DNA of 64,000 nucleotides from Apostichopus japonicus (taxonomy: Eukaryota; Echinodermata; Holothuroidea; Aspidochirotida; Stichopodidae), in assembly GCF_037975245.1 (NCBI RefSeq), contig NC_092578.1, forward strand, positions 20,230,821-20,294,820, in the 5' to 3' direction. How positions within the stretch are numbered: position 1 is the first letter of the stretch; every line of letters starts with the position of its first letter. The position numbers and the translations under genes are program-made. Below are positions 1 to 64,000 of this stretch, piece by piece. The notes beneath the pieces were generated by a model. The model was not told the origin of the DNA, ran no database searches, and worked only from the letters and a program-made list of their open reading frames with translations.

Positions 1-735
1 GGGGATGACCATAGACTGCTCCCTCGCCTTGATACCCACTGGAGGGGGATGACCATAGACTGCTCCCTCCGCTTGGGACCCAGGGGGGGTGACCATAGGC
101 TGCTCCCTCATCTTGATACCCACTGGGGGGATGAACATAGACTGCTCCCGCATCTTGGTACGGACTGGGGGGATGACCATAGACTGCTCCCTCGTCTTGA
201 TACCCACTTGGGGGGAGGACCATAGACTGCTCCCTCAGATTGATACCCACTGGGGGGATGACCATATACTGCTCCCTCGGCTTGATATCCACTGGGGGAT
301 GACCATGCATAGACTGCTCCCTCATCTTGATACCCACTGGGGGATGACCATAGACTGCTCCCTCGTCTTGATACCCACTGGGGGATGACCATAGACTGCT
401 CCCTTGGCTTGATAACCACTGGGGGATGACCATATACTGCTTCCTCATCTTGATACCCACGGGGGGGTGACCATAAACTGCTCCCTCGTCTTGATACCCT
501 CTGGGGGGATGACCATAGACTGCTCCCTCATCTTGATACCCACTGGGGGGATGACCATAAACTGCTCCCTCGTCTTGAACTCTTGATACCCACTGGGGGG
601 ATGACCATAGACTGCTCCCTTGGCTTGATAACGCAAACAACAGGGACATAGTCTAGGGGGGATGACCATATATGCTCCCTCATTTTGATACCCACTGGGG
701 TGGATGACCAAAGACTGCTCCCTCGGCTTAATTGA
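1..735. repeat. Minisatellite, ~45-bp unit, about 16 copies
   Basis: A head-to-tail array with consensus near GACCATAGACTGCTCCCTC followed by GTCTTGATACCCACTGGGGG. Units vary in the number of Gs and carry scattered substitutions. The array starts at or before the window edge and decays after about 735. The peptides it can encode on both strands are by-products of the repeat; no gene is inferred. Confidence 0.93.
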
Positions 736-1190
736 TAACAACTACCTACAGTTGTGGATAACCATTATAAAAGTACATGATAAGCAGTTACATTTCAAAT
801 TGAAATCGGAATGATATGGGCCTACATATTTCAGATTCTTCCATTTTCAAAATGCCATTATTCATGGTATGGTTTCTTGCCAGATGGTTTCCATTGCCAA
901 TGTTACCTACATCTGATCTGCCTTATTCCCTCAGGAGTTTACAAATGCTCTTCCTTTTCTTACCCATTCATGACTCCAAAGAAATAAACTGGACCCTATA
1001 AGCTGCACTCAGTAAAAACATAGTGCATGAAAAGAGCAGAGACTGACAACTTTTAATTAATGCAGATTTTTTGTTTAGCTGTGAAATTATTGTATTTTGA
1101 CGACTACTATAAACAATATGCTAAATTGATCTAAATAAGTGATTTCTAAAGATTTGATATATGCTGCACAGGCATCTTTTGTGTAAATTG
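736..1190. other. AT-rich sequence, no gene seen
   Basis: Unique-looking AT-rich sequence between the first minisatellite and the stop codon of the minus-strand gene. It should contain that gene's 3' UTR. I could not fix a poly(A) signal. Confidence 0.5.
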
Positions 1191-1478
1191 TCACTGGGAG
1201 CAATCTTTCTTGTCATCCATGCCATATGCTGGTAGATTGGTTCCTCTTGTTCTATAGAAACCCTTCATTACCCTCTCAATCCGAGCATGTTGGCGACATG
1301 GCCCCTCTAGAGCTTCGCGGTGACCATATGCCGATGACGACAGAACTGGTATGACCTTTTGTGACTCTTCTCCATGTACGTCCAACCCTATGGTATGTTC
1401 CCGATCATCCCGGTGTAGCTTGCATTGGTATCCCTGCTTCACATGGAACAGTCGGTCGTAGGTCGAATTTGGTTGATG
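1191..1478 (-). CDS. CFAP90-like gene, terminal coding exon
   Basis: 95 codons plus TGA. The exon starts HQPNSTYDRLF directly after a polypyrimidine-rich acceptor with a good branchpoint-like CTAAT. The basic/acidic composition (KLHRDDREH) and the LSSSAYGHR segment look like a conserved protein and unlike the surrounding repeats. The open frame continues upstream of the acceptor to 1565, but that part is read-through of intron. Confidence 0.7.
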   Translation of the reverse strand, partial: HQPNSTYDRLFHVKQGYQCKLHRDDREHTIGLDVHGEESQKVIPVLSSSAYGHREALEGPCRQHARIERVMKGFYRTRGTNLPAYGMDDKKDCSQ

Positions 1479-4204
1479 CTGGATTAGAAAGGGGACAGTA
1501 ATGGCAGAATGTAAAATGGTTCTCATGCCGGGAGACAAAATATCCACACTTTCAATTGAAATCATCTCAACTTCTTATTTCGAAATCTAGATATAATCGT
1601 TTGAAGCAGGAATTTCAAGAGCCAATTATGCTACCAAACCCCACCCCTCCCCTCCCCCTCACATGGGCGGGATTACGGGGGGAAAGAGGGGGCATTTTCC
1701 CCCCACTTTTTCCCAAACCTTAGTTCACTTTTTTTGTCGTTTTTGCAGCCAAATGTGCACAACCCTAATCGAAATTATTCACTATCAAATAGGCCTATTT
1801 GTTTCGAATCTAAGTCGAATTTGTGTTTAACATCGTAACATGTAGCATGAATAACTGAAGCTGGAGCTAGCACATTGTTCGCAGCACAGGTTACGAATCC
1901 TGGAGCTAACACACTAGCGATTCAATTCTGCATGTGATGAATCCGCGGCATGTGCTACAGTGCTACAGAAGCTTCAGGAATTGATTTTCAACGTTGCTGC
2001 TCTACTGAATGCGTTGAATAACTCAAGGGCGTAGGAACCGGGGGGGGGGCTGTGGGTGCCATCCCCCCAGTGAAAAATGTGGAGGGGCGGAAGTATCATT
2101 CCGCCCCCCCCCCCGCTTCGCAAGTCAGAAAACCCCATTTTCATTTCCAAATGAGAAAAAAAATCTCATTTGGAGCACCAAATTGCATCTAAGGCCAGGT
2201 GAAAATGCAAAATTATATACAAAATGGAGTGGGTAGGTTGAAGTGTGCTATATTGCACCAAATTGCATCTGAGGCCACCTGGAAATGCAAAAAAAAAATC
2301 CAAAGGGGAGGGGGACACCCCCCTCCCCTTAGACCCCTCCCCCAGGCCGGCCATCAGTCTTCAGCCCCCCCCCCCACTCAAAAGTACCTTCCTATGCCAC
2401 TGGAATAACTAAATCCAGAGAAACGATTTTCAAAAGCCAGAATTGCATATTGGGTTTTTATCAATAATTAAATTCAATACACTGACATATGACACACCCC
2501 CCATCCCAACCCCAGTGGTCTAGCCCTTCATTAACAGTAAGTAACATTCAAGTATTTATTATGAATTTCTATGTTGCCTGATAATCTGGCAATAGTTCAA
2601 AAATAATGCTGGTACTGCCAGGTAATAATTTCATTTTCAAATCTCAGCCAGTACTATGAAATGACCCGTAAATATATTGCTCCATGTTGCACCTAGTCGC
2701 ATTGTAAAATCCAAAAAGTCACCCCGCCTCGACTTCAGTGGCGACGGAACCGGTGGACTTGAGGGGCTTATCCCCCATGAAAAAAGTGGGGGGGGGTAAA
2801 GGTATGTTCAGCCCCCAATATTTGCCAAGTTCTCCAAGAAGTGGGGACCGCGGGGAGAATTTCGAAGTGGGTGCTGAACATATTCTTGATCGGTCCAATG
2901 CACAATATACTAATAATTTTAGGGGGAAAGAACTGTCTAGATGCGATTTATTGTTACCAGAAGTGTCATTTTTGCTGATCTAGGATTTCCTTTTTGCTTA
3001 AATTTCGACGCGCCGCGCCAACTGATGGTGGTGCACCGTCGAAATAGTGACGTATAAGCTTCAGTTGTACATCACCATATAAGTTCTTCTATCTGTCCTC
3101 CCTAACTTTACACACGTTCATTAATTGTTTAGATGCAATTTAAAGCCTATATGGGTGTTAATTTTACCGATCTAAGGGTACCTTTCATCGAAAATTTCGA
3201 GGCTCCTTGCCAACCGATGATGGCGCTCCGCTTAGATAGTGACGTATAACAAAAGTTGCACATCACCATCTGACCATATGCTCTACTATCAATCCTCTTC
3301 AAATTTTTAAACGATAATTAACTAACTAGATACAATTGCAGACATGAGATATTTCAAGGATGGGTACATGCAGCTTAGAGCACTCGGGAAGTGCCGTTTC
3401 CGGCCATCTGGAGGGTTTGTAAAGCCCAAAAATTGCTTGTACGCTCCGCGCCACCGATGGTGGCGCTCCGCTTAGATAGTCTTGCTGACAGGTTTGCCCC
3501 CCCCCCCCACTTTCACAACTCAAATCCCGCCCTGCCCCCTCATTTTGGTTTATGAAGTCTTCATAAATTCATGGACTGAGAATGCATTACACGTTCTCCC
3601 ACATTTGCCTGAGCCCCCTAATTGACCCCAAGGTTGAAACCCCTCGTGATCCATCCTGGTCGGTCCTGGTTTGAAGGCGAAACAAGTTTAATGCAACTCG
3701 GTGGCAAACTGGCAACATGTCTGTGACATAATATTTGTTACGGTCCATTTAACTAATAGTCATTTCATTGATTGAAATAAAATAAGATTCTGACGGTTAA
3801 CTCACAAGAATACAATCAAGATTCCTAGCGAAACCACTACTGAGTTAATGTGGGTAATGAATATTCGGTGACTGGACGCTGAGTAAATCTTGCTCACGCG
3901 ACCTCTTATCTGACGTTTTCTAGGGCTGTGTAAGCACAGCGTGTACGTGTGCGATCAGGATAGGGCTATATGTTTAGTGGAACAAGTAGTCGCTATATGT
4001 AGTGCCAAAGACGCTTTCTAATACCAGATATCACGTAGAAACGTAATATATTTAAAGTAGAATACTTACGCGTTTTTCATTATTAAAATAATTATGGTGT
4101 GTCGCCATTTCTTCTTTAGACGGAAGCTGATGTTGGATTCCTGGCCATTCTGCTGAATTGTTGCCTTTCGTTGCTAAATGATTCGCTCGGATTTTCTTCT
4201 CTCT
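1191..4204 (-). CDS. CFAP90 (C5orf49)-like ciliary protein, two exons seen
   Basis: Minus-strand coding region of two in-phase exons, 4070-4204 (135 nt) and 1191-1478 (288 nt including TGA). The upstream exon has a clean acceptor (TTCATTTCCCATCCAG) and a GTAAGT donor; the downstream exon has acceptor CCCCTTTCTAATCCAG. Both are phase 0, together giving 140 aa, open throughout. An in-frame ATG lies 13 codons before the exon end (MATHHNYF...), but the frame is open further upstream, so a 5' exon above 4204 may exist. The second exon contains STYDRLFH, KLHRDDREH and VPVLSSSAYGH-like segments that I associate from memory with CFAP90/C5orf49, a roughly 147-aa axonemal protein; here the segment reads IPVLSSSAYGH. 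The intron (1479-4069) holds a hAT MITE and core-block repeats. The exon structure is well supported; the family name is less certain. Confidence 0.6.
1566..2023. other. Intronic sequence, no feature recognised
   Basis: Part of the intron of the minus-strand gene. It includes a G/C-homopolymer-rich patch near 1640-1710 that resembles the G-rich interiors of the nearby hAT MITEs but shows no recognisable ends. Confidence 0.4.
2024..2402 (-). mobile_element. hAT-type MITE family A, copy 1 (8-bp TSD)
   Basis: A 379-bp element flanked by the perfect 8-bp duplication GAATAACT (2016-2023 and 2403-2410). Its ends match the inverted ends of the other three family members: CAAGGGCGTAGGAAC on the left here, and the complement of the CAGTGGC(G/A)TAGGAAGG end on the right. 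The interior has G- and C-homopolymers, two diverged copies of a segment like AGATGCAATTTGGTGC, and a CCAAATGAGA/TCTCATTTGG hairpin. No transposase; non-autonomous. 8-bp duplications and CAGTGG-type ends are typical of hAT. Confidence 0.9.
2736..2890. mobile_element. hAT-like end fragment, G-rich
   Basis: Begins CAGTGGCGACGGAACC, like the CAGTGGCG ends of other elements here, then a G-rich interior. I could not find the other end or a target duplication, so it is probably a fragment. Confidence 0.4.
3009..3483 (-). repeat. Three copies of a 45-bp mobile core block
   Basis: Near 3009-3052, 3201-3244 and 3438-3483 the minus strand carries ACTATCTAAGCGGAGCGCCA and then a TTGGCGCG(T/G)AGCGTAC-like half. 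Five more copies on the plus strand lie at about 5293, 5453, 6073, 9077 and 9550. The GCGCCA/TGGCGC halves can pair as a hairpin. The last copy sits inside an element with a target duplication, so the block is part of a hAT-type family; the three here look like fragments. Confidence 0.75.
3524..4069. other. Intronic sequence, no feature recognised
   Basis: Intron of the CFAP90-like gene. Apparently unique sequence without recognisable repeats or exons on either strand. Confidence 0.4.
4070..4204 (-). CDS. CFAP90-like gene, upstream coding exon
   Basis: A 135-nt exon, phase 0 at both ends, bounded by a strong acceptor (TTCATTTCCCATCCAG) and a consensus GTAAGTATT donor. It encodes 45 aa beginning REKKIRANH and ending YFNNEKR. 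Either the internal ATG (MATHHNYF) is the start, with the upstream part as 5' UTR, or a further 5' exon lies above 4204. Confidence 0.65.
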
Positions 4205-4779
4205 CTGGATGGGAAATGAAAGACATAGAGATCAATATACTCTGCTTGTGTAAAATACAAATCAATACAAACTATTGGGGGGGGGGGATAGAATTACAGG
4301 TTGACTGAAGAAAATACAAAACATAACCAATGGCATGGGTGGTGGGCTAGTTAAGGTGGGTTTGTAAATAAGAGTGGGCCTATATAAGTTTATGTATAAA
4401 TGGAAAAACGATCATTTAGCTTCACCCTATATTATTTGCTTCTGTAAATTTCATAATTGTTATACAAAAAATACATCAAAGTTGTGTATCTAGGATACAC
4501 GTGTTAAAACAATTACATTCTCTGGTCTATAATGTTATATTTCAAGTTCGGACGTTTTGGAATTCCATTGAGCCAAGAATAATTAATTCATCAACAAGTT
4601 TTGAAACAGCCTTTACTGGATAAACAATTATAAATCATAAAGCTAGAATAGTTCTTAGTTACCACAGCTTAGGTTTCATTATTAATGTGGCATGATCTGG
4701 GAAAACTATTTATTGTCTTCATGGCTGCATTATGTTGATAATAATTTTCGAGAGGGTCCCTTATTGCGAGGTAAACTCT

Positions 4780-5035
4780 TGACATTTTGGGATGCGTCAC
4801 CGAAATGCATAGATAAAACGTCAATGGAGAAAAGAGGTCCAAATTTGGAGATAGAAACGTCGAAATTTCCTGAAAATAGTTTCCTATCTCGGGTTGGAAG
4901 CTCAAAGTGTAATGATAAAACGTCGAAATTGTGAGAAACATCGAACTTTCTCGATATAACAAACGTTAACAATGTGTACTCATGGAAACGACGAAACTTC
5001 GAAATGAAACGTCACAATTTCCAGATAATACAGTA
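4780..5035. repeat. Degenerate repeat of an ACGTCGAAATTT motif
   Basis: ACGTCGAAATTT, AACGTCGAAATTG, CATCGAACTTTC and ACGACGAAACTTCG-like words recur at irregular spacing. The segment is open in two frames, but codon use follows the motif. I read it as a decayed short tandem repeat. Confidence 0.5.
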
Positions 5036-5209
5036 GCATCTATCCAAGCATGAAATTGTGGCGATGTGCCGCCCCCTTCAACCCCTTGTTTGTATTTGTC
5101 TGGCTCAGGCTAAACTGGTTCTACCTGCCGCCCTAAAGAAGCTTTGGTTCTCTTTAAAAGAAGAAGTCAAGCTACGCGTAAGCACCTAAATGAAATTCTT
5201 CCGGGGAGC

Positions 5210-5600
5210 CAGTGGCGGAGATTTCTTGTCAGAAGTGGGGGGGGGGGGGGGTTGCAGGCCATTGCTGAAATAAAAAGTCATAACTGCTGGCTCACTATCT
5301 AAGTGGAGCGCCACCATAAGTTGGCGCGAAGTGCACAAGAATTTTTTGGCAAATATTGCCTCCCAGATTGCAGTAAATGGCACTGCTCAGGCCTTGAGAA
5401 GCTGCATTTAACCAGTGGCGTATGCAGGATTTTCTAACCCGGGGGCGCGTATTACTATCTAAGCGGAGCGCCACCATTGGTTGGCGCGCAGCGTACAAGC
5501 AAATTTCTGGTTTTGGTACCCCAGATCACCGGAAATGGCACTTCTCGGGCTTGAAACTGACCAACCATATGTACACTTTTGCCTGAGAACCAAGTTTTTT
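5210..5600 (+). mobile_element. Two hAT-like heads with core block, in tandem
   Basis: CAGTGGCGGAGATTTC starts at 5210 and CAGTGGCGTATGCAGG at 5413. Each is followed by a short G-rich or GC-rich stretch and then the core block (5293-5340 and 5453-5500) and a segment like CAGATCACCGGAAATGGCAC. The layout matches the complete element at 9488-9889, but neither right end was found, so these are fragments. Confidence 0.65.
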
Positions 5601-6020
5601 CCAAATACCTTTTTTCTCATCTATAACCTTTTTGAAGATTGTCACCAGTCACACATCATGTTCGACTTCATCACATATCCTGTGGATCATTGCTTTGTAG
5701 GTGATTCTTCATCGCGGCCCACAATATCCGTCAGCCCCACTGATCAGAATTTGAAAATTCACAATTCTCGTGAATAAATTCACTTCAAAACATACCCATA
5801 ATGTTGCACAAAATATCATCTATGGACAACCGATATAGAAAAACCTCTTTCAAACCCTAACAGACGGGTCAAAATTGCACGAGTATGAAGAAGTATGATG
5901 AAGAATGTTGGTTAGGGAATTTTCGAAAATTCAGACGGCTACTAAAAAATTTCGTTGAAGGAAATAAAAATATACCAGATATTTCCGAAACCGAACACTA
6001 CACACATCGACAGTTTTGAG

Positions 6021-6578
6021 CATGGGCGCAGATCAGTCTTGGATAATGGTGGGGATGCGTGTCTGTTCTATGACACTATCTAAGCGGAGCGCGACCATGG
6101 GTTCGCGCGTAGCGTACGATTTTTTTGGGCAAATATACCTCCCAGATCGCCGGAAATAACACTTCCCAGACCTAATGATGCTCCTAAACCTCCTTAAGTT
6201 TTAGATCTCATGGCTTAGAAATTTAGTTTGGAGAAATACATGGGCGTCTGCAGAAAGAACATCAGGTGACAAATAATCCAAGTAGACTTTTGTATATACG
6301 ATGGGTCTGGGGTCCTCTCCCAGAATACAAATATAGACTGCCGCAAATGCGATTTCCGTCCTATATTTAACAACTGTGGATAAAATACAATAAAATGAGA
6401 ACTGCTGTATGTCATTTGCACAATGCTGGATCAAACTGCGCCAAAGTTCAATACAGGGGAACTTGAAATGCAGCTATTGGTCAAGACAAATTGGTGGGGA
6501 CACGGTATATCATGTCCCCACTACTGAAAAAGTTGGTGGGGACGCGTCCCGCTGTCCTCACCAGGATCTGCGCCCAAG
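6021..6578 (+). mobile_element. hAT-type element family C with core block
   Basis: A 558-bp element with inverted ends CATGGGCGCAGATC and GATCTGCGCCCAAG. It is flanked by GTTTTGAG (6013-6020) and GTTTGGAG (6579-6586), an 8-bp duplication with one mismatch. It carries the core block at 6073-6119 and the CAGATCGCCGGAAAT segment. Two pieces like GGTGGGGAC near the right end repeat locally. No transposase. Confidence 0.75.
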
Positions 6579-6586
6579 GTTTGGAG

Positions 6587-8737
6587 GCTGTTTATCGTGG
6601 AACGCCATTTTCATGCTCACTGATATGATGTGATATCTGCTGTTTGCTTTACAAATTCGAATAATTTTGTCACTGTTCCTCTTTCTCTTCCCGTTTTCTT
6701 GCCGTATTTTCTACTCCATCCTTTTCTCCTTTTCTCTCTTTCTTCTTTTTCTTTTCCTTCCTTCACCTCGTTGAAGTTGGCAAGTGTATACAGTTCCAAA
6801 GCTATTCAACAGCAACAAAACGTTATTTTGTGTATGTCTGTTGTGGGGTGAAGTTAGTGCTATGAGCTACAAGTTCCAATGCGCAAGGTGGGGGAAAGGG
6901 GCTAGAAATAATGTGTGGGTCAATTCTAACTCGGTTTTCGGTCGTTAATTGTTGATGTAGCCTACCAGGTAAAAGGTTGAAATGACTTTAACAATTTCAA
7001 ATTTAATAATTGATTTATTATGCCATTTGGAGCACATAACATAGGCTATAACAGAACATTACTGGCAAAAACTAGGGGGGTTGATTGTGTGGGCCAACCC
7101 CCCCCTCTTCAAAAAGTGGGGGGGTTAAAACCCCCCAACCCCCCTGTTTCTCCGCCACTGCGGGGAGCGAGACCATCGCTGGCTTTCAAGCCTTTCACAC
7201 GTACATCACTATCTCAGACACAAATAATGAAATTAACCTGACCTGACGGTATTTCAACTCTTTGATTGTATCAAGAATAACGGTTCACATTAACTGCTTC
7301 AATACACTGTACACAACTAGAAGTGGTTGGCAAGAGAGCGCTCAATAGTTAAATTTCCAGCGTCAAAGCTATCGGTGGTTCCAACCAGCCCGGATAAAGG
7401 TGTTTTACTGCAGATTAAAGAGTTCAATCTATATCGAATGCAAGACATGGTTAAGTTATTGTTTATCCCAACAAAGGATATTATTGTACTGACAAAATTT
7501 CCGACAACCAGTGCTTTGGAAAATTAATTTCAAATTTAAAAATCCCGCCTAACATTCTACTTCAACTGTTACACAATGGAAAGTTCATTATCATATTAGC
7601 TGAAGTCGCATATGGGCCTAGCCTTTAATTGACCACGTTATCGTTAACTCGATCTTACTGGCCTATTGCGTTATAAGAAAGTTCCCATCATACAGCAGAC
7701 ACGTATTCTGATTGAATCAACAGACTAACCGCGACTATTTCAATCCAGAGAAGCTTGGATTCCTCTGGTGTTGGAGTTTTTAGTCCATAGTTGGACATTC
7801 GTTGTCCATTTCCTGGGTAGGCCATTTTATGATGTACAAACTTCGATGGACTCCATTAACTGTTGCATTACTGTACACTGCAGTTATTGCATAAACACTT
7901 TAACAAATTTATTTATTTATGACGTAATATCAACTAAGGCGTGAGAAATTACTTGTGACTACAATTGCCTAATACTGTCTAAATGCGCGCACCTTCATAT
8001 ACGCAAACACCGCGCGTTTCAGAATGTACAGAACGCTGTCATTTTATATATATATAGCAAGAGTAGAGATATACCATAGCGCTGCAGCGTCCCGTCTGAA
8101 AGGCAGCCACTTTGATACAATTTTTTCGTTCCGTAGAATTTCATAACATGACATATAGCTATACCATGGCAGCATCGACGAATGCCAAGTTGTGAAGGCC
8201 GCGACAGGGAAAGGAAAGGGATATAGCGAGTAATGCTCGATGACTCAACACGTAAATCACGATGAAAGCAATGTGTAATAGATGGAACTGGTCCATACGG
8301 TCGCATAAGGTTGGCCTATGGGCCCTATAGGTTTGCACTTATCGTACTGTGCAAAGCATATCGACTAATCTCGTGTTTTACAGGGCATGCTGCTTACATT
8401 ATAAGGTAAGCGAACAATGACAAATCAAGCATGAAATGGCACATGTAGGATGATATACCGGAACTTGTTGGAACAGGCTGTATACATAAATTCGACCACT
8501 CAACCCCATCTTCCGCGTAAGTCAGCTACCAATTTACGTGTCTTGCATTGTTTTAGCATATAGTGTTATTAGGTGTGATACAAACATTTTACATTCATGT
8601 TTTGACGTCACGAATATGCAATTTGACAAGTAAAAAATGTTATGTTGTGACGTTTTATTGACTAAAATGGTACATCAGGTCAACAAATTGAACTTCGTCA
8701 ACTATGGTCAACTACACACGCTGTTTATCTAGAGCTT
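6587..8737. other. No gene seen; G/C-homopolymer element fragment near 7070-7160
   Basis: Largely unique sequence. A fragment at about 7070-7160 has runs of G and C and ends in TTTCTCCGCCACTG, the complement of a CAGTGGCGGAG-type hAT end. A pyrimidine-rich stretch lies at 6660-6770, and a short TA run near 8045. I find no splice-bounded coding exon. Confidence 0.45.
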
Positions 8738-8768
8738 TACTTTTCAGTGCAGCTGCCACTGAAAAGTA
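8738..8768. repeat. Perfect short inverted repeat
   Basis: Arms TACTTTTCAGTG and CACTGAAAAGTA, 12 bp each, around a 7-bp CAGCTGC centre. It contains CAGTG/CACTG words like hAT ends and may be a collapsed element end pair. Confidence 0.7.
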
Positions 8769-9076
8769 CCACTAGTGGCATGCACAAGGAGGAGGCACCC
8801 CCCTCCACCTCCCATCGTCGGTCCTGGTGGAACTGGTTCAGTCGGAAAGTTTTTGCTTACAGCCGCGGAAGAAATAAAACCTCGCAAAAAGTATTTATTA
8901 GCACAACCTTGCGTAGAGACATATAATGTAGACCTTATTATGCGCCAGGATGCACCATTTGAAGTTTACGTTTTCTGGGGAGGACCAAGACGCCCCCCCC
9001 CCTACATGTGAGCATAAGCGTACGGGACCATTTCGGTTTGGGGGGCAGAAACTTTTGTGCCCGAAATTTCCCGGGA

Positions 9077-9200
9077 CACTATCTAAGCGGAGCGCCACCA
9101 TCGGTTGGCGCGTAGCGTACAAGAATTTTTTGGGCAAAATATCCCTCTCAGATTGCCGGAAATGGCACTTTTGAGGCCTTTCAAGTTGCATCTAAACATT
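9077..9200 (+). mobile_element. hAT-like core block fragment
   Basis: Core block at 9077-9123, followed by the usual GGGCAAAATATCCCTC-like and GCCGGAAATGGCAC segments. No ends or target duplication were identified. G/C homopolymers at 8990-9060 probably belong to the same element. Confidence 0.6.
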
Positions 9201-9487
9201 CTTTATTTTATAATCTCACGTTTAGAAATTAACACTTCCCCAAAATTTTGGTAAATTAGAAGAAGGAAAAAATGATAACATCACATTGACGGGGAAAACT
9301 AGGACAGTATATTTTTTAACTCCTGTAGTTACGGTATTTATTATTTTAACACAGTACTCAGCTACCCCCAGAAAAAAAACATACATTGTTCAACGACACG
9401 TAGGAAGGAAAATATCGCTGTGTCGGGTGAGACTGCAATTTGTCTCACAAAAACGTATATAAAAAATAACAAAGAATATGATAAACC

Positions 9488-9889
9488 CAGTGGCGGAGCT
9501 AGGGGTATTGGTCAGAGGGGGCGAGAATTTTCTGTATAGGGCTCTTTTGACACTATCTAAGCGGAGCGCCACCACAGGTTGGCGCGGAGCGTACAGAACT
9601 TTTTTGAGTAAAGATACTCCCTATAGATCGCCGGAAATGACCCTTTCCAGACCTTGCTAGTTTGCAGATAAACGAAGAATAAATGGCCTTTAGAGATATT
9701 TTGTCAGTAAATTACAGCAAGGAAATGTGACAAATGTCAATACTTAGATGAGGAGCGCAATAAAAAAGTCAATAATCGCGAATAAGTAAAAAGTCGTAAA
9801 AAGCTGAAAAGGGCGCCAGCAGTACATTTGAGTCCGTCAGGGGGGGGGGGGGGCATTCGCCCCCTGACTATATGGACGCTCCGCCAGTG
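9488..9889 (+). mobile_element. hAT-type MITE family B, complete with 8-bp TSD
   Basis: A 402-bp element with ends CAGTGGCGGAGC and GCTCCGCCAGTG (one mismatch between arms), flanked by the perfect 8-bp duplication GATAAACC (9480-9487 and 9890-9897). The core block lies at 9550-9596 and a run of about 15 G near 9840. This copy shows that the dispersed core block is part of a mobile hAT-type unit. No coding capacity. Confidence 0.88.
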
Positions 9890-10139
9890 GATAAACCTGT
9901 ACTTTTAGGCTTGTAGGCACTCCCCCCACCGACCATCCATGAAAAAGAAAATGTTTCTTATATAGGGGCCTACACTCATGTCTGGGATGTCCAGGTATAC
10001 AGTTGACTAGTTAGAAAAAAATGTTTACTGCGTTTTTTCACTTCAGAGACTGCTAATCTCCATGCATGCTTGTCACCACGATTGTGAGCGGCGTTCCCTG
10101 TTAATAAGTTTGGGCGATAGTGCAAAAAGCGTGTTAGCC

Positions 10140-10313
10140 CAGATGAGCTGCGCTTACGGTGGCATTACACGGAAATATTCGGGCATCATGATGCTAAATA
10201 AAGAAAATCATTAGGCCTATATTAATATTAATGTCACAAAACAAATAACACAGAACGCTTTCCACGGAATTTTCGGGCAAAAATATGAAAAGATTCGGGC
10301 AAGCTACTATATA

Positions 10314-10390
<77 letters not shown>

Positions 10391-10510
10391 CTCCTCTTAG
10401 GCTGCCCGAATTTTTCAGGACTTTTGCCCGAATTTCTTGTCCTCTGGAAATTTGGGGGGGGGGAGTCTTCCCCCCTGCCCCTCCCCCCGCCTCGTACGCC
10501 TATGCATGTG
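10140..10510. mobile_element. Dispersed repeat with ATTCGGGCA motifs and a (TA)n tract
   Basis: ATTCGGGCA, TTTCGGGCAAA, GCCCGAATTT and related words recur on both sides of the (TA)n tract, ending in a G/C-homopolymer block and TACGCCTATG. A related segment lies at 50094-50440. Class not determined. Confidence 0.55.
10314..10388. repeat. (TA)n microsatellite
   Basis: About 36 uninterrupted TA dinucleotides. Confidence 0.97.
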
Positions 10511-10649
10511 AGTCCCTACATGGTAGATGGCTTCCATGACCCCAGAGCAGGTCGGGGAATTTTGAATTTCGACTATATCCTACAAGTTTTCAATATGGAT
10601 GTTTCAAATTATTCCTTTATGGAATCTTAGCTTTTATCAGTGGAAAATT

Positions 10650-11012
10650 CAGTGGCGTAGGAAGGTACTTTTGAGTGGGGGGGCTGAAGACTGATGGCCG
10701 GCCTGGGGAGGGGTCTAAGTGGAGGGGGTGTCCCCCTCCCCTTTGGAATTTTTTGCATTTCCAGGTGGCCTCAGATGCATTTTGGTGCAATATAGCACAC
10801 TTCAACACCCACTCCATTTTGTAAACTTAATTTTGTATTTTCACCTGGCCTTAGATGCAATTTGGTGCTCCAAATGAGATTTTTTTTCTCATTTGGAAAT
10901 GAAAAATGGGTTTTCTGACTTGCGAACCGGGGGGGCGGAATGATACTTCCGCCCCTCCACATTTTTCACTGGGGAGCTGGCGCCCCCAGCCCCCCCGGTT
11001 CCTACGCCCTTG
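10650..11012 (+). mobile_element. hAT-type MITE family A, copy 2 (8-bp TSD)
   Basis: A 363-bp element running from CAGTGGCGTAGGAAGG to TTCCTACGCCCTTG, flanked by the perfect duplication GGAAAATT (10642-10649 and 11013-11020). Same interior as copy 1: G-runs, two AGATGC-type segments and the CCAAATGAGA hairpin. Confidence 0.92.
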
Positions 11013-11684
11013 GGAAAATTTGTTACTATTTAATTTCAGAATAACAATGTCCTTGTTGAAATTTAGAACCAGTTTGCTGGTAGGTCTACTATAAGTGTGG
11101 TGACATAAGTAAGCCTAAGCTAGGATAGCAAACTAAAGGAAACGAAATGTCCACGATAGGTACAACTTTACTATTTTCTATTTACAGAGTAAAAGCAAAA
11201 TAGTATAAACTTCCAGGCTGTCCCCTGCCCCTACTTTGGCGGCTAGCGCCCTTTGGTTGTAAAGTTTACGTTCCAGGTGGGTAACGGTAAAGGGTGACTT
11301 TAGGCAGAATTTGAGTCCAAGAGATTAATGTTACTATAGCAATTTTTCAGTTTATTTTTCTTAATATTCAATGACACCTCTTGTGAGCTTTTCGAAGAAA
11401 TACTAAACACCCATTTGTGTGCTTTGTCAATCTCGAACAAATGGCAAACTCTGTCACTGTGATGTGAAGTGATGGCGCTCGTCCATCCCTCTTTCTCTGG
11501 CGCAGCTATCGTATTTTGTATAAAATAAACTTTCGTATTTCTGTGATACGTACATGTACTGCTCATAGTATTACCGTGTACTGTCACGTAACGTAAAGCA
11601 GGTAGCGTACACTATTTTCACAAACAGTATACTGAATAGCTAGGCTTATAGTATACTAGAAGGCAGACGGACTATCTTAACAGA

Positions 11685-11756
11685 ATGGGCAAATCCTATG
11701 CCAATTTTATGTGTAAAAAGTTCTTCCACCCTGCTTCATACGACAACATCAAAAGG
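11685..11756 (+). CDS. CIR1: CIR1 coding exon 1
   Basis: 24 codons from ATG, encoding [20 protein letters not shown] then NIKR; this is the Cir_N signature. It ends AGG before a weak donor GTTTGT, phase 0. The ATG matches the human start. Confidence 0.93.
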
Positions 11757-14700
11757 GTTTGTTAATATTCTTATGTTTCTTTAAATTACATGACACTAGT
11801 AGTACTAGTAGGCCTAGTAGTAGTAATACTATACTTAGTACAATAATAGTACACAGGGTTAGTACGCTCCGATCGTACGTTAGGCATGCTGTATTACTAG
11901 TGAATTGTATAGGCAACGGTGTAGGCCTAGCAAGTAGCATATTCCATTCAATATGTGGAGTAACTACAGAATACCCCGCTGGATCTGAGATTGCGGTTTT
12001 GACGGAGACGAACAACGTCCAACGCAGTCTTATATTGTGCTTGAGTAGATGGCGCTATTAATGTAGTTTTAAGATGATTGGACTTTTTGGATTTTTTCTG
12101 TTTTTTCGAATGTACAATGCATATAGCCTACTTGTAAAACGGGGTATAATCAACGGAGTACGTGGTCCGTTTTTGTTTCTGTTGCCAACGAACCAACAGG
12201 CTATGCAGTCATTCTGTAAAGGAAAGTAAAGCCTGAAGATGTGGGGTGACATCCAACGGGAACATGGGGATCTGTGGTGACATCCAACGGGCTACTGGGT
12301 CGAGCTTTAATTGTTTTAAGTAAGGCCGTGGCTATTCTTACGACGAGTCGTAACAATTATTTATAAACTATTCTTACGACAAAGGCAAATTCAAGCGCAG
12401 TAAAGTAAATAAAGCAATTGCGCATGTAGTAGGGGTAACCCTAAACATAACCCTAAATCTCAATCCTAACCCTTACCCTAACCCTAACCGGAAATTATTG
12501 TTTCTCCTCGTCGTAAAAATAGTACTCCTGGTCATGAAAATAGCAACTGCGCATGCGTAGTCGGGAATTATTCTTACGACTAGTCGTAACAATAGCCACT
12601 TTGTTTAAGTAAACCCAACGGGCTACGAAGTCAGAAGTGGTGGAATGGGGGTTGAAGTTTTTAGTGGCGACGAACCAACGGGCTGCGAAGTCAGAAGTTG
12701 TGGAATGGGGGTTGAAGAATTTAGTGGCTATAACCCTAACCCTAAATTTAACCCCTAACCCTAAATTTGGAAGAATTCATTGGCTACGAGCCAACGGGCT
12801 ACGAAGTCATTCTTTATAGTAAAGTATACACATGTTTCCGTAAATAAGTTAATGCTATCTATCACTTATCCACTTTTACCTCGTAGCCCGTAGCACCTAT
12901 TTTGGTTAAGTTTCAATAATGCGGGGTATTCGACAGCTATGCCCAATATGTTAAAGTTAGGGACGCCATTTCCAAACAAGGGGACATTGCATATATACAT
13001 GGTAAGAATATCTATCATTAGACAAAAGCAGAGAAACAAGATATGACTCATCTAGGTCTACTGTTTTAGAAAATATAATGGAATTTGCAAGTATGACGCT
13101 AGATAAGTGTGACTGGCACTAGTAGTACTAGTAGTAATGGAATTAGTACCAAATGGTTTATTTCTTACCAATTCCATCAGTGCCACTCACAGTCACACTT
13201 AATATACAGTAGCATAATAATTTCATTGTGTTACATTTTGTACTTTTCATTCCACTGCCAAGTATTGCTGATGAAGGTCCCAGGGGGACCAAACTTTCTT
13301 TTTTCTTGGCCTATAGAAATCTAGCAAAAGAATGTAATAAAAAAATATATTGTGTAAAAGTAAGTTGGCCTGTCGTTTCGATCCTAACAGGATCTTCTTC
13401 ATAGGCTTAATGACAAAAATATATTATTATGGCCTTCCGTTCCCCTTGTTATATGTTTACCTGATTTAATGTATGTCAGACCCCAAAGAGGAGGACCGAG
13501 TGCTTATAAATATGCCGGACTGTCTGGACATCTGGCCAGCCTACAATGATGACTTAGTATGTTTGTAAAATTGATTTCTACTCACATTTAGGTTGCCATG
13601 TAGTGGCTTGTGGAGAATATGGGAATCAGTTTTATATACATAATTATAAGGATATAGTTGATGATATGGCCTTGTTACTAGCTAGTTAACACTATCTAGT
13701 TACTGTACATCTAGCCTATGCCCTATCAAGTATCATGTTGGAGTCAGACTCAAATTGGTGACACTCTAGAGGCAATATGATGTGTTGTAAGTAGCTCCAT
13801 GACTGATCTCAATTTCTTTAACTGAAACTGTGGAAAGTAAAGTTGTAGCAACATGTCCATGAAAATCATTTTGTTCGTGTGGGCTGTGCTCCCATTTTTG
13901 TAAGTCAAATTGTAACCATTTTTGAACGCAGTATTAATCCACCCAGTCCCAATGAAAATGTCAATAATTTGTGGAAGATGGGAAGAATTCAAACTTATAT
14001 TTAATCCATTCACCAGAATTAATGTATGGCATGAACTATGGGCACATTCCTGTCCTTGTAGAGAAAAAATCATACAAAGGGACAACACATTGTTGACTAA
14101 TACTCAAAAATAACCCTCAGATCTTTATTTTAAAACTTTGAGAAGCATTTCTTTGATGAATGGCTTTTCTATGTCACTAACTGTCACAGGATTTGATCGC
14201 TGCTCTTAGCCATGAGGGTGTTTGACTTCTACTAATGACCATGCTTCATTGACTTCAGAAGGGTGGTACCTTGCAGTGATCAAGTTATCTGGAACTTTTT
14301 TCTGATGTTACTTGACTTAAGAAACATTTATCTCAGTTGCTCATAACAATCAAGTGTTTGAATATATTTGATCTTATTTGACAAGGAATCGAAAAGCCTT
14401 CTGGCTTTCTGGTTTGAACTTCCTGCTTGACAAAACAACTGACAAGTTACTGTTTTGTTTGAGAAAGAACTGTGCATTAGAAGGTAAAAAGTCTACAAGT
14501 AAACTGCAGGTATTTGTTGCATTAGTTGGTAAGCCCATATTGCTTAAATGATAATCAGATTGGTACCGTTTGACAGTACATATCATCAAAATGAGTTTAT
14601 TCATTACTTTTATCAGGTATGGATGGCTCAACAGAGAACAGATGCAGAAAAATCCAGACAGGAATCACTCAGATCAGAATATGAAAGAGAGCAAGAAACT

Positions 14701-17700
14701 TATGTCAATAGGTATTTGTTGTTGTTTTCTTCCTTTTAAACAAGATATTTCAAAAGGTGCAGCTTTGTTGAACGTGCTTGTTGATTTGTATATCCAATCT
14801 GGTGAGTATTACAACAGTATTGAGTCTTAACATTGGATGAGATTAAAGCTCATTTAAAGTCAGCAGATGTCAAAGTCTGAAAACTTGCAAACACGACAAC
14901 TGCAGGAGTAAAGCTTGTATGAACATGGTACTCAGTAAGCAGATCCAGTGTAGTAAGTCTTTCTGATATCTGGGCGAACTGGTGGTTGCCTAGTTCCTGT
15001 TGGAATCCTCTCATACTTATTTCCCAGTCTGATTCATGCTGACCGTCCAACTGCAGGAGTAAAGCTTGTATGAACATGGTACTCAGTAAGCAGATCCAGT
15101 GTAGTAAGTCTTTCTGATATCTGGGCGAACTGGTGGTTGTCTACTTTCTGTTGGAATCCTCTCATACTTATTACCCAGTCTGATTCATGCTGACCGTCCA
15201 ACTGCAGGAGTAAAGCTTGTATGAACATGGTACTCAGTAAGCAGATCCAGTGTAGTAAGTCTTTCTGATATCTGGGCGAACTGGTGGTTGTCTAGTTCCT
15301 GTTGGAATCCTCTCATACTTATTACCCAGTCTGAATCATGCTGACCGTCCAACTGCAGGAGTAAAGCTTGTATGAACATGGTACTCAGTAAGCAGATCCA
15401 GTGTAGTAAGTCTTTCTGATATCTGGGCGAACTGGTGGTTGTCTAGTTCCTGTTGGAATCCTCTCATACTTATTTCCCAGTCTGAATCATGCTGACCGTC
15501 CAACTGCAACAGTAAAGCTTGTATGAACATGGTACTCAGTAAGCAGATCCAGTGTAGTAAGTCTTTCTGATATCTGGGCGAACTGGTGGTTGTCTAGTTC
15601 CTGTTGGAATCCTCTCATACTTATTACCCAGTCTGAATCATGCTGACCGTCCAACTGCAACAGTAAAGCTTGTATGAACATGGTACTCAGTAAGCAGATC
15701 CAGTGTAGTAAGTCTTTCTGATATCTGGGCGAACTGGTGGTTGTCTAGTTCCTGTTGGAATCCTCTCATACTTATTACCCAGTCTGAATCATGCTGACCG
15801 TCCAACTGCAGGAGTAAAGCTTGTATGAACATGGTACTCAGTAAGCAGATCCAGTGTAGTAAGTCTTTCTGATATCTGGGCGAACTGGTGGTTGTCTAGT
15901 TCCTATTGGAATCCTCTCATACTTATTACCTAGTCTGAATCATGCTGACCGTCCAACTGCAGGAGTAAAGCTTGTATGAACATGGTACTCAGTAAGCAGA
16001 TCCAGTGTAGTAAGTCTTTCTGATATCTGGGCGAACTGGTGGTTGTCTAGTTCCTGTTGGAATCCTCTCATACTTATTACCCAGTCTGAATCATGCTGAC
16101 CGTCCAACTGCAGGAGTAAAGCTTGTATGAACATGGTACTCAGTAAGCAGATCCAGTGTAGTAAGTCTTTCTGATATCTGGGCGAACTGGTGGTTGTCTA
16201 GTTCCTATTGGAATCCTCTCATACTTATTACCTAGTCTGAATCATGCTGACCGTCCAACTGCAGGAGTAAAGCTTGTATGAACATGGTACTCAGTAAGCA
16301 GATCCAGTGTAGTAAGTCTTTCTGATATCTGGGCGAACTGGTGGTTGTCTAGTTCCTGTTGGAATCCTCTCATACTTATTTCCCAGTCTGAATCATGCTG
16401 ACCGTCCAACTGCAACAGTAAAGCTTGTATGAACATGGTACTCAGTAAGCAGATCCAGTGTAGTAAGTCTTTCTGATATCTGGGCAAACTGGTGGTTGTC
16501 TAGTTCCTGTTGGAATCCTCTCATACTTATTACCCAGTCTGAATCATGCTGACTGTCCAACTGCAACAGTAAAGCTTGTATGAACATGGTACTCAGTAAG
16601 CAGATCCAGTGTAGTAAGTCTTTCTGATATCTGGGCGAACTGGTGGTTGTCTAGTTCCTGTTGGAATCCTCTCATACTTATTTCCCAGTCTGAATCATGC
16701 TGACCGTCCAACTGCAGGAGTAAAGCTTGTATGAACATGGTACTCAGTAAGCAGATCCAGTGTAGTAAGTCTTTCTGATATCTGGGCGAACTGGTGGTTG
16801 TCTAGTTCCTGTTGGAATCCTCTCATACTTATTTCCCAGTCTGATTCATGCTGACCGTCCAACTGCAGGAGTAAAGCTTGTATGAACATGGTACTCAGTA
16901 AGCAGATCCAGTGTAGTAAGTCTTTCTGATATCTGGGCGAACTGGTGGTTGTCTAGTTCCTGTTGGAATCCTCTCATACTTATTTCCCAGTCTGATTCAT
17001 GCTGACCGTCCAACTGCAGGAGTAAAGCTTGTATGAACATGGTACTCAGTAAGCAGATCCAGTGTAGTAAGTCTTTCTGATATCTGGGCGAACTGGTGGT
17101 TGTCTAGTTCCTGTTGGAATCCTCTCATACTTATTTCCCAGTCTGAATCATGCTGACCGTCTTGTCTCTTATTTCTTTAAATCTGAGGCACCAAAACTAT
17201 TTTGAATTTTTCATCAAGTTGTGATGCACTTTCTACTGATTGTATGAAAAACTTTGTCATCTGTCCTGATATGGACAAAAAGAGTTATACTTACCTTCAA
17301 CAAATAAAACAATTTCCACAGTCCAGTTCCACAAAACCAACAAATCACAAAATGCTGCCACAAACTACAAATATTCTTCTTACCGAACACCCAGAGAGTA
17401 CAAAATCAAAATTTAAACTTGTATGAAGATAAAATGGGTCACATTTACCTAACCATCCTGGTTATGATATACTTGTATGCCACATAATTAAACCTTCGTG
17501 GCTATGATTTACTAGGTCACATGATTAAACTTTTCTTGCTTTGATTTACTAGATACTAAGTTAAGCTGCAGTGAACCTCATACTCTGAATGTGCAGCCTA
17601 GGTAGTAAGTACAAGAACTGTATTGTTTCTTGAAGGGGCCAATTTCAGTATAGGTCAAATGTCTGAAAGCATTTAAACATGACCTCAAAGTAAAGCTTGG

Positions 17701-20700
17701 ATGAACCTAGTAATTTTCTGTTGGTGAATATATTTGGGTCAACTTCAGTTCAGGTAAGTCTGAAATGCTCTTGAAAGTTTCTGAGGGGCTCAATATTCCA
17801 TACACATTAGGTCTGAAATGCTCTTGAACGTTTCTGAGGGGCTCAATATTCCATACACATTAGGTCTGAAATGCTCTTGAACATTTCTGAGGGGCTCAAT
17901 ATTCCATACACATTAGGTCTGAAATGCTCTTGAACGTTTGTGAGGGGCTCAATATTCCATACACATTAGGTCTGAAATGCTCTTGAACGTTTGTGAGGGG
18001 GCTCAATGTACCATACACTTTAGGTCTGAAATGCTCTTGAATGTTTTTGAGGGACTCAATGTACCGTACACATTTGGTCTGCAATGCTCTTGAACAGTGA
18101 ATACAGTCAGTCAGAAGATGAAAATCTGTTTCCTCTATATATTGGAACAGCATCCAGTAGGAAGACTGTTTTCTCTATATATTGGAACAACATTCTGTAG
18201 GAAAGTCCGGTTTTCTCTATATATTGGAACAGCATTCTGTAGGAAAAAGTCCGGTTTTCTCTATATATTGGAACAGCATTCTGTAGGAAGATTGTTTTCT
18301 CTATATATTGGAACAGCATCCAGTTTGGAAGACTGTTTTCTCGATATATTAAAACAGTTAGCATTAAAATTGTTTATTGGAAAAGTGGAAATCTCTGATC
18401 TCTCTGGTTCTCACTTTATTTTTGCACAAATTTAACATAGCTTGCTCTGTCATGACAAGTCCATTGCACAGGATACAAAGCCTTCTGGCTTTCTGGATGT
18501 TTTGTGTAGTTAGTTCCCTTGAATGAAATAGATTCAGTAAAGCTAAAAGGAGAAATGCAGAAAATTAAGATGAAGTGTTCAGAAGGTTCCAGATCAGAAT
18601 TACGCAAGCTAACCTTATTCATATGTACAGTTCATAATAATGGAATGCAGTGTCATGCATGAAATAACTCATATGTATAGGAAACCTGAAACTGATATGT
18701 CTGTCTGCATGTCTGTCTCCAAGGTTACATTGTTAACAATTACATTTACTCTCTTTTAATTCTACTAAGACAACTTATGGGTGATGAAAAGGTCAAACAT
18801 GGTCTGACCTTTATGTACGAACCTCCAAAAGGATTCAAGTCAGAGGAGAAGGACAAAGATGGAGAGCCGGAGTACAAATTTGAATGGCAGCGAGTGGCAC
18901 CTAGAGAGGGTTATGCCAAAAATATGGACGTTACTGATCAACCGTTTGGCATTGCTGTTAGGAAGGTGAAATGCATTCGTTGTCACAATTGGGGGCATGT
19001 CAACACAGACAGAGAGGTAATAGTATTTTATGTGACTCCATACAATTACAAAGTAAGGGCATGTCAACACAGACAGAGAGGTAATAGTATTTTATGTGAC
19101 TCCATACAATTACAAATTAAGGGCATGTCAACACAGACAGAGAGGTAATAGTATTTTATGTGACTCCATACAATTACAAATTAAGGGCATGTCAACACAG
19201 ACAGAGAGGTAATAGTATTTTATGTGACTCCATACAATTACAAATTAAGGGCATGTCAACACAGACAGAGAGGTAATAGTATTTTATGTGACTCCATACA
19301 ATTACAAAGTAAGGGCATGTCAACACAGACAGAGAGGTAATTATAGTATTTTATGTGTCTCCATACAATTACAAAGTAAGGGCATGTCAACACAGACAGA
19401 GAGGTAATTATAGTATTTTATGTGTCTCCATACAATTACAAAGTCAGGGCATGTCAACACAGACAGAGAGGTAATTATAGTATTTTATGTGTCTCCATAC
19501 AATTACAAAGTCAGGGCATGTCAACACAGACAGAGAGGTAATAGTATTTTATGTGACTCCATACAATTACAAAGTCAGGGCATGTCAACACAGACAGAGA
19601 GGTAATAGTATTTTATGTGACTCCATACAATTACAAAGTCAGGGCATGTCAACACAGACAGAGAGGTAATAGTATTTTATGTGACTCCATACAATTACAA
19701 AGTAAGGGCATGTCAACACAGACAGAGAGGTAAGAGTATTTTATGTGACTCCATACAATTACAAAGTCAGGGCATGTCAACACAGACAGAGAGGTAAGAG
19801 TATTTTATGTGACTCCATACAATTACAAAGTCAGGGCATGTCAACACAGACAGAGAGGTAATAGTATTTTATGTGACTCCATACATTACAAAGTCAGGGC
19901 ATGTCAACACAGACAGAGAGGTAATAGTATTTTATGTGACTCCATACAATTACAAAGTCAGGGCATGTCAACACAGACAGAGAGGTAAGAGTATTTTATG
20001 TGACTCCATACAATTACAAAGTCAGGGCATGTCAACACAGACAGAGAGGTAATAGTATTTTATGTGACTCCATACAATTACAAAGTCAGGGCATGTCAAC
20101 ACAGACAGAGAGGTAATAGTATTTTATGTGACTCCATACAATTACAAATTAAGGGCATGTCAACACAGACAGAGAGGTAATAGTATTTTATGTGACTCCA
20201 TACAATTACAAAGTAAGGGCATGTCAACACAGACAGATAGGTAATAGTATTTTATGTGTCTCCATACAATTACAAAGTCAGGGCATGTCAACACAGACAG
20301 AGAGGTAATTATAGTATTTTATGTGACTCCATACAATTACAAAGTCAGGGCATGTCAACACAGACAGAGAGGTTATAGTATTTTATGTGTCTCCATACAA
20401 TTACAAAGTCAGGGCATGTCAACACAGACAGAGAGGTAATAGTATTTTATGTGACTCCATACAATTACAAAGTCAGGGCATGTCAACACATACAGAGAGG
20501 TAATAGTATTTTATGTGACTCCATACAATTACAAAGTCAGGGCATGTCAACACAGACAGAGAGGTAAGAGTGTTTTATGTGACTCCATACAATTACAAAG
20601 TCAGGGCATGTCAACACAGACAGAGAGGTAAGAGTATTTTATGTGACTCCATACATTACAAAGTCAGGGCATGTCAACACAGACAGAGAGGTAAGAGTAT

Positions 20701-23700
20701 TTTATGTGACTCCATACATTACAAAGTCAGGGCATGTCAACACAGACAGAGAGGTAAGAGTATTTTATGTGACTCCATACAATTACAAAGTCAGGGCATG
20801 TCAACACAGACAGAGAGGTAAGAGTATTTTATGTGACTCAATACAATTACAAAGTCAGGGCATGTCAACACAGACAGAGAGGTAAGAGTATTTTATGTGA
20901 CTCCATACAATTACAAAGTCAGGGCATGTCAACACAGACAGAGAGGTAAGAGTATTTTATGTGACTCCATACAATTACAAAGTCAGGGCATGTCAACACA
21001 GACAGAGAGGTAAGAGTATTTTATGTGTCTCCATGCAATTACAAAGTAAGGGCATGTCAACACAGACAGAGAGGTAATAGTATTTTATGTGACTCCATGC
21101 AATTACAAAGTCAGGGCATGTCAACACAGACAGAGAGGTAATAGTATTTTATGTGACTCCATACAATTACAAAGTCAGGGCATGTCAACACAGACAGAGA
21201 GGTAATAGTATTTTATGTGACTCCATACAATTACAAAGTCAGGGCATGTCAACACAGACAGAGAGGTAAGAGTACTTTATGTGTCTCCATACAATTACAA
21301 AGTCAGGGCATGTCAACACAGACAGAGAGGTAAGAGTACTTTATGTGACTCCATACAATTACAAAGTCAGGGCATGTCAACACAGACAGAGAGGTAAGAG
21401 TACTTTATGTGTCTCCATACAATTACAAAGTCAGGGCATGTCAACACAGACAGAGAGGTAAGAGTATTTTATGTGTCTCCATACAATTACAAAGTCAGGG
21501 CATGTCAACACAGACAGAGAGGTAAGAGTATTTTATGTGACTCCATACAATTACAAAGTCAGGGCATGTCAACACAGACAGAGAGGTAATAGTATTTTAT
21601 GTGTCTCCATACAATTACAAAGTCAGGGCATGTCAACACAGACAGAGAGGTAATAGTATTTTATGTGACTCCATACAATTACAAAGTCAGGGCATGTCAA
21701 CACAGACAGAGAGGTAATAGTATTTTATGTGACTCCATACAATTACAAAGTCAGGGCATGTCAACACAGACAGAGAGGTAATAGTATTTTATGTGACTCC
21801 ATACAATTACAAAGTCAGGGCATGTCAACACAGACAGAGAGGTAATAGTATTTTATGTGACTCCATACAATTACAAAGTCAGGGCATGTCAACACAGACA
21901 GAGAGGTAATAGTATTTTATGTGACTCCATACAATTACAAAGTAAGGGCATGTCAACACAGACAGAGAGGTAAGAGTATTTTATGTGTCTCCATACAATT
22001 ACAAAGTAAGGGCATGTCAACACAGACAGAGAGGTAATAGTATTTTATGTGACTCCATAAGGTTGATATATAATGGTGGCAAACCATTACACCTGAAATC
22101 ATTGGTGATCCAGCCTTAACCTCACTCATACCAATTTGCACATGAGAATTTTATCTGAGTAAGCCTTTTTTCTGGTAATTTCCATGTACAGTTGATACAG
22201 CTTTGTGATTAGGACTAAGGGATATGTCTGAATATTAATGGTACTGTGTTATCACTGGGCATGGTCTGCTTGAGAGAGTGTTCTTTGCTGTACTTCAAAT
22301 GACCAAGGTATTAACCTCTTTTCATTTAGTGTCCATTGTTCAACAACAACAAGGATGAGTCTATTTCAGGTCCAAGCACAGACAAGTCAGAGCTTTTGGA
22401 GGATATGAGACGGGATGGTTATGTCCTGAAGCAAAATGTCCTGGACAGGAAGGTGGACCATGGCTCCAAAAACCAGGTAAGTGTGTTAAATAATATTAGT
22501 CTGGGATATCAAAAGTCATTTGTGGTCAGTAAAGGCTGACAGAGGTCATAAAACTTTGTAAACTAGACAACTCCAAGGGAAACTTTTGATGAACGTCATA
22601 AATGGTATGTGGAACCTAATTTGGGAGCACAAGTGTGTCAATGTTGAATCATGAGATGCTGCACAAGGTGGAACAGTGGTTGAAGTAGAGTCCCACAAAG
22701 AATGATTTGTGTTAGAGCAGTAATAGAGTTTAGTCATTGTCAATCCTTGATCTTGAGTAGCAGAAGATGTTCTTAATCATACATGCTTTGCATTTGTCTG
22801 TAGCAAATTATTCCCAGTGATGAGGAGGAAGTACCAGAGACTGCTTTCCTGAAATCTCTTTCAACCAAGGATAAAAAGAAATTGCTCAAGTAAGTGATGA
22901 ATTGAGGATGATTGAACAATGCTTGTGAGTAGGCCTGAGTCGGATACCCAGGTACCCGACCGAACATTCGGGTACCCGAATCGAAAACACGCAATACGGA
23001 ACATTAATTTCATGAAATAACTTTCTTGTAGTGTAGGTGGTTGTTTTAATTACTATTACAAATTTTAGCCATTCTTAATTTTTTTTTTTTCGTGTGTGTG
23101 GATGAAATCACTCACCACAAAATTTTCCATTAAATTAGTGTGGTGTTAGGCTACCATGTGGTCGAAGACAGCAGCAATATTGAAAGTATTCCATGGATAT
23201 TTAAGTTCCAGCTAATTGCGTCACAATTGAGCAAATAAACAGATGGTTAGGCTAGATTTCCACATTAAGTTAGTGTATTGTTAGGCTACCATGTGATCGA
23301 AGATAGCGGCAATAATGAAAGTATTCCATGGATATTTTAGTTCCAGCTACTGCGTCACAATTTTAACGAATAAACAGATGGTTAGGCTAGATTTCCCCAT
23401 TCACTTAGTGTGGTGTTATGCTACCATGTGGTCAAAGATAGCAGCAATAACGAAAGGATTCGGTGAATATTTTTAGTGCTCGCTAACTGCGACACAATTT
23501 GGTCGAATAAAGAGATGGTTAGGCTAGATTTTCATGTTGGCTCTTTGTGATTTTAGGCTACCATGTGGTCAGAGATTTGTGGGGATTTTATGCAAACATA
23601 ATTTGTGGAGTGCACTTGTCTTTGTTGTCATCAAGCAGCTAGCTCTGGTAGTCCATAGCAACTGCTTTCCTCTCATAGTTGTAGCTATTGTATACGCTCG

Positions 23701-25499
23701 TGTATCCGTAAATATTGAGATTCTCAAAATTATTATTTTTTCATATTTCATAGCAGGAAAGACTGGCAAGAAAATTTATGGGGATGTTAAGATGGATTAT
23801 AGAAGGGATAACCAAAAAAAAATAATCGCAAGTGGCTTTTTACTAAATGTTTATTCCTAATGCAATGAATCGCCCCGCAGTCACAGCCATAATGTCTGTT
23901 TAATTCAAGTTGAGAGCTGAAATTAATTATAGGAAATCCTGTCTTGGCAACTTTTGACATGCAGGATTTTAAATCAAATTGTGGGTATCGTGCAATCACG
24001 CGGCTAATGCAAACCCCGGATCGTAGTAAAAGAAACAGTCGGAACTATTTTTTTTTTTTATATTTCATTTTGCATTTGTATTATTATACATCAAAACATG
24101 ACATTCAGTTGTTCATAACAACAGGAGTATGAAAATGTATAAATCGGAGGTGTAATGTAAGGTGGCATACTGATCTGCCATTTACACACATTTTGTTTGG
24201 CTAGTTACGCAATTTTTCTTGATTGTTGGGTTTGGAGTTTCAGGTACCTGTTACCCGACCCGCTAACAATAATGGGTACCCGGTTCCAATTTTTTGCTAC
24301 CAGACTCAGGCCTACTTGTGAGTAAGTTGTTTGAAATATTACTGTACATTGGTTATGTGGAAGGTATTTCTGGAGCATGTGTTCAGTTATTAGCAATGGT
24401 TTGGTTACAACAAATTGAAATTGTTGTGACAATATCTGTTCCAGAGTTGTTTTCTTTTGACCTTTCAATCAAGTAAGCAAATGCTCTATTCTTTTATGTA
24501 TTTTGCTGTCACAAGAAACCTGAAAGCACCACAGACTAAAGTTGCCCTCTGAGGAAGTTTAATATTATATATATTTATGGTATTAGATTGTATGTTTTAT
24601 ATTATATATATTTATGGTATTAGATTGTATGTTTTATATTATATATATTTATGGTATTAGATTGTATGTTTTTGTTTTACTGCAGAAAGTTAAATGAGAT
24701 GGAAAAGCCAAATGATTTGAGAAAAAGGAAGAAGAATAAGATACGACAGCATCCATCGTCAGATGATAACAGTGATGATTTTCGTGGCAAGGAGCCAGAA
24801 AGAAAAAAGAAGAAGTCAAAGAGACAACCTTCATCTAGTGATGATTCAGACAGCTCCGAAGATGAAAGGAGACAAAGGAAAGAAAATCTAAAGAGGAAAA
24901 TGAAAAAGATGCAGAACAGCAAAAAGATGCAAAAATATTCCACATCTGCTGATGAGGGGTCATCATCTGAAGTAGCAGAAAATGGGAGAGTTGGATCAGG
25001 AGAGAGAAGGAGGGGTGATAGAAGAACCAATACAAGAAGAGACAGTGAAGATAGTGTATTGTCAAAGGGAGCCAGACCCAAGAGTGGTACTTACAGGATG
25101 AAATATGAAGAAAGGGGGAATGAGCATAGAGAGAGAAAGAGAAGAGAGAGAAGCAGAGGCAGGAGACACAGAGACAGTATTAATGAATATTCATCTGATG
25201 AAAGTCAAAGGGAGGAGGAGGATCAAGGGTACAAGAAAGGTAGGAGGGTTGCTGAAAAGAAGCAAAGAGATGGAAGTAGGGAGAGTCATTCTGAAGAGAA
25301 TGATAAGTATAGGAGGAATGGAGAGGAGCAGAGTTATGCCTCTAAGAGGGGTAGGAGACAGGGGTATGTTTCACCTCAAGACGAAAGAAGGGATAGGCAG
25401 AGCAAGGATTTGAATGGAAGAAAGGACCAAAGGAGAGATGGGTACATTAAGGAGAAAAAGAGAGACAGGAGCAGGGAGAGAGGAGAAAGACACAGATAG
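11685..25499 (+). CDS. CIR1: CIR1, RBPJ/CBF1-interacting corepressor, complete
   Basis: Six coding exons: 11685-11756, 14617-14711, 18770-19016, 22330-22476, 22804-22889 and 24686-25499; 1461 nt, 486 aa plus TAG, all junctions in phase. The N-terminus [20 protein letters not shown], the block [18 protein letters not shown], the zinc knuckle [16 protein letters not shown] (Cys124, Cys127, His132, Cys139) and [17 protein letters not shown] match human CIR1 (450 aa) in order. The C-terminal 270 aa are Lys/Arg/Ser/Glu-rich with RS- and RE-like runs. In vertebrates CIR1 bridges RBPJ to SAP30/HDAC corepressors in the nucleus and is reported to bind PAP-1 and affect splicing. The introns are loaded with tandem arrays. 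Intron 3 starts with a minisatellite built from the end of exon 3. No canonical poly(A) signal was noted in the first 400 nt after the stop. Confidence 0.95.
12251..12327 (+). repeat. CCAACGGG repeat, outlying copies
   Basis: Two copies of GTGACATCCAACGGG about 33 bp apart, related to the better array at 12612-12805 on the other side of the MITE. Confidence 0.5.
12328..12599. mobile_element. 272-bp hairpin MITE with CCCTAA-rich interior
   Basis: Inverted ends of about 30 bp: GTGGCTATTCTTACGACGAG on the left and, in complement, GTGGCTATTGTTACGACTAG on the right. The right arm contains the palindrome TTACGACTAGTCGTAA. The interior at 12430-12490 is CCCTAACCCTAA-like, resembling the metazoan telomere repeat. 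Near-identical flanks GTTTTAAGTAA and GTTTAAGTAA lie just outside. It sits in CIR1 intron 1. Superfamily unknown. Confidence 0.8.
12612..12805 (+). repeat. ~56-bp tandem repeat with CCAACGGGCTACGAAGTC motif
   Basis: Two good units and one diverged unit, separated by another CCCTAACCCTAAATTT stretch at about 12728-12770. Intron 1 of CIR1. Confidence 0.7.
13105..13201. repeat. Foldback repeat
   Basis: AGTGTGACTGGCACTAG near 13107 and TGCCACTCACAGTCACACT near 13182 are inverted copies, with GGAATT/AATTCC also pairing inside. This gives a hairpin of about 95 bp, probably a small MITE. Confidence 0.65.
13268..13406. other. Pair of hammerhead-ribozyme-like motifs (retroelement remnant)
   Basis: Plus strand 13268-13294: CTGATGA, then a GGTCCC/GGGACC stem and AAAC. 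Minus strand 13367-13406: a CTATGAAGAA core side, a GATCCT/AGGATC stem, GAAAC and GACAGGCC. Both resemble minimal type I hammerheads carried by Penelope-like elements and retrozymes. Both cores are imperfect, so activity is doubtful. Located in CIR1 intron 1. Confidence 0.45.
14617..14711 (+). CDS. CIR1: CIR1 coding exon 2
   Basis: 95 nt, encoding [20 protein letters not shown] then [11 protein letters not shown] and two bases of Arg. Acceptor TTACTTTTATCAG; donor GTATTTG. The block aligns with human VWMAEQK...ESYDNR. Confidence 0.94.
14900..17160. repeat. Minisatellite, 151-bp unit, 15 copies, in CIR1 intron 2
   Basis: Each unit starts CTGCAGGAGTAAAGCTTGTA (or CTGCAACAG...) and ends near GAATCATGCTGACCGTCCAA. 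The period is exactly 151 bp and copies differ at only a few sites. A rarer variant (TTCCTATTGG with CCTAGTCTG) occurs twice, 302 bp apart, pointing to two-unit duplication. The first unit's left side continues into a dispersed repeat also seen at 55440-56430. A 64-codon minus-strand frame recurs in each unit, but the period is not a multiple of three, so this is not a repeat protein. Confidence 0.97.
17757..18092 (+). repeat. 53-bp tandem repeat, about 6 copies
   Basis: Unit GTCTGAAATGCTCTTGAACG, then TTTCTGAGGGGCTCAATATT and CCATACACATTAG; spacing 53 bp between the first copies. Intron 2 of CIR1. Confidence 0.95.
18126..18358 (+). repeat. ~40-bp tandem repeat, 6 copies
   Basis: Unit TTTTCTCTATATATTGGAAC, then AGCATTCTGTAGGAAGA, 38 to 46 bp long. 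It is rich in pyrimidines followed by AG words, but it lies more than 400 nt from the exon 3 acceptor. Confidence 0.93.
18770..19016 (+). CDS. CIR1: CIR1 coding exon 3 (first three zinc-knuckle ligands)
   Basis: 247 nt. Acceptor CTCTTTTAATTCTACTAAG; encodes [19 protein letters not shown] through [15 protein letters not shown] and ends GAG before GTAATA. The fourth zinc ligand (Cys139) is the first codon of exon 4. The last 24 nt, GGGCATGTCAACACAGACAG then AGAG, are the first copy of the minisatellite in the next entry. Confidence 0.95.
18993..22060 (+). repeat. 64-bp minisatellite made of the exon 3 end plus 5' splice site, ~48 copies
   Basis: The period is 64 bp; a few units are 63 or 67 bp. 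Each unit is GGGCATGTCAACACAGACAG, AGAG, then GTAATAG or GTAAGAG, then about 33 bp ending in ATTACAAAGTCA. The first unit starts at 18993 inside exon 3, so the exon's last 24 nt and its authentic donor are unit 1. I count about 48 unit starts, the last near 22010. Roughly 18 units carry GTAAGA instead of GTAATA, and one (near 20372) has GTTATA. End units share GTAA variants with unit 1, while the middle is more uniform. Read-through from exon 3 adds 43 codons and stops at 19146-19148. Confidence 0.97.
22330..22476 (+). CDS. CIR1: CIR1 coding exon 4
   Basis: 49 codons, phase 0 on both sides. It starts TGT (last zinc-knuckle Cys) after TTTTCATTTAG and encodes [20 protein letters not shown] then [26 protein letters not shown] donor. 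Aligns with human CPLF...ELIAEMRNSGFALKRNVLGR. Confidence 0.95.
22804..22889 (+). CDS. CIR1: CIR1 coding exon 5
   Basis: 86 nt encoding [20 protein letters not shown] then TKDKKKLLK; donor GTAAGT after CTCAA. Matches the EGEEDPEVEFLKSLTTKQKQ region of human CIR1. Confidence 0.95.
22930..24314. mobile_element. hAT-type element family D in CIR1 intron 5 (8-bp TSD)
   Basis: A 1385-bp element with ends TAGGCCTGAGTCGG and CCAGACTCAGGCCTA, flanked by the perfect duplication CTTGTGAG (22922-22929 and 24315-24322). The sub-terminal regions contain GGTACCCG words. About 23138-23560 consists of four ~120-bp repeats starting TTAGGCTACCATGTGGTC. I see no transposase; the longest frames are short and unlike a DDE or BED domain. 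Non-autonomous. Confidence 0.85.
24559..24671. repeat. 37-bp tandem repeat, 3 copies
   Basis: TATTATATATATTTATGGTA then TTAGATTGTATGTTT, period 37, ending just before the CIR1 exon 6 acceptor. It places TGTTTTT-type pyrimidines close to that splice site. Confidence 0.95.
24686..25499 (+). CDS. CIR1: CIR1 terminal coding exon 6 (basic, RS-like tail)
   Basis: 814 nt. Acceptor TTTTGTTTTACTGCAG; begins [18 protein letters not shown] and ends RGERHR before TAG. It is dominated by Lys, Arg, Ser and Glu, with clusters such as [17 protein letters not shown]. The human tail has the same character. The minus-strand frames across it are shadows of purine-rich codons. Confidence 0.94.
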
Positions 25500-26080
25500 C
25501 TAGTGGAAGAAAGTTAAACAGTACTTCGAATATTATTCTTAGGCTGGACAAAGGCATTTCTTTCAACATGATCTGTGATGAATTGATTATGATGGGAATA
25601 TTTGCCATTAGATTCTGTTAGGTTCAATTGTTGGTCCCAAAGAGTGATAGATAAGGGGTAATGATGGGATGTACGTAGAGTTTCCTCAGAGAGTTAGGAG
25701 CAGCATCAGTGTATCACCATTATGTAAGATAGAAGTAATTCATATCAACAATGAAACGAAAAGGATGTATATTTTATTTAGTCTTATTGATGAAAACATC
25801 AAAGATCTATGTATGATTGGTTGTTATATTTTGATTTAAATGGTCTCAAACTTTTTCAGGGAATGCTTCAACTCATCAATTCAAATAAGTTTGAAAAACC
25901 AATTCAGAGATGTATCAAATTCAATCTCCACTAAGTTTCCAGCATTGGGGACGAAGGCTTAGTACACAATTGAGACCAATCTGCAATTTTGTTTATTGCA
26001 ATAGGCAGGAAAGTAACCCATGCAGTCAAGTTATCATATGTGTTGGTGCGTGTGTATGTGACACACTAGCTTGTAAACAC
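25500..26080 (+). other. CIR1 3' flank, probable 3' UTR
   Basis: AT-rich unique sequence after the CIR1 stop. The mRNA end should lie here, but I found no AATAAA I would commit to. Confidence 0.45.
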
Positions 26081-26830
26081 AGGTCAAAACTTGAAATCCT
26101 TGTACATATGATATCTACAGGTAAGAACTTTTGCAGTGCTCATATTTGGCATGTGGCTTCCACCATAATGAGTACAAGAACCCTATCGTTGGGTGGAGGT
26201 CAAAGGTCACTTGGGGTCAGCAGAGGGCAAAATGTGAAAATCTAAAAAAAAATGTATCTGCAGAACCTCAACATCAAAGGAGCTTATATGTGCATGGTAG
26301 GATAGCCATATGTAGTGTAAATGGTGTAGGTCAATTTGGTGTATGTCAGAGTTCATTAAAAATCACCAAGGGTCAAAATTTGAAATCATTGTAAACACGA
26401 TATCTCCAGGTAAGAAACCTCTGCAGTTCTCTTATTTGGCATATGGCTTCCCTCAAATGAGTACAAGGACCTTATTGTTTTTGGTGGAGGTCAAAGATCT
26501 TTTGGGGTCATCAAAGGTAACACTCTGTAAAGCCTTATAAACAAGAACCTTGTAAACACGATATCCCAAGATGGTAACATCACAGTTCATACTTGGCATG
26601 TGTCTTTCTTATAGTGAGTACAAGAACTATATATTTTGGGTGGAGGTCAAAGGTCATTTGGGGTCAGCAGAGCTCCAAATGTCAAAGTATCAAAAGTACT
26701 TTATCTTGAGAACTTTACCTTCAAAAGAGATATATGCATGGTAAGTTATCTAATTGATAAGTAAATTGCTCCACAATGTGGTTTAGGTGAAAGCTTATTT
26801 AAGCTTTGCAGAAGTCAAACCCTTCAAACT
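26080..26830 (+). repeat. Degenerate tandem repeat with AGGTCAAAGGTCA blocks
   Basis: Three or four diverged units of ~150-250 bp share TGGAGGTCAAAGGTCA, TTGGGGTCAGCAGAG, CACGATATC and TTGGCATGTGGC words. Perfect DR1-type pairs (AGGTCA A AGGTCA) lie at 26197-26209 and 26644-26656; a diverged one is near 26485. The same family appears near 55440-55680. Confidence 0.7.
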
Positions 26831-28590
26831 TTCTAAAGGTCAGGTCTCAATGAAGATGTGAAACTTAAAAAGATTTGAATTCCCCAAATGTAGTAGCACC
26901 TTCTTGCTGTTTTGGGTGGAGGATGGTCGGCTTAGGTACATGCAGTATGAACCTCATCCAGAGTTAGCTAGCAAACTAATAATCTGCTGCATATGTAATG
27001 TATTAAAAGGCAAGAAACCGCTGGAAGGAGTTAACATCTGGTAAAGTAACAGCAACCTTAATAATAGTTGAAATGGTAACAGTGAAACAAGGAAGTATTA
27101 ATCATAGTAACTAGTCGTATATATCGCAGACTACAACAAAATTTGTTCAATGCGCTTTACAGGTGCTGAATGTGCAAAAGCTAATAGAGTTGAGAGAAAA
27201 GAAATGTTTTAAGACAGTGCTTGAATTGGATAATAGAATCTAAAGACCTAATTTCAACAGAGAGGGAGTTCCATAATGTGGTGCAGCATTCAGAAAGCTA
27301 CGGTCACCGAAAGATCTTGTACGTGACATTGCAACCTGAAGTTGAAATTGATAATGCAAACGTATTGGTCTTCATTTAGCTTGCTGATGTAAGAGAACAT
27401 TAAGGTAGGTTGGGTACCAGTGCTAATGGCACGAAAGACTAGAATGAGGATTTTATAGTCAATACGGAGTCTTATTGGTAACTAGTGTAGTTCTTCCAGT
27501 ATAGGAGTGGTGGGGGGGGGGGGGAACCCTGTTTGCCATATATGATTCGAGCAGCCGTGTTTTTTATCCTTTGCAATCTCTATAGTTGGGATGTAGCTAC
27601 ACCAAATAGAAGAGAATTGCCATAACCAAGTAAGAGGCATTTAATGTAAATGTAGGATTTGAGTCAAAGTTTGAGAATAGCTGTTCAATACTCTCCATTG
27701 TATGGCTCAAGAGCGAATTTTAGCATGCTAAAGCGTCAGTTTTACAGATTTTACAGATACGTTATTCACTCTACTTACATTAGATTGAGTTGTGACCATA
27801 ATTTGGGTGCCATACATTGGAAGATTAAAGGGTATAGGTTAAGACACAGTCTGTATTGAAGAGTTCTCCCTGCTGAATGCCTTGGGTTCAGGTTTGCCCA
27901 ATACTGTAATTTGTACATCGGTCAGTTTTTGATAGATGTATCATATTTGGTCCATAAAAAGTTGTCTTCTGTGGCTCATGAACAGTCTTCTCTATAGTAA
28001 GTATATTTGTTGTGCATGCTACTTACTTACCATCATCAAGCCTGATCAGATTTTTGCCCTGGACAGTGCGTTACAACCATTTGGCAATTTGTCAGGCTTC
28101 AAGGCCACCAAGTTTATTAGCACTGTCAAAATACAGGAAGCAATATAATGGCTATGACCATGGTCTGAAGTGTCACCCAAGCTTTACCATAAGCATTGTA
28201 GTTGGCAGCTTTTTTTTATCACTTCTCAATGCTTCTCAATACATAAGCTAATGTTTGATCATATGTTGTTTTCATTATTTTTCATTGTACCACCAATGTT
28301 GTTCACGGATGTAATATGTCATGACTGAAAGTAATAGCGATAGTTGTGAAAACTATCGCTAACGGCTTAAAAGCGCTAAAATGTTGAAAGTGTTTTTGAA
28401 AAACTGGCTCCATTATAAGAATAAGACTACGCCTAGATGTGAGTTATAAGTGAAAATGCAACACTAATCAGTGACATTTCTTGAAATGGAACAGTTTTAT
28501 GTAATTCCTATTTTGAAATGCACATAATTACTTTAATGAAACCCAAACCAATAACACAAAAGAGATCAGATGGCAGATGGAATTTTATGA
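26831..28590. other. No gene seen; old dispersed sequence, poly-G at ~27510
   Basis: 27100-27700 has the look of an old dispersed repeat (short broken frames, G-run at 27510-27523), but I could not assign it to a family. The rest appears unique. I find no exon with both splice sites and conserved content. Confidence 0.4.
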
Positions 28591-28596
28591 GTACCC

Positions 28597-28703
28597 AAAT
28601 ATGGTGCCAGCACCAGAATATGGTGCCAGCACCAGAATGTGGTGCCAGCACCAGAATGTGGTGACATCACCAAAGTGTTGAGAGCACCAGAGTGTGGTGA
28701 GAG
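28597..28703. repeat. 19-bp tandem repeat, ~5 copies
   Basis: AATATGGTGCCAGCACCAG and variants; GGTGCCAGCACC is nearly self-complementary. The last units decay to GTGACATCACCAAAGTG. Confidence 0.9.
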
Positions 28704-29217
28704 TTTGTTATGTTTGTATTTGAAATAACGATTGCAAGCAATGATTAGCTGTATATTAACCAGATGGATGTTTTGTATATTTTGGTAATAGTTTACAGTT
28801 TGTAGATTCCACTTCTTTTAATGGTGATGGCAAGTGCACATAATGTTATTGCTGTGCAGTGTTCTTGAATATACTGCCATTGTCTTACAAATTACCTTTT
28901 CCTCTAAACCATGTTAATTGTGCACAATATGCATTTGTCAAGTAAACAAGCAAACTTTATTGTCAAACAGTACTTCAACCAAGCAACCAAGCTTTTTCTA
29001 TCCCATGTGTATCAAAACATTTTAACGTTTGTTCTTTAATTATTACTTTTACTGAGTCTGCTATAACAGACTAAAATCTTCACAAGAGGTGCCAATGAAA
29101 ATGGTTTGCTCTAGTCAAATGAGGGGCTTCAAGTTTCATACATTAAATTGTGCAGTTAGCAAAACAAAGATAAGAAAAGAATAAGTGATATTTTAGACAT
29201 TTAATGTTATTAGTATT

Positions 29218-31212
29218 TTGTAATCATCATGATTACACATTAATACAGCAAGGACCCTCTTCCATCCAAATTTGAAACACATGATAAAATCTTATTAGTT
29301 TGACAAAACCTTAAGGTGTGAGTTTGTAATCCTCATGATTGCACATTAATACAGCAAGGACCCTCTTCCATCCAAATTTGAAACACATGATAAAATCTTA
29401 TTAGTATTGACAAAACTTTAAGATGTGAGATTGTAATCCTCATGATTACACATTAATACAGCAAGGACCCTCTTCCATCCAAATATGAAACACATGATAA
29501 AATCTTATTAGTATTGACAAAACCTTAAGATGTGAGATTGTAATCCTCATGATTACACATTAATTCAGCAAGGACCCTCTTCCATCCAAAAAAGGAAACA
29601 CATGATAAAATCTTATTAGTATTGACAAAACCTTAAGATGTGAGATTGTAATCCTCATGATTACACATTAATACAGCAAGGACCCTCTTCCATCCAAATT
29701 TGAAAAATGATCTTATTAGTATTGACAAAACTTTAAGATGTGAGATTGTAATCCTCATGATTACACATTAATACAGCAAGGACCCTCTTCCATCCAAATT
29801 TGAAACACATGATAAAATCTTATTAGTATTGACAAACCTTAAGATGTGAGATTGTAATCCTCATGATTACACATTAATACAGCAAGGACCCTCTTCCATC
29901 CAAATTTGAAACACATGATAAAATCTTATTAGTATTGACAAAACCTTAAGATGTGAGATTGTAATCCTCATGATTACACATAAATACAGCAAGGACCCTC
30001 TTCCATCCAAATTTGAAACACATGATAAAATCTTATTAGTATTGCCAAAACTTTAAGATGTGAGATTGTAATCCTCATGATTACACATTAATACAGCAAG
30101 GACCCTCTTCCATCCAAATTTGAAACACATGATAAAATCTTATTAGTATCGACAAAACCTTAAGATGTGAGATTGTAATCCTCATGATTACACATAAATA
30201 CAGCAAGGACCCTCTTCCATCCAAATTTGAAACACATGATAAAATCTTATTAGTATTGCCAAAACCTTAAGATGTGAGATTGTAATCCTCATGATTACAC
30301 ATTAATACAGCAAGGACCCTCTTCCATCCAAATTTGAAAAATGATCTTATTAGTATTGACAAAACTTTAAGATGTGAGATTGTAATCCTCATGATTACAC
30401 ATTAATACAGCAAGGACCCTCTTCCATCCAAATTTGAAACACATGATAAAATCTTATTAGTATTGACAAAACTTTAAGATGTGAGATTGTAATCCTCATG
30501 ATTACACATTAATACAGCAAGGACCCTCTTCCATCCAAATTTGAAACACATGATAAAATCTTATTAGTATTGACAAAACCTTAAGATGTGAGATTGTAAT
30601 CCTCATGATTACACATAAATACAGCAAGGACCCTCTTCCATCCAAATTTGAAACACATGATAAAATCTTATTAGTATTGCCAAAACTTTAAGATGTGAGA
30701 TTGTAATCCTCATGATTACACATTAATACAGCAAGGCCCCTCTTCCATCCAAATTTGAAACACATGATAAAATCTTATTAGTATTGACAAAACTTTAAGA
30801 TGTGAGATTGTAATCCTCATGATTACACATTAATACAGCAAGGACCCTCTTCCATCCAAATTTGAAACACATGATAAAATCTTATTAGTACTGACAAAAC
30901 CTTAAGATGTGAGATTGTAATCCTCATGATTACACATAAATACAGCAAGGACCCTCTTCCATCCAAATTTGAAACACATGATAAAATCTTATTAGTATTG
31001 ACAAAACTTTAAGATGTGAGATTGTAATCCTCATGATTACACATTAATACAGCAAGGACCCTCTTCCATCCAAATTTGAAACACATGATAAAATCTTATT
31101 AGTATTGACAAAACTTTAAGATGTGAGATTGTAATCCTCATGATTACACATAAATACAGCAAGGACCCTCTTCCATCCAAATTTGAAACACATAATAAAA
31201 TCTTATTAGTAT
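29218..31212. repeat. Minisatellite, ~107-bp unit, about 19 copies
   Basis: Unit GTAATCCTCATGATTACACA, TTAATACAGCAAGGACCCTC, TTCCATCCAAATTTGAAACA and so on; spacings 106-107 bp, with two copies shortened by about 8 bp at GAAAAATGATC (near 29702 and 30337). Each unit has the inverted pair GTAATC/GATTAC around CTCAT. TTAATACAG and TAAATACAG variants alternate in a pattern suggesting multi-unit duplications. Confidence 0.97.
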
Positions 31213-31262
31213 TGTGATCGGTAGTCAGAAAGGACTGAGTGTCAGTTAAAATTGACACTCAA
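31213..31262. repeat. Hairpin at the right edge of the 107-bp array
   Basis: GAGTGTCA and TGACACTC pair around an 8-nt AT-rich loop (about 31238-31261), directly after the last partial unit. Confidence 0.65.
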
Positions 31263-31534
31263 ACTGACATGAAGTTTGTAAATGACAGTGAAAGCAGTTG
31301 GAATATGTCTTCATGTATTCTAATGTTTTTATTTAAATGAAGCTTATGAGTAATTAAATGTAAGTATGATTGGGGCAAATATGTAATGCAATCTATGTAT
31401 GAGAGGGCAAATATGTAATCTCCCTAGGTGGGCCTGTTCTGCAACGGTACAATACTTCTGGCAATAAACTAGGAGGGGGATACCCTAACTTCTTTTGTCA
31501 GGACAGGTGCAAAAGATAAACTTGTGAACCACCA

Positions 31535-31795
31535 TCAATAGGGGTATGTGACATGCACTAATAAGGGTATGTGACATGTACTATTAGGGGTATGTGACAT
31601 GCACTAATAGGGTTATGTGACATGCACTAATAGGGTTATGTGACATGCACTAATAGGGGTATGTGACATGAACTAATAGGGGTATGTGACATGCACTAAT
31701 AGGGGTATGTGACATGCAGTTATAGGGGTATGTGACATGCACTAATAGGGGTATGTGACATGCAGTTATAGGGGTATGTGACATGCACTAATTCA
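31535..31795. repeat. 23-bp tandem repeat, ~11 copies
   Basis: AGGGGTATGTGACATGCACT then AAT, period 23, with CAGTTAT variants in the later units. Confidence 0.95.
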
Positions 31796-32404
31796 ATATA
31801 AAAGTGTTACACTGGATTAATATTCACAGTAACTCAAATTTGTATGGTTTGAGCTACTGCACCATTGGTGCTCTAGTTTAAAGCACATGTAGCTATTGAC
31901 AAACTGATGCTTATTTTGAAACATGATCAACTCTAAATATAAGTAGCAACCCTTCCTTACAAGATCAATGATAAAGATAATTTTATAGGGTGCATTCCTT
32001 GCAAAACTCTGCTCTGGAAAACATTGGACAAGGACAGCCAGGGACCTGCTGCATATTCAAATTTTAATGTCTAGTTATTATTTTGAACCACCAAAAATAT
32101 TAATTCTGTTTGTGTGCACACTGAATATACTGGCAAGAATACATACGCAGCATGACATAGCTAAGGCTCGGCTGAAACAATAGAAAAAATAATGATCATA
32201 AAACAGACCCTTGGCATGCTTGTCAGATTATGAAAAGATAGATATTGGAAGAATTGCACAGACTGAATAAATAATATAATATTACATAAATTCAAGTGGG
32301 AATGGAAATAATGAAAGGAGATGAAAATATTCATAAAACATAGAGATCCACACAGGCTTGGCAGGTTTCCTAAAATTCAATTGTTTGCCTTCTTTTTCAA
32401 AACT
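31796..32404. other. No feature recognised
   Basis: AT-rich sequence between two tandem arrays; no coding or repeat signal noted. Confidence 0.4.
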
Positions 32405-35400
32405 AGAAAGTATATAGACTGTTCTGTTGCTGCTATTCAGAATAGAGAGATCACCTAATAACTATGTGAGAGACAAGTATATAGACTCTGTTGCTGCTAT
32501 TCAGAATAGAAAGATCACCTAATAACTATGTGAGAGACAAGTATATAGACTGTGTTGCTGCTATTCAGAATAGAAAGATCACCTAATAACTATGTGAGAG
32601 ACAAGTATATAGACTGTTGCTGCTATTCAGAATAGAAAGATCACCTAATAACTATGTGAGAGACAAGTATATAGACTCTGTTGCTGCTATTCAGAATAGA
32701 AAGATCACCTAATAACTATGTGAGAGACAAGTATATAGACCCTGTTGCTGCTATTCAGAATAGAGAGATCACCTAATAACTATGTGAGAGACAAGTATAT
32801 AGACTCTGTTGCTGCTATTCAGAATAGAAAGATCACCTAATAACTATGTGAGAGACAAGTATATAGACTGTTCTGTTGCTGCTATTCAGAATAGAAAGAT
32901 CACCTAATAACTATGTGAGAGACAAGTATATAGACTCTGTTGCTGCTATTCAGAATAGAAAGATCACCTAATAACTATGTGAGAGACAAGTATATAGACT
33001 GTTCTGTTGCTGCTATTCAGAATAGAGAGATCACCTAATAACTATGTGAGAGACAAGTATATAGACTCTGTTGCTGCTATTCAGAATAGAAAGATCACCT
33101 AATAACTATGTGAGAGACAAGTATATAGACTCTGTTGCTGCTATTCAGAATAGAAAGATCACCTAATCACTATGTGGGAGACAAGTATATAGACTCTGTT
33201 GCTGCTATTCAGAATAGAAAGATCACCTAATAACTATGTGAGAGACAAGTATATAGACTGTTCTGTTGCTGCTATTCAGAATAGAAAGATCACCTAATAA
33301 CTATGTGAGAGACAAGTATATAGACTGTTCTGTTGCTGCTATTCAGCATAGAAAGATCACCTAATAACTATGTGAGAGATAAGTATAAAGACTGTTCTGT
33401 TGCTGCTATTCAGCATAGAAAGATCACCTAATAACTATGTGAGAGACAAGTATATAGACTCTGTTGCTGCTATTCAGAATAGAAAGATCACCTAATAACT
33501 ATGTGAGAGACAAGTATATAGACTCTGTTGCTGCTATTCAGAATAGAAAGATCACCTAATAACTATGTGAGAGACAAGTATATAGACTGTTCTGTTGCTG
33601 CTATTCAGAATAGAAAGATCACCTAATCACTATGTGAGAGACAAGTATATAGACTGTTCTGTTTCTGCTATTCAGAATAGAAAGATCACCTAATAACTAT
33701 GTGAGAGACAAGTATATAGACTGTTCTGTTGCTGCTATTCAGAATAGAAAGATCACCTAATCACTATGTGGGAGACAAGTATATAGACTCTGTTGCTGCT
33801 ATTCAGAATAGAAAGATCACCTAATAACTATGTGAGAGACAAGTATATAGACTGTTCTGTTGCTGCTATTCAGAATAGAAAGATCACCTAATAACTATGT
33901 GAGAGACAAGTATATAGACTGTTCTGTTGCTGCTATTCAGCATAGAAAGATCACCTAATAACTATGTGAGAGATAAGTATAAAGACTGTTCTGTTGCTGC
34001 TATTCAGCATAGAAAGATCACCTAATAACTATGTGAGAGACAAGTATATAGACTCTGTTGCTGCTATTCAGAATAGAAAGATCACCTAATAACTATGTGA
34101 GAGACAAGTATATAGACTCTGTTGCTGCTATTCAGAATAGAAAGATCACCTAATAACTATGTGAGAGACAAGTATATAGACTGTTCTGTTGCTGCTATTC
34201 AGAATAGAAAGATCACCTAATCACTATGTGAGAGACAAGTATATAGACTGTTCTGTTTCTGCTATTCAGAATAGAAAGATCACCTAATAACTATGTGAGA
34301 GACAAGTATATAGACTGTTCTGTTGCTGCTATTCAGAATAGAAAGATCACCTAATCACTATGTGAGAGACAAGTATATAGACTGTTCTGTTGCTGCTATT
34401 CAGAATAGAAAGATCACCTAATCACTATGTGAGAGACAAGTAAATAGACTCTGTTGCTGCTATTCAGAATAGAAAGATCACCTAATAACTATGTGAGAGA
34501 CAAGTATATAGACCCTGTTGCTGCTATTCAGAATAGAAAGATCACCTAATAACTATGTGAGAGACAAGTATATAGACCCTGTTGCTGCTATTCAGAATAG
34601 AAAGATCACCTAATAACTATGTGAGAGACAAGTATATAGACCCTGTTGCTGCTATTCAGAATAGAAAGATCACCTAATAACTATGTGAGAGACAAGTATA
34701 TAGACTGTTCTGTTGCTGCTATTCAGAATAGAAAGATCACCAAATCACTATGTGAGAGACAAGTATATAGACTGTTCTGTTGCTGCTATTCAGAATAGAA
34801 AGATCACCTAATAACTATGTGAGAGACAAGTATATAGACTCTGTTGCTGCTATTCAGAATAGAAAGATCACCTAATAACTATGTGAGAGACAAGTATATA
34901 GACCCTGTTGCTGCTATTCAGAATAGAAAGATCACCTAATAACTATGTGAGAGACAAGTATATAGACCCTGTTGCTGCTATTCAGAATAGAAAGATCACC
35001 TAATAACTATGTGAGAGACAAGTATATAGACTCTGTTGCTGCTATTCAGAATAGAAAGATCACCTAATAACTATGTGAGAGACAAGTATATAGACTCTGT
35101 TGCTGCTATTCAGAATAGAAAGATCACCTAATAACTATGTGAGAGACAAGTATATAGACCCTGTTGCTGCTATTCAGAATAGAAAGATCACCTAATAACT
35201 ATGTGAGAGACAAGTATATAGACCCTGTTGCTGCTATTCAGAATAGAAAGATCACCTAATAACTATGTGAGAGACAAGTATATAGACTGTTCTGTTGCTG
35301 CTATTCAGCATAGAAAGATCACCTAATAACTATGTGAGAGATAAGTATATAGACTGTTCTGTTGCTGCTATTCAGCATAGAAAGATCACCTAATAACTAT

Positions 35401-38400
35401 GTGAGAGACAAGTATATAGACCCTGTTGCTGCTATTCAGAATAGAAAGATCACCTAATAACTATGTGAGAGACAAGTATATAGACCCTGTTGCTGCTATT
35501 CAGAATAGAAAGATCACCTAATAACTATGTGAGAGACAAGTATATAGACTGTTCTGTTGCTGCTATTCAGAATAGAAAGATCACCTAATAACTATGTGAG
35601 AGACAAGTATATAGACTCTGTTGCTGCTATTCAGAATAGAAAGATCACCTAATAACTATGTGAGAGACAAGTATATAGACCCTGTTGCTGCTATTCAGAA
35701 TAGAAAGATCACCTAATAACTATGTGAGAGACAAGTATATAGACTGTTCTGTTGCTGCTATTCAGAATAGAAAGATCACCAAATCACTATGTGAGAGACA
35801 AGTATATAGACTGTTCTGTTGCTGCTATTCAGAATAGAAAGATCACCTAATAACTATGTGAGAGACAAGTATATAGACTCTGTTGCTGCTATTCAGAATA
35901 GAAAGATCACCTAATAACTATGTGAGAGACAAGTATATAGACCCTGTTGCTGCTATTCAGAATAGAAAGATCACCTAATAACTATGTGAGAGACAAGTAT
36001 ATAGACCCTGTTGCTGCTATTCAGAATAGAAAGATCACCTAATAACTATGTGAGAGACAAGTATATAGACTCTGTTGCTGCTATTCAGAATAGAAAGATC
36101 ACCTAATAACTATGTGAGAGACAAGTATATAGACTCTGTTGCTGCTATTCAGAATAGAAAGATCACCTAATAACTATGTGAGAGACAAGTATATAGACCC
36201 TGTTGCTGCTATTCAGAATAGAAAGATCACCTAATAACTATGTGAGAGACAAGTATATAGACCCTGTTGCTGCTATTCAGAATAGAAAGATCACCTAATA
36301 ACTATGTGAGAGACAAGTATATAGACTGTTCTGTTGCTGCTATTCAGCATAGAAAGATCACCTAATAACTATGTGAGAGATAAGTATATAGACTGTTCTG
36401 TTGCTGCTATTCAGCATAGAAAGATCACCTAATAACTATGTGAGAGACAAGTATATAGACCCTGTTGCTGCTATTCAGAATAGAAAGATCACCTAATAAC
36501 TATGTGAGAGACAAGTATATAGACCCTGTTGCTGCTATTCAGAATAGAAAGATCACCTAATAACTATGTGAGAGACAAGTATATAGACTGTTCTGTTGCT
36601 GCTATTCAGAATAGAAAGATCACCTAATAACTATGTGAGAGACAAGTATATAGACTCTGTTGCTGCTATTCAGAATAGAAAGATCACCTAATCACTATGT
36701 GAGAGACAAGTATATAGACTGTTCTGTTGCTGCTATTCAGAATAGAAAGATCACCTAATCACTATGTGAGAGACAAGTATATAGACTGTTCTGTTGCTGC
36801 TATTCAGAATAGAAAGATCACCTAATAACTATGTGAGAGACAAGTATATAGACCCTGTTGCTGCTATTCAGAATAGAAAGATCACCTAATAACTATGTGA
36901 GAGACAAGTATATAGACCCTGTTGCTGCTATTCAGAATAGAAAGATCACCTAATAACTATGTGAGAGACAAGTATATAGACCCTGTTGCTGCTATTCAGA
37001 ATAGAAAGATCACCTAATAACTATGTGAGAGACAAGTATATAGACCCTGTGGCTGCTATTCAGAATAGAAAGATCACCTAATAACTATGTGAGAGACAAG
37101 TATATAGACCCTGTTGCTGCTATTCAGAATAGAAAGATCACCTAATAACTATGTGAGAGATAAGTATATAGACTGTTCTGTTGCTGCTATTCAGCATAGA
37201 AAGATCACCTAATAACTATGTGAGAGACAAGTATATAGACTCTGTTGCTGCTATTCAGAATAGAAAGATCACCTAATAACTATGTGAGAGACAAGTATAT
37301 AGACTCTGTTGCTGCTATTCAGAATAGAAAGATCACCTAATCACTATGTGAGAGACAAGTATATAGACTGTTCTGTTGCTGCTATTCAGAATAGAGAGAT
37401 CACCTAATCACTATGTGAGAGACAAGTATATAGACTCTGTTGCTGCTATTCAGAATAGAAAGATCACCTAATCACTATGTGAGAGACAAGTATATAGACT
37501 GTTCTGTTGCTGCTATTCAGAATAGAAAGATCACCTAATAACTATGTGAGAGACAAGTATATAGACTGTTCTGTTGCTGCTATTCAGAATAGAAAGATCA
37601 CCTAATAACTATGTGAGAGACAAGTATATAGACTCTGTTGCTGCTATTCAGAATAGAAAGATCACCTAATCACTATGTGAGAGACAAGTATATAGACTGT
37701 TCTGTTGCTGCTATTCAGAATAGAAAGATCACCTAATCACTATGTGAGAGACAAGTAAATAGACTCTGTTGCTGCTATTCAGAATAGAAAGATCACCTAA
37801 TAACTATGTGAGAGACAAGTATATAGACCCTGTTGCTGCTATTCAGAATAGAAAGATCACCTAATAACTATGTGAGAGACAAGTATATAGACCCTGTTGC
37901 TGCTATTCAGAATAGAAAGATCACCTAATAACTATGTGAGAGACAAGTATATAGACCCTGTTGCTGCTATTCAGAATAGAAAGATCACCTAATAACTATG
38001 TGAGAGACAAGTATATAGACCCTGTTGCTGCTATTCAGAATAGAAAGATCACCTAATCACTATGTGAGAGACAAGTATATAGACTGTTCTGTTGCTGCTA
38101 TTCAGAATAGAAAGATCACCTAATCACTATGTGAGAGACAAGTATATAGACTGTTCTGTTGCTGCTATTCAGAATAGAAAGATCACCTAATAACTATGTG
38201 AGAGACAAGTATATAGACCCTGTTGCTGCTATTCAGAATAGAAAGATCACCTAATAACTATGTGAGAGACAAGTATATAGACCCTGTTGCTGCTATTCAG
38301 AATAGAAAGATCACCTAATAACTATGTGAGAGACAAGTATATAGACTCTGTTGCTGCTATTCAGAATAGAAAGATCACCTAATCACTATGTGAGAGACAA

Positions 38401-39830
38401 GTATATAGACTGTTCTGTTGCTGCTATTCAGAATAGAAAGATCACCTAATCACTATGTGAGAGACAAGTAAATAGACTCTGTTGCTGCTATTCAGAATAG
38501 AAAGATCACCTAATAACTATGTGAGAGACAAGTATATAGACCCTGTTGCTGCTATTCAGAATAGAAAGATCACCTAATAACTATGTGAGAGACAAGTATA
38601 TAGACCCTGTTGCTGCTATTCAGAATAGAAAGATCACCTAATAACTATGTGAGAGACAAGTATATAGACTCTGTTGCTGCTATTCAGAATAGAAAGATCA
38701 CCTAATAACTATGTGAGAGACAAGTATATAGACCCTGTTGCTGCTATTCAGAATAGAAAGATCACCTAATCACTATGTGAGAGACAAGTATATAGACTGT
38801 TCTGTTGCTGCTATTCAGAATAGAAAGATCACCTAATAACTATGTGAGAGACAAGTATATAGACTGTTCTGTTGCTGCTATTCAGAATAGAAAGATCACC
38901 TAATAACTATGTGAGAGACAAGTATATAGACCCTGTTGCTGCTATTCAGAATAGAAAGATCACCTAATAACTATGTGAGAGACAAGTATATAGACCCTGT
39001 TGCTGCTATTCAGAATAGAAAGATCACCTAATAACTATGTGAGAGACAAGTATATAGACTCTGTTGCTGCTATTCAGAATAGAAAGATCACCTAATAACT
39101 ATGTGAGAGACAAGTATATAGACTCTGTTGCTGCTATTCAGAATAGAAAGATCACCTAATAACTATGTGAGAGACAAGTATATAGACTGTTCTGTTGCTG
39201 CTATTCAGAATAGAAAGATCACCTAATAACTATGTGAGAGACAAGTATATAGACCCTGTTGCTGCTATTCAGAATAGAAAGATCACCTAATAACTATGTG
39301 AGAGACAAGTATATAGACTCTGTTGCTGCTATTCAGAATAGAAAGATCACCTAATAACTATGTGAGAGACAAGTATATAGACTCTGTTGCTGCTATTCAG
39401 AATAGAAAGATCACCTAATAACTATGTGAGAGACAAGTATATAGACCCTGTTGCTGCTATTCAGAATAGAGAGATCACCTAATAACTATGTGAGAGACAA
39501 GTATATAGACTCTGTTGCTGCTATTCAGAATAGAAAGATCACCTAATCACTATGTGAGAGACAAGTATTTAGACTGTTCTGTTGCTGCTATTCAGAATAG
39601 AAAGATCACCTAATAACTATGTGAGAGACAAGTATATAGACCCTGTTGCTGCTATTCAGAATAGAGAGATCACCTAATAACTATGTGAGAGACAAGTATA
39701 TAGACTCTGTTGCTGCTATTCAGAATAGAAAGATCACCTAATCACTATGTGAGAGACAAGTATATAGACTGTTCTGTTGCTGCTATTCAGAATAGAGAGA
39801 TCACCTAATATATTAGGTGATCTCTCTGTG
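32405..39830. repeat. 7.4-kb minisatellite, 64/67-bp units, ~113 copies
   Basis: Unit: GTTGCTGCTATTCAGAATAG, AAAGATCACCTAATAACTAT, GTGAGAGACAAGTATATAGA, then CTCT, CCCT or CTGTTCT. The last choice makes 64- or 67-bp units. CTATTCAGAATAG is a 6-bp-arm palindrome, broken in CAGCATAG variants. Rare variants recur at fixed distances: ATAAGTATAAAG and CTGTTTCTGC both at 594 bp; CACCAAATCAC and AGATAAGTATATAG both at 1039 bp. These show nested multi-unit duplications. No frame crosses the array. Confidence 0.98.
39794..39827. repeat. Perfect 34-bp palindrome at the array edge
   Basis: The centre lies between 39810 and 39811. The left arm AGAGAGATCACCTAATA is the array unit, and the right arm is its exact complement. 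The sequence then resumes with TGTGAGAGACATAT, a decayed unit in the original orientation. Confidence 0.95.
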
Positions 39831-40446
39831 TGAGAGACATATCCTCCTACAGCATTCATAAAAACCTCTTCAAATTTACAATTTGAACTTGATGGAATCT
39901 TCATGGTATTAAATTAGTTGTAGATATGAATTTGAAACGATGCTTCCTTCTCCCTGATTACTACTCACCTTTGCACTTTCTAACAAAACAATTGTTTTTA
40001 AAGTTGGAAGGAGTTTGAAAGTCTCAAAAAAATCTAAGCAATACAACTAATGATTGTTTGTAGGTAACACAAGCCTCTAACAATATTGCACAGATGTAGC
40101 ACTTTTTAGCAAGTTTTGAGTTATGGATGACCAGTGCTTCCAAAAATAAAAGTATCTGACCCTTTTGCCAAATTAATCTATTTTGCAGTGTGCTTAACTT
40201 CTACACTAAGAATGATACTTAAAATTTGCTTCAATATTTGTATTCTCCTAAAGATCATATTCTCCAGTTCTTTGCTTAATTATGACATGATCATTACTTC
40301 TAGATTTTCATACACAACTGAAATGGTAGTGATCTGTCTGAAATTAAAATATTTTCACATGACAAATTTTACCTTCCATCCCCTATGTTGCTATTACATT
40401 TTGTAGCAAATGCTTTTTGCTGGGAAATGGAATACTTAGAACATCA
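39831..40446. other. Flank of secernin 3' end
   Basis: AT-rich sequence between the array and the secernin stop codon. It should hold the minus-strand 3' UTR; no poly(A) signal was fixed. Confidence 0.45.
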
Positions 40447-44701
<4,255 letters not shown>

Positions 44702-46720
44702 GTTGATCTAATCTGAGGAATTAAAATGACGATAAAATTAGAAAGAATCAGCAACACAGGGGGTAGGGGGGGGGTACTGGAGTGGGAGCCATGGTCCGGT
44801 CTCAAACTCAGTCCTGGAAAGACTTCAGGAATGTTTACATTCAGTTGGGTAAAGACAAGCAGTGAACACCCATTCTTTTCAACCCACACAAAAATTTGAA
44901 AATATTTACTGCCACAACCTTGCACTTAAATATAATAAACCTAATTTATGGTCTAAATATGCCTAGAAGGTATCATTTGACATCATAACATTTTATTTTT
45001 GCTAGGGGAAGTCTCAAACACCTGCCACCATACATGGGAGTCAGATTGATTGACCCCAGGGCAACATATACTGTATAACTCTGTCATAAAATCCTTGATC
45101 TGCCTCGTGCCTTTCAATAAGGGTTCAAAATGTACTTCTCTTCTACACAGCCTCTTTGAATTTACTGTACGTAGCTAATATTTGATATAGTGAAAAAAGG
45201 AAACATCACGTTTTTGAGGCACTTTCATGAATTCTTTGACCAATTTACAGAGCAGCATGAGAAAGATTGTCATTTCCATTGTCTTTTAATGGACTTCTTT
45301 GTGCCATTAGCATTCCAAAGTATATACCATGCTACTTCTGTATTAAACCATTGGCTAAATTAAGCAACACACCAAGCTGTTACAGTTTGAAACTCTACTA
45401 CAAAATCTTGCTTGCATCCACTGAAGCTATTTTCTTCTCACCTAACTTCAGCTGCTAATGTTCACCAGCACTCTCATCGTACTTACACCAGCACTCTCAA
45501 TGTATGCAACACAGTATATTTGAAAAAGAAAAGGCAACATGCTCACAGGGCCTAATTAAGTTAACCCTAGTCCAACTCAAGCTCAGAAACTTTTGGGCTG
45601 GAATTTCAGCATAATAGTTTGATCCGTTCATTCAGCACTATTGCATTGTCCATTTCCCAATAATGGGTTCAAGAAGCATCAAAGTATTGTACTAATGTTA
45701 GTGCATATAAACTGGATGAATGGTTAAATGAGCAAGATTGCCAAAGACTGTTAAGGTTGCAGTTTGCATGTGGAACTCACATGGGGAACTCAAATGGAAT
45801 TTGTGGATATCCTTAGTATATACCCAAAGTTTCACATAAATCATTATGTATTGTTAGTTTCACATTTAAATGTTTGCACAGAAATTTGCAAATTAATACT
45901 TTTCACACAATTTCCATAATATCATAATGTAGTCAGTACATCAATCCCTAGGGATTTTTCATGGCCAAACGTTAACATTTTCGCCATAACAAAAAAGGGC
46001 AGTCAACATTTTTTTAAGATAGACTATAAATTTAGGTTGCCAATAAATACATTAAGAATACATGTCAACAAGCATAACGCTAGGCAAACGCCGGCGGGGT
46101 TACAAAAAAATCAGTCGAATTACAACAATTTGATAAAAAGCAGCAGCAAAAAGTACGTCAATCGTGTTATCAAAAATACTACTCGAGTTTGCACACATCT
46201 TATGATACTATTACAAACTGTTACTATTTACCTGCCTCTCCTTTATCAATCGGTTTTGACCGTCTTTGGTGTGAACTTAGTTTAGCGTAGACTAGCTGTT
46301 TGTTCATACTGAGAAGTATCATGTAGCCTAGCTAGCTAGCCAAGCTAGGTTTAGCTGGGCAGAGCAAAGGCAAATTTAGGTTTGTTGTTGTTTACTTACA
46401 CAATACTTTAATAGTAAAACATGTAGTAAAATATATTGAGCGCCACCACTTAACGTATTACGACGTCGTCTGCTGCGTTTTACTTACAGTGGAGATGCCA
46501 TGGTTAGAGTGGTGGCCTTTTTGGGTGTCGTCCGTCATTTTTGCAATGCCAGCTTGAGCATAGAAGTTATTGGCCACATATTTCAAGCATGTTTAAATTC
46601 CATTAATGACTCCGCACTTCATAAAACAGTATTTATCTCTGCATTCGTTGGGATTTGACACCAGTCACCATCGTAATAATGTATTGTGATCATATTGAAA
46701 TTATTAAGGTTGAACGTCAG
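44702..46720. other. Upstream of secernin, no coding exon recognised
   Basis: Should contain the secernin 5' UTR exon and promoter. G-runs at ~44760-44780. The rest is AT-rich, with a few TAGCTAGC/TAGGCTA words. Promoter not located. Confidence 0.4.
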
Positions 46721-47103
46721 TTCAACGTCTGTTCTTGCAGTCGTGGTGGTCACTTCTTGCTTCATTCTTCTTTTGACCTATGATCTTATATTTCAACAAA
46801 GTCAATTCTAACAAGCTAGAATATGTATCTAAAACCATGGGAGGGGTGAGTGCAAACCGTCTATATGCTTCGTTTCTAGGATACAGTGGCTGAGTGGCAG
46901 CTACAACAGCCCCCACACACCCAATCCATCCATTATTCTTGGATGTCAACAACCTTTCTAAAGCTTGGAATCAACTGCAAACTTGCAAATATCTGAAGTC
47001 ACATCTTCATCAATGTCATTTACATAAATTAAGGAGAGAAGTGGTCCCAAAACAGAGCCAGTGAGGAACCCCACTTTTAACATGTGTTAGCTCAGTGGTT
47101 AAC

Positions 47104-47350
47104 GGAGTGTTAGCTCAGTGGTTAACGCCGGTGCCTTTCAATCATAAGGTCCCCGGTTCGAGTCACTCCCAGATTAATGTATGTCGTCCAGTTACAGAGT
47201 TGTTGACAATTAACAATTCATAATTATAGACGTTAAATATGAATGTAAGAGACTGACTTCGGTCAGCTTCCGGCTTTGATAAGCCTATGAGGCTTCTTCG
47301 CGAGTTCCTGCTTGCAGGAGGATCTAATATACATACATACATACATACAT
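47104..47350 (+). mobile_element. tRNA-derived SINE, copy 1
   Basis: Head GGAGTGTTAGCTCAGTGGTT (A box) and GGTTCGAGTCACTCCC (B box; GGAGTG and CACTCC can pair as an acceptor stem). A ~160-bp body follows, with three small hairpins: CTGAC-TTCG-GTCAG (47253-47266), GGCTT-TGAT-AAGCC (47272-47285) and TCCTGC-TT-GCAGGA (47306-47319). An (ATAC)n tail ends it. A partial extra head (GTGTTAGCTCAGTGGTTAAC) precedes it at ~47084. Confidence 0.85.
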
Positions 47351-47359
47351 GCATGTAGG

Positions 47360-47606
47360 TATTTGTATGTATGTATGTATGTATTTTAGATCCTCTTGCA
47401 AGCAGGAACTTGCGAAGAAGCCCCATTGGCTTATCAAAGCCGCAAGCTGACCGAAGTCAGTCTCTTAGATTCATATTTAACGTCCATGGTGAATTGTCAA
47501 TTGTCAACAACTCTGTTACTGGACGACATACATTAATCTTGGAGTGACTCGAACCGGGGACCTTATGATTGGAAGGCAATGGTGTTAACCACTGAGCTAA
47601 CACTCC
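47360..47606 (-). mobile_element. tRNA-derived SINE, copy 2, tail-to-tail with copy 1
   Basis: Same element on the other strand: body 47386-47606, tail (ATAC)n read on the minus strand at 47360-47385. Together with copy 1 it forms an inverted repeat with ~220-bp arms. A partial extra head lies outside at 47607-47640, mirroring the one left of copy 1. Confidence 0.85.
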
Positions 47607-48084
47607 GTGTAAACACTGCTAACACTGAGCTAACATTCCATGCATGAAGACATACACCTCTTAATTCACAACAACTCTTTTAGACCTGTTGGGCAATGAA
47701 GCATCAATCCAATTTGCACCTGCGCCCACTGAACACCCAGAGCCCTACTAGTTTTCATCATAAGTCTACTCAGTGGGACTTTTGAATATCCAGACACTCA
47801 ACATCTACACTACTCTTAGAGTCAATAGGTTTTGTACTTTTGTCACATGTCGAGAAATCTAACTACATATTGGGAACATTAGGTAGAAAGCCATGCTGTG
47901 AAAAATTTAACTATTGAATCTTAAGGAAATAATCTAGAACAGAATCCTTAACTACAGACTCCATAACTTTACAAACAACAATTGTTAAGCTGACATGCCA
48001 ACAATTATACATACTGATCTATGACTATAGTATAGCCTTTTTGAAATTATGAGTAACATTTGCAATCATCCAATCTGTCGGTAC

Positions 48085-48456
48085 CAGTGGCGTAGGAAGG
48101 TACTTTTGAGTGGGGGGGGGGGCTGAAGACTGATGGCCGGCCTGGGGGAGGGGTCTAAGGGGAGGGGGTGTCCCCCTCCCCTTTGGAATTTTTTGCATTT
48201 CCAGGTGACCTCAGATGCAATTTGGTGCAATATAGCACACTTCAACACCCACTCCATTTTTTTAACTTAATTTTGTATTTTCACCTGGCCTTAGATGCAA
48301 TTTGGTGCTCCAAATGAGATTTTTTTCTCATTTGGAAATGAAAAAGGGGTTTTCTGACTTGCGGAGCGGGGGGCGGAATGATACTTCCGCCCCTCCACAT
48401 TTTTCACTGGGGGGGGGGGGCTGGCGCCCCCAGCCCCCCCGGTTCCTACGCCCTTG
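48085..48456 (+). mobile_element. hAT-type MITE family A, copy 4, inside the LINE
   Basis: A 372-bp element, CAGTGGCGTAGGAAGG to TTCCTACGCCCTTG, with perfect duplication GTCGGTAC (48077-48084 and 48457-48464). The LINE reading TDRLDDCKC.. continues across it once one copy of the duplication is discounted, so it landed in an existing LINE. Confidence 0.94.
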
Positions 48457-49200
48457 GTCGGTACAGTAGCCTACCAGTGAAGAGCATTTAGAAAAAAAAT
48501 AATACTCAAAGGGGCAGGGAGAACATCGCAGCATTCCTTGAAGATAACAGGATTCAACCCATCAGGCCCGGCAGGGAGCCTTATATTATTGGACTTCAAC
48601 GCACCAAGCATTTGTGGAGTAGGAAATCAATATAACCACTAAAAACAGTGGAGTTACTACTAAACGTATCAGGCACACAGTCCACAATTTCCCTAGTAAA
48701 AACTGAGGAAAAATAATCATTCAACAACAGTTTCCTTACTACTATCAATAAGCTTCCCACCACTATCCCGCAGAAGTCCTACAATTACATCCTTAGTTTT
48801 TTCTTTCTTGGATCTAATGTAAGAGTGAAAAGACTTATGGTTAAGTATATACTTCCTAGCCAACTTCATCTCAAAGGCAATCTTATGATTCCTAATCAAC
48901 TACTTATTTAGTGACTCGTTGTTTAAACCTTTTAAAATTAGAAGAGCAATTACTTTATTTGAATCAGCGCCAACAGAAATAATATCCCATGACATCCACA
49001 CCGGCCTATTTTAACAATGAACCAAGTTTTTTTAATGAAATTGACCTTATCTCGAAAGAAAGCCCATGCCTGAAATGGCCCAAGACCATACAAATCAAGA
49101 TTAAAACTATCCTTAATAACTTGATCATGACGATGTAACGTAAAGAGAGTATATCACGATCCCTTATTGGAAAGGGAATGATGTTACACATTTTAATGTC

Positions 49201-49918
49201 ATTAAAGGCGGAGACCATTTCTCGTTGACGATATCCATGGTGATCCTAAGTTGTTACCGTTGGTCGTCACATGTTATCTATAGTCTAAGAAAGCCTAATC
49301 AATATTCATTGATCGTCACCAGCGTAAACAATGTTAATGCCGTCAGAATTTGAAGTACTACTATACTACTACAACAGTACATAACAAACACTGTACGTAC
49401 TATATACTAGCAACACTGTATAATTGAGCTCGCTCGATGCGAAGGCGGAGTTTACACGGGAGTAGCCAAAGTATTGAGATATTTCCCCATCTTTTGAAAA
49501 AAAAAAAATTGAAATGTGCTTTGAAAGATGATTCCCACCATGAGTGATCAACTAGATAACGAACTACGACATCGTCAAAAGAAATGTAAGTTGTTACACA
49601 TTTGAATTTTTCGTGGTTGGACGCGAACACTGGCGCACCCATCGTATGCTGAACAATATATAGGCCTATACAGTACTACTGTACTAGGCTATAGCCTATA
49701 GCCCAGAGCCGTAGATTGTGCATGTAACTTTTATTGAGCCTACAAAAACATTAATACTAACAATATGAATAACAAAAATAAAGCAATTTATGATATTTAA
49801 TATACCAATTATTATATGCTGATGAATCAAAGGTCTTGCATCTGCGATATTATTAGATATATTTACTTGTTATTTGCTTTCTCCACATGGTCTCAAATAA
49901 CACACCTAAACTAGTGTT
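49201..49918. other. No gene seen
   Basis: Unique AT-rich sequence with GTAC/TAGGCCTA-type words. A minus-strand open frame at 49369-49642 has no recognisable content. Confidence 0.4.
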
Positions 49919-50095
49919 AGTAAATGTGTCAAGGGAGTGTGATTTTTAGCACAGCTACTTAACATTGTGATTTCTTGAGGAGTGCGATTTGCAGCATACG
50001 CTAAAGCAAATAGTAAATGTGTCAGGAGAGTGTGATTTTTAGCACAGCTACTGCACATTGTGATTTCTTGAGGAGTGCGATTTGCAGCATACCCA
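49919..50095 (+). repeat. 93-bp direct repeat, 2 copies
   Basis: AGTAAATGTGTCA(A/G)G..., GTGATTTTTAGCACAGCTAC and GAGGAGTGCGATTTGCAGCA occur twice, 93 bp apart, with few differences. Confidence 0.92.
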
Positions 50096-50440
50096 TAGGC
50101 GTAGTAGGCGGGGGAGGGGGGTGGCTGCAGCCCCCAACCTTAAGTATTTGTGAAAATTCGGGCAATATGCTGAGAATTTTTAGGGCACCCACTGAAAGAA
50201 ATATATTTTGCAATGTGTTTTTCAATGGTTAAACTTATTAATATGATCATTGTAACAACTTCCCCAATAAGTATAACCAATATGGAAGGGTAATAACACA
50301 GAAAATGATTGTATGTTATTGGCATGTAATGTATTAACTGATGAATGCCTATATGCACATTAACATGTTGAACGCACACGGAGCGGGCGAAAAATTTTGG
50401 TTATATTTTGGGCAAGTCGTTACAGCCCCCCCAAATCAAA
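50096..50440. mobile_element. Dispersed repeat with TTCGGGCAA motif
   Basis: CATAGGCGTAGTAGGCGGGG, a G-run, GGCTGCAGCCCCC, AAATTCGGGCAATATG and, at the far side, GGGCAAGTCGTTACAGCCCC. Related to 10140-10510. Ends not resolved. Confidence 0.5.
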
Positions 50441-51441
50441 TTAGGCTACTACACCTTTGGCACAGGTCTGCAAGTTTGACAACTCAAAGCTTTTTATTGG
50501 CATTGTTAAGTTGTAATCCAATTAAGTTCCAGATGCACCACAAAAGTTAGTCCTAATATGCAGTTTATGGACTGGCTTTATGATTTTTTTCATCACATCA
50601 AGCAAGCGGTGGCTAATTATCCCCTCCCATAGATGTGTTGTAAGCTGCTGTCACAGTTAGCAAGTGGTATGAGTGACACATCAGGTTTTGATTGGACTAC
50701 CCCTGAAATATTTTCACGTCAAATGTACAACTTAGGGCAGCCAGCTACATGACCCTGATTTTGTGAGCAGGCCAAGTAGCCACCCCATGACCTAGATTAC
50801 CCAGGCAGGTCACTGTGTAAAGAATTCAATGGAAAATTGTTTCTGTACAATAGTCACAAATTCATTAACAAAAATATTCAAGATTGTTGCAATGGGAGGG
50901 TGAAGAGGCAGGGTAGGTTATTTTATGGAGAGGGATAGTGGCAAGTGGTTATATATGTGACCGCATGAATGAAAATATTCCATCAACGCTAGGGAATAAT
51001 TGGATTACATTATCATTTGTTTTTCAATATAATTTGTGTTGCTGCAATGAATTGTATATAGTAAACAACAATATCATTTCTTTCTTATGCAGAATAATCA
51101 TTTTAGCCTTATGTTATAAGTGAAACAAGGAAAATTTCTATAACAAGTCTATACAATCCACTCATTTTTTAATTCTATTTTACTTCTTCACTTTGTGACC
51201 ATGTTAAAAATGATGACACTCCTAGGGAAACTCGTTTTGAAAGCGGCAACATTAGCTGTTTGACAAAATGAAGGGTGGGAGCTGGGGTGGTCATTCTTTT
51301 CGTTATTCTGATTGGGCTTACTGCATCTTCCCATTACAACCTTCAACATTTTTGAGAGCTTTCAATTCAAATTTAGAAAACAAATGTGTTTTTACATTTT
51401 CTTAAGATATTTCTGTTTTTGACCTGGCCATGAAAAGATGC
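50441..51441. other. No gene seen
   Basis: Apparently unique sequence; no coding exon, array or element ends noted. Confidence 0.4.
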
Positions 51442-51449
51442 GTCACGAA

Positions 51450-53158
51450 TAGTGTTCAACTGATTAACCTAATCGGAATCGGAATCGGTACGAATCATAA
51501 TCGGAATCGGTAAAAATTACGTGGAATACCAGTTATGTGATACCGATTATTCAAAGAAACATATGGAAGGTGAAAATATCATTATTCAAAAGCATATGGG
51601 AGTTGAAAATATCAACTGATGTATTAGGTTTGTTCTTTTACTACGAAATATTAAAATAATCCATACGTCTTTCACAGTGTATACTTTCATCAAATTAGGC
51701 TGCCAGGGTCGCCGATTTTGCTTCCCTCGTGGTTAGTGACTTCATATTTCTTGGCACAGTAAACATAGCAGCAATACCAATTTCGCGAATTAAAGAATGT
51801 GCTGGACAGGGTCGGAAATAAGCGGGGGCGATGGGCGATTCGCCCTCGCAAGTGCTAAAAAGACCTCCTAAAGCACAATTACGAGTGCGAAAAAGAAATA
51901 TAAGAAAATCGCCCTCGTTATATCAGGTGTCTGTGTAAAATTAATTGTGACATGCGTTTGCTTTAGCTAGGAATTGCAGTTGCAGCGCGAATCGCGCAAA
52001 CAGTTTTCACATCCCGCATCAAATTTGAAGCAGTGCGAGAGGGTCGCGCACAATCACCGGGAATCTACCGTGGCAAATTATGGCCTGCACGAAGCAATTT
52101 CAGTACCAGCGAAAATAACCTAAAATCCTCACAAATCTCCGACCACATGGTAGCCTTACTTCACACTAAGTCAACTGCATGGAAATCTAACCTTGCCATC
52201 TGTTTATTCGCTCCAGTTGTGTCGCAAATAAAAAAATATCCAAGGAAACTGCAATCTTCGACCACATGTTAGCCTAACAACCACACTAAGTCAATGGGAA
52301 ATGTAGCCTAACCATCGGTTTGCCAAAAAAAAAAATGCGTAGCTTAGTTTACAACTTTCAATTTGCTGGAAATCGGCATTTGTTTGGAAGGTACTGTAAG
52401 TGATATGTCTTATAGAGGGAATGTTATATTTTATATTGGAGTAGTTTCTAGTTGTTATTGTTTCTTTACATCAATCTGGTATTACATTTTAGAGTAATTT
52501 TAAACAAGATACGATGATAAAATTTGCTTTTCAGTTTGATTGGCCTAAGCTTACATTTTCTAATTGAACCTGAATGGAGTTAAATAGGAAATGAAGAGGT
52601 ATGTTTAACTTCAAATTCGTAACATTTCTATTTGTCCTTAAACGGTATAATACTGAAAATAAGTATAAAATAATGTCGGAATGAAGGCAATATGTCATTA
52701 AAATTTACACTTTGGTAAAGATTGAAGATGGATGGTTTGTCTGAGATACTTTTTGAGATGGAAATTTTGAGTAACTATTCTTAACCCATTTCAAGCCATT
52801 AACAGGTGACATTCCCGTCGAGGTGGTTAGGCCATTCCCTTAGCACAGTGCTGACTAGGTAGGATGTCATATTTCCGTATTTTGGAAATTTAAAAAAAAA
52901 AAAACTTTTTTTTCTTTCCGAGAAACTCCAGAGGTAATTTGGTTCATACAAAATGATACCTTAGAGCATTGTATAACAACGAAGCAAAAGGAAACAGGGA
53001 AAATCACAACAATAATTGTTACTGTCAAACTTTATTGCTGATTTCGTATAGACGGGATATTTTCTCATTTTCAAATAATCGGAATCGGAATCGGTACGAT
53101 TATGAAAAAAATAATCGGTAATCGGTATTTTCTGTTATGCATAATCGGTTGTACACTA
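51450..53158. mobile_element. hAT-type element family E (8-bp TSD)
   Basis: A 1709-bp element with ends TAGTGTTCAACTGATTA and TAATCGGTTGTACACTA (inverted, few mismatches), flanked by the perfect duplication GTCACGAA (51442-51449 and 53159-53166). Both sub-terminal regions are rich in AATCGG words. The interior at ~52140-52320 contains, on the minus strand, the same ~120-bp ACCATGTGGTCGAAGAT repeat found in family D. No transposase seen. Confidence 0.88.
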
Positions 53159-53166
53159 GTCACGAA

Positions 53167-54950
53167 CATGAATTTGGCTAAATCTCAATATCGAGTGAAT
53201 GAATGTTGTAGTGTGTACACCAGTTATTTTATCACTAATTGTTTATGATAGAGGCCTATAGGTAATATGGCCTAATTTAGGTTACCACATTGTTACTGTA
53301 CAGTGTACTGTAGTTGGTTACAGCAAAACCATCTATTTTATTTGGTTCCATATAAGTGTTTAAAACATTATATATCAGTTCAAAAAAGGTAAAAAAATGG
53401 AAGCATAGTTTACAAATTGCTTTGCACAAAGTGGCCACAAATGCACAATGGCATGACTGACCATCTGGGTACTGTATGTCATGTGTGATATAACTTGGCA
53501 TGACATCAGACTATGTGTATGTACCGTTAATAAGTTAAGTTAATGCTTGGTGCTGACAAAACACATGAAAAATTGTATTGTTATTATCAATCAAATACCG
53601 AGTGTCATACCATTGGTCAGGTCTCGAGAATTATCCCCTTTTTATGACTAAAAGTCAATTAAATTCTTGTTGATAATTTCGTGACATACTGTATACTGTT
53701 ATTTCGAGAACGCTATTATTTAAGTATTGAGAGCCCTTGAAAGTTCAGTTCACTTCATAAACAATCATCACACCTGAAAAATCCCCACACATGATGTACA
53801 TAATAGTAGTGAGCCATTTCACACGGTTAACTCACTTTGACATTGGTCATTGAACAAAACTGTGATTTGAACTTGCCTCAAGGTCACTGCAATAATGTTT
53901 CTTTTTTGATTGGGATAGACATACATTTACTGTGTTCTGATAAATGCAAGAACTCCCAAACTCAGGCAACAGTTACAGTATATCGTGATACTTAGAAGCA
54001 AATACGCAGGCTTTCTTCCTTCAAATGGTTCTTTTCTAACACAAGTTCTTTCCCGCTACGATTCCTGCTGAAAATTTTTGCTTCTCTTTGGGGAAATGAT
54101 TAAATGATAACTGTTGAATCAAGAAGATGGGGAAGACACAGAAAACACACACAAATTTTACAAATGTGATAAAATTATGAAATCAAGGTGCCAAATACTC
54201 CTAAAATTCCCTAAAAATGTTTGGCGACAGTCCTCAGTAGTTCTACTTCATTACAGTATTTTGTGATTAGGCAAACACACTCATATTTGTGCATTAAACA
54301 CAAGCAACTTTTTTTCCATGACCGCATGTACCAAACATGCTAAAATAACCCTGGCCCTTTCAGTAATTGAATTCCCACAACCAACTAAAGTATCCAGTGA
54401 CATGCGCCACAAAGGCAATGGGACTTACGTGTGATTTCTCCCACATGTAGTTAAGTCAATGGAGAAGCGCCATTGACTTACTATGTAATCGTTAAAAACA
54501 ACGTTCGATCGGAAGTTTTCCCTTGCAGATGGTAATCATTGAAAACTTGAAGCAAACGTCCGGGATTGCTTTATTTTTTATATCAGATTATATTCCGATA
54601 TCAGATCACCAAATTATGAATATTTTAGTTCAGTTCGGTCTACTTTTCACTTTATTTATGTTGGAGTTGCAACACTGATAATGGTTAATTTTAATACCAG
54701 TTCTAAAAGCTGGCCCTAACTTTTTTATTTTCATTTCGTAGCCAATGGCTACTATTTCCCCCCTTCTTTAGTCTGTACAGCACTGCCATTTACTGTGTTG
54801 TGGTGGGATTGCAATATTGCGACTCATCGTTATAAACGTACAGCGCCCCATGTTTGTATGACGGTGTTCTTTATTTGCTTTAGTGTGAAATGTTAAGTCG
54901 TTCATTTACATCTTTGATTATATTGGCCTAGAAGTTGGTAATCATGCATA
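53167..54950. other. No gene seen
   Basis: AT-rich, apparently unique sequence. Short frames only. Confidence 0.4.
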
Positions 54951-54959
54951 TATTAGGCC

Positions 54960-55073
54960 AGTTCCATGAAAATGATAAAATAATCGGTAATTAGTAATTG
55001 GCATCGTCCTGATTGTCACATGAACTAATCGGTAATCGGTAATATCCGATTATCATATAATCAGTCGAACACT
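54960..55073. mobile_element. hAT family E end fragment
   Basis: AATCGGTAAT words leading to ATAATCAGTCGAACACTA, a right end like that of 51450-53158. The matching left end and target duplication were not found. Confidence 0.65.
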
Positions 55074-55439
55074 AACAGTTATCGTAGCCTACTGTATTTT
55101 CCCCCCAAAACAAGATTTCGTCCATTGTACTACAGTATGTTAGTAGTGGCAATGTTTTTAATGCAGCACTGCAGGCAATTGTTGGGACATATAAGGTGTC
55201 TTCTAGTTCTAAGGACATTATACAAAATTGTTGGACTGTTCAGCCTAATGCTGGACATCTGGCCACCTTAGTTGACCTGCATTCTAGTTATAATATTGAA
55301 TGCATGTTGCAGGTTTTGATTCCATAATGGAGGCAGAAAGTATGTGCAATGGTGATGGTGTTTGTGTGTACAGTATGACACTTGTTTGTTAACAACGTAC
55401 CTCAAAAGTTCATGGTGGCTTAAGCTACTGTAGGCGCAT

Positions 55440-56430
55440 ACAAGTACCCTATTAAAATTGGTGGCGGTCAAAGGTCATTTGCAGTCAACAGCAATAAGTC
55501 AAAAGTGTGAAAATCCTATAAACACAATATCTGTAACTCAAGATGTACATCTTCCTTGAACTTCATACTACATGCAGATCCAGCTTGGCGACTGCAAGAC
55601 CCCTATTGAAATTGGTCGAGGTCAAATGTGGTCAACAGACCTGTGTCAAAGTCTGAAAACATTTTAAACATGATAATTTAAAATTAAAGCTACAATTAAT
55701 CTGAATTCTCCAACGCTATGATTTTCTTTGGGTGAACATAGTGTGGTCAAATGTAATTCAGTTTAGTTTTGTGTGGGGTCGGGTGGGGGGGGGGGGCTCT
55801 ATAGGTAGGTCTTCAAACGAACATGTAGTCATCCAGGATATGAAATCTGCTTCAAAGAGTTGACAGTCTTGCTTTAAACACACTCAAATGGCTCTTTAAT
55901 AATCAGTTTCATTCTCAGAGCTTCAAGGGTCAGTGGTGCAAAAATTGACTCAATGGATCAATAGGTTATCTCAAATGGTCTCAAAATTAGCCATTTTCTC
56001 TATATAAAGAATGTATAGATTTATACTCATGTAGATGAGTTTTTCAACATAGATTTGTAGGTTGTGAAAATGTACATAGTGTATAAACAATGTCATGTTA
56101 AATTATGATAGAAAATGTCTTTTTATTTTAAACAATTGATCTATGTGCCTATATATTTCACATAGGAAGATTGTTCTTTCTGGATATTGAACATTTTGGA
56201 ATAAAAATTCTATACTGTAAAATCCTTACCAGTGAATGAAATGGTTGATGTCCACAAGGGAGTGCTATAAATAAGGGCCGGAAATATAATATCTGATCTG
56301 TTTGGTTCTCTTTATTCTTGGACAGATTTACTGTAACTCCCTTGCTCTAAAGTCAGATAGTGATTTGGAACTTTGAGCAAATTGTATGGCAAGAAATCAC
56401 CAAACCAACTGGCTTTTTGGTTTCATTTTA
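55440..56430 (+). repeat. Dispersed ~1-kb repeat, second copy
   Basis: Shares ordered segments with 17560-18600 (GTCAAATG..., TCTGAAAACATTTTAAACAT, TTTCTTTGGGTGAACAT, TCTGATCTGTTTGGTTCTCT) and GGTCAAAGGTCATTTG blocks with 26080-26830, but lacks the expanded 53-bp and 40-bp arrays. G-run at ~55787. Confidence 0.6.
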
Positions 56431-56703
56431 TCATTGTGTTTTATGGCTGGTTCTAGTTCATAAGTGAAAATCATAAGAAGGTGATTAAACACATATTTGG
56501 ATTAATGGTTGAGAGGATTTAAAGCCCCCAAAAATAGTGGGTACTTGGAGTTTTGAAAGATAGCATGTCTTCATGTATTGTACAATAAATAAGGAATTGG
56601 TGGAGCTTATTCACAATACTATAAACAATTGCTTTCAGAATCCAGTACAGTATTATCAATTAAGTGAGTTTCAAAGACCTTCACCCTAATTTTGATATTT
56701 CAG

Positions 56704-56995
56704 GCTCATTTGGAGATGATGACAGACTTTACCCGATTACCAGTGTCAATGCTATGAATGGCAGTCTGTTTTCAGAGCAGCTTTTCCATGGGGTAGACCC
56801 TAGCCTGCTCTCGGGAACCAATCCCCAGAGCCATGAGATCCTTATGGAACAGGTCAGAGAGGCAGCTGAACAAGCCAAGGGCACCTTTGTAGCTCACATG
56901 GAGAATCAGTTAAAAAATATGAAAGTTTCTGATAACAGACTTGTCAGGCCTGGTGTTGAAGAACTGGATAGCAATGAAAACAAGAAGTCGTTAAG
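56704..56995 (+). CDS. Unrecognised gene, internal exon a
   Basis: 96 complete codons plus partial codons at each end (starts with two bases, ends with two). Balanced composition and both splice sites support a real exon. The in-frame codons upstream of the acceptor run only to a stop at 56661. Confidence 0.7.
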
Positions 56996-58104
56996 GTAAG
57001 GAAGATCGAAAAGGGCAACTGTTCTTAAATAATCTATTGCAATCTTGTTTTAAAGAGTCACATCAATTCATTCTGACCAGACAGTTGGCTTCTTTGTTAC
57101 AGTACCTTGCAGTAAATTGCATTGGTTAACATAAATTCAATATTGTACGTTGTGGAGTTTATTTTGGTGATATTTACACATTTTGATACTCAAACATCTT
57201 TTGAATGAATAACAATTCTGCAAAAGCCCTGGCAAGATCAAAGTGAAGGAAGGCTAGCCCCCCTCTCCCACTCCCCCTGCCACAAATTATGACATTTTAG
57301 TAGTTTTAAGTCCAAAATTTTGTTGTAACACTGCCAATGTGCAAATATAAAAAAATTGCTATACATTTAGTAAATTTATCTACTCGAAAAAATTTGTAGT
57401 GAAACAACAAACTATGCCAATGAGTTTTCTTGTTAATAATGAGGATATTGCATGAGTTTTGAACCAAAGGATTTCCCTAAGATATGAGTTTGCACTTAAT
57501 TCATGTGCTAAAATGTGAGAATCTGGCCCAGTTTATATGATGAAACATTTTGACTGCATATTCCTTATGATGGAGATAAAACATATAAATTAAAAATTCA
57601 AGGACAGACCAGATTTAAATAAATAAATAAAGCTAAATATTCATGAATATCTTTGGAAGAATGAGGTGACAGACCTGTGTTGACCCAGAGGAGGATCAGT
57701 GGGGACGCAGTGCCAAAATGTTACGTTAATAGGCTAAGTAGATGGCAATGTGCATTAGTTAAGGTGAGACAGGTAACTGCAGTTTATGAATAACTTGTGG
57801 TTGGTAAGACCTGGATTAATGACATCCGTCTTTGCTCTGGGTAAACCTACAGTAGATGATTTTGCAAAATTACAGCTTTAAGTTGTTAGATTTGTCATGA
57901 ATTCAGTTGACTTATCCTGTAGGTGTCAATTGTTGCAGAGTACAGTATAGTATAACTGTTCAGAATGTGAATGAAATCATTGCTTAATGTTAAGTCCTGA
58001 AAATGTTACATTTGTGGATGGGTGTGCTAATTTTATTCTTTTGTTCATTTTTCTACCTTTAGAGTTTCTGGAAACAAGTTTCTGCCAAGGCAGTCTATGT
58101 TAAC
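56704..58104 (+). CDS. Two internal exons of an unrecognised gene
   Basis: Exon 56704-56995 (292 nt) follows acceptor CTAATTTTGATATTTCAG and ends AAG before GTAAGG. Exon 58063-58104 (42 nt) follows TTTTTCTACCTTTAG and ends before GTAAGT. The exons join in phase to give SFGDDDRLYPITSVNAMNGS, LFSEQLFHGVDPSLLSGTNP, QSHEILMEQVREAAEQAKGT, then FVAHMENQLKNMKV and, after the junction, VSGNKFLPRQSML. The EILMEQVREAAEQAKGT.. stretch looks helical, possibly coiled coil. I do not recognise the family. Upstream and downstream exons were not found with confidence; the next could lie beyond the window. Confidence 0.65.
58063..58104 (+). CDS. Unrecognised gene, internal exon b (42 nt)
   Basis: A short exon between a strong polypyrimidine acceptor and a consensus GTAAGT donor, in phase with exon a. 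Encodes VSGNKFLPRQSML. Confidence 0.6.
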
Positions 58105-58127
58105 GTAAGTACCAGCATTGTTATGAA

Positions 58128-59635
58128 CGCAGAATTCTGCGTCCAGGATGCAATGTTTTGGCCAGGGACGCAAACTCTTCAAATTGCTTGTGTCCCATGG
58201 AAGAAAACTTTTTTTTTTGAGAAAAAAACCCCAAGTACACATTCACAACTAGGTCAATGGAAAACATATCAAAACCCATTTTTGAATGAACATCCCTCAT
58301 TATTTCTTTTCACTGTAAAAACCACAACTTCTTCTGACAAGAACCAAAAGTTCTCCTACTCCTACAGGTCATTGAATTTGTTTGAAAATAAGTATATCAT
58401 AACAATCAACCACAAGGTTCAGGGTTAACAACACTCCATGACCGAGATTTTCATGCTAAAAATAGACAATGTTGCTTTTCAAAATTTCCCGTGATTTGAG
58501 TCCCCATCCATTGTCTTTGAAAATTATTGCTAGGACTGTAGTGCTCAATGAACACGTAGTATGTTGTTAAACAAAAATTACTTGAACATTACTTTCCCCT
58601 GTGAAGAGAAAGTGAAGTTTGTGGTATAGGCTACCATGTGTGTGCATTCCAATATCATAACATTAGGCTTGGTCACATACAGTATGTAAACCTTTCGACA
58701 ACAAAGATGCACAGTTTGCATTGTTTCTGAGACTATCACATAATATTTGAATCATTGTTTTGATCAGAAAATGTTAATGAGTGGAGACAATCTATGAATT
58801 TTGTGGGAAGCTAACATCTCTGATCCTGAACAGCGTATTCCATCTCACAGTATGTTTCTTCTCTCAGCATTAAGAGAACTGCTAATGAAAAGTGTGCATT
58901 CTTACCATCAGTGTACTTAGTTCTGCTGCAAAAATTGTTTGCGGCCCAATTCACCATGTGCTTCAGTAAATGTTATTTTGGCGCAACATTCTTGTGTAAA
59001 CTACTGTACTTTAGAACATTGAACTGATTATTTTTAAATCTACATTGCGTAAAAAGCTATTCACATAGACCTGTAATTTTCGTATAGATGATTGATTGCA
59101 AAGAGCCCAGGATAAATGTTGGATCAGATTTTCAGACTTTGCGCAAGTGCAGATGAAAATGAAGCTCCAACAGGCATATACAGTAGTACTGTATGCAGTA
59201 GTACTGTACAGTGAACTAGAATTTAGCAAGAGATATGCACACTGTACAGTAGGTACTGGGATTTTTGAAGAGTTGGTTGCCGGAATTGCTTCAAGGACAA
59301 AGCACTGAACTCGTACGGAGTTGGCGAGTAGCGAAGTGCAAGGGCGGATGAAAGAGGAGGACAGGGGTAAAAATTGGTTGAAACGGCAGGGTGGTCGAAA
59401 GGAGGGCAGGCCGGGCTGCCCCTGAAAATCAGCGAAGCTACAGTAAGGCACTGAGCATTTCTGTCATATATATTGTGTATAACATTCACAAAGTATAAAG
59501 GCAGTGATACTATGAGTAACAGTAGGTCATATGATAAACGTAATTGGTTTTGGATTGGGACGCAAGCTTTTTTTACGGGACGCAACTTTTCCGGGGGCTT
59601 GCGTCCCTGGGACGCAAACTCTTTTTCTAATAATA
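58128..59635. mobile_element. Repeat fragments ending GGGACGCAAACTCTT
   Basis: GGGACGCAAACTCTT occurs at ~58163 and ~59608 in the same orientation. The second is preceded by GGGACGCAAG/CTTGCGTCCC inverted words. These look like ends of one dispersed family; limits and class unresolved. The sequence between is otherwise featureless. Confidence 0.4.
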
Positions 59636-59639
59636 TTAC

Positions 59640-61370
59640 TGAAGTACTGCAGAATTAGATGTTAAGATTTTGTTGTCAATTAAACATGAATTTTGTCACT
59701 TTGATACAACTTTTGATTTGTTTTGTTGGTGACTGAAATACACTTTGCCTGTGGATGTAATTGTACATATAACCTTTTAAGTAATTGGGCAGGTAGGTAC
59801 AGCACTAGCACTGTCCACGTTGTGGTCTGTATGGTAATACTTATGAGTAACTCCATCCTATAACTGCACTCAACTAAAGGTTGAAGTTTATTTTCTTTTA
59901 ACCCGAACCCTGTCAATACCAATATCTTTTGAAATTGAGACTTCAAAACTTGGGAATAGAGCATTACATCACACAACTTAATACTAAACATTGAGAAACA
60001 TACTGATCTATTTGGTATTGCTTAAGTACATTGTACATGAAACATGCCTTAAATACCTTCCACATCTACTGTACAGTACAGTACTTGGTATTGACCTGTC
60101 ATAACTGATGCATCGTGCATCAAACACTCACAAGCACAGCTGCAGTGGTAGTGAGATTCTGCACCATTGCTTTTCATTAGACCAAGCGTATAGCCAGGAT
60201 TTCATCTGACTGGGAGGGGGCCTGGGGGGGTGAGCGTCTGGTTCAATTTATTGACCTTTCAGTAAGATGTATTGGTTGCTAGTATTTGCATTAGCGTGTG
60301 GATGTTTGGTATTGTAATGTGAGAACAGTTCTGAAGAGCACAGAGTGCTGTGTTGACTACTTCTGTTCTGTAGCTGTGCAAGAACCAACTGATCGTTTAA
60401 AGTCGACAATGGTAAAGCTTGAGAAAAGTTGTCTGCAGTGTTTCATTAAACATGGCAAGGAAATAAATTGCAGCCTGTCACTGATTCATATTAAAATAGT
60501 CTTGTAGCTTGTACTAGAGACCTCCAATTGCAGACATACCTTTTAGTTCTTAAAGTTGAATAAACTTTTAGCACACTTCAATATTAAAGGGGTTATGACC
60601 TTTGATAGGTCATTCTCACACTTATATTATCAATTTTAACTTAATAGCTAAATATGTTTTGTCACCCACTTTGAGTAAATGACAGGTCTATCTGTTAATT
60701 AAAGTGCATTGCAGTTGTGTGGCTTTGTGCTAGCAGCCATCTGTGGTTTCATCATTGAACATTTGATATACGTTTAATCAAATTAGCAAGCTAAAATGAT
60801 TATTTCTCCTAGGTCCTCACTGTCTTAATTAAATCTCATGGTTCATATTCACAATTGCCATGGGCCTCTTGGAAGTAGAACAGGATGGTAATGTATGTCA
60901 TTTCCTGTGTTAGATGTATGAACTCATTTAATGAGATTCAGAACGTAATCCTAGCTGCATGGCTTATTGAGCAAGCTGTCAATTATTTCAAGGCTTTGGA
61001 TACAGAAGTGATATTTATGACACTTTCCTCTTCTAACATTGAGTGGCATACAACAAACTTTTCTGTATTGATGACTTGCAAGAATATGTATTCGCATTGT
61101 TTTCATTGCAGGAAAGGCTGAGCAAACTATAATATATAAATATAATATAAATACCATATATTAAAGTGCTGTTATCATGAAATATAACATGCTCAAGAGC
61201 ACTGTACAACAGAACCAAAACCTGGAATATAAAATTACCAAACTTTAGAAAACCTTAAAGTAATAACAACAGCAGTAAAAGTAAAACATGATATAAGACA
61301 GGGTAACAATGTCCCTGTTTGTATCACCACATATAGCTCATTCCCACCCGAAGCGATACTTCCCTGTTCC
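59640..61370. other. No gene seen
   Basis: AT-rich. A fragment at 60183-60235 (AGCGTATAGCCAGGATTTC then a G-run) looks like an old element end. No splice-bounded conserved frame. Confidence 0.4.
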
Positions 61371-61377
61371 TAATTTA

Positions 61378-61810
61378 TTACCCGAATCCTACGCAAAGTG
61401 ATATATATTTATATGCAAACCGATGGTTAGGCAAGATTTTCCCATTGACATAGTGTGGTGTTAGACTACCATGTGGTTGAAGATAACAGCAATGATGAAA
61501 GTATTCCATGGATATCGTATAACTGCGTCACAATTTAAGCAAATAAACAGATGGTAAGGCTAGATTTCCACGTTGACTTAATGTTGTGTTAGGCTACCAT
61601 GTGGAAGAAATTGAAAGAATTCTCACAATTATTATGTTTTCATTCATTTATTTCATAGAATGAAAGACTGACATGAAATTTACGAGATGTTATGGATTAT
61701 AGACGGGATAACTAAAAAATCAATCGCAAGTGCCTTTTTAGTAATTGTTTATTCCAAATGCGATCAAATCGCGCAATCTCGCAGCTAATGCAAACCCTGG
61801 GCCTGCATAA
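61378..61810 (+). mobile_element. hAT D/E-type internal repeat fragment
   Basis: Two units of the ~120-bp repeat (TTAGACTACCATGTGGTTGA..., ATGAAAGTATTCCATGGATA, AATAAACAGATGGTAAGGCT) followed by the ATGCAAACCCTGGGCCTGC-like end region. No target duplication found. Confidence 0.65.
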
Positions 61811-63330
61811 TAGATAGTAGTAGTAAAAACTGTTGCTAAATTGGATATTTATATGGTCTAATCCAATAGAGGTGGAGAGCAAACATAACCGGCGACGGCA
61901 GTGCGATGTTAGTAGTGATGTTAATTATATGAAGATATTTTCAAGTTATTGAAAGAAACAAAAGCAAATAGAAATTATTGAGGAAGGTTTTATACCTTTT
62001 CTTACATCTATTTGAACATGAAAAGATTGTCAATGGAAAATATAATTCATTTTTTTCAATCAAACCATGTCCCTGCTTGTTTTTCTCTATAGCCCCTTCA
62101 AGCTACATCCCTGTTGGTATTAGGGTTGCTGCTAACTCAATCATTCTTGGAGGAACCTTTCCTCCTTGGCTCAATAGTTTGTTTATTTAAACCCTCCCAC
62201 AGCTCCAATTATTACCTGTCTTCTAAGTTAGTTACAAATGTCACACGATACATAAATGAACTATTTGTATCCAATCCAATATATTATTAGCCAAACGTTG
62301 CATCCCAATAGAATTTTTTATTTATATGCTGATTGGTAACGTGAACATTTTTAGTCACTAGCCCTTTACTGTCCCTCACAGCAAAAGTGTCCGACCATCA
62401 TGTGAGTGATGACCTTCCCTTTATTAAAGCAGCATTTGCGTCTTTTCTTCTTTTTTCTCTCAACCTCACTGACTCCACTACGCCTTAGCGACATACATAA
62501 CTAGCCTATCTATTTAAATCTTACTTCAAATGGTGGCATAAAAGTCGAAAAATTTGCAACTTTCAACTTTGTTTTTCTCCAAGATATTTTCCGTTGGGAT
62601 CCCAATAAACCTCGCCCATAATATGAATATTTAAAACACTACGAACGTCATTGACCAATATGTAATACAACACCATGCTTGATTTGTGTACAGTCTATAT
62701 GGCAGTTGTACAAGGGAGTTCCATAACAACTCCCTGGTTGTACCAAAGTCTTGAAAAGCAAAGTCTTGAATCTATTTTTAGCAACGGCTCATAACTAAGC
62801 CTGTATCTCTGATTGGTTGAATTCAAACTAGTGAATTTGGGGGAAATGTATATGATTAATTTTAAACGTGGAATTTGTCGTGGTCACTTTGTCGTGGTCA
62901 CTTATTATCTGCAATATCCTTAATTACTCGCCAATTAACGATGTTTGGCAGAGAAAAAACTTGGCTGATATCTTAATTTGCTGTTTTGTGATTGATATAT
63001 GTAAAATCTTGATGGACATGTCAAAAATGTAGAAAATGGCGTCCAAACGCAAAATGCTGCTTTAACTCAATGTGGCTAGGTTAATTGTTTTAGGGCAAGG
63101 GGTGGTGGGAAGGGGGGGGGGGTGATGAGGCCTGATATTATTACTGCTTCATAGTAGTCAAATACAGTGGGAAATATTTATATGAATATTTATTACATTT
63201 ACTGTAAGTTACTGTCCCTCAAGCACAACAATTATGTCTAATGAATTATGTTTTTAATGCAGTATTTTGTGTGAACTAAAAGAATTAGTTTAAGTAAGAA
63301 GTATATGATCCTTGGCAAAGCAATATGTGC
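61811..63330. other. No gene seen
   Basis: AT-rich. A 14-bp duplication TTTGTCGTGGTCAC near 62875 and a G-run at ~63110 are the only features noted. Confidence 0.4.
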
Positions 63331-63334
63331 ATTA

Positions 63335-63477
63335 GTATGTATGTATGTATGTATGTATGTATGTATGTATGTATGTATGTATGTATGTATGTATGTATGT
63401 ATGTATGTATGTATGTATGTATGTATGTATGTATGTATGTATGTATGTATGTATGTATGTATGTATGTATATATGTA
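63335..63477. repeat. (GTAT)n microsatellite, SINE tail
   Basis: About 34 GTAT units, ending in ATATATGTATAT. It abuts the 3' end of the minus-strand SINE, so it is that SINE's expanded (ATAC)n tail. Confidence 0.96.
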
Positions 63478-63703
63478 TATTAGATCCTCCTGCAAGCAGG
63501 AACTCGCGAAGAAGCCTAATTGGCTTATCAAAGCCGCAAGCTGACCGAAGCCAGTCTCTTACATTCATATTTAACGTCCATGATTATGAATTGTTAATTG
63601 TCAACAACTCTGTAACTGGACGACATACATTAATCTGGGAGTGACTCGAACCGGGGACCTTACGATTGAAAAGCACCGGCGTTAACCACTGAGCTAACAC
63701 TCC
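63478..63703 (-). mobile_element. tRNA-derived SINE, copy 3
   Basis: Same family as the pair at 47 kb: GGAGTGTTAGCTCAGTGGTT head, GGTTCGAGTCACTCCC, and the same three hairpins. The UUCG stem reads CTGGC-TTCG-GTCAG, kept by a G-U pair. Confidence 0.87.
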
Positions 63704-64000
63704 GCAAGTATCCATCCCTCATGTCCCTCTGGTTACAAGTATGGTGTGTGGACCCAGTTTAAGAAATACAGGAACCTTAATATTGTTACCTACTTTTGTG
63801 TGTCTCAAGTATATACATGTACATAACATATGTCTCTGAGAGTGTTCTATGTGCAGTGATAATAGATTCAAGTCTTCTTTATGTGTTGTACTGTGGCTTG
63901 TAGTGTATGTATTGGAAAAGTAATCAATAATCCAGAGGAAAGTGAACAATAGTGTAAACACTTTGTTGCCGTAGCTACATCAAGCAAATTTGTTCACTAG
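63704..64000. other. No feature recognised
   Basis: Unique-looking sequence to the window end. Confidence 0.4.

Follow-up and report, generated by a model that had tools for sequence, protein, structure and literature searches.

The CIR1 gene

The window analysed is a stretch of 64,000 nt from Apostichopus japonicus (C18:20230821-20294820; assembly of 671.6 Mb in 35 contigs). Six coding exons with GT/AG introns were found on its plus strand, which join into an open frame of 486 codons (Table 1). The assignment of this gene to CIR1 in a preliminary description of the DNA was confirmed: the protein has a Pfam Cir_N match (E 2e-12, 47.5 bits versus a curated cut-off of 22.6), and its residues 1-234, the part searched of the 486, could be aligned at E 1e-81 with human CIR1 (residues 1-244 of chain 6zym_9, also 8i0w). 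CWC25, named a pre-mRNA-splicing factor, is present in those PDB entries too, which are spliceosome complexes, and matches residues 1-234 more weakly (E 4.6e-6); judged by these alignments, the protein is nearer to human CIR1 than to the related CWC25. Since the CIR1 chain shares PDB entries with this splicing factor, CIR1 can be regarded as a splicing protein, a claim of the preliminary description that is thereby supported.

The gene model also agrees with the earlier placement of the end of exon 3, which falls inside a motif presumably of the CCHC zinc-knuckle-like kind, and of the start of exon 4. The human CIR1 alignment crosses the exon 3/4 junction (HVNTDRE-CPLF) and continues through it, and the first donor is thus the one that yields the conserved protein. 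When the 671.6-Mb genome was searched with 131 aa of exons 3-4, four candidates were scored and two matched, both of them exons of this same gene. The search was also meant to detect a processed copy, from which the spliced form could be read, and only the gene itself matched; by the exons 3-4 search, CIR1 is single copy and without a retrocopy. Literature searches on CIR1 or on competing donors turned up no direct evidence on CIR1 splicing.

Table 1. Coordinates of CIR1 and of the tandem repeats in its introns (positions in the window)
Feature	Position	Strand	Basis
CIR1 coding exon 1, donor AGG|GTTTGT	11685..11756	+	gene model, PDB alignment
CIR1 coding exon 2 (VWMAQQR...), donor TAG|GTATTT	14617..14711	+	gene model, PDB alignment
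Minisatellite, intron 2/5, 151 bp x 15	14897-17161		TRF
Minisatellite, intron 2/5, 53 bp x 6.4	17758-18095		TRF
Minisatellite, intron 2/5, 40 bp x 5.6	18126-18357		TRF
CIR1 coding exon 3, end inside CCHC zinc-knuckle-like motif (presumed)	18770..19016	+	gene model, PDB alignment
64-bp minisatellite, 48 units of exon 3 end, donor and intron, last unit truncated	18993..22059	+	TRF, unit splitting
CIR1 intron 3, 3313 nt, mostly array	19017..22329	+	gene model
Span from first to last GTAAGA unit (units 12, 13, 16, 25-32, 36-40, 47; 17/48)	19706..22009	+	predicted U1 pairing
CIR1 coding exon 4 (CPLFNNN...), donor CAG|GTAAGT	22330..22476	+	gene model, PDB alignment
CIR1 coding exon 5, donor CAA|GTAAGT	22804..22889	+	gene model, PDB alignment
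Minisatellite, intron 2/5, 135 bp x 3.3	23128-23570		TRF
Minisatellite, intron 2/5, 37 bp x 3.1	24557-24672		TRF
CIR1 coding exon 6, K/R/S/E-rich tail and stop	24686..25499	+	gene model

A minisatellite across the exon 3/intron 3 boundary

Tandem repeat analysis with TRF revealed a minisatellite with a period of 64, 47.8 copies, 97% matches and a score of 5627, far beyond chance. It begins 24 nt upstream of the end of coding exon 3, that is, inside the exon, as the preliminary description had stated. Cut at the unit start, the array gave 48 units, 40 of 64 nt, four of 67 nt, three of 63 nt and one truncated; the earlier count of about 48 exon-end/donor junctions lying head to tail, with the real one first, was therefore correct. 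Unit 1 is the real, productive exon 3/intron 3 junction, and the truncated unit 48 starts at 22010 and breaks off after 26 intronic nt, followed by single-copy intron. Each unit is made up of the last 24 nt of exon 3, a 5′ splice site and about 40 nt of intron (39-43). The exonic part, GGGCATGTCAACACAGACAGAGAG, codes for GHVNTDRE as previously read, with single-base differences in units 20 and 24, but the intronic part had been put too short at about 35 nt. The array is thus a tandem repeat of many copies with a unit in the range of about 10-100 nt, and all 48 units contain exon sequence and a splice site of a real gene, as in minisatellites or VNTRs across an exon-intron boundary; the copy number given here is that of one assembly. 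The 14 nt joining the units read CAATTACAAAGTAA in unit 1; four exact searches of the window with short parts of this sequence gave no match outside the array.

The 47 internal unit boundaries read CAG|GG in 35 cases and AAG|GG in 12, so that each unit also bears a weak acceptor-like AG. The units could on this account be imagined as a ladder of 23-nt exons (AG|GGCATG...GAG|GT), of which, among one to six, three and six would preserve the reading frame, adding repeats to the zinc-knuckle-like motif. We regard this as extremely improbable in spite of the CAG|GG at 35/47 boundaries, as the pyrimidine content ahead of the unit AGs is 0.41-0.53 versus 0.71-0.82 at five real acceptors, and splicing from one unit to the next would have to remove introns of a mere 41 nt or so.

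Variation among units

Column variability was determined over 47 full units, leaving out the truncated unit 48, and the 3-nt insertion of four units was not counted as a column. Variable columns numbered 2 of 24 in the exonic part and 10 of 40 in the intronic part (P 0.18), and columns with a variant in at least two units 0/24 and 7/40, respectively (P 0.039). The longest run free of shared variants was 29 columns, for which permutation of the shared-variant columns gave P 0.14. These data give a faint hint that the exonic parts are more conserved than the intronic parts, at best marginally.

Small sequence differences tag many of the units. Seven variable features formed 16 distinct combinations in the 47 units, in clustered patterns, and 8 of the 21 feature pairs were found with all four combinations; both observations point to exchange between units. 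They bear as well on the question of misassembly, either of the copy number or of the whole array, which has to be considered because long near-identical arrays are difficult to assemble. With 16 clustered combinations over 47 units, a window that has no N, and many unrelated arrays on the same contig, an artefact of this kind is very unlikely.

Donor variants and predicted U1 pairing

GT is kept in all 48 units. The donor reads GAG|GTAATA in 25 of them, the real one included, GAG|GTAAGA in 17, GAG|GTAATT in four, TAG|GTAATA in one and GAG|GTTATA in one; the preliminary description had given GAG|GTAATA throughout, which holds for 25/48 units and not for the other 23. In a simple duplex model that ignores modified U1 bases and proteins, the predicted U1 energies were -6.7 kcal/mol for GAG|GTAATA, -9.6 for GAG|GTAAGA, -6.7 for GAG|GTAATT, -6.5 for TAG|GTAATA and -4.2 for GAG|GTTATA. 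For the 17 GTAAGA copies the model therefore predicts stronger U1 pairing than for the real GTAATA donor. A predicted energy at least as good as that of the first donor was obtained for 46 of the 48 array donors in 3.07 kb, versus 11 of the 706 GT sites present in 9.4 kb taken from elsewhere in the gene region.

U1 telescripting offers one mechanism by which such a row of donor-like sites might be of use, raising local U1 occupancy and so helping the rather weak real donor or keeping the 3.3-kb intron from being cleaved and polyadenylated prematurely. The density of good predicted donors given above speaks for such a U1 platform, but the units carry no clear signal of selection, and we hold this explanation to be quite unlikely.

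Local RNA folding was considered as a reason for use of the first donor and was rejected: accessibility did not single out donor 1, whose rank was inconsistent between folding windows (32/48 with a window of 150, 8/48 with a window of 240).

Predicted consequences of donor choice

When each donor was joined to exon 4 and translated, the frame was kept for the first of the 48 only. Splicing from the 47 downstream donors is predicted to lead to a stop within the array in 45 cases and in exon 4 in two, in every case with 154 nt or more between the stop and the last junction, and by the usual 50-nt rule nonsense-mediated decay (NMD) of these products is expected. Skipping of exon 3 or retention of intron 3 is also predicted to terminate the frame early.

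The preliminary description had proposed a bank of decoy donors, a U1 sink or a slow or poison-splicing switch for CIR1 itself. Such an arrangement could serve as a poison-splicing switch, in which, with high CIR1 or U1 activity, the downstream decoys and especially the 17 GTAAGA donors would compete for splicing and yield out-of-frame mRNA, making CIR1 self-limiting. The premature stop predicted for all 47 downstream donors, the U1 energy of -9.6 versus -6.7 kcal/mol for the real donor in 17 of them, and the presence of CIR1 in PDB entries with CWC25 are all consistent with this. However, a 64-nt unit with a stop in one frame would produce the out-of-frame outcome without any selection, and the copied exon parts are without clear constraint; a switch of this type is thus an unlikely explanation of the array. 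We give the same low credence to the array being a copy-number-tuned attenuator, whose 47 decoys would drain CIR1 transcripts into nonproductive mRNA in a fraction that responds to U1 or CIR1 activity. If that were true, repeat length would set the level of a splicing factor.

Tandem repeats elsewhere in the genome

The array background was taken from a non-random sample, 217 kb without N in total. Twenty stretches, each 10 kb long, lay along C18, seven within the final 400 kb of that contig, and four more, each of 5 kb, were drawn from other contigs. Seventeen arrays with a unit of at least 20 nt and at least five copies were found in 11 of the 24 stretches, occupying 10.7% of bases. None was found in the four 5-kb stretches of other contigs, and the array density is hence a figure for C18. 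The window is denser, with 25% of its bases in arrays (at least five copies, unit of at least 10 nt). Were the C18 sample typical, there would be about 78 arrays per Mb, and several hundred seeds would be expected to overlap a donor by chance, prior to any selection; this rough upper estimate assumes 150,000 introns and uses the median unit of 49 nt.

Exon edges were surveyed at 20 of 108 RRM matches, drawn from the better-scoring ones. TRF (period at least 10) reported repeats in 4 of the 20 stretches, with one of the 20 flagged for an A-rich stretch, intronic by its look, no more than 30 nt from the exon match; one 32-bp array of 6.5 copies begins about 60 nt past a donor. An array across a junction was found in none of the 20 sampled RRM exons (the sequence was inspected for three of the four stretches with repeats, and the repeat in the fourth lies more than 400 nt from the exon match), which indicates that spanning of a junction is not common. 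In CIR1 itself, introns 2 and 5 contain six other tandem repeats, and the 37-bp repeat stops 14 nt short of the first base of exon 6.

Further arrays were observed in and near the window. Downstream of CIR1, at 32408-39810, a 64-bp unit is repeated about 114 times (7.4 kb), with the period of the exon 3 array and a different consensus. A 42-bp minisatellite of about 14.6 copies occupies positions 1-630 of the window, from the first base on, and most of C18:20330001-20340000, which lies roughly 53-63 kb short of the contig end, is taken up by about 121 copies of a 67-bp unit. C18 is 20,392,820 nt long and the window lies 98-162 kb from its end; no TTAGGG was found in the last 10 kb, and the contig end is therefore not shown as a telomere.

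Comparison with known repeats and tandem donors

The nearest known case is the 31-bp VNTR of human CBS. It lies at the exon 13/intron 13 boundary and, according to a review, goes with lower activity when repeats are more numerous (PMC5188458, PMC1395315). The CBS VNTR is like the CIR1 array in being a tandem repeat that runs over the end of an exon into the intron behind it, and differs in that the review calls it non-coding, whereas the exon part of the CIR1 array is conserved coding sequence. The CIR1 array also has the larger unit, 64 bp in 48 copies, more than are known from CBS, and the gene that carries it codes for a splicing protein. The units of the CBS VNTR are reported to carry alternative donors used in alternative splicing.

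Tandem duplication over splice junctions has been described as a route to new introns (PMC4974935). There too a junction-crossing tandem duplication copies splicing signals, but in that case one duplication over intron 1/exon 2 gave a new intron, whereas in CIR1 the 48 exon-end/donor copies all sit within a single intron. Tandem alternative donors 4 nt apart form another comparison, in which the alternative choice is often predicted to cause a frameshift and NMD (PMC2423196). The likeness lies in competing donors in a row whose alternatives have these predicted outcomes; the donors of that study are overlapping pairs 4 nt apart, whereas those of CIR1 belong to 48 full junctions spaced about 64 nt in a minisatellite. 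Judged by titles and the starts of abstracts, none of the papers found on minisatellites with donor sites or on exon-intron VNTRs describes this locus or kind. With the CBS VNTR and junction-crossing tandem duplications (PMC4974935) as precedents, the kind is already known, and the CIR1 array is a further member in which conserved coding sequence is repeated and the host gene encodes a splicing protein.

Origin and significance of the array

The array is probably the result of a neutral, accidental expansion in which the first donor has remained dominant, with at most a small leak that depends on copy number. A tandem duplication that happened to cover the exon 3/intron 3 junction would have been the seed, and unequal exchange would have expanded it into intron 3 without selection for a new function. 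Donor 1, the first to be transcribed and the one at the end of exon 3, would serve nearly all CIR1 mRNA, and the 47 copies would mostly be ignored; at most a small leak would give out-of-frame mRNAs, to be destroyed by NMD. Such a leak would be expected to rise with copy number, in line with what is reported for the human CBS repeat. We favour the neutral expansion because C18 stretches and introns 2 and 5 of CIR1 are rich in arrays, units mix, exonic constraint is weak, CBS provides a precedent, the exons 3-4 search matched one locus only, and donor 1 leads through an open frame to the conserved protein. It is weakened by the 0/20 RRM exons crossed by an array, the lack of arrays in the four stretches of other contigs, the shared variants in 0/24 exonic columns (P 0.039) and the GT in all 48 units.

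The choice of 5′ splice site among near-identical sites has been studied mostly with two-site minigenes. The locus lines up 48 nearly identical junctions one after another within a conserved gene and is a natural experiment on this choice, for which strength, nearness to the acceptor and order of transcription are candidate determinants. Choice by strength alone predicts use of unit 12 or a later one, nearness to the acceptor predicts unit 48, and a first-come rule predicts unit 1. If the leak scales with copy number, it would show a neutral repeat turning into an expression dial, comparable to what the review reports on human CBS activity.

Other features of the window

A scan of the window for tRNA genes found none. 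ORFs on the minus strand at 40447-44000 belong to a neighbouring gene, which resembles a secernin gene. Only one of four pieces of this gene gave a weak Pfam Peptidase_C69 match (E 0.024, below the cut-off), and a PDB search with one piece gave no match. Since human CIR1 and SCRN3 are neighbours, the position of CIR1 beside a secernin-like gene may represent an old synteny.
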